Origin: Sulfitobacter litoralis
Lineage (GTDB): Bacteria > Pseudomonadota > Alphaproteobacteria > Rhodobacterales > Rhodobacteraceae
Reading direction: 5' to 3'
Length of the DNA: 64,000 bases
Assembly: GCF_900103185.1 (NCBI RefSeq)
Contig: NZ_FNJD01000002.1
Span: 1-64,000 of the forward strand
The notes beneath the pieces were generated by a model, which saw only the letters and a list, made by a program, of their open reading frames with translations, had not been told where the DNA came from and did not search any database. Numbering within the stretch: position 1 is the first letter of the stretch; each line of letters starts with the position of its first letter. The position numbers and the translations under genes are program-made. This document shows, piece after piece, positions 1-64,000 of the stretch.

Positions 1-267
1 ACCGTCCCGGTCCCGTGGCACAGCGATAGGCAGTTCGCCGTCTTGCCCCTTCAATCTCTTGGCGGATGACCCGTTGCGACGGTTGGTCTGATCAGGCGGG
101 GCATCCTTGCCGTCTTCATAGCCCAAATGTGACGTCAACTCAGCACCGAGCATTCGCTCCATCAGCTTGATCTTGAGCTCTTTCATTAGCCCGGCATCGC
201 CAAGCAGATCTTCAGGCCGCTCGCAGCCCTTCAGTAGTTCGTCCAGCAGTTCCTTGGATATGGTCAT
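1..267 (-). CDS. IS256-family transposase, N-terminal part (cut by window start)
   Basis: This is the first 89 codons of a DDE transposase of the IS256 (Mutator-like) family, which cuts and pastes its own element. The N-terminus reads MTISKELLDELLKGCERPED and continues with a HLGYEDG block, an RRNG block and the GELPIAVPRDRDG segment, all characteristic of IS256 transposases before the catalytic core. The start is the ATG at 267, preceded by a GAGGAG ribosome-binding site about 8 nt upstream. The DDE catalytic residues would lie beyond the window edge, so it cannot be said whether the gene is intact. It sits beside a surface-polysaccharide gene block, a common landing place for such elements. 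Confidence 0.93.
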   Translation of the reverse strand, partial: MTISKELLDELLKGCERPEDLLGDAGLMKELKIKLMERMLGAELTSHLGYEDGKDAPPDQTNRRNGSSAKRLKGQDGELPIAVPRDRDG

Positions 268-330
268 CGTCCTTGCTCCTCTCAGGAAGCATGGACCAGA
301 TCGCAATTACACAGAAGATCGGACACTCTC
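1..330. mobile_element. Left end of an IS256-family insertion sequence (continues beyond window)
   Basis: The element holds the 5' part of an IS256-type transposase read on the minus strand and an outer flank that looks like a terminal inverted repeat: read inward from about position 330 on the minus strand it begins GAGAGTGTCCGATCTTCTGT, a layout typical of IS256-group ends. The other end lies outside the window, so the inverted-repeat partner and the expected 8-9 bp target duplication cannot be checked. The outer boundary at about 330 is an estimate from the repeat-like sequence. The sequence beyond it (about 331-496) holds no gene that I can support. Confidence 0.75.
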
Positions 331-496
331 AACAGTTTGTGTTTACCTCACAACGTTTTCCTTCGAGCGGCAGTGCGCCCCTCTTTCTACACAATAGCTC
401 AAATTGAACATGTATTCTTAACCCAGCAGTAAGCCTGCTCCCATACGCTTTGATGCATCGATTTTTCCCTGGCGCACGCCGACGAAGGAGTTTCAG

Positions 497-1177
497 ATGT
501 ATCAAAGTAATTTACTTCAAAAACAGCGTGATCATCATATGCAAACCAGGCCGCACTTATATGTGCGGTCGGACCTATATCAGCGCTACGGGAAGCGCTG
601 CTTTGACCTCCTTTTATGTCTACTGCTGTTCCCGATCGCGTTTTCTATGATCGCGTTACTGGCAGGCTTGGTCGCGGGATCTGGGCTTAATCCATTCTTT
701 GCTCAGGAACGTGTCGGCAGAAATGGGCAGATTTTTCGGATGTGGAAGCTGCGCACCATGCGGCCTCATGATCCGGGCTACCTTAACGCATATTTGGCGA
801 AAAATCCCGCAGCGCAATCAGAATGGCAGCGCAGCCACAAACTGTGCCTCGATCCTAGAGTGACAAAACTGGGGCGCTTCTTGCGCTGCACATCGCTGGA
901 TGAACTTCCTCAAATTTTGAACGTGCTCAGCGGCGATATGAGTTTGGTTGGCCCGCGACCCATGCTGGTGTCTCAACAAGTATTGTATTGTGGAAAAAGC
1001 TATTACCGTCTGCGGCCGGGAATCAGCGGGAACTGGCAGGTTTCTGCACGCAATAGATCGAAATTTGTCGAACGCGCTCATTTTGACGAGCAGTATTTTG
1101 CTTCGCTTTCAATAAAACAGGACTTACGAATATTAAAAGCGACAGCGTGCGTGGTATTTCGCGCAACGGGATGCTGA
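497..1177 (+). CDS. Bacterial sugar transferase (undecaprenyl-phosphate sugar phosphotransferase type)
   Basis: A 226-residue monotopic membrane enzyme expected to move a sugar phosphate from a nucleotide sugar to undecaprenyl phosphate, the priming step of exopolysaccharide or O-antigen assembly at the inner face of the cytoplasmic membrane. One hydrophobic segment spans about residues 36-60; after it come ERVG (71-74), KLRTM (84-88), DELPQ (135-139), VGPRP (151-155) and RPGISG (173-178), the conserved series of the bacterial sugar transferase domain. The length fits the short PssY/WcaJ-C-terminal form with no N-terminal multi-span domain. ATG 497 has AAGGAG 7 nt upstream. The gene is more AT-rich than the rest of the window, and overlaps the next glycosyltransferase by a few bases. 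The sugar specificity cannot be read from sequence. Confidence 0.93.
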   Translation: MYQSNLLQKQRDHHMQTRPHLYVRSDLYQRYGKRCFDLLLCLLLFPIAFSMIALLAGLVAGSGLNPFFAQERVGRNGQIFRMWKLRTMRPHDPGYLNAYLAKNPAAQSEWQRSHKLCLDPRVTKLGRFLRCTSLDELPQILNVLSGDMSLVGPRPMLVSQQVLYCGKSYYRLRPGISGNWQVSARNRSKFVERAHFDEQYFASLSIKQDLRILKATACVVFRATGC

Positions 1178-2148
1178 CGATGGCGCAGGCCGGCGTAGCG
1201 TCGTCGTCCGCACCAGTCACGTTAACCGTCGTGATCGTTAGCTATAATACGCGCATCATGACGTTAAAGGCGCTCGAAACGTTGTACCAACATACCCACG
1301 CAACGCGTTTTGACTGTGTCGTCTTGGATAATGCGTCTTCAGATGGTTCTGCGGATGCAATTGCTTCTGCGTTTCCGCAGGTACAGCTGATTCGAGCGCC
1401 GCAGAACCTTGGCTTTGCGCGTGGCAATAACTTGGCTGCGCTAGATTGCGCATCTGACTACGTGCTTTTGCTCAACCCCGATACAGAATTGCAGGACGAG
1501 GCGATTGATCGCCTGATCGACTTTGCGCGACTTTATCCGAAGGCTGGAATCTGGGGCGGCCGGACTGTTTTTGCGAACGGCGCGTTGAACATCGCGTCAT
1601 GCTGGGCGCGGCCCACATTGGTAAGCCTACTCTTTAAGGCGACCGGGGTCAGCACAGCTTTGACGAAGAACAGGTTTTTTAACCCTGAAGCTTATGGTGG
1701 CTGGGCGCGCGACACCGTGCGGCAGGTGGACATCGTCGTCGGATGCTTCTTGCTGATCGAAGCTTCACTTTGGCGCCGGTTGGGCGGGTTCAGCCCCAAG
1801 TATTTCATGTATGGCGAGGATGCCGATCTGTGTCTGCGCGCACGGGCTTTCGGGTACCACCCGATGATCACGCCAAATGCGCAGATCGTACACCATGTTG
1901 GGGCCTCCACATCGCGCACAGAGGCAAAGGCCATTGCAGTGATGACATCGCGCGCATCTTTGATCCGCGATCACTGGCCCAAATCGCATAGGGGCGCGGG
2001 GATCTTCTTGATGTGGCTTTGGTCTGCGACGCGGTATCTGGCCACGCGGCCCCTAATAGCGTCGAACAGGGCCGACCGGCGGGCGCGGGCAGCGCATTGG
2101 GCGGCGGTTTGGACTGCACGAAAACTTTGGCTACAGGGGTATGATTAG
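1171..2148 (+). CDS. Family 2 glycosyltransferase
   Basis: A GT-A fold inverting glycosyltransferase that should add a sugar to a lipid-linked glycan on the cytoplasmic side. The N-terminus carries the beta1 strand VVIVSYNTR, then DNASSDGS, the metal-site region LLLNPDTEL and late in the domain FMYGEDADLCLRA, the usual GT2 rhamnosyl/WcaE-like layout. The C-terminal part (WPKSHRGAGIFLMWLW onward) is more hydrophobic and basic, suggesting membrane association. Start is uncertain: ATG 1171 overlaps the stop of the upstream sugar transferase (ATGCTGA), ATG 1180 is 9 nt further, and an in-frame GTG lies at 1147. Its stop overlaps the convergent fucosyltransferase stop by 4 nt. Acceptor and donor are unknown. 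Confidence 0.9.
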   Translation: MLTMAQAGVASSSAPVTLTVVIVSYNTRIMTLKALETLYQHTHATRFDCVVLDNASSDGSADAIASAFPQVQLIRAPQNLGFARGNNLAALDCASDYVLLLNPDTELQDEAIDRLIDFARLYPKAGIWGGRTVFANGALNIASCWARPTLVSLLFKATGVSTALTKNRFFNPEAYGGWARDTVRQVDIVVGCFLLIEASLWRRLGGFSPKYFMYGEDADLCLRARAFGYHPMITPNAQIVHHVGASTSRTEAKAIAVMTSRASLIRDHWPKSHRGAGIFLMWLWSATRYLATRPLIASNRADRRARAAHWAAVWTARKLWLQGYD

Positions 2149-3101
2149 GCATAGCGCTGCAAAAGGTCCTTCGCCCACAGCCGTATTGAAAACCGTTCGA
2201 CATCATGAGTATGTACCTTTGAAAAACACCCCAAACAGGCGGATGTCACAGAAAAGGTAGAACGGTGCGAATAGATGAGATGATCGCAGCGCGACAATTG
2301 CCACATGTCGATCAACGCATTCTCTGCTTCGCGTTGCCGATCGCAGGTTGTATCCGGCCCGTGCAAGCGATGGCCCGAGGCGTCCAGCCGTTTCGGGTGG
2401 GTCATTACTTTGTCGAATTCACGTGTCAGACGTTGCTCGATCTGCGCGTTGTCTGTGGCAAGAAAGATGATCGCATCCGGGTGGCATGATGTTAGCCGTC
2501 GCAGCGTCGCCAGTACGGGGCGAAGCGGGATTTTGCGATCCGTAAATCTGATGTGTACGCCGATACTGGGCCTCTTTGACGCGCGGCGCATCTGCGACAG
2601 CGCTCTGCGCACCCGCGCATTGGGGGTAAAGTAGCGCCCCAGGTAGTCGGCCAGAATTTCACGCTCCCCCCTGTGGGCAAAGCGAGGGTCACGGCGCAAG
2701 TGATGCTGCATACGTGCCAGCTTGGGCAGGTAGGACCAGTAGACGGCCGTTTCCTGAGGGTGGTCTAATCGCTTTAGATCAACACATAGCCTGCGATACC
2801 CCCAGGGGTTTGAATGGGATTGGGGCATATAGGCGTCGATCATATCCTGCGGTTGGCGATGCAGTTTGCCGGTCCAGATCGCGGGGCATATGTCTGAATG
2901 TTCATCAACGATTTCACCTGTGATCGGGGATTGGAACAGCAACGGATAGGCGTTTATACCAAGTGGAGCATAGCTGCCGTCGCGCCAGTCAATCACGGGT
3001 GTACGCCCGGATAAGTCAGCGTAAACCAAGCCCGAAACTGCAGACAATATGCGGTTTCCCAACCCGCCTTTGCCTTTGATAACCAATGTTTTTGTTGTCA
3101 T
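2145..3101 (-). CDS. NodZ/GT23-like fucosyltransferase family protein
   Basis: A 318-residue protein resembling the NodZ / alpha-1,6-fucosyltransferase superfamily, which transfers fucose from GDP-fucose. Visible features are an N-terminal VIKGKGGLGNRILS segment resembling a nucleotide-sugar binding loop, the motif GVHIRFTD (like the HxRxTD motif of that superfamily), IIFLATDN about 45 residues later and DHLIYSHRSTFS near the C-terminus, which matches the third conserved region. There is no signal peptide, so it should act in the cytoplasm. ATG 3101 was chosen because the conserved fold starts there; an upstream in-frame ATG (3203) would add a basic, non-conserved 34-residue extension. The GDP-fucose synthesis genes at 23.6-28.8 kb support a fucosyltransferase role, but the assignment is by motif only. 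Confidence 0.7.
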   Translation of the reverse strand: MTTKTLVIKGKGGLGNRILSAVSGLVYADLSGRTPVIDWRDGSYAPLGINAYPLLFQSPITGEIVDEHSDICPAIWTGKLHRQPQDMIDAYMPQSHSNPWGYRRLCVDLKRLDHPQETAVYWSYLPKLARMQHHLRRDPRFAHRGEREILADYLGRYFTPNARVRRALSQMRRASKRPSIGVHIRFTDRKIPLRPVLATLRRLTSCHPDAIIFLATDNAQIEQRLTREFDKVMTHPKRLDASGHRLHGPDTTCDRQREAENALIDMWQLSRCDHLIYSHRSTFSVTSACLGCFSKVHTHDVERFSIRLWAKDLLQRYA

Positions 3102-3228
3102 CCGTCGATACGCACCCTCCGTATATCGCTTTGCAGTGAAGATCGGGCCTATCCGTTTCGAAATCGTTAAACGCCCCGCGGAAAAGCGGCGAATTCTGAA
3201 CAATATGAATTAAATTAAATTTTACCGC

Positions 3229-3259
3229 TTGACCCTCCAGTGACTGGAAGTCCTATCTG
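3229..3259 (+). promoter_or_regulatory. CueR-type (MerR family) copper-responsive promoter of copA
   Basis: A TTGACC -35 box (3229-3234) and a TATCTG -10 box (3254-3259) are separated by 19 bp rather than 17, with a dyad (CTCCAG...CTGGAAG) in the spacer. This stretched spacer with a dyad is the known signature of promoters remodelled by MerR-family activators such as CueR. It lies 30 nt upstream of copA, whose operon also encodes the CueR-like protein, implying copper-induced autoregulation. Confidence 0.9.
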
Positions 3260-3288
3260 AGGGGCAACACACTCTGAGGAGGCTGAGA

Positions 3289-5745
3289 ATGGGCGATGTA
3301 GTTGCGATCAATCTTGAGATAAGCGGCATGAATTGCGCCTCTTGCGTGGGGCGGGTCGAGGCGGCGCTTGGCCGCGTCGATGGTGTGCAGGAAGCCCGCG
3401 TGAACCTTGCCTCTGAGACGGCAGCATTGCAGGTGACATCGGGGTTTGATCCCAAGGCTGTCGTTGCTGCACTGGACACCGCGGGGTACCCTGCCACAGT
3501 GCAAAACCGGCGCTATGCCATTGAAAACATGTCCTGCGCTTCCTGCGTCGGTCGGGTCGAACGCGCCCTGGCTGCGGTGCCCGGCGTTGTCGACGTCTCT
3601 GTCAATCTGGCCCGCGAAGAAGCCGTGGTACACACATTGACCGCGGACGCGGACACCGCAATTGTGCAAGCCGCACAAGCCGCCGGCTACCCTGCCACCC
3701 CTGTCAAAGACGCCTCGATGGCGTCACCACCCGACCGCAAGATAGAAGAAGCGGCGCATCTGAAACGCATGACGCTTTTGGCCGCAGCGCTGACTCTCCC
3801 GGTGTTTGTGCTGGAAATGGGCGGGCATATGATCCCGGCGTTTCATCATTGGGTGATGACCACAGTTGGTCAGCAGCTCAGCTGGTCGATCCAGTTCGTT
3901 CTGACCACCATCGTGCTGGCGTGGCCCGGGCGGCGCTTCTTTGTCACCGGTGTTCCGGCGCTGTTGAAACGCACGCCTGATATGAATTCGCTGGTCTTTC
4001 TCGGTGCCACAGCGGCCTGGGGCTTTTCGACCGTCGCGTTGTTTGCGCCGCAGGTGCTGCCCGCTGGCGCGCAGGCTGTCTATTTCGAGGCCGCAGCGAT
4101 GATTGTCACGTTGATCTTGCTGGGGCGCACGCTTGAAGCACGCGCCAAGGGCCAGACAGGCCAGGCCATTCGCAAACTGATCGGCCTGCGCCCTAAAACC
4201 GCGCGTGTAGAGCGGTGGGGGCAAGTGGCCGAGATAGAGATCGATGAGATTGTCGTCGGGGATCTGATCCATGCGCGTCCAGGGGAAAAGATCGCGGTGG
4301 ACGGGACCGTCACCAGCGGCACGTCGTTTGTGGACGAAAGCATGATCACCGGCGAACCTATACCGGTGGAAAAAGAAGCGGATACAAACGTTGTCGGCGG
4401 GACGGTAAACGGCACTGGCGCTTTGGTTTACCGCGCGACCCATGTCGGTGCGGATACGACTTTGTCGCAGATCGTGCGCATGGTCGAAGATGCCCAAGGC
4501 GCGAAGCTGCCGGTTCAGGATTTGGTCAACCGCATCACCATGTGGTTCGTGCCCGCGGTCATGGCGATTGCGGCAGCGACTTTCCTGATCTGGCTGGCCG
4601 TCGGGCCGCAGCCATCGTTGGGGTTCGCGCTGGTGGCCAGCGTTGCCGTGCTGATTATTGCCTGCCCTTGCGCGATGGGTCTGGCAACGCCGACCTCTAT
4701 CATGGTCGGCACGGGACGAGGTGCCGAGCTGGGCGTGCTGTTTCGCAAGGGGGATGCGCTGCAGACCTTGGCAGAGGTGGATACCATCGCGCTCGACAAG
4801 ACAGGGACGCTGACCGCCGGACGCCCGGAGGTGACCGATCTGGACGTCTTCAACGGTTGGACCCGGTCCGATGCCTTGCGGCTTGTCGCCTCTGTCGAGG
4901 CCAAGTCAGAGCACCCGATCGCCACCGCCATCATCCGCCATGCCGAGGCAGAGGAGCTGTCGCTGGCGCAGGTCACATCCTTTACGTCCCAGACGGGCCA
5001 GGGCGTTCGCGCCGAGGTCGAAGGCCATAGCGTGCTGGTCGGGGCGGACAGGTTTATGACCCTCGAAGGGGTCTCTCTTGCGGCCGCAGAGGGGCGGTCG
5101 GCCGCATGGGGTGCCAACGGCAAGACGCCGCTGTTCGCCGCTGTTGACGGGGAACTGGTTGCGATGATCGGTGTTGCCGACCCGATCAAAGAGACAACGC
5201 CCAAAGCGCTCAAGGCGTTGCACGACGCGGGGCTGAAAATCGCCATGATCACCGGTGACAACAAGGCAACGGCACAGGCAATCGCGCGCACATTGGGGAT
5301 CGACACTGTGGTCGCCGAAGTCCTGCCCGAGGGCAAAGTCGCAGCGCTTCAGAAACTGCAAGATGGAGGGCACAAGGTCGCCTTTGTCGGGGATGGCATC
5401 AATGACGCGCCCGCGCTGGCCGGTGTCAACGTGGGCATTGCCATTGGCACCGGCACCGATGTCGCGATTGAAGCAGCCGACGTGGTGCTGATGTCGGGCG
5501 ATCTGCAAGGTGTGGTCAACGCGCTGCACATCAGCCAGCACACGATGCGCAATATCCGTCAGAACCTGTTCTGGGCCTTTGGATATAACGTGCTGCTGAT
5601 CCCTGTCGCCGCAGGTATTCTGTACCCGCTATTCGGTGTGCTGTTGTCGCCGGTGCTTGCTGCCGCTGCGATGGCACTCTCAAGCGTGTTTGTCCTGTTT
5701 AATGCGTTGCGCCTGCGGTGGGTCGCCGCGGCTGCAACCACCTAA
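3289..5745 (+). CDS. copA: Copper-translocating P1B-type ATPase
   Basis: An 818-residue inner-membrane pump that exports Cu(I) from the cytoplasm using ATP. It has two N-terminal heavy-metal-associated domains with metal sites C16-A-S-C19 and C83-A-S-C86, then a set of transmembrane helices starting near residue 158, the phosphatase motif TGEP, the intramembrane CPC copper site at 459-461, the phosphorylation motif DKTGTLT with catalytic Asp 503, the SEHP nucleotide-binding motif and the hinge GDGINDAP. Length and the CPC motif fit CopA rather than Zn/Cd pumps. ATG 3289 follows a GAGGAGG-like site (tgaggaggctgaga). It is the first gene of a two-gene unit with cueR, 20 nt apart, under a MerR-type promoter. 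Confidence 0.98.
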
Positions 5746-5765
5746 TTCAACGAAAGGAGACGTCT

Positions 5766-6152
5766 ATGAACATCGGTGACGTGTCAAAACGCGCGGGCCT
5801 GCCTGCCAAGACCATTCGCTATTACGAAGACATCGGGTTGATCACACCAGCGCGGGATACCAATGGCTATCGCAGCTTTTGCGACAGTGACGTGCACAAG
5901 CTGACCTTTCTGGGGCGCGCGCGCACCTTGGGGTTCACGATTGAAAACTGTCGCGACTTGCTGGCGCTTTGGGACAATCAGGACCGCGCCAGCGCGGATG
6001 TCCGTGCCATCGCACAGCAACATCTGGCGCAGATCGAAAGCAAGATCGCGGACCTTCAGGATATTCGTCATACGTTGACGCATCTGGTGCATGAATGCGC
6101 TGGCGACGATCGCCCTGATTGCCCGATCCTGCAACGGCTCGAAGAGCTTTAG
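5766..6152 (+). CDS. cueR: Cu(I)-responsive transcriptional regulator, MerR family
   Basis: A 128-residue dimeric activator that senses cytoplasmic Cu(I) and untwists the copA promoter. The N-terminal winged helix-turn-helix begins MNIGDVSKRAGLPAKTIRYY; a dimerisation helix follows (about residues 75-108), and the metal-binding loop has C111 and C119, corresponding to C112 and C120 of Escherichia coli CueR, which favours Cu/Ag/Au sensing. The start at 5766 is preceded by AAAGGAG; an upstream in-frame start at 5718 lies inside copA and adds a non-conserved tail. It ends 10 nt before the convergent cobF stop. Confidence 0.96.
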   Translation: MNIGDVSKRAGLPAKTIRYYEDIGLITPARDTNGYRSFCDSDVHKLTFLGRARTLGFTIENCRDLLALWDNQDRASADVRAIAQQHLAQIESKIADLQDIRHTLTHLVHECAGDDRPDCPILQRLEEL

Positions 6153-6162
6153 ACCAAAGCTT

Positions 6163-6915
6163 CTAGCGGCGCAGCAGGTAGATATCCATGATCCACCCAT
6201 GCGCCGCGCGGGCCTCTGCGCGTGTCGCAATGATCTTGTCGCGGACCTGATCCAGCGGCCCCGCGATGCGCCGCTCATTTGGCATCCCGGCATAAGCGGT
6301 CCACCAGATGTGGAAACCGGCGTCCCTTGGCAGCACCTCGAACGCGCAGGTCCCGTCCAGCATGACGGCGATGGTATCGATGCCCTCGGGCCAACCGTGA
6401 TCGCGCAGCTGCCGTCCGGTAGTGATCATGACGGGGTTGCCAATGGTGTTCAGCGGGATCGCATGGCCGGCCGTCAACACCTGCAGCGACGTGATCCCCG
6501 GCACCACATCGACGCTAAGCGGCACCACCTGTTGCAGACGCTCTGCAATGCGCAGCGTGCTGTCGTACAACGACGGATCGCCCCACACCAGAAAACCCAC
6601 GCGCCCGCCTTGGGGCAGGATGCGCTGCATCTCGGCCAGCCAGACCTGCGCAATAGCATCGTGCCAATCGTGCACGCCCGCGTGATAATCAGGGTTGGCA
6701 GCGTCACGTTTGGGCAGGGTGAATTCGTGAATAGCAGGCCCGTCCGACCGCAGCACCTGAGCGCAAATCTCGTGGCGTAGACCGGCCAGATCATCCTTGC
6801 CCGCGCCCTTGGACGGGATCAAGATCACGTCACAGGCATTCAGCGCGTCGATGGCCTGCAAGGTAAGGTGTTTGGGGTTGCCGGACCCGATGCCGATCAG
6901 TGAAAGCGTAAACAT
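6163..6915 (-). CDS. cobF: Precorrin-6A synthase (deacetylating)
   Basis: A 250-residue SAM-dependent methyltransferase of the aerobic cobalamin pathway, methylating C1 of precorrin-5 with loss of the acetyl group to give precorrin-6A. The tetrapyrrole methylase fold is clear from the N-terminal LSLIGIGSGNP loop and the WGDPSLYD and VVPGITSLQ segments; the HDWHDAIAQVW and TTGRQLRDHGWPEG regions are CobF-like. CobF occurs only in the oxygen-dependent pathway, so it types the island as aerobic. It is the last gene of the minus-strand island, 58 nt after the CbiM-like gene, and should share its cobalamin riboswitch. Confidence 0.95.
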   Translation of the reverse strand: MFTLSLIGIGSGNPKHLTLQAIDALNACDVILIPSKGAGKDDLAGLRHEICAQVLRSDGPAIHEFTLPKRDAANPDYHAGVHDWHDAIAQVWLAEMQRILPQGGRVGFLVWGDPSLYDSTLRIAERLQQVVPLSVDVVPGITSLQVLTAGHAIPLNTIGNPVMITTGRQLRDHGWPEGIDTIAVMLDGTCAFEVLPRDAGFHIWWTAYAGMPNERRIAGPLDQVRDKIIATRAEARAAHGWIMDIYLLRR

Positions 6916-6973
6916 CTTATGGCTCCGGTAGTGTGACGCGACCCGAAGGGAAGGGGCCGCGTCTGGTCTTGGG

Positions 6974-7657
6974 TTATTCAGCGGCGGATTGGGTCAGACG
7001 CTTGGTGAACACTGCGCTGCCTGCAACATCACGCAGGGTCTTGGCAGCGGCGAGCACGGCCAGATCGACCAGCGGTTCGATCAGGATGACCATCATATAC
7101 GCCCCGCCAAAGCTGGCGACAGCGGCGATGTTGCTGGCGGCAAAGCCCTGACCGTAGATGGCCCAGAACGCGACCCAGCCCACAACGCCCGCCTGAAACG
7201 CGGTCGACAGCTTGAGCGCTTGAACATAAGTCAGATCAACATAGGCGGTGTTGGGCGCGATGATCCGTTTGGCCAGCGCCGAGACCATGAACAAGGGCAC
7301 CAGCAGCGTGGTGACGTTCATCGTGTATTGCGGCAGGTCGATGGGGGCAAAGAACATGCCCTGCGCCAGCAAACCGAGCGCCAGACCGGCAGCAGCAGGG
7401 GCCACGCCGAACAGCAAAAACAGGGTCGAACCAAGGATCAGGTGAACCTCGCTCACGCCCACGGGGAAATGCGGGAAAAGTTGAAAAAAGACAAAGGTCA
7501 ACGCGGTGGCAACGATGGCCCCACCCGCAAAAGGCACGACGCCTTTTTCACGGACAGAGTCCATCGCGGTTTTCGCGGTATAGGCCGCAGCACCGGCGGC
7601 GGTGCCATAGGACAGGACCAGCTTTGCGCCGGTCACGACTTCGGGTTCGATATGCAT
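6974..7657 (-). CDS. cbiM: CbiM-like cobalt ECF transporter permease/substrate component
   Basis: A 227-residue integral membrane protein with about six hydrophobic segments, resembling the CbiM/NikM substrate-binding component that takes up Co2+ (or Ni2+). It starts MHIEPEVV; in NikM/CbiM the N-terminal Met-His pair and a later His form the metal site, and here His2 and His72 in GVSEVHLILG are in the expected places. ATG 7657 has AGGAGA 7 nt upstream, and the longer in-frame reading up to 7813 runs into the riboswitch and is rejected. The ATPase (CbiO), CbiQ and CbiN partners are not in the window. It lies directly downstream of a cobalamin riboswitch and upstream of cobF, which supports a role in cobalt supply. 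Confidence 0.8.
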   Translation of the reverse strand: MHIEPEVVTGAKLVLSYGTAAGAAAYTAKTAMDSVREKGVVPFAGGAIVATALTFVFFQLFPHFPVGVSEVHLILGSTLFLLFGVAPAAAGLALGLLAQGMFFAPIDLPQYTMNVTTLLVPLFMVSALAKRIIAPNTAYVDLTYVQALKLSTAFQAGVVGWVAFWAIYGQGFAASNIAAVASFGGAYMMVILIEPLVDLAVLAAAKTLRDVAGSAVFTKRLTQSAAE

Positions 7658-7745
7658 GTTCAGGTCTCCTTGCCGTCTTCCCCGACGGCATGATGTGAAA
7701 GCTGCCCCGAAAGGCAGCCAGTTGGATCGGGGATCATCCCCTTGA

Positions 7746-7942
7746 CGGCAGGTCTCCTGACTTTGTGCGTCCATGCGTGCCGCGCCTTCCCAGGCTGATT
7801 GGCCCAGTGGCAATGCGGTTTGCTCTTCACTTACAGGTGCGGGGGCAGTTCCGGATTAGGCACCTTTGCGTTGGCACCGCACCGTATTCCCTTTTCACCC
7901 CGTTTGCCCAAAAGCGCACGGGGAACCGTCCAGATTAGGTGT
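7746..7942 (-). ncRNA. Cobalamin riboswitch upstream of the cbiM-like gene and cobF
   Basis: Read on the minus strand this region has the conserved pieces of the cobalamin aptamer in order: GGTTCCC and GGGAA near the 5' side, a GCCACTG segment (the B12-box core), CTGGGAAGGC, and the closing AGTCAGGAGACCTGCC. A TTGACA box (7966-7961) just upstream suggests that transcription starts here, directly after cobA. Downstream, a GCCGTC...GACGGC hairpin abuts the AAGGAGA ribosome-binding site, a plausible expression platform. B12 binding would lower expression of the metal importer and cobF. End coordinates are approximate. Confidence 0.92.
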
Positions 7943-7971
7943 TCATTTTCAGGCCGGTTTTGTCAAGCGGT

Positions 7972-8688
7972 CTATTCGCTCAGCGGTCCGTATAGGATCA
8001 ACGCAGGTGCTGACGTTGCGGGATCCAGCGGCAGATTGGCAAGGCTTTCCACCGTGTGCCGGCTCAGCTTTTGATCGGGGGTCGATACCGCCTCGGCTAG
8101 CAGGGCAGGGGTCGATCCGGGCAGACCCGCCTCGATCAACCGCGCGGCGAAACCGGCAAAGGTACGGCGCCCCATGTAGACGACCGTGGTCGCGGTGGCA
8201 TCGGCCAATGCCGCCATGTTCAGATCGTCCGGCAAAGCCCCCGATTCCCCGTGGCCGGTGATGAACTGCACGCGCCGCGCGGTCAGCCGCCGTGTCAGCG
8301 GGATCATCGCCGCCGCCGCCGCCGAGGACGCCGCTGTCACACCGGGGATGATCTCAAAGGCGACACCCGCCTCTTTCAGCGCGCTGATCTCTTCCTCAAG
8401 CCGTCCAAACACGCCCGCGTCGCCGCTTTTGAGCCGCACAACCCGCGCGCCGGTCAGCGCATGTTCGACCAGCAGGCGGCTGACATGATCCTGTTTCGGC
8501 GACTGGCGGCCCGCGCGTTTGCCAACCCCGATCAAATCCGCCTCGACCGAGACATGTTCAAGGATCGGACCCGCCGACAGATCGTCAAACAGCACGACTT
8601 CGGCCTCTTGCAACCGCTTCACCGCCTTGACGGTCAGCAGTTCGGGGTCACCGGGACCAGAGGAAACGAAAGACACAAAACCCGTCAT
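7972..8688 (-). CDS. cobA: Uroporphyrinogen-III C-methyltransferase (SUMT)
   Basis: A 238-residue enzyme that methylates uroporphyrinogen III at C2 and C7 with SAM, giving precorrin-2, the entry into cobalamin and siroheme synthesis. It has the SUMT signature: VSSGPGDPELLTVKA at the N-terminus, RLKSGDAGVFGR, and EIIPGVTAASSAAAA, followed by VVYMGRRTF. It is a stand-alone CobA with no CysG oxidase/chelatase domains. Its start overlaps the cobB stop by 4 nt (ATGA), so the two should be translationally coupled. The riboswitch for the next transcription unit starts right after its stop. Confidence 0.95.
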   Translation of the reverse strand: MTGFVSFVSSGPGDPELLTVKAVKRLQEAEVVLFDDLSAGPILEHVSVEADLIGVGKRAGRQSPKQDHVSRLLVEHALTGARVVRLKSGDAGVFGRLEEEISALKEAGVAFEIIPGVTAASSAAAAAMIPLTRRLTARRVQFITGHGESGALPDDLNMAALADATATTVVYMGRRTFAGFAARLIEAGLPGSTPALLAEAVSTPDQKLSRHTVESLANLPLDPATSAPALILYGPLSE

Positions 8689-10010
8689 GATGCCCCCGCG
8701 ATCAGGTGAAAGAACGTACCCGTGGCATGGCCGCGCCGCGATCCGGTTTCAGGCACTTCGGCACCATTGGCATCGACCACTCGCGCCAGCGGTGTATCGG
8801 GCTGCGACAGGATGGTGGAATAGTGGAACTCATGACCGCGCAACCGTGCACCTGCGTCATATCCGGGACCGGGTTCGTTCAGGGTGGCCAGCCGGTAGCC
8901 CAAATGCATCTTGCGCTTCTCATAGCTGGTTTCCAGTCCGAGCAGCCCTGCCATCTGATGCCGCACACCTTCCTTGTCGACCAATCCGGCCCCCATCGCC
9001 ATATAGCCCCCGCATTCCCCATGCACCGGGCGCGTCGTGGCAAACTGTTGCAGGCTATCGCGGAACTGCGCGGCAGCGGCAAGGCGACCGGCGTGTAGCT
9101 CAGGATAGCCGCCGGGCAGCCAGCAAATATCCGCGCTGCCGTCCGGTGCCTCATCCGCCAGCGGCGAGAAGGGCAATACCTGCGCGCCCGCAGCCTGCCA
9201 GTGATCCAGAAGATGCGGATAGATAAACGAGAATGCGGCATCCCTGGCCAAGGCGATCCGTTGACCGGGGGGCGGGGGCAATACGTCTGGCCCATCGGGA
9301 ATACTGCGCCCTTGGGCGACTGAGACGATCAGATTAAGATCGATATGCTCCGCGATAAAGTCTCCCGCCGCATCCAGCAGCTTCATCAGCTCTGGCTGTT
9401 CTTCGGCCTGCACGAGGCCGAGGTGGCGTTCCGGCAGCGCGACCGATCCCTGACGGGGCAGCGCGCCCAGAACAGGGATGCCGACCTGCTCCATCCCCAA
9501 GCGCAGCAGCGCCTCGTGGCGGGGGCTGGCGACCTTGTTCAGCACCACACCCGCGACAAGCACATCCGGGCGCATCGTCTTGAACCCAAGTGCTGTGGCC
9601 GCAGCCGATTGCGCCTGACCCGATACATCCAGCAGCAAAACCACCGGCCAGCCCGTCATGGCAGAGATATCCGCGCTCGCCCCGTTAGAGGTTTCCCCCG
9701 GTTGCGCGACACCATCGAACAGCCCCATCGACCCTTCGATCAACGCCAGATCTCCGCCATGGGCGGTGCCGATCAGGTTGCACAACACGCCCGAGCCCAT
9801 GGCCCAGCTGTCGATATTATACGACGACCGCCCGCACGCCGCACGGTGGAAGCCGGGGTCGATATAATCCGGCCCGCTTTTGAACGGACGCACGTCAACA
9901 CCACGACGGCTGAGCGCATTGAGCAGGCCGAGCATCAACGTGGTCTTGCCCGTGCCCGACGCGGGGGCCGAGATCATCAGGCCTTTGGGCAGTTGCGTTG
10001 TCTCTATCAT
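8685..10010 (-). CDS. cobB: Cobyrinate a,c-diamide synthase (hydrogenobyrinate a,c-diamide synthase)
   Basis: A 441-residue ATP-dependent glutamine amidotransferase that amidates the a and c side chains of hydrogenobyrinate in the aerobic pathway. The N-terminal P-loop domain has [11 protein letters not shown], with [12 protein letters not shown] after it; the C-terminal class I glutaminase-like domain has [10 protein letters not shown] with the nucleophilic Cys and GHEFHYS near the end. The length is as expected for CobB/CbiA. Both ends overlap neighbours (cobM and cobA) by 4 nt. The context among aerobic-pathway genes makes CobB a better name than CbiA. Confidence 0.96.
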
Positions 10011-10792
10011 TCTGTGCCCTCGGGAAAGCGTGGCTCTGTGCCCACGGGGCGGAAACGGCGGTCATAATCGCCGGCATACAGACAGCTTTCGCGGAACTCC
10101 TCTGCCGTCAGCGCGCGGCCCACAAGGATCAGCGCCGTGCGCCCGCGTTCGCCGTCGGTGGCGTCGATCACGGTGCCCAAAGTCGCCCGCACCACCTTTT
10201 GGTCTGGCCAGCTTGCGCGCCAGACGATGGCGACGGGGCAGTCCTCTCCGTAATGAGGGGTGAGCCGCGCGACCACATCATCCAGCACATGCACCGACAG
10301 GTGGATCGCCAGCGTAGCACCCGTGGCGGCGAAATTCTCGAGCGTTTCGCCCTCGGGCATGGCCGACGCCCGCCCAGATGTCCGCGTTAGCACCAGCGAT
10401 TGTGCGACTTCGGGCAGCGTAAGTTCAGTGCCCAACGCGGCGGCAGCAGCGGCAAAGGCAGGCACGCCGGGGGTGATGTCGTAATTGATGCCCAGCTCGC
10501 GCAACCGGCGCAGCTGCTCGCCCATGGCGGACCAGACCGACAGATCGCCCGAATGCAACCGCGCGACGTCGTGACCGGCATCATCGGCGGCTTTGATCTC
10601 TGCCATGATATCATCGAGCGACAGCGACGCGGTGTTCACAATTTTCGCGTCGGCTGGGCAGTACGCAAGCAGCTCTGACGGAACCAGCGACCCAGCATAA
10701 AGGCAGACAGGGCAGGCCGCGATCAGGTCGCGCCCCCGCAGGGTCAGCAGATCAGGGGCACCAGGGCCCGCGCCGATAAAGTGAACAGTCAT
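10007..10792 (-). CDS. cobM: Precorrin-4 C11-methyltransferase
   Basis: A 261-residue SAM-dependent tetrapyrrole methylase that methylates C11 of precorrin-4 to give precorrin-5. It begins [20 protein letters not shown], then has [21 protein letters not shown] and [15 protein letters not shown], the CobM/CbiF pattern. The start overlaps the cobE stop and the stop overlaps the cobB start, each as ATGA. Co-translation with cobE is therefore likely. Confidence 0.96.
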
Positions 10793-11148
10793 GGGGCAAT
10801 TCCTTCCGCGATAGCTACGGTGGCCATGCCATTGGGGCTGGTCACACGCAAGGTCGTCAATTTGGCACCGCGACCGGCGACGCGCAATGCGGCGGCCTCG
10901 GCAAGTGATCCTGTCCCGAACCGCGCCTGAATACGCGGCGACACGGTGCGCGTCGGGATATCCGCAATATCGGCTTCCGACAGTTCGATCAGCGGCACCC
11001 CCAGATTGTCTGCAAAAAGCCGCAACGCCGGCGTCACCTTGATCGCGAGCGTCGCCAATGTGTCCGGCGTGCGCCGTGTCAGCGTCAGTGCCGCGTGTAA
11101 ATCCGCCTCGGTTGCATCTGCCCGCATCCCTATGCCTGCAACGATCAT
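10789..11148 (-). CDS. cobE: Cobalamin biosynthesis protein CobE (CbiG C-terminal domain homologue)
   Basis: A 119-residue protein of the CobE/CbiG-C family, required for aerobic cobalamin synthesis in Pseudomonas, with a role that is not settled. It begins [21 protein letters not shown], the typical GIGxRxxA... opening, and ends with a [14 protein letters not shown] segment like other CobE proteins. The start at 11148 forms an ATGA overlap with the cobL stop and has GGAG about 9 nt upstream; a start at 11163 would add five residues. It lies between cobL and cobM in a tightly packed series. Confidence 0.88.
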
Positions 11149-12341
11149 CGGGTCACGCTCCATTGCAGTTGCGGGCGGCTTGGTTGCCAGCCTTGCATGG
11201 TCCCCAAGGGGGCGGCCTGCGCCAGATCGATCCGCAGCAATTGCCCGCCGTGCATCCCGTGCCAGCGGATGAGCAAGGCTTGCGTCTCAAGCGCCACCGC
11301 ATTCGCCACCAACCGCGTGCCCGGCGTGATCCTGTCCCAGATCGCCTGCAACACATCCTCGGTCGCGCCGCCGCCCAGAAAGACAGCAGCAGGCAGGGGC
11401 AGATCGGCCAGCGCATCGGGGGCCGTGCCGTGCACGCAGCGCATCCGACCCGCCAGACCAAAGCGGCGGGCATTCTCGGTGATATTTTCACACCGGCTTT
11501 CGCGCGGCTCTATGGCGATGGACTGCGCTTGCGGCGCGGCCAGACACCATTCGACAGAGACAGAGCCCGATCCGCCCCCCACATCCCACAGCAGCTCCCC
11601 CGCTCGGGGGGCCAGCGCAGCAAGCGTCAACGCGCGCATCGGCGATTTGGTGATCTGGCTGTCATGGGCAAAAAGCCCCTCGGGCCGCCCCGCTGCGTGG
11701 CTGATCCCAGCCCCCCCCGACACCGCAATCGCCACCACCACGGGGGCGGCAATGCCGGCCAAGTCAAACGTCGCGGCATCGGCCCCACGCGAGATTTCAC
11801 GCGGACCGCCGAGCGCCTCCATCACCGTCAGGCGGGAGGCGCCGAAACCCTGCGCGTTTAAATACTCAGCCAGCGCCGCAGGGGCCACACCATCGCGCAA
11901 CGTACAGATGAGCCGAGCGCCTTCGGCCAGATGGGGCAGCAACACCTCGAACGGAACCGCGTGCAGGCCGAGGATCGTGACCTCTTCCAATCGCCAGCCA
12001 AGTCGGGCAGCCGCCAGAGTCATGCAGGACGGCGCGGGAAAGCAGCGCCATTCCGACGGGTCCAGCACCTGCGCCAGCGAACCGCCCACGCCGTGCCAGA
12101 ACGGATCGCCCGAGGCGAGCACGACAACCGCGCGCCCGCGATGTTCCAACACCGGCTCTACGCTGAACGGTAGCGGCCATTCCCGCCCCCGCGCGCCTGC
12201 GTCGCATAAGCTGAGATGCCGCGGCCCGCCAAAGATCACTTCGGCCTCGGCCAGCGCCTTTCGGCTTGCATCGGTCAACCCAGCAAGGCCATCTTCGCCC
12301 AGACCGATCAGGGTCACCCACGGACCGACAGGATCAACCAT
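11145..12341 (-). CDS. cobL: Precorrin-6Y C5,15-methyltransferase (decarboxylating)
   Basis: A 398-residue bifunctional enzyme: the N-terminal half (starting [17 protein letters not shown]) is a tetrapyrrole methylase for C5, and the C-terminal half has a class I SAM fold ([15 protein letters not shown] near the middle) that methylates C15 and decarboxylates the C12 acetate. Length fits the fused CobL form. The start at 12341 begins in the same CATG as the cobK start on the other strand, so the two divergent genes share two bases and leave no room for a promoter between them. An alternative start at 12368 would overlap cobK further. The stop overlaps cobE. Confidence 0.95.
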
Positions 12342-13089
12342 GACGCGCACCCTCATTCTTGGCGGCACGACAGAGGCCTCCAGCCTCGCCCGCGCGCTGA
12401 CTGAACGTGGCGATGATGCGCTGTTCAGCTATGCCGGACGCACGGCGGCCCCCGTGGCGCAACCGTTGCCCACCCGCGTGGGTGGTTTCGGTGGCGTGGC
12501 CGGATTGCTGGACTTTATCGCGCAAAACCACATCACCCGCGTGATCGACGCGACCCATCCTTTCGCCGCACAGATGAGTCGTAACGCCCATGCCGCCTGT
12601 ACGCAGGCCGGTATCCCGCTGGCCGCGTATGAACGTGCCCCGTGGTCCGAGACCGCCGCCGACACCTGGACCCATCTGCCTGATATCGAAGCCGCCGCCG
12701 CATCCCTGCCGCAGACCCCGACGCGGGTCTTTCTGGCCATCGGCAAGCAGGCGTTGCCCGTCTTTGCCGACCATCCCCAACACCACTATCTGCTGCGGCT
12801 GGTGGACCAGCCCAACGCGCCGCTGCCCTTGCCGCACACGACCGTAACCCTCGCCCGAGGGCCGTTCGACGTGGCCGGAGACATCGCCCTGCTGCGCGAC
12901 CACGGGACCGAGCTGATCATCGCCAAGAACGCCGGCGGCACGGGGGCCGAGGCCAAGCTCATCGCCGCGCGCGAACTGGGGCTGCGCGTGCTGATGATCC
13001 AGCGCCCCGCAGTGCCCCCTCGCACGACATTCGCGCAGCTCGACGATATCTTGGCGTGGCTCGATCATTCGGCAGACCGTGGCGTGTAG
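12340..13089 (+). CDS. cobK: Precorrin-6A reductase
   Basis: A 249-residue NADPH-dependent enzyme that reduces the macrocycle of precorrin-6A to precorrin-6B. It starts [20 protein letters not shown], then has DATHPFAAQMS and near the end AKNAGGTGAEAKL, all typical of CobK/CbiJ. It is the only plus-strand gene inside a minus-strand series: its ATG shares CATG with the divergent cobL start, and its last 25 nt (13065-13089) overlap the convergent cobJ 3' end. Any promoter must lie within cobL. An open frame continues upstream to 11197, but that is antisense to cobL and is not protein-like. Confidence 0.95.
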   Translation: MTRTLILGGTTEASSLARALTERGDDALFSYAGRTAAPVAQPLPTRVGGFGGVAGLLDFIAQNHITRVIDATHPFAAQMSRNAHAACTQAGIPLAAYERAPWSETAADTWTHLPDIEAAAASLPQTPTRVFLAIGKQALPVFADHPQHHYLLRLVDQPNAPLPLPHTTVTLARGPFDVAGDIALLRDHGTELIIAKNAGGTGAEAKLIAARELGLRVLMIQRPAVPPRTTFAQLDDILAWLDHSADRGV

Positions 13090-13802
13090 ATATGCGACCC
13101 GACGCGGCGGGTATCGGCGTTGCCCACGATCACAACTGTGCGCATGTCGGCCATCTCTGGCGTCGCTTCGGCCAGCGTGACAGTGCGCAAGGTCTCGTCG
13201 GGATGGCTCACGTTCCGTGCGAAAGAGATCAAGGTCTCCGGCCCGCAAGCCTCGCGCAGAATATCAAGCGCGGTGGCGAACTGATGCGGCCGCGAGGCCG
13301 AGCGCGGGTTGTAGAACGCCATAGCAAAGCCCGCTTTGCCTGCCAGCCGCAACCGCTTTTCGATCAGCGACCAAGGCTTCAGGTTATCTGACAGGTTGAT
13401 CGCGCAGAAATCATGCCCGAGGGGTGCCCCAAGCCGTGCCGCCGCCGCCAGCATCGCGGTGATGCCGGGCAGGATGCGAATGTCGATTGCCAGCCAGTCT
13501 TTCGGGCCTTTCTCCAGCGCCTCGAACAGGGCAGAGGCCATGGCAAACACCCCCGGATCGCCCGAAGACACCACCACCACACGGTGCCCCGCTGCCGCCA
13601 TCTTTAACGCATGGGCGGCGCGGTCCAGCTCTACACGGTTGTCGCTTTCATGCAGGGTCAGCCCGTCCCGCGGCGTGATCCGGCGCACATAGGGGATATA
13701 GCCGACAATATCGGTGGCCTCGTCCACGGTGGCGCGCACCTCTGGTGTCACCAGCGCCTCGTCACCGGGGCCAAGGCCGACAACACGCACCCAGCCGGTC
13801 AT
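13065..13802 (-). CDS. cobJ: Precorrin-3B C17-methyltransferase
   Basis: A 245-residue SAM-dependent methylase that methylates C17 of precorrin-3B and drives ring contraction to precorrin-4. It begins MTGWVRVVGLGPGDEALVTP, and has IVGYIPYVRRI, VVVVSSGDPGVFAMA and FYNPRSASRPHQF, the CobJ pattern. The start at 13802 overlaps the cobI stop (ATGA); a longer frame to 13916 is antisense-like and rejected. Its 3' end overlaps cobK on the other strand by 25 nt. Confidence 0.96.
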   Translation of the reverse strand: MTGWVRVVGLGPGDEALVTPEVRATVDEATDIVGYIPYVRRITPRDGLTLHESDNRVELDRAAHALKMAAAGHRVVVVSSGDPGVFAMASALFEALEKGPKDWLAIDIRILPGITAMLAAAARLGAPLGHDFCAINLSDNLKPWSLIEKRLRLAGKAGFAMAFYNPRSASRPHQFATALDILREACGPETLISFARNVSHPDETLRTVTLAEATPEMADMRTVVIVGNADTRRVGSHIYTPRSAE

Positions 13803-14515
13803 GGGCGGCGCCCTTGTCCATGCACAATCGCGATCGAGAAATAGGGCACTTCGGCGGGGACTTCCGTCAGCTTTTGCACCGTCTGGCCTGCCATCGTGCC
13901 TTTCTCCACCAGCCATGCGTCTTGCAAGCGGCCCGCCTTGGTCAACGCGCGTTTAAGTTTGTCGAGGTTGCGTCCGATCTTCATCACCACCAGCGCATCG
14001 GTGTTGGCGGCCCGCGTGGTCAGCTCTTCTTCGTCCAGCGTCGCCATCAGCACGGTCAGCACATCATCACCCCAAGTGATCGGATGCCCCGTGGCTGTCC
14101 AGCAGCCCGACATGCCGGTGATACCGGGCACGATTTCAACCTCGGCGCGGCCCTGAAGGCGGCTGTGCAGATGCATGAACGACCCGTAAAAGAACGGGTC
14201 CCCTTCACATAGCACGATCACATCTTCGGTCTGCGAAAGGTCGGTCAAACGGTCAGCCCAATCGTCGTAGAAAGCCGACAGCAGACGGTTGTATTCTGGA
14301 TCGCTGAAATGGATTTCTGTCGTGACGGGGTATTCCATCGCATGTTCCACCGCCGTCTCGGCCATGATGCCGTCCACGATGGTGCGGGCCTGCCCGCGCC
14401 GCCCGGGTTTGCGAAAAAACGCGACGTGCTGCGCGCCGGTCAGCAAACGGTGCGCCTTGACGCTCATCAGTTCGGGATCGCCGGGGCCAAGCCCGATGCA
14501 AATGACCTTGCCCAT
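13799..14515 (-). CDS. cobI: Precorrin-2 C20-methyltransferase
   Basis: A 238-residue tetrapyrrole methylase that methylates C20 of precorrin-2, giving precorrin-3A and committing the intermediate to corrin. It begins MGKVICIGLGPGDPELMSVK, followed by CEGDPFFYGSFMHLH and EIVPGITGMSGCW. ATG 14515 sits 2 nt after the cobH stop and has GGAA upstream; the longer frame to 14782 lies inside cobH and is not used. It overlaps cobJ by 4 nt. Confidence 0.96.
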   Translation of the reverse strand: MGKVICIGLGPGDPELMSVKAHRLLTGAQHVAFFRKPGRRGQARTIVDGIMAETAVEHAMEYPVTTEIHFSDPEYNRLLSAFYDDWADRLTDLSQTEDVIVLCEGDPFFYGSFMHLHSRLQGRAEVEIVPGITGMSGCWTATGHPITWGDDVLTVLMATLDEEELTTRAANTDALVVMKIGRNLDKLKRALTKAGRLQDAWLVEKGTMAGQTVQKLTEVPAEVPYFSIAIVHGQGRRP

Positions 14516-14517
14516 CG

Positions 14518-15147
14518 TTATTCCTTCCACGTGGCCAGCGCGTTCACCGCGGCCACTGTAATTGCCGAACCGCCCAAACGCCCCTGCACAATCATCGACG
14601 GCACGGGCAAATCCTGCATCAGCGCCTCTTTCGATTCCGCCGCGCCGACAAAGCCGACGGGGCAACCGATGATGGCCGCAGGGCGCGGGCAGTCGGGGTC
14701 TTCGAGCATATTGAGCAGGTGAAACAGCGCCGTCGGCGCATTGCCGATGGCCACCAAAGCCCCCGCCAGATGCGGCCGCCACAGTTCCAGCGCTGCGGCA
14801 GAGCGCGTGTTGCCCATCTGCTGTGCCATCTCGGGCACCTTGGGGTCGCGCAGGGTGCAGATGATCTGGTTGTCGGCGGGCAAACGCGTACGTGTGATCC
14901 CTTCGGAGACCATATGCGCATCACACAGGATCGGCGCGCCGTCTGCCAGCGCCGCCCGCGCAATCTGCGCCATATTTTCAGAAAACTGTACGTGCTTTTC
15001 CAGCCCGACCAGACCGGCGGCATGGATCATGCGCACGGCCACACGCTCCTCGTCGGGTGTAAAGCGGGCAAGATCGGCCTCGGCGCGGATGGTGGCAAAG
15101 CTTTCCAGATAGATCGCGGCACCGTTGGTCTCGTATGTGTGGGGCAC
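14518..15147 (-). CDS. cobH: Precorrin-8X methylmutase
   Basis: A 209-residue isomerase that moves the C11 methyl group of precorrin-8X to C12, forming hydrogenobyrinate. The RMIHAAGLVGLE segment carries His42, matching the catalytic His43 of the Pseudomonas denitrificans enzyme; CDAHMVSEGI and IIGCPVGFVGAAESK are also conserved. The start is GTG at 15147, directly abutting the cobG stop (TGAGTG), with a strong AGGAGG 7 nt upstream that decides this start. Confidence 0.96.
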   Translation of the reverse strand: MPHTYETNGAAIYLESFATIRAEADLARFTPDEERVAVRMIHAAGLVGLEKHVQFSENMAQIARAALADGAPILCDAHMVSEGITRTRLPADNQIICTLRDPKVPEMAQQMGNTRSAAALELWRPHLAGALVAIGNAPTALFHLLNMLEDPDCPRPAAIIGCPVGFVGAAESKEALMQDLPVPSMIVQGRLGGSAITVAAVNALATWKE

Positions 15148-16290
15148 TCAAAGCCTCCTGTCTTGAATTTGGGTCACTGTCAGCGGCGCGCTTTGCGGCG
15201 GATCGCCCGCGCGCCCGTGGCGGGTAAGGGTGAAATGCCCGTCATGGCTGGCGGTCAGCGTGACGGGGGCAGGGGCGGGATGGGCGCAGCCTTTGGCGCA
15301 GCCCGAGATATGGATCGTATCGTCGCTGTCCGGCGACAGATGCGCGGCGATGGCTTGGGCCGCATGGCGTGTGTCTGACAGGGCCTGACGGCAGCCGGGG
15401 GCGCCGGTACAGACCTGCACACGGCGGCGCGGATCGCTCGCGTCGGTGATAAAATCGGGCAGAGGAGCCAGGAGGGCGGCCCCTTCCATCAGAACCATGC
15501 GCCAAGGGGCCAGTCGCAGCGCGCCAAGCTTTGCCAGCTGCGCAAAGCTTTCCGCCGTGGTCTGGCCAAAGGAAAACCCGAGCAGCGTGCCTTGCGGGGT
15601 CACACCCGGCTCAGGGACGGGCGCAGCGGGCAGGGGGGCGGTATCCGCATCCGGCGGAGCCCCCCGCGTCGCGATATGCGCCGCCATGCGCCCCCGTCCG
15701 TCGGTCACGCCACCGGTGTCCAGAAACCATCGCGCCAGCGCCAGCGCAGCATCTGCGGCGGTATCCACTGTGATCGGTTGGCCCATCCCAGCCCCGTCCG
15801 CCCGGCAGATCAAGCCAGCGGCGCTGCGTTCGATGCGGATATCCGCAGAGGTGACCGTCAGCACAGGCCGCTCCCCGCAATCGATCGCAAAGCCGAACTT
15901 GCTGGGCAGGTCGGGCGCGTCGTCGCTGGAGAGCGCATGGGCCAGCGCTTGCGCCACGTGGTGGCTGTCGTCCCCATCCTGCCAGAACGGCGTCACGGTG
16001 ATATTGCGCCGCGCCTCTGCGTCCAGATCGGCATCGACAAGGCCAATCTCGCGCAGCCCGTCAATCAGCGCGACATGGCTATCAGTTGTCACCCCCCGCA
16101 GTTGCAGGTTCGCGCGGGCCGACAGATCGATCATGCCGTTGCCATGGGTGCGCGCCAGCGTGGCAACGCGGCGGATTTGATCGGGGTTCAGCCGCCCCAT
16201 CGGCACACGCAGCCGCACCACGAGCCCGTCCCCCGACATCATCGGCCGCAGCGCACCGGGGCACCAACCAAAGACCTGCGGCGCGCTCAT
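15148..16290 (-). CDS. cobG: Precorrin-3B synthase
   Basis: A 380-residue Fe-S and non-haem iron oxygenase related to nitrite/sulfite reductases, which hydroxylates precorrin-3A at C20 with O2 and forms the lactone, the oxygen-dependent step that precedes ring contraction. Four cysteines in the CTGAPGC (C294, C300) and CAKGC (C331, C335) pattern should bind a 4Fe-4S cluster, as in the sulfite reductase family. Its presence, rather than CbiG-type chemistry, defines the pathway as aerobic. The start at 16290 overlaps the cobN stop (ATGA). A longer frame to 16338 starts inside cobN. Confidence 0.93.
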   Translation of the reverse strand: MSAPQVFGWCPGALRPMMSGDGLVVRLRVPMGRLNPDQIRRVATLARTHGNGMIDLSARANLQLRGVTTDSHVALIDGLREIGLVDADLDAEARRNITVTPFWQDGDDSHHVAQALAHALSSDDAPDLPSKFGFAIDCGERPVLTVTSADIRIERSAAGLICRADGAGMGQPITVDTAADAALALARWFLDTGGVTDGRGRMAAHIATRGAPPDADTAPLPAAPVPEPGVTPQGTLLGFSFGQTTAESFAQLAKLGALRLAPWRMVLMEGAALLAPLPDFITDASDPRRRVQVCTGAPGCRQALSDTRHAAQAIAAHLSPDSDDTIHISGCAKGCAHPAPAPVTLTASHDGHFTLTRHGRAGDPPQSAPLTVTQIQDRRL

Positions 16291-19200
16291 GCGGGGCTTC
16301 CCAATTCGGCGAGGACAGAGTTGCGGCGCGAAGACCAAAGCCCCGCACGGTGCAACGCATCAAACCGCGCGCGCAATGCGGCAAGCGCTTGCGGGTTGGC
16401 ATCTTGCATAAAGTCGACCAGATCATCGCGCCCCAGCGTGGCATCGAACATCAGGTCGAACAGGTGGTCCGGCACAACGCCCGCCAGATGCGCAAAGGCG
16501 GCAAGGTGATCCAGCGTCGCCGCGATCTCGGCGGCACCGCGGAAACCATGCGCCATCATGCCGGTGGCCCAATCAGGGTTGGCGGCACGGGCGCGCACGA
16601 CACGGGCGAGCTCTTCGGTCAGGGTGCGGGCACGAGGCTGGTCAGGGCGGGTGGCGTCCAGATGATACAGCGCGGCAGCACCGCCCTTGCCCAAACGCTG
16701 CATCGCGGCGGCAAAGCCTGCTTCATGGGCGGCGTAATCCTCTGCCATCAGCAGATCGGTCTCGGGCAGGTCTTGCAGGTGCACGAAGCTATCGGCCCGC
16801 GTCAGCTGCGTCTCAAGCGCGTCGCGGGCATAGGTGATCTCTCCGCGCGCGTCGATCGCGTAGGACGACGCAGCCAGCCAGGCCTCTCCCGCCGCTGCGC
16901 GTGCTTCGTCGGAATAGTCATCCATCGCGGCGCCGATCCCCAAGCCATAAGAGCCGGGGCGCGGGCCAAAGACACGGGGGGTCTGGACCAGATATGGGTT
17001 GTCGGCAGCGCTTTCGGGACGCTCGGCCAGCTTGGCAATCGCCGCCTCGAACAGCTGCGCCAGACCGGGGAACATATCGCGGAACAGGCCCGACACCCGC
17101 AGGGTCACGTCAATGCGCGGACGGTTCAACAGCGCAAGCGGCAGAATATCGAACCCGCTGACGCGGTCGCTGCCGTCATCCCAGCGGGGCGACAGACCGG
17201 CCAGATGCAGCGCCATGGCAAATTCCTCGCCCGCGGTGCGGATGGTGGCAGAGCCCCACATGTCCATGACCAACCCCTTGGGCCAGTCGCCGTGATCCTG
17301 CAAATGCTTGCGCAGCAGTTCCTCGGCGAGCTTCACCCCTTGGGTATAGGCCGCCCGCGACGGTACAGCACGCGGATCGGTAGTGAACAGGTTGCGCCCC
17401 GTGGGCCGCACATCGCTGCGCCCGCGATAGGGCGATCCCGAAGGGCCGGGGGGCACGAACCGCGCAGACAAGGCCGCGATCAGCCCGTCGATCTCGCTCG
17501 CGCCATGATCGCCTGCACCAAATACATGCAGCCCGTCACCGTATTGCGTTTCCTTGATGTCGCAGACAAAGCGGTCGATGCGGGTCAACGCCTCTGCCGC
17601 GCTGGCACTGGCATCAAGACCTAGGTCCTGCTCTACGCCGCGGCCCTGCGCTTCGGTGCGGATATCAGCGATCAGCCGGTCGCGCCGCGCGGGGTCGAGC
17701 CCGTCTGCGGTAGAATATTCGTCGAGCAACCGTTCCAACCGGCCAAAGTCTTCGGGCAGTTTCGACGCCACGAGCGGCGGTGGCATATGCCCCACGGTGA
17801 CGGCCCCGATGCGGCGCTTGGCCTGCGCGGCCTCGCCGGGATCGTTGACGATGAAAGGATAAATCACCGGCATCGGACCAATCAGCGCCTCGGGCCAACA
17901 GACCTCTGACAGGGCGACGGATTTGCCCGGCAGCCATTCCAGCGTGCCATGCGCACCGACATGCACCATCGCATCGGCCTGTTGTTGCAGCCACAGATAG
18001 AAGGCGACATAGCCCGTACGCGGCGTGCGGCTCAGATCGTGATAGTCGTCGTCCCGTTCGGCCAAAGTGCCGCGTTCGGGTTGTAGGGCAACCAGCAGCT
18101 TGCCACTGCGCAGCGCCGGAAAGCAGAACGCCCCGTCGTGAAACAGCGGATCGTCCTGCGGCGCGCCCCAGCTTTCAGTCAGGTCATCGCGCAGCACCTG
18201 CGGCAGCTTGGCGAGGGCGGCTTTGTAACCCTCTAGCGGCCAACGGATGGTTTCGGTGCCCAGACGGCTGGCCACAGTTTGCGTATCGGCCAGCGCATGC
18301 GCATCGACGTCATAGCCCTGCACCGCCAACTGCGCTGTCATTTCGCGCAGGGACGCCAACGCATCCAACCCAAGCGCATGGGCCATGTTCCAGTCCTTGC
18401 CAGGATAGGTCGACAGCACGACCCCAATGGACTTTGCCGCATTGTCCTGCACGCGCAGTTGGTGCAAACGCAGCACCCGATCCGCGATGAAATTCACACG
18501 CGCTGCATCGGCGCGGTGTGCGAAACGGCTGTATTGCAACGCCTCGTCCCGTTTGCCGGGTTGTTTAAAGCTGACGACGCCGCCAAACAGACGGCCATCC
18601 ACCTCGGGCAACACGACATGCATCGCCAGATCGGTGGGCGACAGCCCCCGCTCTGATCCCGCCCAATCGCGCCGCCGCGCGGTGGACAGGGCCACCTGCA
18701 CCACGGGGCAATCTGATACGCCCAAGACTGACGGTTCATCCGGCCCGCGCTGGGCGGAAAAAGCGGTGGCGTTCACGATCACCGCCGGATCAAGCCGGGC
18801 AATCTGCTGCGCGATCCACGGGGCGGTGTCCCCCTTGATGCTGGGCGCGAACAACCCAATGGCGTCAAAACCGCGGGCCTCGAGCGCCGTGATCAGGGCA
18901 TCCACAGGGTCGGTATCGGCGGCCGTCAGATAGGACCGGTAGAATGTCACGATGGCGCGCGGCTTGTCAGATGCCTCCGGCGCGGGGATCACGCCAGTGT
19001 GGGGCTGGTAAAACCCTGCTTGAGGTACGGTCTTGGCCCCTTTTGCCGGCCCCGCATAAAGCCCTGCGGCCAGCGATAGCTGCGCCAGTGCCGCCTGCGC
19101 AGCCACCGCGCCACCTGTATCGCACAGATGTTGCAAGCGTCTTAATGTCGAATGGGGGAGCGTCGACAGCGCGTCGAGCCGTGGGTCGGGTTGGCCGTCC

Positions 19201-19547
19201 GCAGACAGCACCGCCAGCGCGATCTGCTGTTTGCGCGCCATATCTTGCAAGGTGGCAAGCCCGTAAGGCCAATAGCTCTCGCCGCCGATCAGCCGCACCA
19301 AAACCGCCTTGGCCCCCGCAAGGGTCTGTTCAGCATAGGTATCGACAGACAAAGGATGTTTCAGCGCCACCAGATTGGCCAGCCGCAACGACGGCAGCCC
19401 GCCTTCGGCACGATGCCAGCCCGCCGCGAAAGCCCCCAGATCACTGTCTGAAAAGGACAGCACAACCAGATCCGCCGGCGTCTGCCCCAAGTCTTGGGGC
19501 AGATCGCTTTGATCCAGTCCGTGGCTTTCGCGAAAGACGACATGCAT
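16287..19547 (-). CDS. cobN: Aerobic cobaltochelatase subunit CobN
   Basis: A 1086-residue large subunit of the ATP-dependent cobaltochelatase, which inserts Co2+ into hydrogenobyrinate a,c-diamide; it is homologous to magnesium chelatase subunit H. Family blocks are visible, such as VLSTYPGKDWNMAHALGLD, MVHVGAHGTLEWLPGKSVAL and the SGLFRDMFPGLAQLFEAA region. The CobS and CobT ATPase subunits it needs are not in the window. It is 6 nt downstream of cobW and overlaps cobG by 4 nt. It is somewhat shorter than the roughly 1275-residue Pseudomonas protein. No bchH-like neighbours are present, so cobalt is the more likely metal. Confidence 0.96.
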   Translation of the reverse strand: MHVVFRESHGLDQSDLPQDLGQTPADLVVLSFSDSDLGAFAAGWHRAEGGLPSLRLANLVALKHPLSVDTYAEQTLAGAKAVLVRLIGGESYWPYGLATLQDMARKQQIALAVLSADGQPDPRLDALSTLPHSTLRRLQHLCDTGGAVAAQAALAQLSLAAGLYAGPAKGAKTVPQAGFYQPHTGVIPAPEASDKPRAIVTFYRSYLTAADTDPVDALITALEARGFDAIGLFAPSIKGDTAPWIAQQIARLDPAVIVNATAFSAQRGPDEPSVLGVSDCPVVQVALSTARRRDWAGSERGLSPTDLAMHVVLPEVDGRLFGGVVSFKQPGKRDEALQYSRFAHRADAARVNFIADRVLRLHQLRVQDNAAKSIGVVLSTYPGKDWNMAHALGLDALASLREMTAQLAVQGYDVDAHALADTQTVASRLGTETIRWPLEGYKAALAKLPQVLRDDLTESWGAPQDDPLFHDGAFCFPALRSGKLLVALQPERGTLAERDDDYHDLSRTPRTGYVAFYLWLQQQADAMVHVGAHGTLEWLPGKSVALSEVCWPEALIGPMPVIYPFIVNDPGEAAQAKRRIGAVTVGHMPPPLVASKLPEDFGRLERLLDEYSTADGLDPARRDRLIADIRTEAQGRGVEQDLGLDASASAAEALTRIDRFVCDIKETQYGDGLHVFGAGDHGASEIDGLIAALSARFVPPGPSGSPYRGRSDVRPTGRNLFTTDPRAVPSRAAYTQGVKLAEELLRKHLQDHGDWPKGLVMDMWGSATIRTAGEEFAMALHLAGLSPRWDDGSDRVSGFDILPLALLNRPRIDVTLRVSGLFRDMFPGLAQLFEAAIAKLAERPESAADNPYLVQTPRVFGPRPGSYGLGIGAAMDDYSDEARAAAGEAWLAASSYAIDARGEITYARDALETQLTRADSFVHLQDLPETDLLMAEDYAAHEAGFAAAMQRLGKGGAAALYHLDATRPDQPRARTLTEELARVVRARAANPDWATGMMAHGFRGAAEIAATLDHLAAFAHLAGVVPDHLFDLMFDATLGRDDLVDFMQDANPQALAALRARFDALHRAGLWSSRRNSVLAELGSPA

Positions 19548-19553
19548 GGCAGT

Positions 19554-20588
19554 TTAGCCCTCTAGCACCGCGCGGATCGCGGCTTCGTTCACGTGATCAT
19601 GCTCTGCGATCACGACCAGCTGGCTGCGGCGCGGCATATCCCCCCAAGGGCGGTCGAACTGGCTGCGTACACGTTCGCCCACGGCCTGCACCAGCAGACG
19701 CATCGGCTTGTCCTGAACGGCGATATAGCCTTTGACGCGCAGGATTTTCTGCTCGCGCGCCAGCCGCAGCACGGCGGCCTCAAGCGTGGCGACATCGGCG
19801 ACTTCGCCCATGTCGATCACAACGCTTTCGAAATCGTCATGCTCGTGGTCATCATGCCCGTCGTGGTGACTGGGGCGTGCGTCGATGTCATCCTCGGCGG
19901 CGGCTTCGAGCCCCAGTACAACGCGCGGGTCAATCACGCCTTCGGTCATCGGAATGATCGGCAGCTTGCGCGGTGCATGCGCCTCGATCACCTTGCGGGC
20001 GGCTTCTACGCCTTCGGGGCCCGCCAGATCGGCCTTGGACAGCAGCACGATATCGGCGCAGGCAATCTGGTCCTCAAAGACTTCGGACAGCGGCGTTTCG
20101 TGATCCAGGCTGTCATCCGCGTCACGTTGTGCAGCGATGGCATCTAGATCGGGGGCGAACTGCCCGCTCGCCACAGCTTCTGCATCGGCAAGGGTGATCA
20201 CGCCGTCCACGGTGATGCGCGACCGGATTGCGGGCCAGTCAAACGCCTTGAGCAAGGGTTTGGGCAGCGCAAGGCCAGAGGTTTCGATCAGGATGTGATC
20301 CGGCGTTTGCGGCAAAGCCATCAACGCCTCGATCGTGGGGATAAAGTCATCGGCCACGGTGCAGCAGATGCAACCGTTCGCCAGCTCGACAATGTTCTCG
20401 GCGGGGCAGTTGTCGATCGCGCAGGATTTCAGGATATCGCCATCCACACCGGCGGTGCCGAATTCATTGACCAGCACGGCCAGACGCTTGGAGCCCGCAT
20501 TCTCCATCAGGTGACGGATAAAGGTGGTTTTGCCGGCACCCAGAAAACCGGTGATCACGGTGACGGGAATTTTGGTAAGGTTGGTCAT
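19554..20588 (-). CDS. cobW: CobW, G3E-family GTPase (cobalt chaperone candidate)
   Basis: A 344-residue G3E GTPase thought to deliver cobalt to the chelatase. The P-loop GFLGAGKTT is at residues 14-22, the metal-binding CxCC motif at C73-I-C-C76, the NKxD-equivalent LLSKADL follows, and a His/Asp-rich stretch (about residues 236-256, HHDGHDDHEHDD) probably adds metal ligands. A C-terminal CobW_C domain begins near KGYIAVQDKPMRLLVQ. It is directly upstream of cobN and overlaps the DUF1636 gene by 4 nt, fitting metal hand-over to CobN. Confidence 0.95.
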   Translation of the reverse strand: MTNLTKIPVTVITGFLGAGKTTFIRHLMENAGSKRLAVLVNEFGTAGVDGDILKSCAIDNCPAENIVELANGCICCTVADDFIPTIEALMALPQTPDHILIETSGLALPKPLLKAFDWPAIRSRITVDGVITLADAEAVASGQFAPDLDAIAAQRDADDSLDHETPLSEVFEDQIACADIVLLSKADLAGPEGVEAARKVIEAHAPRKLPIIPMTEGVIDPRVVLGLEAAAEDDIDARPSHHDGHDDHEHDDFESVVIDMGEVADVATLEAAVLRLAREQKILRVKGYIAVQDKPMRLLVQAVGERVRSQFDRPWGDMPRRSQLVVIAEHDHVNEAAIRAVLEG

Positions 20589-20965
20589 TCGGTAGGCTCC
20601 TGTGGGGGGATGCGGGCGATGGATTGTTTGCGGAAAACCACGGGGCGTTCACGCCAGGGTACCACGCCATCGGTGGTCTGGGCATAGGCGGAAACGCCAT
20701 TCACGATATCGGACAAATGCGCGTCGGTGTCGAGATCGCCATACACATAGGTCCAGCGCGAGGGGCCACCCGACAGGACCATCGAACAGCCCCGCGAACA
20801 GGCCGACAGACATTCGGCACCGCGCAGCTGCACACCGTCAGGCAGGTGCCCCGACAGCGCGTCAAACAGCTGTTGCCCAGGGCGCGGCGCGTCCTCGGAG
20901 GTGATCTGACCTGCGCGACAGGTGGTGCAGATGGTGACGGTGACCGGTTGATCCGTGGTGGTCAT
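20585..20965 (-). CDS. DUF1636 family cysteine-rich (thioredoxin-like, probable metal/Fe-S binding) protein
   Basis: A 126-residue soluble protein of the DUF1636 family, often found next to cobW. Cysteines at 13, 16, 52, 56 and 60 (ICTTC, and ECLSACSRGC) give a C-x2-C plus C-x3-C-x3-C arrangement resembling thioredoxin-like 2Fe-2S ferredoxins or a metal-binding site; which it is cannot be told. Start at ATG 20965, not 20992, since the conserved part begins MTTTDQPVTVTICTTC. It is the first gene after the second cobalamin riboswitch and overlaps cobW by 4 nt, so it should be B12-repressed and made with CobW. A role in cobalt handling is inference. Confidence 0.85.
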   Translation of the reverse strand: MTTTDQPVTVTICTTCRAGQITSEDAPRPGQQLFDALSGHLPDGVQLRGAECLSACSRGCSMVLSGGPSRWTYVYGDLDTDAHLSDIVNGVSAYAQTTDGVVPWRERPVVFRKQSIARIPPQEPTE

Positions 20966-21442
20966 ATCTTGCCTCATACGTCGATGGGCCAAGGGGGATC
21001 GCCAGCAGCGAACGACATGCGAACAGCGTTCTAGGCCAGTCGCGAAACACCCCGTTCGCCCGTTACAAACTATGCTGGCAGGTCTCCCGGCTTGCGGATC
21101 TAAGGCAGCTTGCCTTGCAACTTTTCACCTTCCCAGCCATCGGGCCAGTGGTTGAAAGGTCTCTCCGGTCACGGTCGCGGGGGCGGCTGCGCTTGGCGCT
21201 GACCCAAGGCTGGATCAATGCGTATCGCGTTCCCTCTTCGCCTGTCTGGGACAGGAACCAACATACGCCCTGCATTGGTCATTTGCCCGCCTCTGTCAAG
21301 CAGCGGCTGTCATAACGCGGGGGCCAAACCCGCTTTGCGCGGATTTTACCGCGACCGCCCCCCGTGCCGGCGCGTTGCGGATGCTTGACGGGATCACCGC
21401 GGACTGACACCAAGGGCTGCACGAAAACCACGAGGTTCCGCC
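20966..21442. promoter_or_regulatory. Divergent leader region between the cobW operon and cobQ
   Basis: This 477-nt gap has no supported protein gene. It contains the minus-strand cobalamin riboswitch (about 21075-21265), the 110-nt leader between it and the DUF1636 gene, and about 180 nt in front of cobQ that must hold the cobQ promoter. No riboswitch is visible on the plus strand for cobQ. cobQ has a weak GAGG ribosome-binding site (ACGAGGTTCCGCC before the ATG). Confidence 0.7.
21075..21265 (-). ncRNA. Cobalamin riboswitch upstream of the DUF1636-cobWNGHIJ series
   Basis: On the minus strand the order GGTTCCTGTCCC, GAGGGAACGCG, a central arm region, CCACTGGCCCG, CTGGGAAGGTG and finally CGGGAGACCTGCCAGC matches the cobalamin aptamer, including the B12-box core. 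It ends about 110 nt before the first gene; that leader probably holds the expression platform. It points the same way as the first riboswitch. Ends are approximate. Confidence 0.92.
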
Positions 21443-22903
21443 ATGCCCACCCGCGCTATCATGATCCAGGGCACCGGATCGAATGTGGGGAAATCCATGC
21501 TGGTGGCGGGCCTGTGCCGCGCGGCCACGCGTCGGGGGCTTTCCGTCGCGCCGTTCAAACCGCAGAACATGTCGAACAACGCCGCCGTCACCGACGATGG
21601 CGGAGAGATTGGCCGCGCACAGGCCCTGCAAGCGATTGCCTGCGGGCGGTCCCTGTCGGTGCATATGAACCCCATCCTGCTGAAACCCGAAACCGACAGC
21701 GGGTCGCAGGTGATCGTGCAAGGGCAGCGCCACAGCACCCTGCAAGCGCGTGACTTCAGCAAAGCCCGGGCAGGGCTGATGGCCCCCGTGCTCGAAAGCT
21801 TCGGTATCCTCGGACAAAGCGCCGATTTGATTATCGTCGAAGGGGCGGGGAGCCCGGCTGAGGTGAACCTGCGCCAGAACGACCTTGCCAACATGGGCTT
21901 TGCCCGCGCCGCAGGCGTGCCCGTCGTGCTGGCCGGCGATATCAACCGTGGCGGCGTCATCGCCCAGATTGTCGGCACCCAAGTGGTGATGGACCCGGAG
22001 GACGCGGCGATGATCACCGGCTTTCTGGTCAACAAGTTCCGCGGCGATGTGAGCCTTTTTGACGACGGCTACCGCGAGATTGAACGCCGCACCGGCTGGA
22101 CCGGTTTTGGCACCCTGCCATGGTTCGCCAATGCCCATCTGCTGCCCGCCGAAGACGCGGTGGACCTGTCGCGTGCCCCATCGGCGGGCGGTTTCCACAT
22201 CGTCTGCCCGATGCTGTCGCGCATCGCCAATTTCGACGACCTTGACCCGCTTGCGGCGGAGCCGTCGGTGCGCTTGACCATGGTGCCCCCCGGTACGCCG
22301 CTGCCCGCCGACGCCGATCTGGTGATCCTGCCGGGCACGAAATCCACCCGCGGCGATCTCGCGTTCCTGCGCGCTCAAGGGTGGGACATCGACCTATATG
22401 CTCATGTTCGGCGCGGCGGCGCGGTGCTGGGGATTTGCGGCGGCTACCAAATGCTGGGCCGGTTTATCGAGGACCCTCAGGGCTTTGAGGGACCTGCGGG
22501 CCGCGAAGAGGGGCTGGGCCTGCTGGATGTCGAAACCCGTATGGCACCGGACAAGACCCTGACCCGCGTCACCGCAGACCACACCGCGACCGCCACCCAG
22601 ATCGACGGCTATGAAATCCACATCGGCCAGACCTTGGGGCCCGATTGCACCGCCCCGTTCTCGCGCATCAACGGTGTGCCAGACGGGGCAGGGTCGCGCG
22701 ACGGCAAGATCAGCGGCACCTATCTGCATGGGCTGTTTACCAATGACGCGTTCCGCAGCGCGTGGTTGCAACAGCTGGGGCTGACTGCGGGTCCGACCTC
22801 CTACAGTCAGACCGTCGAAGACACGCTCGATGCGCTGGCCGACCACATGGAAACACATCTGGACGTGTCTGCGCTGCTGGCGAGTGCCGCGCCGGTTGCA
22901 TAA
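21443..22903 (+). CDS. cobQ: Cobyric acid synthase
   Basis: A 486-residue glutamine-dependent amidotransferase that amidates the b, d, e and g side chains of adenosylcobyrinate a,c-diamide, giving adenosylcobyric acid. The N-terminal dethiobiotin-synthetase-like P-loop domain has [14 protein letters not shown] and [11 protein letters not shown]; the glutaminase domain has [10 protein letters not shown] with the nucleophilic Cys and a late YLHGLF with a catalytic His. It is transcribed divergently from the riboswitch-controlled operon and acts after cobalt insertion and adenosylation, so separate control is plausible. bioY follows 93 nt downstream in the same direction. Confidence 0.97.
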
Positions 22904-22996
22904 TGTAGGCCTGACCTTTGGTCACGATCACGACGCTTGCTTAATTGCGGGATCGCGGGGATACATGCTGTCAAATTTACGCAAAGGACCTCTCCA

Positions 22997-23542
22997 ATGG
23001 AACGTAACCTGACCCTCGTCGCGCTGTTTGCTGCCCTGATTGCAGCGCTTGCGTTGATCCCTAAATTCACGCTGGGCTTTGGCGTGCCGATCACGGCGCA
23101 AAGTCTTGGTATCATGCTCTGCGGGACCGTGCTGGGGGCGAAACGCGGCGCGCTGGCGGTATTGCTCTTCTTGCTGCTGGTCGCCCTTGGTCTGCCGCTT
23201 CTGGCGGGTGGCAACGGCGGGCTTGGCGCGTTCATGCTGCCGTCGTCGGGCTTTTTGATCGGCTTTCCCGTGGCGGCTTTTGTCACTGGCCTGATCGTTG
23301 AAAAATGGTACGGGCCGTCGCTGACACTCGTTGCGGCGGTCGCCTCGGTCATCGGCGGGATCGTCGTGCTTTATATCTTCGGGATCATTGGCCTGTCGAA
23401 CGCGTTGGACAAATCGTTGCTTGAATCCGCTGCCCTTGTCACCGTGTTCATCCCCGGCGACCTGATCAAAGCAGTGCTAGCAGGCTTTATCACAAGTGGT
23501 CTGGCCAAAGCGCGCCCTGCCAGCGTCCTGTCGCGCAGCTGA
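22997..23542 (+). CDS. bioY: Biotin transporter BioY (ECF substrate-binding component)
   Basis: A 181-residue membrane protein with about six hydrophobic helices that binds and imports biotin. The pattern PITAQSLGIMLCGTVLGAKRG followed by FMLPSSGFLIGFP and, near the C-terminus, VFIPGDLIKAVLAG is typical of BioY. ATG 22997 follows AAAGGACC; the longer frame to 22937 has no ribosome-binding site. BioM and BioN are not adjacent; alphaproteobacterial BioY can work alone or with a shared energising module. No clear BioR operator is seen. A strong terminator follows. Confidence 0.93.
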   Translation: MERNLTLVALFAALIAALALIPKFTLGFGVPITAQSLGIMLCGTVLGAKRGALAVLLFLLLVALGLPLLAGGNGGLGAFMLPSSGFLIGFPVAAFVTGLIVEKWYGPSLTLVAAVASVIGGIVVLYIFGIIGLSNALDKSLLESAALVTVFIPGDLIKAVLAGFITSGLAKARPASVLSRS

Positions 23543-23565
23543 TCCGGCACTGAGCTTGAAAAGCG

Positions 23566-23594
23566 AAAGCGCCCCTAGCCGGGGGCGCTTTTTT
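23566..23594 (+). terminator. Intrinsic terminator after bioY (possibly bidirectional)
   Basis: A 10-bp stem AAAGCGCCCC / GGGGCGCTTT with a short loop is followed by a run of T. It lies 24 nt after bioY and 23 nt before the convergent manC stop. On the minus strand the downstream tract is less T-rich (CGCTTTTC), so it may also terminate manC less efficiently. Confidence 0.93.
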
Positions 23595-23616
23595 CATTTT
23601 CGCGATAGACGAAGCC

Positions 23617-25038
23617 TCAGCCCCGCGCATAGACATCCTCGTAGCGGATAATATCATCCTCGCCAAAATAGCTGCCGGTCTGGACCTCGATCAGTACCAT
23701 GGGCAGTTTGCCGGGGTTCTCCATCCGGTGAACGGACCCGAGCGGAATATAGACCGATTGGTTCTCGCTGATCAGCTTCACCGTCTCGTCCACAGTGACT
23801 TTTGCGGTGCCTTCCACCACAATCCAATGTTCCGACCGATGATGGTGGCTTTGCAGACTGAGCGCGGCACCGGGGTTCACAACGATGCGTTTCACCTGAA
23901 ACCGTCCGCCGATCACAAGGCTTTCGTACCACCCCCAGGGCCGGTAATCGCGCGGCAACTGCACCGCTTGGCTCGCATCACGTTTCTTCAGGGCATCAAC
24001 GGCTTCCTTGACCCGCTGCGCCTGCGATTTATCCGCGACCAGCACCGCATCGCCCATGGCAACGGCGATGATATTGTCCAGCCCGATGCCCACCAGCTGC
24101 AACCCGTCGGTTTCCGACCGCAACAGCGTGCCCGCGCAGTCAATCGCCGTTGCATTGTCGGAACAGACATTCCCTGCCGTGTCCGGCCCGCTTTCCAGCC
24201 AGACCGCATCCCAACCGCCCAAGTCGGACCAGCCGGCGGCGAAAGGCATCACCGCCAGGTTATCTGCCTTTTCCATGATTGCATAATCGACAGAGATATC
24301 ATCGGCTTGGCCCCACGCCTCGGCCTCGAGACGGGTAAACCCCAGATCCGAATCCGCCCCGTTGAGCGCTGCGGTGACGGCGCTGATCAGGTCGGGGGCG
24401 TGGGTGTGGTAAGCATCAATTATCGCCTGCGCGGTAAACAGGAAAATGCCCGCGTTCCACAGAAAATTCCCTCCCTCCAGCATCGCGGTCGCGGTCGGGC
24501 CGTCCGGCTTTTCGATAAAGCGCGCAAGGGGTTGCGGGGATTTGGCTGTGGCGTCTGCATCCGCGGCAAGCTCAAGATAACCATAGCCCGTTTCGGCCCG
24601 CGTGGGCGTTATGCCGAATGTGACCAGATCACCAGCCTGTGCCCGCGGAACGGCCGCCTGCACCGTCTGGGCAAAGGCATCACAATCGGGGATCACATGG
24701 TCCGACGGGGCCACCAGCATCAGCGCCTGCGGATCAGTTTGTGCGACGTATAGTGCGGCGGCGATGATTGCAGGGGCGGTATTGCGCCCGTCAGGTTCAA
24801 TCAAGATCGCCTGCGCCGTCATTTCGACCTGCGCCAGTTGTTCGGTCACGATAAAACGGAACGGGTCCCCCGTCACAATGATCGGAGCGGCAAATTCGGG
24901 GCCGGACAGGCGACGGGCCGAGATCTGGAACAGACTTTCGTCGCCCATCAGTTTGGCAAACTGCTTGGGGTAGCATTTGCGCGACAGTGGCCAAAGACGT
25001 GTGCCCGACCCGCCGCAAAGAAGAATGGCTTGCATCAT
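23617..25038 (-). CDS. manC: Mannose-1-phosphate guanylyltransferase / mannose-6-phosphate isomerase
   Basis: A 473-residue bifunctional enzyme of the type II PMI-GMP family making GDP-mannose from mannose-1-phosphate, with a C-terminal isomerase cupin. The nucleotidyltransferase signature LLCGGSGTRLWPLSRKCYPK is at the N-terminus, RFIEKPDGPTA is the sugar-binding motif, and SHHHRSEHWIVVEGTAKV marks the cupin metal site. Start is ATG 25038 or the adjacent ATG 25035; the longer frame to 25125 extends into the intergenic region without similarity. It ends the gmd-fcl-manC unit that makes GDP-fucose precursors. Confidence 0.95.
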   Translation of the reverse strand: MMQAILLCGGSGTRLWPLSRKCYPKQFAKLMGDESLFQISARRLSGPEFAAPIIVTGDPFRFIVTEQLAQVEMTAQAILIEPDGRNTAPAIIAAALYVAQTDPQALMLVAPSDHVIPDCDAFAQTVQAAVPRAQAGDLVTFGITPTRAETGYGYLELAADADATAKSPQPLARFIEKPDGPTATAMLEGGNFLWNAGIFLFTAQAIIDAYHTHAPDLISAVTAALNGADSDLGFTRLEAEAWGQADDISVDYAIMEKADNLAVMPFAAGWSDLGGWDAVWLESGPDTAGNVCSDNATAIDCAGTLLRSETDGLQLVGIGLDNIIAVAMGDAVLVADKSQAQRVKEAVDALKKRDASQAVQLPRDYRPWGWYESLVIGGRFQVKRIVVNPGAALSLQSHHHRSEHWIVVEGTAKVTVDETVKLISENQSVYIPLGSVHRMENPGKLPMVLIEVQTGSYFGEDDIIRYEDVYARG

Positions 25039-25091
25039 CGGGGCATTAAATCTGAAAAATTCTAACGAGAGATTAATCAAATGCGAGTGAT

Positions 25092-26060
25092 TTAGCTCCG
25101 CAGCCTTTCCTGCTCCAAAAACCAATCATAGGTTTCGCGCAACCCGTCTTCCAAATCGATCCTTGCGCGCCATCCCATATCGGCCAGCCGCGAGACATCC
25201 ATCAGCTTGCGCATTGTCCCGTCGGGCTTAGACCTGTCGAACACCAGCCGCCCTTCAAACCCTGTGACCTCTGCCACCATCTGCGCCAGCGCGGCGATGC
25301 TGACATCGCGGCCCGTGCCCACGTTGATATGGCTGAGCATGGGGTGCGTATTCGCGGCGTAAACGTCACGCGGCAGGTCGAGCACAAACAGCGACGCTTC
25401 CGCCATATCGTCCACATGCAGAAATTCCCGCATCGGTTTGCCGCTGCCCCAAATCACAACCTCCGCCGCCCCGTCGCGCGTGGCCTCGTGGAAACGGCGG
25501 ATCAGGGCGGGCAAAACATGGCTGTTCTGCGGATGAAAATTATCCCCCGGTCCATAGAGATTCGTTGGCATCACACTGCGGTAATCCACGCCATATTGCC
25601 GGTTATAACTTTCGCAAAGTTTAATGCCCGCGATCTTGGCGATGGCATAAGGCTCGTTCGTGGGCTCAAGCGGGCCAGTCAGCAGGGCCTCTTCCGCCAT
25701 CGGCTGCGCCGCGTCACGCGGATAGATACAAGAGCTGCCCAGTTGCAGCAGCTGTTGAACCCCCGCCGCAAACGCCTGATGGATCACATTGCATTCGATC
25801 ATCAGGTTTTCGTAAATGAACTCAGCCGGATATGTATTGTTCGCCATGATCCCGCCAACCTTGGCTGCGGCGAGGATCACCACATCCGGTGCCTTAGAAC
25901 GCATGAAGTCACGCACCGCCGCCTGATCGGTCAGGTCCAGTTCCGCACGGGTGCGCGTCACCAGCTCCAACGCCTCCCCAGCATCCTTGCGCGCCTGTAG
26001 CTGCCGCAAGATCGCTCCCCCGACCATGCCGCGATGCCCTGCGATATAGATCTTCCGCAT
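25092..26060 (-). CDS. fcl: GDP-L-fucose synthase
   Basis: A 322-residue SDR-type epimerase/reductase that converts GDP-4-keto-6-deoxy-D-mannose to GDP-L-fucose with NADPH. The Rossmann loop is [10 protein letters not shown] near the N-terminus; the catalytic set appears as GSSCIYPR and YAIAKIAG (YxxxK), and the family block [13 protein letters not shown] is present. It is 4 nt downstream of gmd and 53 nt upstream of manC, forming a GDP-fucose operon. Confidence 0.96.
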
Positions 26061-26064
26061 GGGC

Positions 26065-27189
26065 CTACCCGTTCTCGAGCGGGATCGGCAGATCCAGCCC
26101 GTGCTCTTTCAACAACGCATGCCGCCGCGCGACTTTCAGATCATTCGCCACCATCTCTGCACACATCTCTTGCGCGGTGATCTGCGGTTCCCACCCGAGT
26201 TTCTTCTTCGCCTTGGCGGGCGACCCCAGCAGCGTCTCCACCTCGGCGGGGCGGAAATACTGCGGATCAATGCGCATCACCATATCTCCGGGGCTGACCG
26301 CGGGGGCATCTCCCCCGTTGACGCTATCGACAACCGCATATTCATCCACGCCCGTCCCTTCGAACCGCAGGGTGATCCCCAGCTCAGCCGCCGACCACGT
26401 GATGAACTGGCGCACGGAATACTGCACGCCCGTGGCGATCACGAAATCCTCTGCCACGTCCTGCTGCAGCATCATCCACTGCATGCGCACGTAATCCTTG
26501 GCGTGCCCCCAATCGCGCAGCGCGTCGAGGTTGCCCATATAAAGACACCCCTCCAACCCCTGCGCGATATTGGCCAAGCCGCGCGTGATCTTGCGCGTGA
26601 CAAAGGTTTCGCCACGGCGGGCGCTTTCGTGGTTAAAAAGGATGCCGTTGCAGGCATAGATCCCATAGGCCTCGCGGTAGTTTACCGTGATCCAATAGGC
26701 GTACATCTTGGCAACCGCATAGGGGCTGCGCGGGTGAAAGGGTGTTTCCTCCGTCTGTGGTGTCTCTTGGACCAAGCCATACAGCTCAGAAGTTGATGCT
26801 TGGTAAAAGCGGGTCTTTTTTTCCAATCCCAGAAAACGGATAGCCTCTAACAGCCGCAGGGCCCCGTTGGCGTTCACCTCTGTCGTATATTCGGGCGTCT
26901 CGAAACTGACCGCGACATGGCTTTGCGCGCCAAGGTTATAGACCTCGTCCGGCTGCACCTCGCGCATGATCCGCGTCAGGTTCGAACTGTCGGTGAGGTC
27001 GCCATAATGCAGGATCAGATCGGGGTCATCCTCGTGAGGGTCTTGATAAATATGATCAATCCGCTGCGTATTGAGAGATGACGATCGCCGCTTGATCCCA
27101 TGCACCTCATATCCTTTTTCCAGCAACAACTCCGCCAGATAGGACCCGTCTTGACCGGTGATGCCGGTGATCAGCGCGCGTTTTACCAT
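26065..27189 (-). CDS. gmd: GDP-mannose 4,6-dehydratase
   Basis: A 374-residue extended SDR that dehydrates GDP-D-mannose to GDP-4-keto-6-deoxy-D-mannose, the first step to GDP-L-fucose (also to GDP-rhamnose). Motifs: [33 protein letters not shown] and [12 protein letters not shown] with the YxxxK pair, then [21 protein letters not shown] 27189 is used; the frame up to 27234 crosses a terminator-like hairpin. With fcl next to it the product route is fucose rather than rhamnose. Confidence 0.97.
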
Positions 27190-27202
27190 CAGGGCCCCTA
27201 AA

Positions 27203-27235
27203 CAAAAAATGTGCCTGCCCGAGGGGGCAGACACA
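27203..27235 (-). terminator. Intrinsic terminator between algC-type mutase and gmd
   Basis: On the minus strand the stem TGTGTCTGCCC / GGGCAGGCACA (one mismatch pair) with a short loop is followed by TTTTTT. It lies about 45 nt after the phosphomannomutase stop and only 14 nt before the gmd ATG, so it should end the mutase transcript and separates it from the gmd operon. Confidence 0.85.
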
Positions 27236-27280
27236 TCAGTAACTACTCAACTTAGAGGATTTTGGCGAGTCTTGATGCAA

Positions 27281-28765
27281 TCAGAAGGTTTGATCGTAAT
27301 CGCCAACGTCCGGCTCTGTCCGGATCACCGCGTCCAGATCGGCAAAGATCGCGCGCAATTCTTCTTCGGATTCAGAGCTTTCGCAGACCACCACAAGGTT
27401 CGGCGTGTTCGAAGAGGCGCGCACCAGCCCCCAGCTGCCGTTGTCCAGGATCACCCGCGCACCGTTCACGGCCACGACCTCTTTCACGGGGCGGCCACCC
27501 AGTTCAGTCACATCTTTCAGCTTGGCGACGATCCGGTCGAGGATGTTGTATTTGTCCTCGTCCGACGCATAGGGCGACATGGTGGGCGTCGAGAACGTAT
27601 GCGGCAGGGCGCGGCGCAGGTCCGACATCTTCATGTCGGGGTTACGGTCCATCAGCTTGCAGACCTCTACCGCGACGCGCATGCCGCAGTCATAGCCGCG
27701 CCCGATGGGTTCAGCCAAGAAATAGTGGCCGGATTTTTCAAACCCCGCCAACGCGCCCAACTGTTTGACCCGCCGTTTCATGTGGCTGTGGCCGGTTTTC
27801 CAATAATCCGCCGTCGCGCCATTGGCCTGCAACACGGGGTCAGAGGCATAAAGCCCGGTTGATTTAACATCGGCGACAAAGGTGCTGTTGGGATAGATCG
27901 CGGACAGGTCGCGCGCCATGATGACGCCCATCTTGTCGGCGAAGATCTCTTCGCCCTCGTCATCCACCACGCCGCAGCGGTCGCCGTCGCCGTCAAACCC
28001 AAGCGCGAAATCCGCGCCCGAGGCTTTCACGCTGTCGGACATATCATGCAGCATTTCCATCGCTTCGGGGTTCGGGTTGTAATGCGGGAACGTGTAATCC
28101 AGCGTGTTGTGGCTATCGACCACCTCGACCCCCAGACGGCGGAACAGTTCGGGCGCAAAGGCGGCTGCGGTGCCGTTCCCCGTGGCGCAGACGACCTTGA
28201 GCTTACGGGTCATTTTGAAGTCGCCCACCAGATCATCCAGATAGGCTTCGCGCACGCCATCGACGAATTCATATTTGCCGCCTTCGCGCTGTTCGCCACG
28301 CCCTTCCAGCACGATATCGCGCAGCTCTGCCATCTCGTCAGGGCCGTGGGTCAACGGGCGTTCAAAGCCCATCTTCACGCCCGTCCAGCCATTGGGGTTA
28401 TGCGAGGCGGTGACCATCGCCACCGCAGGCGCATCCAGATGGAATTGCGCGAAATAGGCCATGGGCGACAGGCAGGGGCCGATATCCTTGACGTGAATAC
28501 CCGCCTGCATCAGGCCCAAAATCAGCGCATTTTTAATCGATAGGGAATAGTCGCGGTAATCATTGCCGACAGCGATAACGGGCTCGATCCCGCGCTGTTG
28601 CATCTGCGTGCCCAGACCAAGGCCAAGCGCGGTGATGCCCGGCAGGTTGATCGCCTCGGGGTACTGCCAGCGCGCGTCATATTCGCGAAACCCGGTGGGG
28701 ACGATCATCGGATCGCGCAGAAATTCCCATGTGTTCGGCGTAACTTTGTTCAACGGCTTGGTCAT
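27281..28765 (-). CDS. algC: Phosphomannomutase/phosphoglucomutase
   Basis: A 494-residue alpha-D-phosphohexomutase that interconverts hexose-6- and hexose-1-phosphates, supplying mannose-1-phosphate to ManC. The phosphoserine loop is TASHNPNGWTGVKM, the metal-binding loop is GFDGDGDRCGVVDD, and the sugar-binding part includes FEKSGHYF. The C-terminal phosphate-binding loop reads WGLVRASSNTPNL. The length fits the Rhodobacterales mutase rather than the shorter Pseudomonas AlgC. The name could equally be manB; specificity for mannose versus glucose is not decided by sequence. It is transcribed toward gmd but is separated from it by a terminator-like hairpin. Confidence 0.9.
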   Translation of the reverse strand: MTKPLNKVTPNTWEFLRDPMIVPTGFREYDARWQYPEAINLPGITALGLGLGTQMQQRGIEPVIAVGNDYRDYSLSIKNALILGLMQAGIHVKDIGPCLSPMAYFAQFHLDAPAVAMVTASHNPNGWTGVKMGFERPLTHGPDEMAELRDIVLEGRGEQREGGKYEFVDGVREAYLDDLVGDFKMTRKLKVVCATGNGTAAAFAPELFRRLGVEVVDSHNTLDYTFPHYNPNPEAMEMLHDMSDSVKASGADFALGFDGDGDRCGVVDDEGEEIFADKMGVIMARDLSAIYPNSTFVADVKSTGLYASDPVLQANGATADYWKTGHSHMKRRVKQLGALAGFEKSGHYFLAEPIGRGYDCGMRVAVEVCKLMDRNPDMKMSDLRRALPHTFSTPTMSPYASDEDKYNILDRIVAKLKDVTELGGRPVKEVVAVNGARVILDNGSWGLVRASSNTPNLVVVCESSESEEELRAIFADLDAVIRTEPDVGDYDQTF

Positions 28766-28926
28766 GAAAATATCCTGATCTATCGGCGTTTAAATATTGC
28801 TCTCTTCGATAGAAGGATTGCCCGCAGGGATCAACTGACAGCTTGGGCGCGGGACGGTTATTTGCCGAGTGCGCAGCCGGCTGCCCGACGAACGATCTGC
28901 ACCGACCAAAAGCGGGCAGACATGAA

Positions 28927-28960
28927 AACGCCCCGCCCTTCGGTAAAAGGACGGGGCGCA
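28927..28960 (-). terminator. Intrinsic terminator after icd
   Basis: On the minus strand a strong GC stem (GCGCCCCGTCC pairing with GGGCGGGGCG, one mismatch) with a loop of about 10 nt is followed by TTTTC. It lies about 25 nt after the icd stop. The remaining gap up to the algC start (28765) must hold the algC promoter; no other feature is seen there. Confidence 0.85.
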
Positions 28961-28982
28961 ACGGCCTTGAACTAGGTGACCC

Positions 28983-31196
28983 TTAGCCGATGATGGCGTT
29001 CAACGTGGCCGAGGGGCGCATAACCGCTTCGGTCTTGGCGGGGTCGGAATGGAAGTAGCCCCCCAGATCGACCGCTTTGCCCTGAACCTCGGCCAGCTCG
29101 GCCATGATCTTGTCCTCATTCGCGGCCAGTTTTTCCGCGATGGGGGCAAAATGTTCGGCCAATGCGGCGTCGTCACTCTGGCTTGCCAGCGCCTGTGCCC
29201 AATAGAGGGCAAAGTAATAGTGGCTGGCGCGGTTGTCCGGTTCGCCCACTTTGCGCGATGGCGATTTATTATTGTCCAGAATGCCTTGGGTCGCGGCGTC
29301 TACCGCTTTGCCCAAGATGCCCGCTTTGACGTTGTCCTTCTGGTCCGCGAGGAACTTCAGGCTTTCGCCCAACGCACAGAATTCGCCCAGGCTGTCCCAC
29401 CGCAGATGGTTTTCTTCAACCAGCTGCTGCACGTGCTTGGGGGCGGACCCGCCCGCACCGGTTTCAAACAGGCCACCGCCCTGCATCAGCTTGACGATCG
29501 ACAGCATCTTGGCCGAGGTGCCCAGTTCCAAAATCGGGAACAGGTCGGTCAGATAGTCGCGCAGCACGTTGCCGGTGATCGCGATCGAATTCTCGCCCTT
29601 GCGGATCGTCTCGAGCGTCTGGCGCGTGGCCTTGGCGGGGGACATGATCTGGAACTTGTCGGCCACGCCCTTGGCTTCAAGGATCGGCTTTACATAGGCG
29701 ATCAGCTCTGCGTCATGGGCACGGTTCTCGTCCAGCCAGAAGATCGCTTCGCAGCCTTCGGCTTTCTGACGGTCGATGGCCAGCTGTACCCAGTCTTCGA
29801 TCGGGGCCTTACGGGCAGACGCCGCGCGCCAGATATCATTCGCCTCGACGCTGTGCTCGGAAATCACGTCGCCATTGGCGGCGATCATTTTCACGGTGCC
29901 GTCAGCCGGAATTTCAAAGGTGGTGGGGTGCGATCCGTATTCCTCGGCTTTCTGCGCCATCAAACCGATGTTCTGCACAGTGCCCGACGTGGTCGGGTCC
30001 AGCGCGCCGGTTTCTTTGAAGTAATTAATGCTTTCTTCATAGACGGGGGCGTATGAATTGTCAGGAATCACGCAGTTGGTGTCGTGTTCCTTATTGTCGG
30101 GGCCCCAGCCTTTGCCGCCGGCGCGGATCAGCGCGGGCATGGACGCGTCGATGATTACGTCGGATGGCACGTGCAGATTGGTGATCCCTTTGTCGGAATT
30201 CACCATATACATCGGCGGGCGTGCATCCATCGCGTCTTTGACGGCTTGGGTGATCTCGGCGTTGTCCTTAATACGCTCCATCATGTCGCCGATGCCTGCG
30301 TTCGGGTTCACACCCGCCGCCTTCAGCTCGTCACCGTATTTGTCGAACACGGGCTTCAGGTATTCACGCACAGCGTGGCCAAAGATGATCGGGTCCGACA
30401 CTTTCATCATCGTCGCCTTCATGTGCAACGAAAACAATGTGCCTTCTTTTTGGGTCTCTTCGATCTGCTCGGCCAGGAATTTATCCAGCGCCTTGGCAGA
30501 CATATACGTGGTGTCGACCACAGTGCCCGCAGGGAAAGAAACGCCGTCCTTCAACACGGTCTCGGACCCGTCAGCGCCGACATGCACAATCTTGGCCGCA
30601 CCGGCTTGCGCGTCGGTGAGCGTCAGCGATTTCTCGTTCGAAAAGAAATCACCGCCCGACATCGACGATACTTTGGTTTTGCTGTCCTTGGACCATGTGC
30701 CCATCGAGTGGGGGTTCGCCATCGCGTATTTCTTGACCGCATTGGCCGCACGACGGTCAGAGTTACCCTCGCGCAGAACAGGGTTCACAGCAGAGCCCTT
30801 GATCGCGTCATAGGCCGCACGGGCTTTCTTTTCCGCGTCGGTGCTTGGGGCTTCGGGATAGTCGGGCAGAGCGTAGCCCTGACCCTGCAATTCCTTAACC
30901 GCGGCAACCAGCTGCGGCACCGACGCCGAAATGTTCGGCAGCTTGATCACATTGGCGTCGGGCGTTTTCACCAGATCGCCCAGGATCGCCAGATCGTCAG
31001 ACTGTTTTTGCGCATCGGTCAGCGCGTCGGGGAAAGCCGCGAGAATGCGCCCCGACAAGGAAATATCACGGGTGCCCACAGAAACGCCCGCCGCATCGGC
31101 AAAGCTGCGGATGATCGGCAGCAGCGAATAGCTCGCCAGTTCGGGGGCCTCGTCGACCTGTGTGTAAATGATGTCGGGTGTCTGCGTGTCAGCCAT
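28983..31196 (-). CDS. icd: NADP-dependent isocitrate dehydrogenase, monomeric type
   Basis: A 737-residue cytosolic enzyme that oxidises isocitrate to 2-oxoglutarate in the citric acid cycle. It belongs to the roughly 80-kDa monomeric IDH family (as in Azotobacter and Corynebacterium), unrelated in length to the 400-residue dimeric enzyme. Family blocks include [48 protein letters not shown] (substrate-binding serine region), [13 protein letters not shown] and [13 protein letters not shown]. The ATG at 31196 has AAGG about 10 nt upstream. It stands alone between a terminator and a 516-nt intergenic region. Confidence 0.97.
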
Positions 31197-31712
31197 GGTA
31201 TCCAGCCTTTCCTAAAGTTTGGTATGCGATAGTACACTTAGTTTGAAATATCCACCTCCACTGCGCTTCCGGGGCGGGGAAAGTACACTGCGCGGCGGCG
31301 AAGGGCGCAGGATAACCATCGCACCCTCACATAGCGCGGAACGGATGAATGCAAAACGAATCACGTCGTGCCCTATACTATTAATCAAGTTGAAAGTGTT
31401 TTCGGTGATACACGTGCAGGTTCGGCGGCTTAGCCTATGCCGTGTCGCTCTGTTCGCTGGTTCAACCATCGGGTGCTAGTTCCCTGTGGTAATAGCTGAT
31501 TCTTTACAAATTCGGGTCGCAAACACGTTAAGATACCGCTAAGCGCTGCCGAATTCGCTCTTAACGACCTGAAAAGCTGGGACATTGATAGCGTTTGTAA
31601 AACAACACGATGCGACCAATAATAAAAGACGCAGGGCATATTCCGATACTGCCAGACTGCGCAGGATGCAGATCAATAGACCATATGACCTGACTGAAGG
31701 GGCCGTGCTGTC
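31197..31712. other. 516-nt intergenic region between icd and a TetR-family gene
   Basis: No protein-coding frame here looks real and no RNA fold was recognised. It must contain the divergent promoters of icd (minus) and the TetR-family regulator (plus). The octamer AGTACACT occurs twice in direct orientation (31231-31238 and 31282-31289) in the icd-proximal part; whether this is a binding site is unknown. The right part (about 31500-31700) is noticeably AT-rich. Confidence 0.6.
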
Positions 31713-32384
31713 ATGACTGACCGAAGGGAAGACGGGACAAGCAAAGACGGGCGCGTCGCCCGAGGCGAGATTACCCGCGAGCGGGTGCTTGATGCCGCCG
31801 AACGTTGCTTTGCCGAACGGGGCTTTGATGCGATCAGCATTCGCCAGATTGCCCGAGAGGCCGACGTGACCCTTGGCGTTGTCGGCTTTCACGGGGGCAC
31901 GAAACAGGAACTGTTCCTGACCGTTTTGAAACGCCGGGTCGAAACCTTGAATGCGCTGCGTATCTCCAGGCTGTCCGCTTTGAAAGCGACCGAAAGACTG
32001 ACGCTGGAAACCCTGATCGACGCCTATGTTACGCCCTACCTCGAAATCGCCTCGCGCGGGGATCCACAATGGCGCGCCTATGCGCAATTGGTGGCGCGGA
32101 TCGTGTCCGACGAACGCTACTATCTCGAAGCCGGCCCGCTGTATGATCGTGTCGCCGCCGTCTACCTCGACGAGATGGAGCGTTTATGCCCCGATGCCGG
32201 CCGCGACCAGCTTGCCGCGCTGTTGTCGCTGACCGTGGCCTCGATGGTTTCTATTGTCGCAAGCGGCATCCGCATCGCAGGGTTGGCGCAAAGCGAAGTG
32301 CCCGACAGTCCCTTAGCATATCGCGATCTGTTGCTTGATTTTTGTGTGGGTGGCGTTCTGCGGGCGCTTGAGCCAAAGTGCTAG
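31713..32384 (+). CDS. TetR/AcrR family transcriptional regulator
   Basis: A 223-residue one-component repressor. The N-terminal helix-turn-helix region (about residues 20-65) reads ITRERVLDAAERCFAERGFD followed by SIRQIAREADVTLGVVGFHG, a standard TetR DNA-binding domain; the rest is an all-helical ligand-binding/dimerisation domain with a hydrophobic stretch LLSLTVASMVSIVASGI. The start codon ATG 31713 follows a GAAGGGG-like site. The neighbours (divergent icd, downstream phosphatase and acyl-CoA dehydrogenase-type gene) do not identify the ligand. Target genes are unknown. Confidence 0.9.
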   Translation: MTDRREDGTSKDGRVARGEITRERVLDAAERCFAERGFDAISIRQIAREADVTLGVVGFHGGTKQELFLTVLKRRVETLNALRISRLSALKATERLTLETLIDAYVTPYLEIASRGDPQWRAYAQLVARIVSDERYYLEAGPLYDRVAAVYLDEMERLCPDAGRDQLAALLSLTVASMVSIVASGIRIAGLAQSEVPDSPLAYRDLLLDFCVGGVLRALEPKC

Positions 32385-32414
32385 AAAGCTCAACACGATA
32401 AAAGGCCCGTCATC

Positions 32415-32993
32415 ATGAAATCCTACCCCAAAGTCTGGTTCCTGCGACACGGCGAAACCGAATGGAACGCAGAGGGCAGGGTGCAAGGCCAGACCGAATC
32501 CGTGCTGTCTGAACGGGGCAAGATCCACGCGCAGCAACAGGCCGAACTGATGGCCCCGATCCTTGCGCAGAACCCACCCTGCATCGTGTCGCCGCTCAAA
32601 CGCACGCGCCAGACTGCGGATATCGCGCTCGGCGGGCGGGACTACCAGACCGACGATCGCCTGAAAGAGATTTTCGCCGGCAGCTGGGAAGGACACCTGC
32701 GCGCCGATATCTTCAAGAACCTCCCCGAAGGCATCACGCCGCAAAGTCCGCATATGGAATTCTATTGCGCCGCACCCGATGGCGAAGGCTTTGACGTGTT
32801 TCAGGCGCGGGTGAATGCCTTTGTCGACACGCTGACCGAACCCACCGTGATCGTTGCCCACGGGCTCAGCGGGCAGCTTTTGCGTGGTGCGCTTTGTGGT
32901 CTTAGCCGCGACGAATTGGGCCAGCTCTCGAACCGTCAGGGCTGCGTCTACGTGCTGGAAAACGGCGCAGAAACGGTGTTGTCGCTTGACTAA
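32415..32993 (+). CDS. Histidine phosphatase family protein (phosphoglycerate mutase-like)
   Basis: A 192-residue enzyme of the branch-2d histidine phosphatase superfamily, which uses a phosphohistidine intermediate. The RHGETEWN motif lies at about residues 11-18 with the catalytic His, a second conserved arginine is in SPLKRTRQTA, the proton-donor Glu is in LKEIFAGSWEG and the second catalytic His in VIVAHGLSGQLLRG. The substrate is not predictable; it could be a broad-specificity phosphatase or a cofactor-pathway phosphatase such as CobC-like alpha-ribazole phosphatase, but it lies outside the cob island. The next gene begins 13 nt after its stop. Confidence 0.9.
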   Translation: MKSYPKVWFLRHGETEWNAEGRVQGQTESVLSERGKIHAQQQAELMAPILAQNPPCIVSPLKRTRQTADIALGGRDYQTDDRLKEIFAGSWEGHLRADIFKNLPEGITPQSPHMEFYCAAPDGEGFDVFQARVNAFVDTLTEPTVIVAHGLSGQLLRGALCGLSRDELGQLSNRQGCVYVLENGAETVLSLD

Positions 32994-33006
32994 GGACGCT
33001 GCGGCT

Positions 33007-33933
33007 GTGGCCCCTTGCTGTGTCGCGATCGTGGGATGCGGGTTAATCGGGGCCAGCTGGGCCGCCCTGTTCCAGCATGCCGGCCACACTGTGCGCGCAT
33101 GGGATCCCGACACGGGTGCCCGCGGCGGGTTTGCCGCCCGCGTGGCAGGGCCTTTGACGCAGCTGCAACAGATCAAGACGGGTGCTGCACCGCAGGGCGA
33201 CCTGACCGTCCACGACAGATTAGAGGACGCTCTTCGAGGCGCGGTCCTGATTCAGGAAAACGCGCCCGAAAACATACCGCTGAAACACCGGCTTTATGCC
33301 CAGATCGAAGCGGCGGTGCCGCGCGATGTGATCATCGCCTCCAGCACCTCGGCGCACCCGTGGTCGGACCTTGTACCGGGGATGCGCTCCCCCGACCGTC
33401 TGATCACCGCCCACCCGTTCAATCCGCCGCATCTGGTGCCGCTGGTTGAGCTCTATGGCCCTGACCCGAAAGTGGTCGACTGGGCCGAAGCATTCTACCG
33501 CAGTCTCGGCTCCGCCCCCGTGCGATTGAAAAAAGACGCGGTAGGGCATATTGCCAACCGTCTGTCGTCGGCCCTGTGGCGCGAGGCGGTGCATATCGTT
33601 GCCGACGGCATCGCGGATGTCGACGCGGTGGACATGGCGCTGGTCAACGGGCCGGGGCTGCGCTGGTCGGTCTTGGGGGCGCATATGGCCTATCACCTTG
33701 GCGGGGGCGTGGGGGGCATGGCGGGCTATCTCGAACACTTGGGGCCAAGCCAGCAAAAACGCTGGGACAGCTTAGGCTCGCCCACACTGGACGCCGACAC
33801 CCGCGCGCGACTGGTAGAGGGTGTGAACACCGAAGCCGCAGGCCGCAGCATTACCCAGCTGGAGGCAGAGCGCGACGCAGCCCTGATCGAACTTGCGCAG
33901 ATGCGGCAGCGCTTGGCAGCGCAAAAAGATTAA
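33007..33933 (+). CDS. 3-hydroxyacyl-CoA dehydrogenase family NAD-binding protein
   Basis: A 308-residue NAD-dependent dehydrogenase of the HCDH / L-gulonate dehydrogenase (lambda-crystallin) type. The Rossmann loop is AIVGCGLIGASWAAL; catalytic residues of the family are present as the Ser in ASSTSAHPW, the His in AHPFNPP, the Glu in VPLVELYG and the Asn in GHIANRL. The last 30 residues form a charged heptad-like tail (ITQLEAERDAALIELAQMRQ) that looks like a coiled coil and is not usual for this family. The start was set at GTG 33007 with AAGGA 10 nt upstream; TTG 32986, overlapping the previous gene, is an alternative. Substrate could be a 3-hydroxyacyl-CoA, carnitine or gulonate. Confidence 0.88.
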   Translation: MAPCCVAIVGCGLIGASWAALFQHAGHTVRAWDPDTGARGGFAARVAGPLTQLQQIKTGAAPQGDLTVHDRLEDALRGAVLIQENAPENIPLKHRLYAQIEAAVPRDVIIASSTSAHPWSDLVPGMRSPDRLITAHPFNPPHLVPLVELYGPDPKVVDWAEAFYRSLGSAPVRLKKDAVGHIANRLSSALWREAVHIVADGIADVDAVDMALVNGPGLRWSVLGAHMAYHLGGGVGGMAGYLEHLGPSQQKRWDSLGSPTLDADTRARLVEGVNTEAAGRSITQLEAERDAALIELAQMRQRLAAQKD

Positions 33934-33948
33934 AGATGGCTTAAAGCC

Positions 33949-34542
33949 CTAGAGCGACTTGCGCGCCCGCATCGCCGCAGTGATCGTCCCGTCGTCGAGG
34001 TAGTCAAGCTCGCCGCCGATGGGCACCCCTTGGGCCAGTGACGTCAACCGCACCTGACCTTCCAGCTGGTCGGCGATGTAATGCGCCGTGGTTTGCCCGT
34101 CGATGGTGGCGTTGAGCGCGAGAATAACCTCGGATACGGCATCTTCACGCACACGATCGATCAAGCGTGGTATGCGCAATTCCTGCGGACCAATGGCATC
34201 CAGCGCCGACAGCGTGCCGCCCAACACATGATACCGCCCCTTGAACACGCCGGACCGTTCCATCGCCCATAGATCGGCGACATCTTCGACGACGCAAATC
34301 TCGCCATTGGCGCGTTTTTCCGAAGTGCAGATATCGCAGACGTCCGTGGTGCCGACATTGCCGCAGTTGACACATTCACGCGCCGTCGCCGCCACGGTCT
34401 GCATCATATCGGCCAAGGGGGTCAGCAACAGCGCGCGTTTACGGATCAGATGCAGCACCGCCCGGCGGGCCGAGCGTGGCCCCAATCCGGGCAGGCGCGC
34501 CATCAGGTCGATGAGCGCATCAATGTCGCGTGTGCTGCTCAT
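33949..34542 (-). CDS. recR: Recombination mediator protein RecR
   Basis: A 197-residue DNA-repair protein that, with RecO/RecF, loads RecA on gapped DNA. It has the helix-hairpin-helix segment [14 protein letters not shown], a C4 zinc finger (C57, C60, C69, C72), and a Toprim domain ([16 protein letters not shown]...[14 protein letters not shown]). It is the third gene of the classical dnaX-ybaB-recR order, 73 nt after ybaB. Confidence 0.97.
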
Positions 34543-34615
34543 CCGTGGACCCCCATGGCGTTGGTGTGAAAGAGTTCTAATGCCTTCGGCGAGGATTTAA
34601 CCCCATTTGGAAGGA

Positions 34616-34960
34616 TCAGAACGGCAGCTTCATATCCGCGGGCAGACCCATGCCTTCGGTCAGCTTGCTCATCTCGGACTGGGCGCGATCCGTAGCTTTG
34701 GTCTGCGCGTCCTTGATCGCGGCGAGGATCAGGTCCTCGACGACTTCTTTCTCGTCGCCGTTAAAGATCGACGGGTCAATATCTAGCGACTTCAGCTCGC
34801 CCTTGGCAGTGCAGGTCGCCTTGACCAGACCGGCACCGGATTCACCTTCGACGATGATATTGTGCATGTCTTCTTGCAGTTGGGCCATCTTGCCCTGCAT
34901 CTGCTGCGCGGTTTTCATCATTTTGGCCATGTCACCCATGGCACCCAAACCTTTAAGCAT
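34616..34960 (-). CDS. ybaB: YbaB/EbfC family nucleoid-associated protein
   Basis: A 114-residue small DNA-binding protein of the YbaB/EbfC family, which forms tweezer-like dimers. It starts with a Met/Gly/Lys-rich segment (MLKGLGAMGDMAKMMKTAQQ) and has the conserved core GLVKATCTAKGELKSLDIDP. It sits between dnaX and recR as in most bacteria, suggesting co-transcription, although its function in recombination or replication is unproven here. Confidence 0.95.
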   Translation of the reverse strand: MLKGLGAMGDMAKMMKTAQQMQGKMAQLQEDMHNIIVEGESGAGLVKATCTAKGELKSLDIDPSIFNGDEKEVVEDLILAAIKDAQTKATDRAQSEMSKLTEGMGLPADMKLPF

Positions 34961-35061
34961 GTGGTCGTCTCCTGTAGCTATATTTGCCTATGTATATGCG
35001 GTCTTTGCCGCGGTCCGACAAGGGGGCAGAGGCCAGAGAGGCGGCGACGAGACCGGCAGGC

Positions 35062-36810
35062 TCAGTCGTCCTCGAAGGGGTCCCATTCGTCTTCGACCTC
35101 GGGCAGCGCTTCGGACACAGCGGCGGCGGCGATTTCCTCCGGCGTGCGGATCGACAGGATCTTGGCCCCCGGAAAGCTCGCCATGACGGCCTGCATCAGC
35201 GGATGGTTCTCGGCCTGCGATTTCAGCGCGTTTTCCTTGGCGTCGCGGATTTCGGCGATGGTTTTGGCGCTGCTGTCGCCCACGATGGTCACCGCCCAGC
35301 GGTTGCCGGTCCACAGTTGCAACCGCGTGCCAAGGCGCTGCGCCAGATCGCGGGGGGCGGAATCTGTCGGGGTGAATTCGATCCGGCCCGGTTGATAGGC
35401 GGCAAGGCGGACCGAGGTTTCGACCTCCACCAGCAGCTTGACGTCGCGGTTGCTGCGGATCAGTTCGACCACATGTTCAAAACTCGGATATTGGGCCAGC
35501 GCCGAGGACACGGCCGGTGCAAGCGCTGCCATCGTCGCGCCGCCCGCAGGCCCGCCCGACATCTGCTGGCTGCCCATTGCGCCGGTCGATCCATTCCCCG
35601 AAGGCACCGTGGCACCCCCGCCCGGACCTTGTGGCGAGGCAGGCGGCGGCGTGGCGTTGGCCAGCTTGCGCGCCAGTTCTTCCGGGCTGGGCAGATCGGC
35701 GACATGGGTCAGGCGGATCACTGCCATTTCGGCGGCCATCATTGCATTCGGGGCGCTGGCGACTTCGTCCAGTGCCTTCAGCAGCATCTGCCACAGACGG
35801 GTCAGCACGCGCATTGGCAAGGTTTCGGCCATGGTCACGCCGCGGGTGCGCTCTTCGGGGGAAACGGTGGGATCTTCGGCGGCGTCGGGGGTGATCTTGA
35901 CCACGGATACCCAGTGGGTGATCTCGGCCAGATCGCGCAGCACGGCCATCGGGTCGGCCCCATCCGAATACTGGTTGCCCAGCTCGTTCAGCGCGCCGGC
36001 CGCATCGCCGCGCAGGATCATATCGAACAGGTCCAGCACCCGCCCGCGATCCGCCAGCCCCAGCATGGCGCGCACCTGCACGGCCGTTGTTTCGCCCGCG
36101 CCATGGCTGATCGCCTGATCCAGCAACGACGTCGCATCGCGCGCCGACCCTTCGGCGGCGCGGGTGATCAACGCCAGCGCGTCATCGGCAATCTGTGCAT
36201 TCTCCGCCGTGGCGATCTTGCGCATTAGCGCGATCATCACCTCGGGTTCAATCCGGCGCAGGTCGAACCGTTGACACCGCGACAGAACGGTTACGGGCAC
36301 CTTGCGGATCTCGGTCGTCGCAAAAATGAATTTGACGTGCTCGGGCGGTTCTTCCAGCGTTTTCAGCAGCGCGTTGAACGCCCCTGTCGACAGCATGTGC
36401 ACCTCATCGATGATATAGACTTTGTACCGGGCCGAGGCCGCGCGGTAATGCACGCTGTCGATAATCTCGCGGATGTTGCCGACGCCGGTGTTGGATGCGG
36501 CATCCATCTCCATCACGTCGACGTGGCGGCCCTCCATAATGGCGACGCAATGTTCGCAAACACCGCAGGGGTCTGTCGTCGGCCCGCCATTGCCGTCCGG
36601 CCCGATGCAGTTCATCCCCTTGGCGATGATCCGCGCCGTGGTGGTTTTACCGGTCCCGCGGATGCCGGTCATGATGAACGCCTGCGCGATGCGATCCGCC
36701 TCGAACGCGTTTTTCAGCGTGCGTACCATCGCGTCCTGCCCGACCAGATCGGCAAAGGTTTCAGGCCGGTATTTGCGGGCCAATACGCGATAGGCAGAGG
36801 GTGCTGTCAT
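35062..36810 (-). CDS. dnaX: DNA polymerase III subunit gamma/tau
   Basis: A 582-residue clamp-loader ATPase. It has the Walker A motif GIRGTGKTTTAR, a zinc-binding cysteine cluster (C-x10-plus spacing in PCGVCEHC), the DEVHMLS Walker B box and the FIFATTEIRKVPVTVLSRCQR sensor region near the N-terminal half; the C-terminal third is a Gly/Pro/Ser-rich linker plus the polymerase-binding tau domain. Start ATG 36810 was chosen because the conserved sequence begins at MTAPSAYRVLARKYRP; a longer frame to 36885 is not family-like. No programmed frameshift slippery run was identified. It heads dnaX-ybaB-recR. Confidence 0.97.
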   Translation of the reverse strand: MTAPSAYRVLARKYRPETFADLVGQDAMVRTLKNAFEADRIAQAFIMTGIRGTGKTTTARIIAKGMNCIGPDGNGGPTTDPCGVCEHCVAIMEGRHVDVMEMDAASNTGVGNIREIIDSVHYRAASARYKVYIIDEVHMLSTGAFNALLKTLEEPPEHVKFIFATTEIRKVPVTVLSRCQRFDLRRIEPEVMIALMRKIATAENAQIADDALALITRAAEGSARDATSLLDQAISHGAGETTAVQVRAMLGLADRGRVLDLFDMILRGDAAGALNELGNQYSDGADPMAVLRDLAEITHWVSVVKITPDAAEDPTVSPEERTRGVTMAETLPMRVLTRLWQMLLKALDEVASAPNAMMAAEMAVIRLTHVADLPSPEELARKLANATPPPASPQGPGGGATVPSGNGSTGAMGSQQMSGGPAGGATMAALAPAVSSALAQYPSFEHVVELIRSNRDVKLLVEVETSVRLAAYQPGRIEFTPTDSAPRDLAQRLGTRLQLWTGNRWAVTIVGDSSAKTIAEIRDAKENALKSQAENHPLMQAVMASFPGAKILSIRTPEEIAAAAVSEALPEVEDEWDPFEDD

Positions 36811-36844
36811 GACGATCCTGCAAGATTCGATTAAGGCCCTGAAC

Positions 36845-37207
36845 CTAGAGCATCCAAAGGATGCCGCCAACCGCAACCGAGGCAAAGCTGAAAATCACCG
36901 CCAGCGTCTTCATCCGCGCATTGGGTTGCGCATTGGCATGGTGGTCGTTCAGCCGGTCCAGCGTCTTGGTCGCCGCATCATGGGCCGCCCAGAAGATATA
37001 GACCGCCGCCACGACAAAGATCGAGGCGACGGCTTTCGCGGCCCATGTCGGGTCGAAATCCCCAAACACCGCCTTAAGCCCGATCGCTACGGCAAGCGAC
37101 GCCATCCCCGTGCGCATCCATCCCGCAAAGGTGCGTTCATTCGCCAGAATCGTGCGGTCTTCGGCCCAATCGGTGCGGTTCTCGGCCAGTTCATTGCTTT
37201 TATTCAT
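36845..37207 (-). CDS. DUF202 (YidH-like) small membrane protein
   Basis: A 120-residue protein with three hydrophobic segments (about residues 29-47, 55-75 and 100-118) and the DUF202 opening: NRTDWAEDRTILANERTFAGW followed by RTG. The function of the family is not known. Start was taken at ATG 37207 where conservation begins; the frame up to 37255 adds a polar extension without a ribosome-binding site. It lies divergent from the zinc metallopeptidase gene and 34 nt upstream of the dnaX start on the same strand. Confidence 0.85.
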   Translation of the reverse strand: MNKSNELAENRTDWAEDRTILANERTFAGWMRTGMASLAVAIGLKAVFGDFDPTWAAKAVASIFVVAAVYIFWAAHDAATKTLDRLNDHHANAQPNARMKTLAVIFSFASVAVGGILWML

Positions 37208-37270
37208 TGAACTATTGTGCGCCTCGCGCGTTACGCTGACAATAATATTTGACATTGCGGGGACAGAATT

Positions 37271-38116
37271 ATGCGGTTGCGTGGCATCAGACGAAGCAAA
37301 AACGTAGAGGTGCGCCGCGGCGGGGGCGGTGGGGGTGCCGGTCGTGCGGGCGGTCTGGGGATCGTCGGCGTTCTGGCCGTGCTGGCAATCGGGTATTTTA
37401 CCGGAATAGACGTATCACCCTTGCTTGGTGGTGGGGGCGCGCCGCAAACCCAGCAGGGCGCACCCGTGTCTGAAAGTGACGGCGAAGCCACGCAATTTAC
37501 CGCACAGGTTCTGGCCACCACAGAAGACGTCTGGGGCGAGATTTTCCCACAGCAGTTGGGCCGTGACTATGTGCCGCCCAAGCTCGTCGTCTTTTCAAAT
37601 GTGACGCAAAGCGCGTGTGGCGGTGCCTCTGGTGCGACGGGCCCGTTCTACTGCCCCGCGGATGAAAAAGCCTATATCGACACGCAATTCTTTGATCTTC
37701 TGGCGCAGCGCATGGGGGCAGGCGGGGATTTCGCCGCCGCCTATGTCATTGCGCATGAGGTCGCCCACCATGTGCAGAATGAATTGGGTATCCTGCCTCA
37801 GGTTGATGCGCTGCGTCGCCAGTCCTCCACCACTGAGGCGAATGCGCTGACGGTCCGGCTTGAACTGATGGCTGATTGCCTGTCCGGCATATGGGCCAAA
37901 AACGTTCAGGGTCTGATGGAGCGTGGCGATCTGAACGAGGCATTGAATGCCGCCCGCAAGATCGGCGATGACCACCTGCAACGTCAGGCCGGTCGTGTCC
38001 CGCAGCCGCACACCTTTACCCATGGCACGTCCGAGCAGCGTTCAAGCTGGTTCCAGCGCGGGTTTGACAGCGGTCAGGTCGGGCAATGCGATACCTTTGC
38101 CGCAGAGCAACTGTAA
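37271..38116 (+). CDS. Neutral zinc metallopeptidase (YpfJ family)
   Basis: A 281-residue membrane-anchored protein of the YpfJ zinc peptidase family. A cytoplasmic basic and Gly-rich N-terminus is followed by one transmembrane segment (about residues 29-45, GIVGVLAVLAIGYFTG), and the extracytoplasmic domain holds the zincin motif AHEVAHHVQNELG, with the third ligand probably in the ELMADCLSGIWA segment. Four cysteines (SACGG, YCPADE, ADCLSG, QCDTF) could form disulfides. Substrate is unknown. It is separated from the SRP RNA gene by a 226-nt region with a large palindrome. Confidence 0.9.
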   Translation: MRLRGIRRSKNVEVRRGGGGGGAGRAGGLGIVGVLAVLAIGYFTGIDVSPLLGGGGAPQTQQGAPVSESDGEATQFTAQVLATTEDVWGEIFPQQLGRDYVPPKLVVFSNVTQSACGGASGATGPFYCPADEKAYIDTQFFDLLAQRMGAGGDFAAAYVIAHEVAHHVQNELGILPQVDALRRQSSTTEANALTVRLELMADCLSGIWAKNVQGLMERGDLNEALNAARKIGDDHLQRQAGRVPQPHTFTHGTSEQRSSWFQRGFDSGQVGQCDTFAAEQL

Positions 38117-38156
38117 GAGCGTTCGGCGCCATAACGAAAAAATAACTATTATAAAC

Positions 38157-38192
38157 AACAGGTTAAGTTACCCATGGGTAACCTGACCTGTT
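38157..38192. repeat. 36-bp near-perfect palindrome downstream of the zinc metallopeptidase gene
   Basis: The core GTTACCCATGGGTAAC (38167-38182) is a perfect 16-bp palindrome, and it is embedded in outer arms AACAGGT (38157-38163) and ACCTGTT (38186-38192) that are also symmetric about the same centre; only two base pairs in the 36 bp break the symmetry. There is no T-run after it, so it is not a standard intrinsic terminator. It could be a protein-binding operator, a cruciform or a transcript 3'-end hairpin of the upstream gene. Confidence 0.85.
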
Positions 38193-38315
38193 GCTTTCGG
38201 CCGTGCCAAAATGCCGATGATCAAATACATCGGGGCAGGGGCAATAAGCAGATATTGTTAAGGCGGGGTGGGCTGCCCCTCTCGTGCCATCCTTTGGATG
38301 ACCCTGCGGGGCGAC

Positions 38316-38340
38316 GCGTATTTTGCCTTGCAAAATACGC
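38316..38340 (-). terminator. Hairpin immediately after the SRP RNA gene, candidate terminator
   Basis: A perfect 11-bp stem GCGTATTTTGC / GCAAAATACGC with a 3-nt loop begins 3 nt after the mature-looking end of the SRP RNA on the minus strand. No T-run follows, but the position suggests a transcript end or processing signal for the small RNA. Confidence 0.5.
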
Positions 38341-38343
38341 AGG

Positions 38344-38442
38344 GGTGAGAGGCTGATAACGACCCAAGTGGGTCTCGTTACGGCTGCTTCCTTCCGGATC
38401 TGACCGGGTTGGCGAGGCACCTGCCCGCACCAACCTCTCACC
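38344..38442 (-). ncRNA. ffs: Signal recognition particle RNA, small bacterial type (4.5S)
   Basis: On the minus strand the 99-nt RNA starts GGTGAGAGG and ends CCTCTCACC, giving a closing helix, and the apical part contains the highly conserved GTCAGATCCGGAAGGAAGCAGCC, here split by the stop of the 20-base limit but located at 38383-38406. This is the Ffh-binding domain with its GGAA tetraloop. TATACT (just upstream) and TTGCAT further up are candidate promoter elements. It acts with Ffh in co-translational targeting to the membrane. Proximity to dnaX-recR matches many alphaproteobacteria. Confidence 0.95.
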
Positions 38443-38588
38443 GCCCATATAGTATAGGGTCCGGTGGGATGCAAGACGGACCCAAAGGCGTTTTTCCCTA
38501 TGCGTTTTTATCGGGCAGGGGGATCATGCAGCCTTGGCATCGCTGGAATTGGCCAATAGGCATGTACCACGCAATCGGGAGGATACGC

Positions 38589-39560
38589 ATGAAGCACGCT
38601 GAAACGGTGACTTTCGGAGGGTCCGCGCTGGACCGTGCCGGAGAGGTCCGCGCCGACAAAGACGCCGTGGCCGCACTGCGTGCAGATGATGCCGCCCGCG
38701 CCATTCTGTTCTGGCGCGGCAAGGTGTTGGTCGACCCCGCGCGCCCCGCGTCTTTGGTGCGTTTGCCACTGGATCATCCCGCACTCGCCGATGCCGGTTC
38801 CGCCCCGATCTTGCTGGGGCGCGAAGACGGTGCTGCGCGCTTTGCCTATGACCTGTCACCGTGGATGCCGGACGAGATATTCGATCCGCGCCAGCTGGGG
38901 TCTTTTGTGGATCAAAGCGAACAGCGCCACCCGATGCTGCCGCCCGACTTTGTGTTTGTCGAAATGCGTCAGGTGATGACATGGCTCACCCCGCGCGACG
39001 CCGAACTGGCCGCGACGGGCAAGGCGATTTTGGCATGGCATGATAGCCATGGGTACTGCGCGCGCTGCGGGTTTGAAACGGTGGTGAATGACGCAGGCTG
39101 GCAACGCAACTGCCCCGCTTGCCGCGCCTCGCATTTCCCGCGCACCGATCCGGTTGTGATCATGCTGATTACCCATGGCAACTCTGTCCTGATGGGCCGG
39201 TCGCCGGGCTGGCCCGAGGGTATGTTCTCGCTTTTGGCGGGGTTCGTCGAACCGGGCGAAACGCTGGAGGCCGCGGTGCGCCGCGAGGTCTTTGAAGAGG
39301 CCAGTGTTCAGGTTGGCACCGTCAGCTACCTTGCCAGCCAGCCTTGGCCATTTCCCGCCTCGCTGATGTTCGGCTGCGCCGGAGAGGCGACCAGCAGCGA
39401 GATCACCATCGACCCCAAGGAAATCGAAGCGGCGATGTGGGTCACCAAAGAAGAGATGATGGATGTCTTCGCCGGACAGCACCCCACAATCAAACCGGCC
39501 CGCAAAGGGGCAATCGCCCATTTCTTGCTGCAAAACTGGCTTGCGGATACGCTGGATTAA
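38589..39560 (+). CDS. nudC: NAD+ diphosphatase / NADH pyrophosphatase (RNA deNADding-type Nudix)
   Basis: A 323-residue Nudix hydrolase that cleaves NAD(H) and, in Escherichia coli, removes NAD caps from RNA. A C4 zinc ribbon is present (C157, C160, C175, C178), the Nudix box spans about 218-240 (GFVEPGETLEAA... REVFEEASV, where the usual Gly near the end is Ser239), and the NudC-specific SQPWPFP motif is at 250-256. ATG 38589 follows GGAGG, while upstream in-frame ATGs run into the SRP RNA promoter. The next gene is 36 nt downstream. Confidence 0.95.
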   Translation: MKHAETVTFGGSALDRAGEVRADKDAVAALRADDAARAILFWRGKVLVDPARPASLVRLPLDHPALADAGSAPILLGREDGAARFAYDLSPWMPDEIFDPRQLGSFVDQSEQRHPMLPPDFVFVEMRQVMTWLTPRDAELAATGKAILAWHDSHGYCARCGFETVVNDAGWQRNCPACRASHFPRTDPVVIMLITHGNSVLMGRSPGWPEGMFSLLAGFVEPGETLEAAVRREVFEEASVQVGTVSYLASQPWPFPASLMFGCAGEATSSEITIDPKEIEAAMWVTKEEMMDVFAGQHPTIKPARKGAIAHFLLQNWLADTLD

Positions 39561-39596
39561 GGCAACCTTCGGGAAAGACGACGGACAAGGCAGAAC

Positions 39597-40064
39597 ATGA
39601 AATTTTCCACCAAAGAAGACATCGACGCGCCGATTGATGCGGTATTCGAGATGCTGTGCGAATTTGACCAGTTCGAACGTGCCGCCATGCGCCGCGGTGC
39701 CGAGGTCCAGCGCGTGGACCAGCTAGCAGAACCGGGGGCGGGGATGCAGTGGGAAGCTGCCTTTGACATGCGCGGCAAGCGCCGCGCGCTTCAGGTCGAG
39801 ATGGACCGTTTCGAACGCCCGACAGAGATGAAGCTGGAAACCCGGTCGCAGGGGCTGACCGGCGATATGAGCTTTGATCTGGTCGCGCTGTCGCGCAGCC
39901 GCACCCGGATCATGGTAGCACTTGACCTCAAGCCGCAAAACCTGTCGGCGCGTCTTTTGGTGCAGTCGTTGAAGCTGGCCAAAAACGCGCTGACCAAGAA
40001 GTTCAAGAAACGCGTCGGCGACTACGCCAAGGACATGGAAGAACGCTACCACAAACCCCGCTAA
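39597..40064 (+). CDS. SRPBCC family protein (START/polyketide-cyclase-like)
   Basis: A 155-residue protein with a helix-grip fold opening (MKFSTKEDIDAPIDAVFEML) and the alternating strands of the SRPBCC superfamily, which binds hydrophobic ligands. The last quarter (LAKNALTKKFKKRVGDYAKD) is strongly basic and helical. There is no signal peptide. Nothing in the sequence or neighbours (nudC upstream, convergent pheA) identifies the ligand. It may be co-transcribed with nudC. Confidence 0.8.
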   Translation: MKFSTKEDIDAPIDAVFEMLCEFDQFERAAMRRGAEVQRVDQLAEPGAGMQWEAAFDMRGKRRALQVEMDRFERPTEMKLETRSQGLTGDMSFDLVALSRSRTRIMVALDLKPQNLSARLLVQSLKLAKNALTKKFKKRVGDYAKDMEERYHKPR

Positions 40065-40078
40065 GGGGTTTGACGCGC

Positions 40079-40927
40079 TTATTTTCCGTGGCGGTCGGGA
40101 TGCGCGGGGTAGACGCCTAGAATCTCGATCACATTGGTGAAGTGTTCCAGTTCTTCCATCGCTCGGGCGACGGCGGGGTCTTCGGGGTGGCCTTCGATAT
40201 CGGCATAGAACTGCGTCGCCGTGAACGACCCGCCCGCCATATAGCTTTCCAGCTTGGTCATGTTGACGCCATTCGTCGCAAAGCCGCCCATGGCCTTGTA
40301 CAGCGCTGCGGGGATGTTGCGCACCTGGAACACAAAGGTGGTCAGCATATTGTCCGCACGGCGGGTCTGGTCCAGCTCGGGTGACATCAGCAAAAAGCGC
40401 GTGGTGTTATGATCCAGATCCTCGATGTCGCGGGCCAGCACCTTAAGCCCGTGAATATCCGCCGCGACCTCGCTTGCCAGCACACCCACGTCACGTTCAT
40501 CCGACACCGCAAGATCAGCCGCCGCACCCGCGCTGTCCGCCGCTGCCTCTGAGGTGATGCCATGGGCGTCCAGCCAGCTGCGCGCCTGCGGGATCAACAC
40601 CATATGCGCGCGCACGTGTTTGATGTCTTCCAGCTTCACACCGTCATGGGCCATCAGGCTGATGCGTACCCGCACAAATGCCTCGCCGATGATACGCAGC
40701 CCGCTTTGTGGTAAAAGCCGGTGAATGTCCGCGACGCGCCCGTAGGTAGAGTTCTCGACCGGCAGCATTGCCAGATCGGCGCGGCCTTCGCGCACGGCGC
40801 GGATCACCCCTTCGAAGGTCATGCAGGGCACGGGGATCATGTCGGGGCGGGCTTGCAGGCAGGCTTCGTGGCTATAGGCCCCCAAAGCGCCTTGAAACGC
40901 GATGCGCGGCGCGGTTTTATGGGTCAT
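40079..40927 (-). CDS. pheA: Prephenate dehydratase
   Basis: A 282-residue enzyme converting prephenate to phenylpyruvate in phenylalanine synthesis. The catalytic domain has AFQGALGAYSHEAC and LPVENSTYGRV, with NTTRFLLMS carrying the conserved TRF motif; a C-terminal ACT domain (TTFVFQVRNIPAALYKAMGG, then NMTKLES) provides phenylalanine feedback control. It is a stand-alone dehydratase with no chorismate mutase domain. Start ATG 40927 has GAAGG 9 nt upstream, whereas ATG 40936 abuts it. It is divergent from cycM. Confidence 0.96.
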   Translation of the reverse strand: MTHKTAPRIAFQGALGAYSHEACLQARPDMIPVPCMTFEGVIRAVREGRADLAMLPVENSTYGRVADIHRLLPQSGLRIIGEAFVRVRISLMAHDGVKLEDIKHVRAHMVLIPQARSWLDAHGITSEAAADSAGAAADLAVSDERDVGVLASEVAADIHGLKVLARDIEDLDHNTTRFLLMSPELDQTRRADNMLTTFVFQVRNIPAALYKAMGGFATNGVNMTKLESYMAGGSFTATQFYADIEGHPEDPAVARAMEELEHFTNVIEILGVYPAHPDRHGK

Positions 40928-41059
40928 TAGGGGCATCCTTCTTCAAGCCGTTGCCAACTATGGCGTTTGGTCGCGGTAACTACACCTTGCCCCGACGAAG
41001 GGAAAGCAATAGATACGCCTGCAATACGATGCCCGAATACCAACGATGGACCTTCACGC

Positions 41060-41569
41060 ATGTTCGATACAATGACCGTTACCAAAATCGCTGCCGGCCT
41101 GTTTGGCGCTTGGCTTGTCCTTCTGCTTGGCAAATTCGCGGGCGAAGAGCTTTATAATGCGGGTTCGCATGGCGAACAGGGCTATGTGATTGAAGTGGCT
41201 GATGCCTCCGCTGGCGGAGAGCCCGCAGAAGAAGTCGATTTTGCCGAGATTATGGCGGCCGCCGATCCGTCCAAAGGCGAAAAGGTTTTCCGTAAATGTT
41301 CCGCTTGTCACAGGGCCGAAGACGGTGCGAATGCGGTTGGTCCCTACCTTTACGGTGTTGTCGGGCGTCCGGTTGATTCCGCTGACGGGTATGCGTCCTA
41401 CTCCGGCGCGCTTGAGAAAGCCGCGGACACATGGACACCTGAAAACCTGAACGCGTTCCTGACCAAGCCTGCGGGTTTTGCACCGGGCACCACGATGGGT
41501 TTTGCAGGTCTGCCCAAGATCGAAGACCGGGCAGATGTCATCGCCTATCTCGACAGCCTGGACAACTGA
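41060..41569 (+). CDS. cycM: Membrane-anchored cytochrome c552 (CycM type)
   Basis: A 169-residue class I cytochrome c tethered to the periplasmic face of the membrane by an uncleaved N-terminal helix (about residues 7-26), with an acidic linker and a haem domain. The haem site is CSACH (C80, C83, H84) and the distal ligand is probably Met146 in GTTMGFAG. This build matches Paracoccus CycM, which carries electrons from the bc1 complex to the aa3 oxidase. ATG 41060 was chosen; ATG 41072 is possible. A strong terminator follows. Confidence 0.93.
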   Translation: MFDTMTVTKIAAGLFGAWLVLLLGKFAGEELYNAGSHGEQGYVIEVADASAGGEPAEEVDFAEIMAAADPSKGEKVFRKCSACHRAEDGANAVGPYLYGVVGRPVDSADGYASYSGALEKAADTWTPENLNAFLTKPAGFAPGTTMGFAGLPKIEDRADVIAYLDSLDN

Positions 41570-41590
41570 TCCATCCTATATTCCGAATGC

Positions 41591-41618
41591 AAGGCCGCCC
41601 CCTCGTGGGCGGCCTTTT
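41591..41618 (+). terminator. Intrinsic terminator after cycM
   Basis: A 10-bp stem AAGGCCGCCC / GGGCGGCCTT with a 6-nt loop is followed by TTTT, 22 nt after the cycM stop. Confidence 0.94.
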
Positions 41619-41756
41619 GCTGTGAAGTGCCCTGTTTTCAGTCAGGTAACATATTCGCAACTTGTAACTTGGGCGGTCGGGCCGTTAGCGTGTATCCGGC
41701 AGTCATCTGCCGCGGCGACCACCGCCTAACGCCCGTTGTTATAAAGGATACGCCCG

Positions 41757-43706
41757 ATGCCCCGGACCCATGCCCGTGCTGACACAAAATCGCAAACCCC
41801 CATGCTGCGCGTCGCTGGCGCGGCTTTACTTGTCTTTGGGGTGGCGATGCTGGGCGGGACAGCTTGGGGGCAGGAGGATGCCGCACAAGGCAGCGGCGAT
41901 ATCATCACCGCGCATGGCTATTCCTTTTATGGCGATCTGACATACCCCGCCGATTACACCCATTTCGACTATGTGAATCCCGACGCACCCAAAGGCGGCG
42001 AGATTTCAATCTCGACGCTTGGGACGTTTGATTCGATGAACCCCTATTCACGCAAGGGCCGCGGCGGCGCGCTGAGCACGGTAATGTACGAAAGCCTGTT
42101 GGGCGAGGGCGTTGGCGGAGAGACCGTGCCCGCCGATGTTTACGGCGAAGCCTATTGCCTGCTGTGCGAGAGCCTTGAATACCCCGAGAGCAAGGACTGG
42201 GTGGTGTTCCACATGCGCAAGGACGCCACATTCTCGACCGGTGATCCGGTGACGGCCCATGACATCGCCTTCAGCCACAACCTGCTGCTGGATCAGGGGC
42301 TGAAATCCTATGCCGATGCAGTGCGCAAGCTGATCCCCGAGGTCGAGGTGATCGACGATTACACCATCAAGTTCTATTTCAGCCCCGGCGTGTCGCGCCG
42401 CAGCCTGATCGAACAGGTCGGCGGTGTGCCTGCATGGTCGAAAAAATGGTACGAGGAAACCGGCGCGCGGCTCGACGAATCGCGGCTTGAAACCTCGCCC
42501 GGGTCTGGCCCGTATATGATCGACAGCATCGATGTGAACCGTCGGATCGTCTACAAGCGCAACCCCGATTACTGGGGCAAGGACCTGCCGTTCAACGTGG
42601 GCCGCAACAACTTTGATAAAATCCGCGTGGAATACTTCGGCGATGAAAATTCCGCGTTCGAGGCCTTTAAGGCGGGTGAATATACCTTCCGTACCGAGGG
42701 CAGCTCGAAACAATGGGCATCATCCTACGACTTCCCCAAGGTGACCGCAGGGCAGGTGGTGAAAGAGGATATTCCCGACGGGTCGCCGCCCACGCCCTCG
42801 GGCATCGTGTTCAACCTTGGCCGCGAGGTGTTGCAAGACAAGCGCGTGCGCGAGGCCGTAGCGTTGGGGTTCAACTTTGAATGGACCAATGAATCGCTGC
42901 AATACGGGCTGTTTAAACCGCGTGCATCGTTTACCCAAGATACCCCGCTGATGGCCACGGGCACGCCCCAAGGGGCCGAACTGGCGCTGCTGGAAAGCCT
43001 TGGCGATGTCGTGCCGCCCGAACTGCTGACGCAAGACGCCGTAGTGCCGCATACGTCGGATGCGAGCCGCCTGTCGGACCGTCGCAACTTGCGCCGCGCG
43101 ATGAAACTGCTGGACGAGGCCGGTTGGGCCGTGGGCGATGACGGCAAACGCTATAATGTGCAGGGCAAACCCTTGCAGCTGCGGTTTTTGTTGAACTCGT
43201 CTGGATCGGCCACGCTGTCGGCGGTGATTGAAAACTTTATGTCGAATTTGCAGAACATGGGCATTGATGCCGTGCTCGAGAAAGTCGACAGTTCCCAATA
43301 CACGGCCCGCGAACGGGACCGCGATTATGACATGGTTTATGACAGCTATGGTGCGTTTCTGGGCACGGGCACCGGGCTGGAACAACGCTATGGGTCAGAG
43401 GCGGCGGCCTATTCGCTGTTCAACCCTGCGGGGCTTGCCAGCCCACTGGTGGATGCGATTGTGACCGCGTCGCTGGCGGCCGACACGAAAGAGGAAGAGG
43501 ACGCTAGCCTGATGGCGCTGGATCGGGCACTGCGCTATGAATTCTTCATGATCCCGACCTGGTATAACGACAGTTTCTGGACCGCCTATTACGACCAGTA
43601 CGAACACCCTGAAACGCAGCCGCCTTACGCTTTGGGCTATCTCGATTTCTGGTGGTACGACGCGGACAAAGCAGACGCCTTGCGCGCTGCGGGCGCACTG
43701 AGGTAA
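41757..43706 (+). CDS. yejA: Extracellular solute-binding protein family 5 (YejA-like peptide-binding protein)
   Basis: A 649-residue periplasmic binding protein for an ABC peptide importer. After a signal peptide (hydrophobic core about residues 17-37, with cleavage near AWGQE) comes the mature family 5 protein: HFDYVNPDAPKGGEI, NPYSRKGRGG, the long lobes, and GSGPYMIDSIDVNRRIVYKR. This opening is typical of YejA (microcin C and oligopeptide uptake) and of the alphaproteobacterial YepA, which binds murein peptides. It starts the yejABEF operon; ATG 41757 follows AAGGA 8 nt upstream. Confidence 0.93.
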   Translation: MPRTHARADTKSQTPMLRVAGAALLVFGVAMLGGTAWGQEDAAQGSGDIITAHGYSFYGDLTYPADYTHFDYVNPDAPKGGEISISTLGTFDSMNPYSRKGRGGALSTVMYESLLGEGVGGETVPADVYGEAYCLLCESLEYPESKDWVVFHMRKDATFSTGDPVTAHDIAFSHNLLLDQGLKSYADAVRKLIPEVEVIDDYTIKFYFSPGVSRRSLIEQVGGVPAWSKKWYEETGARLDESRLETSPGSGPYMIDSIDVNRRIVYKRNPDYWGKDLPFNVGRNNFDKIRVEYFGDENSAFEAFKAGEYTFRTEGSSKQWASSYDFPKVTAGQVVKEDIPDGSPPTPSGIVFNLGREVLQDKRVREAVALGFNFEWTNESLQYGLFKPRASFTQDTPLMATGTPQGAELALLESLGDVVPPELLTQDAVVPHTSDASRLSDRRNLRRAMKLLDEAGWAVGDDGKRYNVQGKPLQLRFLLNSSGSATLSAVIENFMSNLQNMGIDAVLEKVDSSQYTARERDRDYDMVYDSYGAFLGTGTGLEQRYGSEAAAYSLFNPAGLASPLVDAIVTASLAADTKEEEDASLMALDRALRYEFFMIPTWYNDSFWTAYYDQYEHPETQPPYALGYLDFWWYDADKADALRAAGALR

Positions 43707-43715
43707 ACGCCGGCC

Positions 43716-44804
43716 ATGGGCGCATATATTCTTCGACGGCTGTTGCTGATCATACCGACTTTGCTTGGGATCATGCTGATCAACTTTGCACTGGTACAGT
43801 TTGTGCCGGGTGGCCCTGTTGAACAGGCGATCGCGCGTATTCAGGGCGGTGGTGACGTGTTTGAAGGGTTCTCGGGCGGGGGATCGGATGCGGGCAACGC
43901 GGTCGATACCGGCGGCAACGAGAATTACGTAGGTGCACGGGGACTGCCGCCCGAATTCATCGCAGAGCTTGAGAAAGAGTTCGGTTTCGACAAACCACCG
44001 GTAGAGCGGTTCGTGAACATGCTATGGAATTACATGCGGTTCGATTTCGGCGACAGCTACTTCCGGTCGATCAGCGTGATCGAGTTGATCAAGGAAAAGC
44101 TGCCCGTGTCGATCACGTTGGGGCTTTGGTCCACGTTGATCGCCTATCTGGTGTCGATCCCCCTTGGCATCCGCAAGGCGGTCAAGGATGGCACGGCCTT
44201 TGATACATGGACCTCCGGCGCGATTATCGCGGCCTATGCGATTCCCGGTTTTCTGTTCGCGATCCTGCTGCTGGTGCTGTTCGCGGGCGGGTCCTATTGG
44301 CAGATATTCCCGCTGCGGGGGCTGACCTCGGATAACTTTGACCAGCTGAGCCCATTGGGCAAGGTCGCGGATTACTTCTGGCACATTACGCTGCCGGTGC
44401 TGGCCTCGACCATCTCGGCCTTTGCGACGCTAACGTTGCTGACCAAGAACAGCTTTCTCGACGAGATCAAAAAGCAATATGTCGTCACTGCGCGGGCCAA
44501 AGGCCTGTCAGAACGCAAAGTGCTGTACGGCCATGTGTTCCGCAACGCGATGCTGATTGTGATCGCGGGCTTTCCAGCGGTGTTTATCGGCGTGTTCTTT
44601 GGCGGCTCGCTGATCATCGAAACGATCTTTAGCCTTGATGGCTTGGGCCGTCTGGGGTTCGAAGCGGCGGTCGCACGGGATTATCCGATCGTCTTCGGCA
44701 CACTGTTCATCTTTGGCCTCATCGGCTTGGTGGTCGGTATCCTGTCTGACCTGATGTATGTGGTTGTTGATCCGCGCATCGACTTTGAAAAACGCGAGGG
44801 CTGA
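43716..44804 (+). CDS. yejB: ABC transporter permease YejB
   Basis: A 362-residue inner-membrane permease with about six transmembrane helices, the first of the pair that forms the channel. It has [20 protein letters not shown] at the N-terminus, a soluble insertion (about residues 35-100) typical of YejB, and the EAA coupling loop [20 protein letters not shown]. It starts 9 nt after yejA and ends 5 nt before yejE. Confidence 0.95.
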
Positions 44805-44809
44805 ACCCT

Positions 44810-45916
44810 ATGGCGCTATCCCCGCTGAACCAACGCCGCTGGCGTAATTTTACCCGTAACCGTCGCGCCTATTGGAGCCTTTGGATTTTCGCGATCCTGT
44901 TCGGGATTTCGCTGTTCGCTGAATTTGTGGCCAACGACAAGCCGATCCTCGTGAACTACCGCGGCGACTATTACATGCCGATTTTCAAGTTCTATCCCGA
45001 GACCGAATTCGGCGGTGATTTCCTGACCGAAGCGATCTACCGCGACCCCGAGGTTCAATGTCTGATCGCCTCGGGCGGGGTGATCGACTGTCTGGACGAC
45101 CCCGAGGGGATCATCGAGGACGCGCAGGATGGCGAGGTCGGAGGCGAGGCGATTGCGGCGGGCTGGTCGATCTGGCCGCCTATCCCTTATAGCTTTAATA
45201 CCGCCGTGGACCGGCCCGGCGCGGCCCCGCTGCCGCCGGACGGGCAGAACCTGCTGGGCACCGATGGTACCAAACGTGACGTGTTGGCGCGGGTTATTCA
45301 TGGCTTCCGGTTGTCGATCATCTTTACCCTGATTGTGACCGGTGCCGCATCGCTGATCGGGATCATCGCAGGGGCGGTGCAGGGGTTCTTTGGCGGCTGG
45401 ACGGACCTGATCTTTCAGCGCGTGATCGAAATCTGGACCTCGACCCCATCGCTGTATGTGATCATCATCATGTTCGCCATTCTGGGACGTAGTTTCTGGC
45501 TGCTGGTGTTCTTGCTGGTGCTGTTCAGTTGGACGTCGCTGGTGGGTGTGGTGCGGGCGGAATTCTTGCGGGCGCGGAACCTTGAATATGTGCGTGCGGC
45601 GCGCGCGCTTGGGGTGGGGAATATGACGATCATGTTCCGCCACATGCTGCCCAATGCGATGGTCGCGATGCTGACGATGCTGCCGTTTATCATTACCGGC
45701 ACGATCAGCACGCTTGCGATCCTTGATTTTCTGGGCTTCGGCCTGCCGTCGTCGGCACCGTCTTTGGGCGAACTGACCTTGCAAGCCAAACAGAACCTGC
45801 AAGCGCCCTGGCTGGCGTTCACCGCGTTCTTCACCTTTGCCATCATGCTGTCGCTGCTGATCTTTATTTTCGAGGGGATCCGCGACGCCTTTGACCCGAG
45901 AAAGACGTTCTCATGA
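44810..45916 (+). CDS. yejE: ABC transporter permease YejE
   Basis: A 368-residue permease with an N-terminal helix (about residues 19-36), a long periplasmic insertion rich in acidic residues (about 45-130), then the membrane domain with GTDGTKRDVLARVIHGFR and the EAA loop VRAARALGVGNMTIMFRHM. The long loop after the first helix is typical of YejE. It overlaps yejF by 4 nt (ATGA). Confidence 0.95.
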   Translation: MALSPLNQRRWRNFTRNRRAYWSLWIFAILFGISLFAEFVANDKPILVNYRGDYYMPIFKFYPETEFGGDFLTEAIYRDPEVQCLIASGGVIDCLDDPEGIIEDAQDGEVGGEAIAAGWSIWPPIPYSFNTAVDRPGAAPLPPDGQNLLGTDGTKRDVLARVIHGFRLSIIFTLIVTGAASLIGIIAGAVQGFFGGWTDLIFQRVIEIWTSTPSLYVIIIMFAILGRSFWLLVFLLVLFSWTSLVGVVRAEFLRARNLEYVRAARALGVGNMTIMFRHMLPNAMVAMLTMLPFIITGTISTLAILDFLGFGLPSSAPSLGELTLQAKQNLQAPWLAFTAFFTFAIMLSLLIFIFEGIRDAFDPRKTFS

Positions 45917-47511
45917 CGCCTTCGACCCCGTCCACTGCGGTGCTGCAAGTTGAGGACCTGCGCGTGTCCTTCCGTCAGGAAGGTGCGTTGACCCATGCGG
46001 TCAAGGGCGTGAGCTTTGCCGTGCAGCGCGGGGAAACCGTGGCGCTGGTGGGGGAGTCCGGCTCGGGTAAATCCGTATCGGCGTTGAGCACCGTATCGCT
46101 GTTGGGCGACAGTGCCGAGGTGTCTGGATCGGTGCTGTATGACGGGCAGCAGATGGTCGGCGCGAGCGGCAAGCTGCTGCGCAAGGTGCGCGGCAATGAC
46201 ATCAGCTTTATCTTCCAAGAGCCGATGACATCGTTGAACCCGCTGCACACGATCGAGAAACAGCTGTCGGAATCACTGGCGCTGCATCAGGGCGTGGCGG
46301 GGGCGGAGGCGCGGGCGCGTATCCTTGAACTGCTGGACAAGGTCGGGATCATTGACGCTGAAAGCCGGCTGGGGGCGTACCCGCACCAGCTGTCGGGTGG
46401 GCAACGGCAACGTGTGATGATTGCGATGGCGCTGGCCAACAAACCCGACGTGCTGATCGCGGATGAACCGACCACTGCGCTGGATGTAACCATTCAGGCG
46501 CAAATCCTTGATCTGTTGAAAGAGCTAAAAGACAGCGAGGGCATGGGCCTGCTGTTCATCACCCATGATCTGGGAATCGTGCGTCGCATCGCGGACCGCG
46601 TCTGCGTGATGAAACAGGGCGAGATCGTCGAGCACGGCCCCACGAACGAGATTTTCGAGAACCCGCAGCACCCCTATACGATCAAGCTACTAGGGGCCGA
46701 ACCATCGGGCCGCCCCGACCCTGTGCCACACGATGCCGAAGTCATCGCCAGCACCGACCATCTGAAGGTTTGGTTCCCGATCCAGAAGGGGTTCATGCGC
46801 AAGACCGTGGATCACGTGAAGGCGGTCAATGACGCCTCTTTATCTGTGCGTGCCGGAGAGACCTTGGGCATCGTCGGCGAATCCGGTTCTGGCAAGACGA
46901 CGCTGGCATTGGCCATCATGCGGCTGATCTCCTCTGAAGGGGGGATCAGCTTTATGGGGCAGGACGTGCGCAGTTGGTCCACGGGGCAGTTGCGGCGGCT
47001 GCGCAAGGATATGCAGATCGTGTTTCAGGACCCGTTTGGCAGCTTGTCGCCGCGGATGACCTGTATGCAGATCATCGCCGAAGGGCTGAGCGTGCATAAG
47101 GTCGACCCGGACCGAAACCCGCGTGAGCTGGTGCATGATGTGATGATCGAGGTGGGGTTGGACCCTGCCACGATGGACCGGTATCCGCATGAATTTTCCG
47201 GCGGTCAGCGTCAACGGATCGCGATTGCGCGGGCGATGGTGCTGCGGCCCAAACTGCTGGTGCTGGACGAGCCGACCTCGGCGCTGGACATGACCGTGCA
47301 GGTGCAGATCGTGGACCTGCTGCGCAATCTACAGCGCAAATACGGGCTGGCGTATCTGTTCATCAGCCACGACCTCAAGGTCGTGCGCGCGATGTCGCAT
47401 AAGGTGATGGTGATGAAGCGGGGGGATGTGGTCGAATACGGCGACGTGGATACGCTGTATGACAACCCAAAGTCAGACTATACGCGCACCTTGTTGCAGG
47501 CGACGACCTGA
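45913..47511 (+). CDS. yejF: ABC transporter ATP-binding protein YejF (tandem ATPase)
   Basis: A 532-residue protein with two ATPase domains. Each has its own P-loop ([12 protein letters not shown] and [12 protein letters not shown]), signature motif (LSGGQRQR and FSGGQRQR) and Walker B ([11 protein letters not shown] and [11 protein letters not shown]), plus the oligopeptide-transporter C-terminal extension ([18 protein letters not shown]) after the first domain. It energises YejB/YejE, and it ends 11 nt from the convergent D,D-carboxypeptidase stop. Confidence 0.95.
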
Positions 47512-47514
47512 GCA

Positions 47515-47536
47515 GGCCAAGCTTAGGAGCTTGGCC
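47515..47536. terminator. Hairpin spanning the convergent ends of yejF and the D,D-carboxypeptidase gene
   Basis: GGCCAAGCT and AGCTTGGCC form a perfect 9-bp stem with a TAGG loop; the loop includes the carboxypeptidase stop codon. It has no T-run on either side, but its position makes it a likely shared transcript-end or insulating structure. Confidence 0.55.
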
Positions 47537-49019
47537 CGATCATAAAGCAGTTCACATTACGTGCGACCAAGCGGCGACAGGCCAGATCGGCTGTCTCGCG
47601 GGTCATGCCAAGGAAGTTGGCGTCGAACCCCTGCGGGCGGCGCACGACTTTGCGCAGGCTCCCGTCGAGGGTCGAGATTTCGGCCAAAGCGGTCTTTAGC
47701 AGGATTTTCTCTGCGGCATAGCGGCTGGGATAACGACCCACGTTGACGCCCCAGTGACGGCCGCCAGAGGTGGAAACCCGCGTGATGACTTCGGGTGCGG
47801 GGGGCGCTTTGGGGGTGATCTGTCTGACAGCGGCTGTTTCGACCAGCGATGCGGCGGCAGAGGGGCGCAGGGTCGGACGCACAGAGACAGCGGCGAGCAG
47901 GGTTTCTGCTTCGGGTTCGGGGGCAGGGGCCGCGGCGACGATGGCTGGCGCGGTTTTCTGCGCCTCTTGCAGTGCTGCGGTGATGTCGGCATTCAGAATA
48001 GGCGAGGTCGCTTGCGGTGCTTCGGCGGTTGCGACAACGACCTGAGCCTGGTGACCCGGACGCAAGGTCGGGCGTTTGGAGCTGGTGACCGCGCCCACAA
48101 GACGGATGACTTTTCCAGCCCCTCCGTTGGAGGCGACAGGCGTGTCTTCGATGTCGGCATAGGCCGGTTTTGAGGGTTTGTTCAAAGGCGCGCTAGACGG
48201 GGCGCGGCGAAAGCCCAGATCCATCAGCTCGGTTACTTTGGCGTTACGCGCACTGGTCGAGGTGCCGCCGAAAACTGTCACGATCACCCGTTCATTGCCC
48301 CGTTCGGCGGAGGCCGTGAGGTTGAAGCCCGCGGCACGGGTGTAGCCCGTTTTGATGCCGTCAGCGCCTTTGTAGGAGCCGAGAAAGCGGCGGTTGGTGT
48401 GGCTGACTTTGCGCACGCCGGCATCGGCTGTGATGCGCGAGAACAGGTTGTAGTATTCAGGGTGATCATACAGCAGGTGGCGGCCCATGATGGTCATGTC
48501 ATGGGCGGTAGACATGTGGCCGGATTCTGTCAGGCCGTGGGCGTTCTTGAAGGTGGTGTTGGTCATGCCGAGCGCTTTGGCGGTGCGGTTCATGCGGCGT
48601 GCAAAATTTGCCTCGGAGCCTTCGATCGCCTCGCCGATGGCGGTGGCGGCGTCGTTGGCAGATTTGACGGCAGCCGCACGGATCAAGTAGCGCAGGGAGA
48701 TGGTTTGACCCGATTTCAGCCCTAGTTTGCTGGGCGGTTCGGACGCGGCGTGGCTGGTGATCTTGACCTTGCTGTCCAGCGAGATCTCACCACGTTTAAT
48801 CGCCTCGAATGCGATATAAAGTGTCATCATTTTGGTGAGGGAGGCCGGGTGCAGACGGGTGTCGGCGTTTTGGGAATGCAGCACTTCGCCTGTACGGGCG
48901 TCGATAACATAAGCGGCATAAGGGGCCGCCATTGCGCTGAGCGGCAAGATCATCAGGATCCATATAGCCGCAAGGATGAATAGCCCAAACCGGGCTGGCT
49001 GCACACGCCGCACTCTCAT
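47523..49019 (-). CDS. D-alanyl-D-alanine carboxypeptidase with C-terminal SPOR domain
   Basis: A 498-residue periplasmic penicillin-binding protein that trims the terminal D-Ala of peptidoglycan stem peptides. After a signal/anchor helix (about residues 11-31) the PBP5-type domain has S60-L-T-K63, S120-A-N and K224-T-G. A Pro/Ala-rich linker with the hexapeptide RPTLRP twice leads to a C-terminal SPOR domain (HWGVNVGRYPSRYAAEKIL), which binds denuded glycan at the septum. Start ATG 49019 has AAAGG 8 nt upstream; in-frame starts at 49067 and 49175 lack one. It faces yejABEF, a possible peptidoglycan-recycling link. Confidence 0.93.
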   Translation of the reverse strand: MRVRRVQPARFGLFILAAIWILMILPLSAMAAPYAAYVIDARTGEVLHSQNADTRLHPASLTKMMTLYIAFEAIKRGEISLDSKVKITSHAASEPPSKLGLKSGQTISLRYLIRAAAVKSANDAATAIGEAIEGSEANFARRMNRTAKALGMTNTTFKNAHGLTESGHMSTAHDMTIMGRHLLYDHPEYYNLFSRITADAGVRKVSHTNRRFLGSYKGADGIKTGYTRAAGFNLTASAERGNERVIVTVFGGTSTSARNAKVTELMDLGFRRAPSSAPLNKPSKPAYADIEDTPVASNGGAGKVIRLVGAVTSSKRPTLRPGHQAQVVVATAEAPQATSPILNADITAALQEAQKTAPAIVAAAPAPEPEAETLLAAVSVRPTLRPSAAASLVETAAVRQITPKAPPAPEVITRVSTSGGRHWGVNVGRYPSRYAAEKILLKTALAEISTLDGSLRKVVRRPQGFDANFLGMTRETADLACRRLVARNVNCFMIGPSS

Positions 49020-49264
49020 AACAACTGCCTTTGCTCTGCCTAAGCCGCCGATTTTTCGACTGACCATTTTTATTGAGGTCACCGTATCATAGGACGAATT
49101 TTCGATAAACCCGTCCAATGTGGCAGGCTCCTCAAAAGCGGCGATTTTTGGGCAGCACATGTAGCGTATGCTCAATCTTCCGCCACTATAGAGGCGATTG
49201 CGGCGGGATTGTGGCGGGAGTTGGGCGAGAACGCAGCAAAGGTGCGGCGAGAATCCAACAAAGT

Positions 49265-49957
49265 TCAGGGCAGTAGCTTTGCCACCTCGGACAGTCGGGC
49301 GATCTGATGAAAGCGGGGCGAATCACTTGGCGCGGGGGCGTGCTCCAGTGCCCAGGTGATACCGTACGGGATATAGACGCCATGGCCGCCCGCATGAATC
49401 ATCGGCACTACGTCTGACTTCATCGAGTTGCCAATCATCATGCCACGGGCCGGACCGTCGCCGTGGCTGTCAAAGATGCGCTGGTAGGTTTGCGGGGTCT
49501 TATCCGACACAATCTCTATCGCGCTGAACATCCCGCGCAGTCCGGACTCAGCAAGCTTGCGTTCCTGATCCAGCAGGTCGCCCTTGGTCACGAGCACGAG
49601 AGTATAGGTGTCTTGCAGCGCCTCTAGGGTTTCACAAACATCAGGCAGCAATTCGACCGGATGCGCCAGCATATCACGGCCCGCCGCGAGGATTTGAGAA
49701 ATGACATCGGCAGGCACGCGGCCTTGGGTGATCTCGATTGCGGTTTCGATCATCGACAGGGTGAACCCCTTGATACCAAAACCGTAGTGCGGAATGTTGC
49801 GGCGCTCTGCCTCAAGCAGCCGGTCCATCAGGCTATCGCGGTCTGTATAATCGGCAAGAAGTTCGGCAAATTTGACCTGTGTCAAAGCAAAGAAACGTTC
49901 GTTGTGCCATAAAGTGTCATCGGCATCAAAACCGATGGTCGTAAGCGGATTGCCCAT
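49265..49957 (-). CDS. HAD family hydrolase
   Basis: A 230-residue haloacid-dehalogenase-fold phosphatase. The nucleophile motif is FDADDTLWHN (Asp11, Asp13), the second motif is LVTKGD, and the acidic third motif is represented by MIGNSMKSDVVPMIHAGG. A helical cap lies between. The substrate is unknown. It is divergent from clpS, sharing a 90-nt promoter region, and lies 245 nt upstream of the D,D-carboxypeptidase on the same strand; I see nothing else in that gap. Confidence 0.92.
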   Translation of the reverse strand: MGNPLTTIGFDADDTLWHNERFFALTQVKFAELLADYTDRDSLMDRLLEAERRNIPHYGFGIKGFTLSMIETAIEITQGRVPADVISQILAAGRDMLAHPVELLPDVCETLEALQDTYTLVLVTKGDLLDQERKLAESGLRGMFSAIEIVSDKTPQTYQRIFDSHGDGPARGMMIGNSMKSDVVPMIHAGGHGVYIPYGITWALEHAPAPSDSPRFHQIARLSEVAKLLP

Positions 49958-50047
49958 CTTTGGCGCGCCCTCTTTTCTAATTCTGCTTTAGGGTTATATA
50001 GACGCCTATACGACTCACTTGAAACGACTTCTTAGGCAGGAGCAGCA

Positions 50048-50389
50048 ATGCGCCTTGATGATCTTATGATGGCGGGCAAAGATCGGGACGACGACGAAAC
50101 CGATCTGTTGACCAAGACCAAACCAAAGACCAAGCGGCCGCCTTTGTACAAGGTGATGCTGTTGAACGATGATTTCACACCGATGGAGTTTGTGGTGATC
50201 GTTCTTGAACGCTTTTTCGGGCTGAACCACGCCCAGGCCTTCGAGATCATGTTGACCGTGCATAAAAAAGGGCTGGCGGTCGTGGGTGTGTTTAGCCACG
50301 AGATCGCCGAAACCAAGGTCGCGCAAGTGATGGATTTCGCCCGACGTCACCAGCACCCGCTGCAATGCACTATGGAAAAAGAAGAATAA
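50048..50389 (+). CDS. clpS: ATP-dependent Clp protease adaptor ClpS
   Basis: A 113-residue adaptor that delivers N-degron substrates to ClpAP. It has the disordered charged N-terminus ([13 protein letters not shown]) and the core [20 protein letters not shown], with the Asn/Asp residues that bind the N-terminal destabilising residue, and [15 protein letters not shown] 50048 follows AGGAG. clpA is not adjacent. Confidence 0.96.
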
Positions 50390-50392
50390 CAC

Positions 50393-51385
50393 GTGATTGA
50401 TGCACGCCTGCACCTGGCGCTTGACGGCGGTGGTCTTGAGTTGCCCGCTGAAGGGACGATTGCCGTCTTTCAGCCCCCCCGTGACAGTGATTTGCCCGGC
50501 CTTGATAAGGACCGCGTTCAGATCATCCATGGCTTTAAGTCTGATTACGACGCGTGGGCGGCACGGGGCTATGATGTCGTGCGCACGATCAAGGACCGCT
50601 ATGCGGCCTGTATCGTCTGCTTGCCACGCGCCAAGGCCGAAGCCCGCGCTGTCATCGCCGCCGCCTGCGAGGTCTGTGACGGGATCGTTGTAATCGACGG
50701 ACAAAAGACCGACGGTGCCGATAGTGTCCTGCGCGAAATGCGCGACCGGGTGACGGTGCAGGGCCCGATTTCCAAGGCACATGGCAAGATGTTCTGGATC
50801 TCTGAGCCCGCGGCAGAATTCTTTACCGATTGGCGTCAGGGCCCCGAACTGACAGAGGGCGGTTTTTGGACTGCACCGGGGGTTTTTTCTGCGGATGGCG
50901 TCGATCTGGCGTCTGCGTTGCTGGTCGATGCCTTGCCCGAAAAGCTGGGATCCGAGGTCGCCGATCTGGGGGCCGGTTGGGGCTTTTTGTCGGCGCACGC
51001 GCTGACACGGCCGGCTATCAAAAACCTATATGTCGTTGAGGCAGGGCATCTGGCGCTTGAATGCGCACGCCGCAATGTCACCGATGACCGCGCGTCTTTT
51101 CATTGGGAGGATGCCACCAGCTGGGAGCCGCCGCACCGGTTGGACGGCGTCATCATGAACCCGCCGTTTCACATCGGACGCGCCGCTGAACCACAAATCG
51201 GACAGGCTTTTGTAGCCACGGCCGCCCGCATTCTGTCGCCTCAAGGCAAACTGTGGATGGTGGCAAACCGTCATCTGCCCTATGAGGCAGAGTTGAAAAC
51301 CCGTTTCGCCCATGTCGAGGAAATCGGCGGCGATGCGCGGTTTAAATTGTTTCACGCGGCACGGCCCTTGCGCAAGCGTCGGTAG
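50393..51385 (+). CDS. RsmC-like class I SAM-dependent methyltransferase
   Basis: A 330-residue methyltransferase similar to RsmC/RlmG, which methylate guanine N2 in rRNA. The C-terminal domain has the SAM loop DLGAGWGFLSA and the catalytic MNPPFHIG motif used by N-methyltransferases; the N-terminal half is the degenerate second methyltransferase-like domain. The start is GTG 50393, only 3 nt after the clpS stop, so the two genes are probably co-transcribed. The target base (G1207 of 16S rRNA in RsmC) is inference. Confidence 0.87.
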   Translation: MIDARLHLALDGGGLELPAEGTIAVFQPPRDSDLPGLDKDRVQIIHGFKSDYDAWAARGYDVVRTIKDRYAACIVCLPRAKAEARAVIAAACEVCDGIVVIDGQKTDGADSVLREMRDRVTVQGPISKAHGKMFWISEPAAEFFTDWRQGPELTEGGFWTAPGVFSADGVDLASALLVDALPEKLGSEVADLGAGWGFLSAHALTRPAIKNLYVVEAGHLALECARRNVTDDRASFHWEDATSWEPPHRLDGVIMNPPFHIGRAAEPQIGQAFVATAARILSPQGKLWMVANRHLPYEAELKTRFAHVEEIGGDARFKLFHAARPLRKRR

Positions 51386-51414
51386 GTTGGCTGCGGCTGA
51401 TTAAGGAACGAGCT

Positions 51415-52215
51415 ATGTCATTCTCAATCTCTGGCAAGAACGTCATCATCACAGGGGCCGCAAACGGCATCGGCCTGGCGATTGCACGTCAGTTTGCCGA
51501 CAAAGGTGCCAATGTCATGTGCGCCGACATTGACGAGAAAGCGCTGATTGAAGAATTGGGTGATGCTAAGGACGAAGGCAACATCCGCTTTTTCGCGGGC
51601 GATTTGCGGCAACGTTTAACCATTGCGAACCTTGTATCCGCTACCATCGATGCCTTTGACGAGGTCGACGTGCTGGTGAATGCATCGCGGCAGTTTTTGC
51701 CGACGGATGCGTTGGACGGTGACGACACCAGCGTTGAAACCCTGTGGCAGGAAAACGTGATGACCGCGATGCAGCTGACACAGCAGGTCGCAAAGCGCAT
51801 GATCAAACAAGCCGAAGGGCAAGAGGGTGGCGCAGTCGGCAGCATCATCAACCTGAGCTCGACGACCTCGCGGCACACACGGCCCGAGCTGATGGCCTAT
51901 TCCATGGCGGCAGCAGCGCTGGAACAGATGACGCGGTCAATGGCGCTGACCCTGGCGCCGCACCGCATCCGCGTGAACGCCGTCGCCTTCGGGTCGGTGA
52001 TGAGCGGCTCGCTAAAGGCGTCTTGCGCCGAGAACCGTGAATGGCGCGACGACATTCGCAATCACACGCCGCTGGGGCGTATCGCCTCTCCGTCGGAGTT
52101 GGCCGATACGATCCAGTATCTTGCTGCCGACAGTTCAAGCTTTCTGACCGGCGAAGTGATCGTGGTGGACGGGGGGCGGTCCTTGTTGGACGCCGTGGAT
52201 GCGCCGGCACACTAA
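51415..52215 (+). CDS. SDR family protein with a missing catalytic lysine
   Basis: A 266-residue classical-length short-chain dehydrogenase fold. The nucleotide-binding loop TGAANGIG (13-20), D38 and the ending VDGGRS are normal, and N114, S149 and Y162 of the catalytic tetrad are there. However, the residue four after Tyr162 is Ala166 instead of Lys, and the NNAG motif reads VNASR (88-92). Without the lysine ordinary SDR chemistry is unlikely, so it may be a binding or regulatory protein or use an altered mechanism. It is 29 nt after the RsmC-like gene and 26 nt before hemF, suggesting co-transcription with haem synthesis. Confidence 0.85.
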   Translation: MSFSISGKNVIITGAANGIGLAIARQFADKGANVMCADIDEKALIEELGDAKDEGNIRFFAGDLRQRLTIANLVSATIDAFDEVDVLVNASRQFLPTDALDGDDTSVETLWQENVMTAMQLTQQVAKRMIKQAEGQEGGAVGSIINLSSTTSRHTRPELMAYSMAAAALEQMTRSMALTLAPHRIRVNAVAFGSVMSGSLKASCAENREWRDDIRNHTPLGRIASPSELADTIQYLAADSSSFLTGEVIVVDGGRSLLDAVDAPAH

Positions 52216-52241
52216 AAACACAGCAACGAAAGGCTTTGCGC

Positions 52242-53135
52242 ATGTCCGATGATTTCGAGGCGGAAAGAACCCGCGCCGCTGATTGGTTCCGCAGCCTGCG
52301 CGACCAGATCGTGGAGGCATTTGAGGCGCTGGAGCGTGACCACGCCAATGGGCCTTTGTCAGATGCGGTCGCTGGCACATTCGAGGTAACCCCGACCAAA
52401 CGTAGCAGCGACGATGGCAGCGACGCGGGCGGTGGCCTGATGAGCGTGATGCGCGGCGGGCGCGTGTTCGAGAAAGTCGGCGTCAATGTATCGACAGTTT
52501 TTGGCACATTGGGAGAGCGGGCGCAGGCCGCCATGGCGGCGCGCAAGGGCATCCCCGGCATGACCGAAGACCCGCGGTTCTGGGCATCAGGCATCAGTCT
52601 GGTGGCGCATATGCAAAACCCCCACGCCCCAGCGGTGCACATGAACACCCGCATGTTCTGGACGCCCCATGCCAGCTGGTTTGGCGGTGGGTCCGATTTG
52701 AACCCTTGTATCGAATATGCCGAGGATACGGCGCATTTCCATGCTGTCCAAAAGGCGCATCTGGACCCGCACGGGCGCGATCTTTACCCGCGTCTGAAGG
52801 AATGGGCGGACGAGTACTTCTACATCCCGCACCGTCACCGCGCACGCGGGGTGGGGGGGATATTTATGGATGATCACGCAACAGGGGATTGGGAGGCCGA
52901 CTTTGCCCTGACCCAAGACATTGGTCGCGCGTTCCTGCCTGCCTATTTGCCGCTGGTGCAACAGCGGATCACGCAAGACTGGTCGGACGCCGACAAAGAC
53001 GCGCAACTGGTGCATCGCGGACTTTATGCGGAATATAACCTTGTTTATGACCGCGGCACAAAATTCGGGCTGGAAACCGGCCATGATGCCAATGCGGTTC
53101 TTATGAGCCTGCCACCCTTGGCGAAGTGGGTGTAG
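52242..53135 (+). CDS. hemF: Oxygen-dependent coproporphyrinogen III oxidase
   Basis: A 297-residue enzyme that decarboxylates two propionates of coproporphyrinogen III with O2 to give protoporphyrinogen IX. Conserved blocks are GVNVSTVFG, HMNTRMFWT, WFGGGSDLNPC and YFYIPHRHRARGVGGIFMDD, then VYDRGTKFGLETG. ATG 52242 follows GAAAGG-like sequence; the frame up to 52041 is a shadow over the SDR. A strong terminator follows. Confidence 0.97.
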   Translation: MSDDFEAERTRAADWFRSLRDQIVEAFEALERDHANGPLSDAVAGTFEVTPTKRSSDDGSDAGGGLMSVMRGGRVFEKVGVNVSTVFGTLGERAQAAMAARKGIPGMTEDPRFWASGISLVAHMQNPHAPAVHMNTRMFWTPHASWFGGGSDLNPCIEYAEDTAHFHAVQKAHLDPHGRDLYPRLKEWADEYFYIPHRHRARGVGGIFMDDHATGDWEADFALTQDIGRAFLPAYLPLVQQRITQDWSDADKDAQLVHRGLYAEYNLVYDRGTKFGLETGHDANAVLMSLPPLAKWV

Positions 53136-53191
53136 GGGGGCCAGCCCCCGCCCTGCGGGCTCCGCCGGGATTTGAGCCATCTCGAATAAAT

Positions 53192-53224
53192 AGGCCCCCT
53201 ACTGTGCAAGTAGGGGGCCTTTTC
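53192..53224 (+). terminator. Intrinsic terminator after hemF
   Basis: An 11-bp stem AGGCCCCCTAC / GTAGGGGGCCT with a 7-nt loop is followed by TTT and C. It lies between convergent hemF and the fasciclin gene, 19 nt from the latter's stop, and could serve both. Confidence 0.92.
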
Positions 53225-53242
53225 GGTCAGTTTGGTGTCAGA

Positions 53243-53809
53243 TTATTGCTTTGGCAGCATCACGCCATCGATCACGTGGATCACGCCGTTCGACTGTTTA
53301 ACGTCTGCAATGGTCACAAACGCCGCGTTTCCGTTTTCATCGGCCAGCATCATGCGGCCGTCGTCAGCATAGGATGCTTGCAGTGTGCAGCCACCCAGCG
53401 TGGGTACGGGGTGCTCGCCGCCGTCATCCTTGATCATGCCTTGCAAGGCTTCGGCCATTACAGCTTTGCCGACCACGTGGCAGGTCAGGACTTCGGTCAG
53501 TTGGTCTTTGTTTTCGGGCTTCAGCAGGTTCTCAACGGCACCAGCGTCAAGACGGTCGAAACCGGCGTTGGTGGGGGCGAATACGGTAAAGGGGCCTTCG
53601 CCGGACAGGGTTTCGACCAGACCGGCTGCTTTTACGGCGGCAACCAATGTGGTGTGGTCGGCAGAGTTCACGGCGTTTTCAACGATGTTTTTTTCGGCAA
53701 ACATCTCGGCGCCACCAACCATCGGGTTTTTCATCTCTTCAGCGAACGCCGCGCCCGCAGTCAGGGCCAGAGCTGCGGTTGCTGTCATCATTTTCTTGGC
53801 GAAAGTCAT
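53243..53809 (-). CDS. Secreted fasciclin (FAS1) domain protein
   Basis: A 188-residue exported protein: a signal peptide of about 23 residues (MTFAKKMMTATAALALTAGA, cleaved near AFAEE) and one FAS1 domain with the H1-type block TLVAAVKAAGLVETLSGEGP, FTVFAPTNAGFDRL and the H2-type ending NGVIHVIDGVMLP. FAS1 domains mediate adhesion. It is a single gene convergent with hemF. A 17-bp inverted repeat sits in its promoter region. Confidence 0.94.
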   Translation of the reverse strand: MTFAKKMMTATAALALTAGAAFAEEMKNPMVGGAEMFAEKNIVENAVNSADHTTLVAAVKAAGLVETLSGEGPFTVFAPTNAGFDRLDAGAVENLLKPENKDQLTEVLTCHVVGKAVMAEALQGMIKDDGGEHPVPTLGGCTLQASYADDGRMMLADENGNAAFVTIADVKQSNGVIHVIDGVMLPKQ

Positions 53810-53832
53810 GGTGTTCTCCTGGGTTTATATCG

Positions 53833-53849
53833 TGATCAGTTGCTGATCA
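53833..53849. promoter_or_regulatory. 17-bp inverted repeat upstream of the fasciclin gene
   Basis: TGATCAG-TTG-CTGATCA is a perfect inverted repeat with 7-bp arms, centred about 32 nt before the fasciclin start codon, overlapping the likely leader. It may be a regulator operator or a short leader hairpin; no matching regulator is identified. Confidence 0.5.
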
Positions 53850-53911
53850 TGACGGAGTAACGCGCCCATGCGTTGCTTAGTTTCAAACGCCGTGTGAAAT
53901 AAGTTTCGATC

Positions 53912-54865
53912 TTACCCTTTGGTGTGCCAGTCAAAGAATCCGGGGCCTGCTTGCGCCAATAGGTCTTGAGCAAGATCGACACCCATCAGGCCGCCGTCTG
54001 AGATAGGGCCACTGCGTTCCCCGCTCAGCGCCTCTGATCCGTCGGGGCGCAGCACTTCGCCGCGCAGGTGCAGCGTATCACCGTCAAGCGTCGCGAGCCC
54101 GGCAATCGGCGTTTCGCACGACCCGTCGAGTGTCAGCAGGAAGGCGCGTTCCGCCGCGAGCCGTTGTCCGGTGGGGGTGTCGTGGATCGCGGCGAGCATG
54201 GCTTCGGTGTCAATATCACCGGCGCGGCGTTCGATGCCAATCGCCCCTTGCGCGACAGCGGGCAGCATCAGCGTATCGTCGATCGGGGTGGCGGGGACGT
54301 GCTGCATGCCCAACCGGTTCAGGCCGGCCACCGCAAGGAAGGTGCATTCGGCCTTGCCATCGGCGAGCTTTTTCAGACGGGTTTGCACGTTGCCGCGGAA
54401 TTCGACGACTTGCAGGTCGGGGCGCTGGTGCAACAGCTGCGCGCGGCGGCGCAGGCTGGAGGTGCCGACAACCGCGCCTTGGGCCAATTGATCCAGCGCA
54501 GAGAGCGTCGGTGCAACAAAGGCATCGCGGGGGTCTTCGCGGGGCAGATAGGTGTCGAGCAACAAGCCCCCCGGCTGGATCGTCGGCATGTCTTTCATCG
54601 AATGAACGGCGATGTCGATTTTGCCCGCCAGCAGGTCCTCTTCGATCTCGCGCGTAAACAGGCCCTTGCCGCCGATATCCTTGAGCGGGCGATCCTGTAT
54701 GATATCGCCGGTCACCTTTATCACCACGATTTCGAAAGCCGCTTGCGGGATTTCAAAAGCGGCAGCCAGACGGGCGCGGGTTTCATAGGCCTGGGCCATC
54801 GCCAAAGGCGAGCCGCGGGTACCTATGCGCATAGGATTTTCGGGGGTGGGCAGGTTCACAGTCAT
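53912..54865 (-). CDS. hemC: Hydroxymethylbilane synthase (porphobilinogen deaminase)
   Basis: A 317-residue enzyme that polymerises four porphobilinogens to hydroxymethylbilane. It has RIGTRGSPLAMAQA, the KDIGGKGLFTREIEE loop, AVHSMKDMPT, GTSSLRRRAQL and, in the C-terminal domain, DGSCETPIA with Cys250, the attachment site of the dipyrromethane cofactor. It is divergent from hemE with about 109 nt between them. Confidence 0.97.
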   Translation of the reverse strand: MTVNLPTPENPMRIGTRGSPLAMAQAYETRARLAAAFEIPQAAFEIVVIKVTGDIIQDRPLKDIGGKGLFTREIEEDLLAGKIDIAVHSMKDMPTIQPGGLLLDTYLPREDPRDAFVAPTLSALDQLAQGAVVGTSSLRRRAQLLHQRPDLQVVEFRGNVQTRLKKLADGKAECTFLAVAGLNRLGMQHVPATPIDDTLMLPAVAQGAIGIERRAGDIDTEAMLAAIHDTPTGQRLAAERAFLLTLDGSCETPIAGLATLDGDTLHLRGEVLRPDGSEALSGERSGPISDGGLMGVDLAQDLLAQAGPGFFDWHTKG

Positions 54866-54974
54866 GGCCCTTCTTTAGGGGGGCCGATCTGATCTGACAA
54901 GCGGTGCCATTGCCTTGACATCGGGGCGCTACATCTTGACCTAAGACAAAACCTTTGAAGAGTAGGAAACCCAG

Positions 54975-56024
54975 ATGCCGCAGACCGATACGCAAAGCAA
55001 AACCATTCTGCGTTCATTGGCAGGAGAGACGTTGCCGGTGCCACCAATCTGGATGATGCGGCAGGCGGGTCGCTATCTGCCAGAGTATAAGGCGACAAGG
55101 GCGCAGGCGGGGGATTTCCTATCGCTGTGCTATAATCCTGATCTTGCGACAGAGGTCACCTTGCAGCCGATCCGTCGTTACGGGTTTGACGCGGCGATCC
55201 TGTTTGCGGATATTTTGCTTGTACCACAAGCGCTTGGCGCGGATCTGTGGTTTGTCACTGGCGAAGGGCCGCGCCTGTCGACTGTCACCACGCAGGCGGA
55301 TTTCGACAAGCTGCGGCCCGTGGGTGATATTCACGAGACGTTGAACCCGATCTATCAGACGGTGCGTAACCTTACCGCGGCGCTGCCGCGGGAGACGACG
55401 TTGATCGGCTTTGCCGGCGCGCCCTGGACCGTGGCGACCTATATGATTGCAGGGCAGGGGACCAAGGATCAGGGGCCAGCCCATCTGCTGCGCACGCAAG
55501 ATAACGCGCTTTTTGAAAAGCTTCTGGACCTGATTACCAAGGCAACCATCGAATATATGTCTGCGCAAATTGCCGCAGGGGCCGAGGTGATGAAGATTTT
55601 CGACAGCTGGGCGGGATCGTTGCCCGGCGATGCGTTCGAGAAATACGCGGTCGCGCCGGCCCGCGAGATCACGCAAGAACTGAAGAAGCGGCACCCCGGT
55701 ATTCCGATCATCGGTTTCCCGCGCGAGGCAGGAGATAAATACATCGGGTTTGCCAAGGCAACGGGCGTGGATTGTGTGGCGCTGGATAACTCTGTCTCGG
55801 CGGATTGGGCCGCGCAGAATGTGCAAGTTGACGGCTGTGTGCAGGGCAATCTTGCATCGTCCCATATGGTCACGGGCGGGCAGGCGCTGGTGGACGATAC
55901 GCGCCAGATCGTCAAAGCCTTTTCCAAGGGGCCGCATATCTTTAACCTTGGCCACGGGATCACGCCGGATGCCGATCCTGACAACGTGCAGCGCATGATC
56001 GATACGGTACGCGAAGGCGAATAA
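54975..56024 (+). CDS. hemE: Uroporphyrinogen decarboxylase
   Basis: A 349-residue enzyme that decarboxylates the acetates of uroporphyrinogen III to coproporphyrinogen III, directing tetrapyrroles to haem. The N-terminal signature is [16 protein letters not shown] and a second signature is [16 protein letters not shown]; a catalytic aspartate follows [19 protein letters not shown] 54975 is preceded by AAGAGTAGGAAA. Uroporphyrinogen III is the branch point with CobA, so this gene competes with the cobalamin island for substrate. Confidence 0.97.
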
Positions 56025-56047
56025 TTCAAGAAGATTGGCTTTGGCTC

Positions 56048-56076
56048 TTGACGGGGGCCGAAGCCTGTCATACTCG
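56048..56076 (+). promoter_or_regulatory. Candidate sigma70-type promoter of the tRNA gene
   Basis: TTGACG (56048-56053) and TACTCG (56071-56076) are separated by 17 nt and end 10 nt before the tRNA. The -10 match is weak, but the spacing and position are good. Confidence 0.6.
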
Positions 56077-56086
56077 GAGCGCCGAT

Positions 56087-56163
<77 letters not shown>

Positions 56164-56200
56164 TCACCCTCCCTAAATCTATCAAAGATCGCTTTGCGCC

Positions 56201-56232
56201 CATCCGCCGGATTCGTCCGGTCGGGTGTTTTT
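56201..56232 (+). terminator. Terminator-like hairpin after the tRNA
   Basis: A stem with a TTCG tetraloop (CGGA-TTCG-TCCG plus an outer CATCCG / CGGGTG helix past a small bulge) is followed by TTTTT, 40 nt after the tRNA. The gap between it and the TRAP gene (about 125 nt) should hold the promoter of the TRAP operon. Confidence 0.75.
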
Positions 56233-56356
56233 CCATCGGTCGGCGTTACAGATGATTGATAAACGCGAGTTGCTGGTGTCAAGTGATGCTCAGCGAGATG
56301 CTCGGAACCGCTCGGCAACAGAGGGGTCCGTCTTTGACTGAACTTGGGAGAGTTAG

Positions 56357-57391
56357 ATGATGATGAGAAGAACCCTGATGGGGATCGCGGGTGCGGCCCT
56401 TGCCGTTGGCATGAGCGCGACCGGCGCACTGGCGCAAGAGGTCACGCTGCGGATGCACCAGTTCCTGCCGCCACAGGCCAATGTGCCGAAACTTATTCTG
56501 GATGTCTGGGCTGATAAGGTCGAAGCCGCCAGTGACGACAAAATCAAAATTGAACGTTACCCCTCCATGCAGCTTGGCGGGAAACCCCCAGAACTGATCG
56601 ACCAAGCGATTGACGGCGTGGCCGATATCGTCTGGACCGTGGTGGGCTATACCCCGGGTCGCTATCCGACGACCGAAGTGTTCGAGCTGCCCTTTATGGT
56701 GACGGACGCTCGCGCGGCGAGCTCTGCCTATTGGCAGATGTTCGAAAAGCACATGAAAGACACCGAGTTCAAAGATGTGCATATTCTGGGAACATGGGTC
56801 CACGGTCCCGGCCTGTTGCACACGAACGCCGAAGTCCGGTCGCCAGACGATATGCAGGGCCTCAAAATTCGCGGCGGGTCGCGTCTGGTGAACCAGCTGC
56901 TTGAGATTACCGGCGCGACACCTGTGGGCATGCCGGTTCCGGCGATTCCCGAAGGTCTGTCCAAGGGTGTGATCGACGGCACCACGATCCCGTGGGAAGT
57001 GACGCCATCGCTGAAAGTGCCCGAGCTGGTGAAGAACCACACCGAATTTGACGGTGCCGCGCTTTATACGCTGACCTTTGTGCTGGCGATGAACAAGGAC
57101 CGCTATGACGGGCTGTCGGACGAACTGAAGAAAGTTCTGGATGACAACTCGGGCCTCGAATTCTCTGTCTTTGCCGGTGGCACACAGGCGGATGCTGATG
57201 GGCCTGCGCGTCAGGTCGCTGTCGATCTAGGTAACAACGTGATCGAGCTGAACGAAGAAGAAACGCGCGTGTGGCGCGATGCGTCGCAGCCGATCTATGA
57301 CAGCTGGATTGCCGATATGGACAGCAAGGGCATCGACGGCCAAGCGCTGATCGACGAAGCGCGAGAGCTGATGGACGCTTACGGTAAGTAA
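56357..57391 (+). CDS. dctP: TRAP transporter substrate-binding protein DctP
   Basis: A 344-residue periplasmic binding protein of a tripartite ATP-independent transporter for carboxylate-type solutes. It has a signal peptide (MRRTLMGIAGAALAVGMSAT, cleavage near ALAQE) and the DctP pattern: LKIRGGSRLVNQLLEITGA with the arginine that binds the substrate carboxylate, and GVIDGTTIPWEV in the second lobe. The solute is unknown. It starts dctPQM, and a strong hairpin separates it from dctQ. Confidence 0.93.
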   Translation: MMMRRTLMGIAGAALAVGMSATGALAQEVTLRMHQFLPPQANVPKLILDVWADKVEAASDDKIKIERYPSMQLGGKPPELIDQAIDGVADIVWTVVGYTPGRYPTTEVFELPFMVTDARAASSAYWQMFEKHMKDTEFKDVHILGTWVHGPGLLHTNAEVRSPDDMQGLKIRGGSRLVNQLLEITGATPVGMPVPAIPEGLSKGVIDGTTIPWEVTPSLKVPELVKNHTEFDGAALYTLTFVLAMNKDRYDGLSDELKKVLDDNSGLEFSVFAGGTQADADGPARQVAVDLGNNVIELNEEETRVWRDASQPIYDSWIADMDSKGIDGQALIDEARELMDAYGK

Positions 57392-57407
57392 TCCGTAGCG
57401 CGTGAAA

Positions 57408-57457
57408 CAGGCCCGCAGCGCATCCCTGCGCTGCGGGCCTGATGGCTTGATGCCATC
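57408..57457 (+). promoter_or_regulatory. Tandem hairpins between dctP and dctQ
   Basis: A perfect 15-bp stem (57408-57422 with 57427-57441, loop TCCC) is directly followed by GATGGC-TTGAT-GCCATC (57441-57457, sharing one base). No T-run follows either. In transporter operons such a structure after the binding-protein gene usually protects the upstream mRNA or attenuates transcription, so that the binding protein is made in excess; that role is inferred. Confidence 0.8.
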
Positions 57458-57485
57458 AAAATACCCTGACAAGACTGAGAGACCC

Positions 57486-58067
57486 ATGCGTCAGCTGATA
57501 CATTTTCTTGCCCGGTTCACCGCGGTGATCGGAGGGCTGGTGCTGATTGCGCTGGTGCTGATGACCACGGCCTCAATCATCGGGCGCACGGTCAACAAGA
57601 TGCTGCACAGCACGTTCTTTCAAGAGCAGCTGACGGGCTTGTCCCAAGGGCTGATCGACCTTGGCGTCGGCGAAATCAACGGAAATTACGAGGTACTGGA
57701 GGCAGGCGTCGCCTTTGCGATTTTCTCGTTCCTGCCGGTCTGCCAGTATTATGGGGCGCATGCCTCTGTGGATGTGTTCACGTCGTTCCTGCCGCGCAGT
57801 GCGAACCGTTGGATCATCGCCTTTTGGGAGATCGTGCTGGCGGCAGTAATCTTGCTGGTCATCTGGCGGCTGTACGAGGGGATGCAGCGCTATCTGGGCA
57901 ATGGAGAGACGACCTTGTTTCTGCAATTCCCCGTGTGGTGGGCCTATGCCGCGAGCTTTGCCTCGGGCGTGATTGCCTGTGTCGTGGCTGTCTATTGCGC
58001 CGTGATACGTGTGATCGAGGCCGCGCGCGGCATCGACATCCTACCGAGCGAACAAGGGGCACACTGA
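57486..58067 (+). CDS. dctQ: TRAP transporter small permease DctQ
   Basis: A 193-residue four-helix membrane protein, the small subunit of the TRAP permease. Hydrophobic segments start near residues 12, 65, 98 and 135, and the family blocks FSFLPVCQYYGAHASVDVFT and WIIAFWEIVLAAVILLVIWR are present. The ATG at 57486 was chosen; the frame up to 57402 runs through the intergenic hairpin. It overlaps dctM by one base (TGATGA). Confidence 0.9.
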   Translation: MRQLIHFLARFTAVIGGLVLIALVLMTTASIIGRTVNKMLHSTFFQEQLTGLSQGLIDLGVGEINGNYEVLEAGVAFAIFSFLPVCQYYGAHASVDVFTSFLPRSANRWIIAFWEIVLAAVILLVIWRLYEGMQRYLGNGETTLFLQFPVWWAYAASFASGVIACVVAVYCAVIRVIEAARGIDILPSEQGAH

Positions 58068-59383
58068 TGACCAATCTAGAACTGGGCTTTTGGTCGTTTC
58101 CAGTGCTGCTGTTGATGATTTTCCTGCGTGCGCCGATCGGGTTGGCGATGCTGCTGTGCGGATTTGGTGGTTGGTTTCTGGCGATGGGGGGCAACCCCAC
58201 GCCGCTGCTGGCAAAGCTGAAGTCAGAGACCTATACGACGTTTTCCAGCTATTCGCTGAGCATCATTCCGATGTTCCTGCTGATGGGGCAATTTGCGACC
58301 CTCTCTGGGATGAGCCAAGCGCTGTTCAAGGCCGCCGAAAGCTTTTTGGGGCACAGGCGGGGCGGCGTGGCGATGGCTGCCGTAGGGGCCTGTGCGGGCT
58401 TTGGCGCGATCTGTGGCAGTTCGCTGGCGACGGCGGCGACCATGTCGAAAGTCGCGCTGCCCGAGCTGCGGCGCTATGGGTATTCCGGCGGGTTTTCCAC
58501 GGCGACACTGGCGGCAGGGGGCACCTTGGGTATCCTGATCCCGCCTTCGGTTATTCTGGTGATCTATGCGATCCTGACAGAACAGAATATCGCCAAGCTG
58601 TTTCTGGCGGCGTTTCTGCCCGGTGTTCTGGCTGCCATCGGCTATGTCATCACCATTTCGATCTATGTGCGCTTGCACCCCAAGTCGGCGGGGGTGCGCC
58701 CTGCGGTCCCCATGGGCGAAAGGTTCAAGGCATTGGCGAACACGTGGCCGGTGATGGTGATCTTTTTCGTCGTTGTGGGCGGTATCTATCTGGGGTGGTT
58801 CACACCGACCGAAGGAGCGGCTGTGGGCGCCGCGGGAACCGGTCTGGCCGCATTGCTGGCAGGCAGCCTGAATTGGGCGGTGTTGCGTGACAGTCTGTTG
58901 GGAACGGCCAAAACCACAGGGATGATCTTTTTCATAGTGTTGGGGGCCGGTTTTTATAACGGCTTTCTGGCGCTGTCAGGGGTGCCACAGTTCATGGCCG
59001 ATTGGGTCGTGGGGCAGGGCTATAGCCCGTGGTTCGTACTGGTCGTGATCCTTGTATTCTATTTGATCTTCGGCTGCCTTATGGACAGCCTGTCGATGAT
59101 CCTGCTGACGGTGCCGATTTTCTTTCCCGTCATCTCGGCGATGGATTTCGGGATGAGCACCGAGCATCTGGCGATCTGGTTCGGTATTCTTGTGTTGATT
59201 GTAGTAGAGGTCGGGCTGATCACGCCGCCGGTGGGGATGAACCTGTTCATCATCAATTCGATGGACCGTGAAACCCCGATGACAGAGACCTATAAAGCCG
59301 TGATGTATTTCGTCGGCTCGGACATCGTCCGCGTGGTGATATTGGTGATGTTCCCAGCGATCACGCTGTTCCTGCTCCCCTAA
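58067..59383 (+). CDS. dctM: TRAP transporter large permease DctM
   Basis: A 438-residue membrane protein of the ion-transporter superfamily, with about 12 hydrophobic segments. The DctM hallmark SYSLSIIPMFLLMGQFATLSG and the reentrant hairpin GICGSSLATAATM-like segment (here GAICGSSLATAATMSKVALP) are present, then PTEGAAVGAAGTGLAAL and LITPPVGMNLFIINS. It works with DctP and DctQ using a sodium gradient. A terminator follows. Confidence 0.95.
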   Translation: MTNLELGFWSFPVLLLMIFLRAPIGLAMLLCGFGGWFLAMGGNPTPLLAKLKSETYTTFSSYSLSIIPMFLLMGQFATLSGMSQALFKAAESFLGHRRGGVAMAAVGACAGFGAICGSSLATAATMSKVALPELRRYGYSGGFSTATLAAGGTLGILIPPSVILVIYAILTEQNIAKLFLAAFLPGVLAAIGYVITISIYVRLHPKSAGVRPAVPMGERFKALANTWPVMVIFFVVVGGIYLGWFTPTEGAAVGAAGTGLAALLAGSLNWAVLRDSLLGTAKTTGMIFFIVLGAGFYNGFLALSGVPQFMADWVVGQGYSPWFVLVVILVFYLIFGCLMDSLSMILLTVPIFFPVISAMDFGMSTEHLAIWFGILVLIVVEVGLITPPVGMNLFIINSMDRETPMTETYKAVMYFVGSDIVRVVILVMFPAITLFLLP

Positions 59384-59408
59384 AGCGGACCTGGTGGCGC
59401 GTAAAGCA

Positions 59409-59435
59409 AGGGCCGCGTTAGACGCGGCCCTTTTT
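59409..59435 (+). terminator. Intrinsic terminator after dctM
   Basis: A 10-bp stem AGGGCCGCGT / ACGCGGCCCT with a TAG loop (overlap of stem and loop is tight) is followed by TTTTT, about 25 nt after dctM and before a convergent gene. Confidence 0.93.
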
Positions 59436-59455
59436 GTATCGAAACTATGCGCAGT

Positions 59456-61123
59456 TTAAGACGTCCACGCCATCCGAGCGGGATGATATTCAAAGCCGAT
59501 GTGGTGTCCGGCCCCGACCAGACCTTTGCGGGTATGGTTGTACAAGGAGCGCCAATAGGGCTGTATCGTGACCCCTTCATTCTGGATCAGCTCCTCGCCT
59601 TTTGCCATCAACGCGCGGCGTTTTTCAACATCGGCCACCGACAGTGCTTCGGCGACAAGCGCGTCAAACTCGGGGTTGGACCAGCCGAATTCATTCCACG
59701 CTTCGCCTGACCGATACGCCAGCGCCCAGGTTTGGATGCCCAATGGCCGTGCGTTCCAGTTGGTCGACGAAAACGGGTATTTCGTCCAGCCGTTCCAGAA
59801 GGCAGCACCAGGCAGGATGGTGCGCCTTACCTTGATGCCCGCATCGCGCAGCTGTGCGGCGACCGCATCGGTGGTATCTTTGCGCCACGCATCATCGATC
59901 GAAAAAAGCTCGTGTTCAAAGTCAGCCATACCGGCTTCTTCCATTAAAGCGCGGGCCCCTTCGGGATCTGGTACACGCGGGGGAAGCTCGGCGTATTCGG
60001 GGTGCATCGGGCCGATGTGGTGGTTTTCAGCAACCAAACCACGGCCGGCATGGCCGAGTTCAAGCAGGACAGCGTTATCGACTGCCATCGCCAAGGCCCG
60101 ACGTACGCGGACATCGGCATAGGGCGTTTTGCCATCGACCTCGGCGAGCTGGTTGGTGCGGATCACAATGGTCGCGGCGGTTGCGATTTCGTTCTGGTTC
60201 CAATCCTCAAGTGTGCCGAACACATCAATGAACTCGCCCTCGACAGAGTAGGTGGCGTCGATTTCGTCAGCTTCCGCTGCGGCGACAAAGGCCGACGGGT
60301 CGGTACCATAGTCGATGTATTCCAGACGGTCGATATAAGGCCCGCCATATATCTCGGAACCCCACCAAGTGTGATCTGGGTTCTGCACCAGCACGGCCTT
60401 GACACCTACCTCGACCATCTCGGGGAGATAGGGGCCTGTGCCGACCGGATTGTCGAGCATGGTCTCGGGGTCAAACCCTTTGGGCACGATGGCGGCAGGG
60501 TAGTCCGCCATGCCGGGAATGAGCGTGATATCAGGCTTGGGCAGTGAGAGTTTGACGGTGTGGTCGTCCACGACCTTAATGGCCCCCTCGATCGCCCGCC
60601 CGGTTTTCGCGTCGATCAGGCTGGCAAAGCGACCGGCCATCGAATTGCCCTCGACCGATTTATCGCACCAGCCGGTAATGTTCCGGGCCACATCATCGGC
60701 AGTAAAGGGCGTGCCGTCGTTCCAGGTGACCCCCTTGCGCACGTTCAAAACATATTCGGTGGCATCGTCGTTGATCTCCCAGCTTTCAAGCAAGGCGGGG
60801 GTAAAGGTGCCGTCGTTTTCCCAGATACATAGGTATTCAAGCCATCCGCGGGTCACGTTGGCGATCTGGGACCAGTCATAGGTGCGCGGGTCCTTCGGGG
60901 CGCGGACTTCCATCTGCATCCGGACCGTACCGCCGGATTTATGCGCGGCGGCCTGAGCCGGTGCCGCCATGCCGATCATCGCATAGGCTGTTGCTGCTGT
61001 AGCCCCAAAGGCGCTGGCCAGAGCGAGAAATTCGCGGCGGTTGACCGGATCGCGTTTGGCGGCTTCGGCCGAGGCATGAATGGCCGCGGGCAACGGTGTT
61101 CCGATACGGGTTAAGAACGTCAT
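59456..61123 (-). CDS. ABC transporter substrate-binding protein, family 5 (peptide/nickel type), Tat-exported
   Basis: A 555-residue periplasmic binding protein. The N-terminus carries a twin-arginine motif [11 protein letters not shown] (about residues 29-39) and a hydrophobic stretch ending APAQAAAH, so export is probably by Tat. The mature protein has [40 protein letters not shown] and [12 protein letters not shown], the family 5 pattern. ATG 61123 with AGAGGA upstream was chosen. No permease or ATPase gene is adjacent, so it is an orphan binding protein; the ligand is unknown. Confidence 0.92.
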
Positions 61124-61316
61124 GATCTTCCTCTCTGGTCGGGTGTCGCCCGCTGTTTCTCTTTGATTCAATACCTAGCATGTTTTCAGGCATTTCAAGC
61201 ACCTCCCGCGGTGGTTCGCGGCGGGGGGCTGGTGCGAGCCCGCGTCGTTCTTGTTCGTGAGGACCGAAGGCAAAGAATGCCTCCGGCGGGAGTTTAAAAG
61301 GCAAAATGAAGCGCGG

Positions 61317-62570
61317 TTATGCCGTGGGCTTGGCGGGGAGGATGGTGCCGGCGCATGCGCCAAAGCCGATGCGGTAGCCGTCCCCCGCAGCGTGGCCCGA
61401 CAGGATCATCGTGTCGCCGTCGTGCACAAAGCTGCGGGTGGTGCCGTCATTCAGGGTGATCGGTTCCGCGCCGCCCCAGCTGAGTTCAAGCAAGCTGCCG
61501 CGGGCATCTTTCTGTGCCCCTGAAATCGTGCCGGACCCCAGCAAATCGCCCGCATTCATGGCACAGCCCGAGGACGCGTGATGCGCCAGTTGTTGCGGCG
61601 CTGAATAATACATTGTGTTGTAATTGGTGCGTGCGATCACCTGTTGCTCACCGCCGTCGGGCTGGAGGATGACCGATAGGTTAATGTCGTAAAGCATCGG
61701 TTTAGGCTCTGCCAGATAGGGCAGCAGATCGACTTCGCGTTCGGGGGTGGAGGTCCGGAAGGGCTCTAGCGCGGCTTTGGTCACGATCCACGGCGAAATG
61801 CTGGTGGCGAAGGCCTTGGCCTGAAACGGGCCAAGCGGTTGATACTCCCACGCTTGGATGTCGCGTGCGGACCAGTCGTTCAGCAGGACATACCCAAAAA
61901 TCATCTCGTCCGCTTGGGCCACGCTGGGGGTGTCGCCCAGGTCGGTAGAGGTGCCAACGATGGCGCCAAGCTCAAGCTCTATATCAAGGCGTTCGCTCGG
62001 GCCGAAATAGGGGCGGTCTGCATCTGCAGGTTTGATCTGGCCGTTGGGACGATGGATGTCGGTACCTGACACAACCACAGTAGACGCGCGCCCGTTATAG
62101 CCAATCGGCATGTGCAGCCAGTTCGGCGGCAGCGCGTTTTCGGCACCGCGAAACATTGTGCCGACATTGGTGGCATGGTGCCGGCCCGCATAGAAATCGG
62201 TGTATTCAGAGACAACAATCGGCATATGCAGGCGGACGTCGGCCATGGGGATCAGGTGCAACGCGACTTTGGCTTGATCCGGACTGTCGGTCGATAGCAA
62301 TTCGATCAGACGGCTGCGCAGGGTGGCCCAGGCTTCGGGACCCAAATCCATCACGTCATTCCAATAGGGCACGTCAAAGACGGGGTCGAAATGCAGCAAG
62401 ATCAGGTCTTCGGCCTCAATCGCGGCCATATCGAGCACCATATCACCGATCGCCACACCGCAGCGTGGTTCAAGCGTGTCCGTCGAGAACACCCCATAGG
62501 GCAGGTTGTTAAGCGGAAAGTCAGTGTCGGCGCTGTTCGCGCTTTCGATCCAAGAAGTGAGCAGTGTCAT
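61317..62570 (-). CDS. fahA: Fumarylacetoacetase
   Basis: A 417-residue hydrolase that splits fumarylacetoacetate to fumarate and acetoacetate, the last step of tyrosine/homogentisate breakdown. The SH3-like N-terminal domain is followed by the catalytic domain with SEYTDFYAGRHHATNVGTMF (metal-site Asp and catalytic His), LELGAIVG (two metal-site Glu region) and NDWSARDIQAWEY. ATG 62570 has AAGGA upstream. hmgA and the maleylacetoacetate isomerase are not in the window. It is divergent from a MarR regulator. Confidence 0.95.
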   Translation of the reverse strand: MTLLTSWIESANSADTDFPLNNLPYGVFSTDTLEPRCGVAIGDMVLDMAAIEAEDLILLHFDPVFDVPYWNDVMDLGPEAWATLRSRLIELLSTDSPDQAKVALHLIPMADVRLHMPIVVSEYTDFYAGRHHATNVGTMFRGAENALPPNWLHMPIGYNGRASTVVVSGTDIHRPNGQIKPADADRPYFGPSERLDIELELGAIVGTSTDLGDTPSVAQADEMIFGYVLLNDWSARDIQAWEYQPLGPFQAKAFATSISPWIVTKAALEPFRTSTPEREVDLLPYLAEPKPMLYDINLSVILQPDGGEQQVIARTNYNTMYYSAPQQLAHHASSGCAMNAGDLLGSGTISGAQKDARGSLLELSWGGAEPITLNDGTTRSFVHDGDTMILSGHAAGDGYRIGFGACAGTILPAKPTA

Positions 62571-62792
62571 AGGTGTTCCTTGCATGTCGTTCTGTACACG
62601 GTGACGTTTGTGGCGCGGGTCGGTATGCCGATAGGGAACCGGTATGATGTTTCGATGCCAATTTCAAACCCGTCAAGCTGATGTGATGGGCGCTCGGTTG
62701 CCGGCTTCGGAGCGGGGGCTTGTGGCGGCTCCCTTGCAAAATCTGGGCGGTTGGTAATAGACCTTAGCTCATCCTAACAAGCGATTGCACCG

Positions 62793-63239
62793 ATGCCAGA
62801 CCAGAACTTCGAGCTGACCCATTTCTTGCCCTATCTGCTGAATCAGGCCGCTGAAGTGAGCAGTCTTGCGTTCCAGCGTACCTATAAAGACCGCTATGGC
62901 ATGCTGCGAACCGAGTGGCGGGTGCTGTTCCATCTGGGGCTTTATGGTCAGATGACCGCTAGCGAAATCGGGCAACGCGCCAATATGCATAAGACCAAGA
63001 TCAGTCGCGCCGTGCAAAAGCTGACCGACCGGCGGTTCGTCACACGGCTGCGCGGAGATCAGGACCGGCGGACAGAGCTGTTGTCGCTCACGGCCGCAGG
63101 GCGGGCCGCGTATGATGATCTGTTCGAGGTGGCCAAAGCCTATGATGCTCGTCTGACAGCAGACCTGACCACAGCCGAGCGCGAAACGCTAAAGGGGTTG
63201 CTGGTCAAACTCGCCGCCGGGCAGGGCGGCGACATCTGA
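62793..63239 (+). CDS. MarR family transcriptional regulator
   Basis: A 148-residue winged-helix regulator. The DNA-binding part is about residues 45-100: TASEIGQRANMHKTKISRAV as recognition helix region and RGDQDRRTELLSLTAAG as the wing. Its gene is divergent from fahA across 222 nt, the usual layout for a regulator of homogentisate genes, which is an inference; no operator was pinned down in the gap, where CGGTATG occurs twice about 20 nt apart. ATG 62793 lacks a strong Shine-Dalgarno sequence. Confidence 0.9.
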   Translation: MPDQNFELTHFLPYLLNQAAEVSSLAFQRTYKDRYGMLRTEWRVLFHLGLYGQMTASEIGQRANMHKTKISRAVQKLTDRRFVTRLRGDQDRRTELLSLTAAGRAAYDDLFEVAKAYDARLTADLTTAERETLKGLLVKLAAGQGGDI

Positions 63240-63274
63240 TGGTTGGCTGCGGGCCTATGGCCCGCCACTGACGG

Positions 63275-64000
63275 TCAGAAGTTGATATCGACACCGGGCA
63301 GGTTCAGCGCTTTCATCAGGTCACGCAATTCCTGACGGGCGGCTACATTCGAGATATTGAGTTGTTTGACGCCGATATCCTTGAGGTCAAGCAGGGTCAG
63401 GCCACGGGGGAAAAGTTCGCGGAAAATAACGCGTTCGTTGAAACCGGGCGCAATGCGAAAGCCGATACGTTTGCTCAGGTTGGCGATGGCCCGTTCCATC
63501 TTGTCTTTGTTGACCATGCGCTGTGCACCCATGCGGTTACGCACGACGATCCAGTCGATTGGGGCAAGGCCTGCCTGCGCGCGCAGCTGGCGCGCATTCC
63601 AGACCATTTCGGAATAGACGGATGGGCCGGTAATCTTGTCACCCATGGCATCCGTGCGTGCCAGAAGGTCAAAGTCGATAAAACTGTCGTTGAGAGGCGT
63701 TATAAGCGTGTCGGCCAGCGAATGTGCAACCTGGCTGAGACGGGTGTGCGACCCCGGGCAGTCGATCAGAATGAAATCCGACGTGGGTTCAAGCTCTGCC
63801 ACGGCGGCGCTGAGGCGGTTGTCATAGATGTTTTCGCCCGGTTGCAGACTGCTTGCCTCGATCTCGGGGAGCTCGTGCATCTCGGGGGATGGGAGGTCCA
63901 GCTCAGCGCTTGCAAGGAAGGATTTGCGATTGTCGACGTATCGCCCGAATGTGCGCTGGCGCAGGTCCAGATCCAGAACGCTGGTCTTGTGACCCATGCG
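63275..64000 (-). CDS. mipZ: Division-plane positioning ATPase MipZ (5' end cut by window)
   Basis: The last 241 codons of a ParA/MinD-type P-loop ATPase that forms a gradient from the cell poles and blocks FtsZ rings away from midcell. VLDLDLRQRTFGRYVDNRK, FILIDCPGSHTRLSQ, TPLNDSFIDFDLLARTD and FNERVIFRELFPRGLTLLDL match MipZ rather than chromosome-partitioning ParA. About 30 N-terminal residues, including the Walker A loop, lie beyond the window. The internal ATG at 63997 is not the start. Confidence 0.93.
   Translation of the reverse strand, partial: RMGHKTSVLDLDLRQRTFGRYVDNRKSFLASAELDLPSPEMHELPEIEASSLQPGENIYDNRLSAAVAELEPTSDFILIDCPGSHTRLSQVAHSLADTLITPLNDSFIDFDLLARTDAMGDKITGPSVYSEMVWNARQLRAQAGLAPIDWIVVRNRMGAQRMVNKDKMERAIANLSKRIGFRIAPGFNERVIFRELFPRGLTLLDLKDIGVKQLNISNVAARQELRDLMKALNLPGVDINF

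Follow-up and report, generated by a model that had tools for sequence, protein, structure and literature searches.

A short-chain dehydrogenase-like protein of Rhodobacteraceae without the catalytic lysine is probably a helper or sensor rather than an enzyme

What is the role of a protein that has the architecture of a short-chain dehydrogenase/reductase (SDR) and lacks the lysine on which the proton relay of these enzymes depends? The question is raised by a gene directly upstream of hemF in a stretch of 64,000 nucleotides from Sulfitobacter litoralis, which is referred to as the window. The original prediction proposed that the protein has kept dinucleotide binding and may serve as a redox-state sensor or scaffold, and its operon-like position before hemF suggested a role in haem synthesis. 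The genes of this part of the window are the following:

50048 to 50389, plus strand: clpS (Pfam ClpS, 1.5e-34; synteny)
50393 to 51385, plus strand: RsmC-like methyltransferase with an MTS domain (Pfam MTS, 1.2e-44), immediately upstream of the SDR gene; the name rsmC is assigned here
51415 to 52215, plus strand: SDR gene without the lysine (K-less), 266 amino acids with no internal stop (Pfam match and motifs)
52242 to 53135, plus strand: hemF, coproporphyrinogen III oxidase (Pfam Coprogen_oxidas, 1.9e-86 on a longer reading frame from 52041)

The start of hemF at 52242 is based on alignments of orthologues that reach residue 1. The SDR gene follows the methyltransferase gene after 29 bp and its stop lies 26 bp before hemF, which bears out the operon-like arrangement. 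A scan for promoters and terminators between 49900 and 53300 gave nothing usable, with two promoter-like and five terminator-like signals compared to means of 1.3 and 3.9 in shuffled sequence. Within 4 kb (52242-56024), the window harbors hemF, a hemC-like frame (53912-54865, minus strand) and a hemE-like frame (54975-56024, plus strand), the latter two named from reading the sequence.

According to its Pfam matches, its cofactor loop and its predicted model, the window protein belongs to the classical SDR fold family. The adh_short_C2 model matches residues 14-254 (E 1.9e-49; 168.8 bits versus a cut-off of 27) and adh_short residues 8-201 (E 1e-36). The predicted structure is a classical SDR (pLDDT 82.7, pTM 0.85) with a pLDDT of at least 70 in 223 of 266 residues; block means drop to 65-79 around residues 191-230, and the model is weakest at the C-terminus, where the last 13 residues (254-266) are below 50. 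Its comparison with the PDB retrieved 50 SDR entries with Z scores of 29.8-31.6, the mitochondrial RNase Z complex 8rr1 being among them, and in a profile search of PDB sequences the 7-alpha-hydroxysteroid dehydrogenases rank first. The region of the YxxxK motif reads L159-M-A-Y162-S-M-A-A166, with the codons TAT TCC ATG GCG GCA for YSMAA, and residues 86-92 are VLVNASR, thus turning the NNAG site into N89-A-S-R92. The cofactor loop T13-G-A-A-N-G-I-G20 (TGxxxGxG) is intact, as are D38, N114 and S149. The translation accordingly agrees with the original prediction in all three motifs, namely YSMAA (Tyr162, Ala166) for YxxxK, VNASR for NNAG and an unaltered cofactor loop.

The best NCBIfam model for the three K-less proteins and the two lysine-bearing relatives tested is PRK07231 (NF005559, the "glucose 1-dehydrogenase" subfamily), and the fold is the same. 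However, the window protein scores 202.2 bits and thus falls short of the curated cut-off of 215 by 13, and two other K-less proteins also remain below it (196.7 and 200.7 bits), whereas the lysine-bearing relatives L148 and L153 exceed it (252.2 and 245.2 bits). The K-less proteins further differ from the PRK07231 type in that Lys166, NNAG, Pro192 and Thr197 have been lost or changed.

An orthologue is present in 373 of 394 sampled Rhodobacteraceae genomes (E<=1e-45), with one match per listed genome; a looser cut-off with the profile returned two or three matches in some genomes, so that the gene may not be strictly single-copy. A sample of 196 genomes drawn order-wide proved to consist of Rhodobacteraceae throughout, and 193 of them matched the SDR profile at E<=1e-50, one (G150) barely. 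Our alignment comprises 212 K-less rows with 209 distinct sequences and covers by handle 175 of the 373 matched genomes, leaving 198 unaligned. It was assembled from the 30 closest, 30 weaker and 20 intermediate matches, 30 more with loci, 60 fetched stretches, ten matches of the order-wide and one of the class-wide search, and 31 contigs of public genomes; the loci on these contigs were found by peptide patterns including PELMAYSM, and this part is therefore biased toward close relatives.

Neither lysine nor arginine occurs at position 166 in any of the 209 distinct orthologues. Serine (62), cysteine (52), threonine (47) and alanine (35) prevail, and the remaining 13 sequences have Asn (5), Met (4), Gly (2), His (1) or Ile (1). 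Lysine is found in all 22 comparison SDRs, i.e. the top protein hits of 20 family genomes that have no orthologue (one per genome), one other SDR of the same genome and one from Streptomyces. The original prediction had proposed to examine the conservation of Ala166: the lack of a basic residue holds throughout, but alanine itself is confined to the 35 orthologues mentioned. It had also named orthologues with the lysine, a mutation of a single strain or a sequencing error as the findings that would speak against it; no orthologue with lysine at 166 was encountered, which rules out the latter two explanations as well. A pseudogene is ruled out by the open frames among the orthologues together with purifying selection.

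The nucleotide-binding loop of the protein is kept, as are several further residues. The loop glycines G14, G18 and G20 are present in 209, 207 and 209 of the 209 orthologues, D38 and N89 in 203 each, N114 in 207 and S149 in 197; position 90 is Ala in 156 and Gly in 44. Close to the C-terminus, R255 (208/209) and D259 (205/209) are retained. The YxxxK and NNAG motifs of catalytic SDRs are absent from the K-less orthologues, while the serine and asparagine of the N-S-Y-K tetrad remain in most of them. Position 162 is Tyr in 175 sequences and otherwise Phe (27), Leu (4), His, Val or Ala (one each). The loss of Tyr162 in 34 of 209 orthologues escaped the original prediction, as did the fate of Pro192 of the PG motif, which is kept in 6 of 209 K-less orthologues versus all 26 class-level relatives. 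Conversely, R92 is present in 198 of 209 K-less orthologues and in none of these 26 relatives.

The relatives stem from a class-wide profile search of 289 genomes, 48 of which gave a match at E<=1e-55, four of them in the family of the window; of the 52 matches listed for other families, we examined the best 26. Lysine is found at position 166 in 24 of them and glutamine in two (L151, L152). The latter, which belong to one genus (family f123, genus g515), represent a second loss of the lysine and are linked to trcR; L151 has in addition Phe for Tyr. Two further relatives, L159 and L160, retain Lys166 and have Phe at the catalytic Tyr, and of these two, trcR was detected next to L159 alone.

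A quick maximum-likelihood tree of 81 rows, calculated without columns 92, 162 and 166, places the 41 K-less rows on one side of a branch with an SH-aLRT of 98, and on this tree the K-less proteins are one clade; the support of the root split is 78, long branches lead to several comparison rows, and two long branches meet. The distribution of lysine requires two changes in all, a single one of which accounts for the K-less clade. Since other SDRs have the lysine, it would have been lost rather than gained. The relatives do not form one group, because three lysine-bearing SDRs of family genomes (L094, L095, L099) fall among them; in the two of these genomes that were searched (G028, G077), trcR and the lysine-bearing SDR are on different contigs. 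Tyr162 has changed at least seven times within the K-less rows and ten times over all rows, and it is thus, judging from the alignment, dispensable among K-less members. The presence of Arg92 requires four changes within the K-less rows. A deep K-less clade (L080, L089, L092, L093) lacks Arg92 and has Cys166 together with Phe or His at position 162, which documents that a protein can be K-less without having Arg92.

The conservation of the gene neighborhood was compared in 125 synteny rows, 96 closer (at least 55% identity) and 29 diverged, with a few genomes counted twice, and in 30 further rows. As upstream neighbor of the SDR gene, clpS occurs in 96/96 closer, 29/30 further and 14/29 diverged rows and rsmC in 95/96, 29/30 and 12/29, respectively. 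L064, L074 and L132 have clpS at a distance of 41-186 bases before the SDR gene, and nothing RsmC-like matched in the space between the two. The linkage with hemF is more restricted: 83 of the 96 closer rows and 18 of the 30 further ones have it downstream in the same orientation, and none of the 29 diverged K-less rows does, although it could sit beyond the flanks of 1.5-3 kb in some of these rows. The congener L008 has no hemF next to its SDR gene, and the 15 K-less loci with wide flanks (up to about 5 kb) do not contain it either. Among 30 weaker genomes, hemF is adjacent to the SDR gene in G157 and on the opposite strand at a distance of 2.2 kb in G314; it resides elsewhere on the same contig in four (G014, G209, G074, G093) and on another contig in 21, and three gave no match.

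A different neighbor, trcR, is located within 1.5 kb of the SDR gene in 17 of 26 relatives (TrcR corresponds to PF06242 in L148, L151 and L153), in many cases together with a gene for a quinone-oxidoreductase-like protein or an acyl-CoA ligase. PRK07231-type relatives from other alphaproteobacterial families share this neighbor with some K-less copies: trcR is present in the flanks of 20 of 209 K-less rows, whose flanks often span only 0.5 kb, and in five of the 15 wide loci (L190, L191, L194, L195, L197), and some diverged K-less copies adjoin trcR or an acyl-CoA ligase gene. Ten rows (L067-L071, L073, L074, L076, L077, L079) combine clpS upstream with trcR. In the genome of the window, trcR is located on a different contig from the SDR gene. 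The trcR and SDR genes converge in L148, L151 and L153, which argues against an operon, and because no neighboring gene is constant, no partner can be named from the neighborhood. The order of neighbors would have proceeded from the trcR locus via clpS-rsmC-SDR-trcR to clpS-rsmC-SDR-hemF. Taken together, tree and gene order suggest that the loss of the lysine appears to be older than the linkage with hemF, thereby speaking against a haem-specific role.

The SDR gene is under purifying selection, as estimated from sequence comparison with 11 relatives: dN/dS (Nei-Gojobori) is 0.012-0.104 in the ten pairs that gave a number and thus within the range of the neighbors clpS (0.008-0.108) and rsmC (0.050-0.132; 11 pairs each) and hemF (0.049-0.080; eight pairs), dS being near saturation so that only the order of magnitude counts. 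Nevertheless, 21 of the 394 family genomes lack a match at E<=1e-45, which indicates that the SDR gene can be spared under certain conditions. Twenty of them were searched again, the 21st not being among the genomes listed; the proteins that match best in these 20 are different SDRs, all with Lys at 166. An RsmC-like gene is present in 15 and hemF in 19 of these 20 genomes, and in ten of them rsmC is followed by hemF on the same strand with a gap of 503-592 bases in nine cases and 905 in one, and no SDR similarity was found in the locus at E<=1. The SDR gene would thus have been lost cleanly now and then. In these ten loci (L312-L314, L316-L322), the gap contains an opposite-strand frame with a lipoprotein-like start (ACGTPQEQC-like), as read by eye.

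The distribution of the gene bears directly on the alternatives that have to be weighed. That the protein senses the redox state for HemF, or holds it as a scaffold, is favored by the frequent location of hemF downstream on the same strand (83/96 and 18/30 rows) and by the gap of 26 bp in the window. This role for the protein, which the original prediction had derived from the position of the gene, is very improbable given the missing hemF in the diverged rows, the wide loci and L008, the persistence of hemF in 19 of 20 genomes that lack the SDR gene, including the ten with a retained rsmC-hemF arrangement, and the apparently greater age of the lysine loss. An enzyme with a changed chemistry that employs bound NAD or Arg92, which occupies the place of the Gly in NNAG, for example a lyase, an isomerase or a dehalogenase-like enzyme, seems quite unlikely. 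Such unusual chemistry is conceivable because Tyr162, Ser149 and Asn114 remain in most members (175, 197 and 207 of 209, with Arg92 in 198), and SDR-fold enzymes with S-Y-R sites are known. Those of the halohydrin-dehalogenase type have Arg at the position of the lysine, which none of the 209 K-less orthologues has, and the alternative also has to cope with the repeated changes of Tyr162, the absence of Arg92 from 11 orthologues including the deep clade, and a variable residue 166 that is mostly small.

A serious rival, albeit a rather unlikely one, is that the protein forms the inactive part of a hetero-oligomeric dehydrogenase, in which it would stabilize or gate an active lysine-bearing SDR encoded elsewhere. 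The precedent is the heterotetrameric BbsCD (PDB 7pcs), whose SDR subunits are reported as inactive pseudoenzymes in the title of the study (via PMC10818641). The predicted model matches BbsD (7pcs_B) with a Z score of 31.3, tied with many other SDRs, further SDR matches exist in the same genome, and R255 and D259 near the C-terminus have been kept. However, bbsC and bbsD are named together as the bbsCD genes, while the window gene has no SDR match nearby; the nearest one on its contig is about 136 kb away (C24:188118), hence an active partner is not encoded alongside. Two other systems provide looser parallels. NmrA/HSCARG-type NADP-sensing regulators have a dinucleotide-binding Rossmann fold without dehydrogenase function, but the window protein matches adh_short_C2, adh_short and KR only (Pfam, E<=0.001) and not NmrA. 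HSD10/SDR5C1, a partner of mitochondrial tRNA enzymes, exemplifies an SDR with a role outside dehydrogenation and shares the fold of the window protein; it retains YxxxK, which is lost here, and is an active dehydrogenase.

The explanation that we consider reasonably likely is that of a conserved SDR pseudoenzyme that binds NAD(H) and acts as a structural or redox-sensing partner of another protein. It is favored by the lack of lysine in 209 orthologues, the repeated erosion of the tyrosine, the retention of cofactor loop and Asp38, purifying selection and the origin in one clade. The ancestor would have been a classical PRK07231-like SDR of Alphaproteobacteria, located beside trcR in many relatives, and the proton-relay lysine would have been lost early in the lineage of Rhodobacteraceae, while the Rossmann site for NAD(H) was kept. 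As a rule, an Asp38-type residue favors NAD over NADP. The protein should accordingly still fold as an SDR oligomer and bind NAD(H), whereas hydride transfer on an alcohol or ketone with the assistance of Tyr and Lys would no longer be possible. It would thus function through binding: with the nucleotide in place, it would give structural support or report the redox state to another protein whose gene is not reliably among its neighbors, and its role would not be specific to haem synthesis. Arg92 may replace the positive charge that was lost with Lys166. More tentatively, the whole trcR-linked SDR lineage might have a binding function that is free of hydride transfer, so that catalytic residues keep eroding; the lysine would have been lost in the ancestor of the Rhodobacteraceae clade and separately replaced by Gln in another family, and the tyrosine lost many times. 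The copy of Rhodobacteraceae could then be a family-wide reporter of the NAD(H) state that acts on a partner protein and whose contact with ribose or phosphate has been remodeled by Arg92. No paper on the K-less SDR was found among the search results listed, although one may exist, and the main text of a transposon study of Rhodobacter sphaeroides (PMC5513736) contains nothing on the SDR gene.

The K-less state holds across the sampled Rhodobacteraceae, and the comparative data do not support the haem interpretation. A sensor or scaffold rather than a dehydrogenase is, on this evidence, the most likely class of function. Judged by family models, hundreds of genera (372 of the 393 sampled) would be credited with a dehydrogenase here, but the residues of the K-less SDR make such an activity by the known mechanism unlikely. 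This near-universal dehydrogenase look-alike of Rhodobacteraceae is probably now a non-catalytic helper or sensor. As a putative pseudoenzyme with a retained NAD site in a family with tractable laboratory strains, it would provide a clean test case for the transition from an enzyme to a sensor or scaffold, for which the lysine-bearing relatives with their shared gene neighborhood represent a matched comparison.
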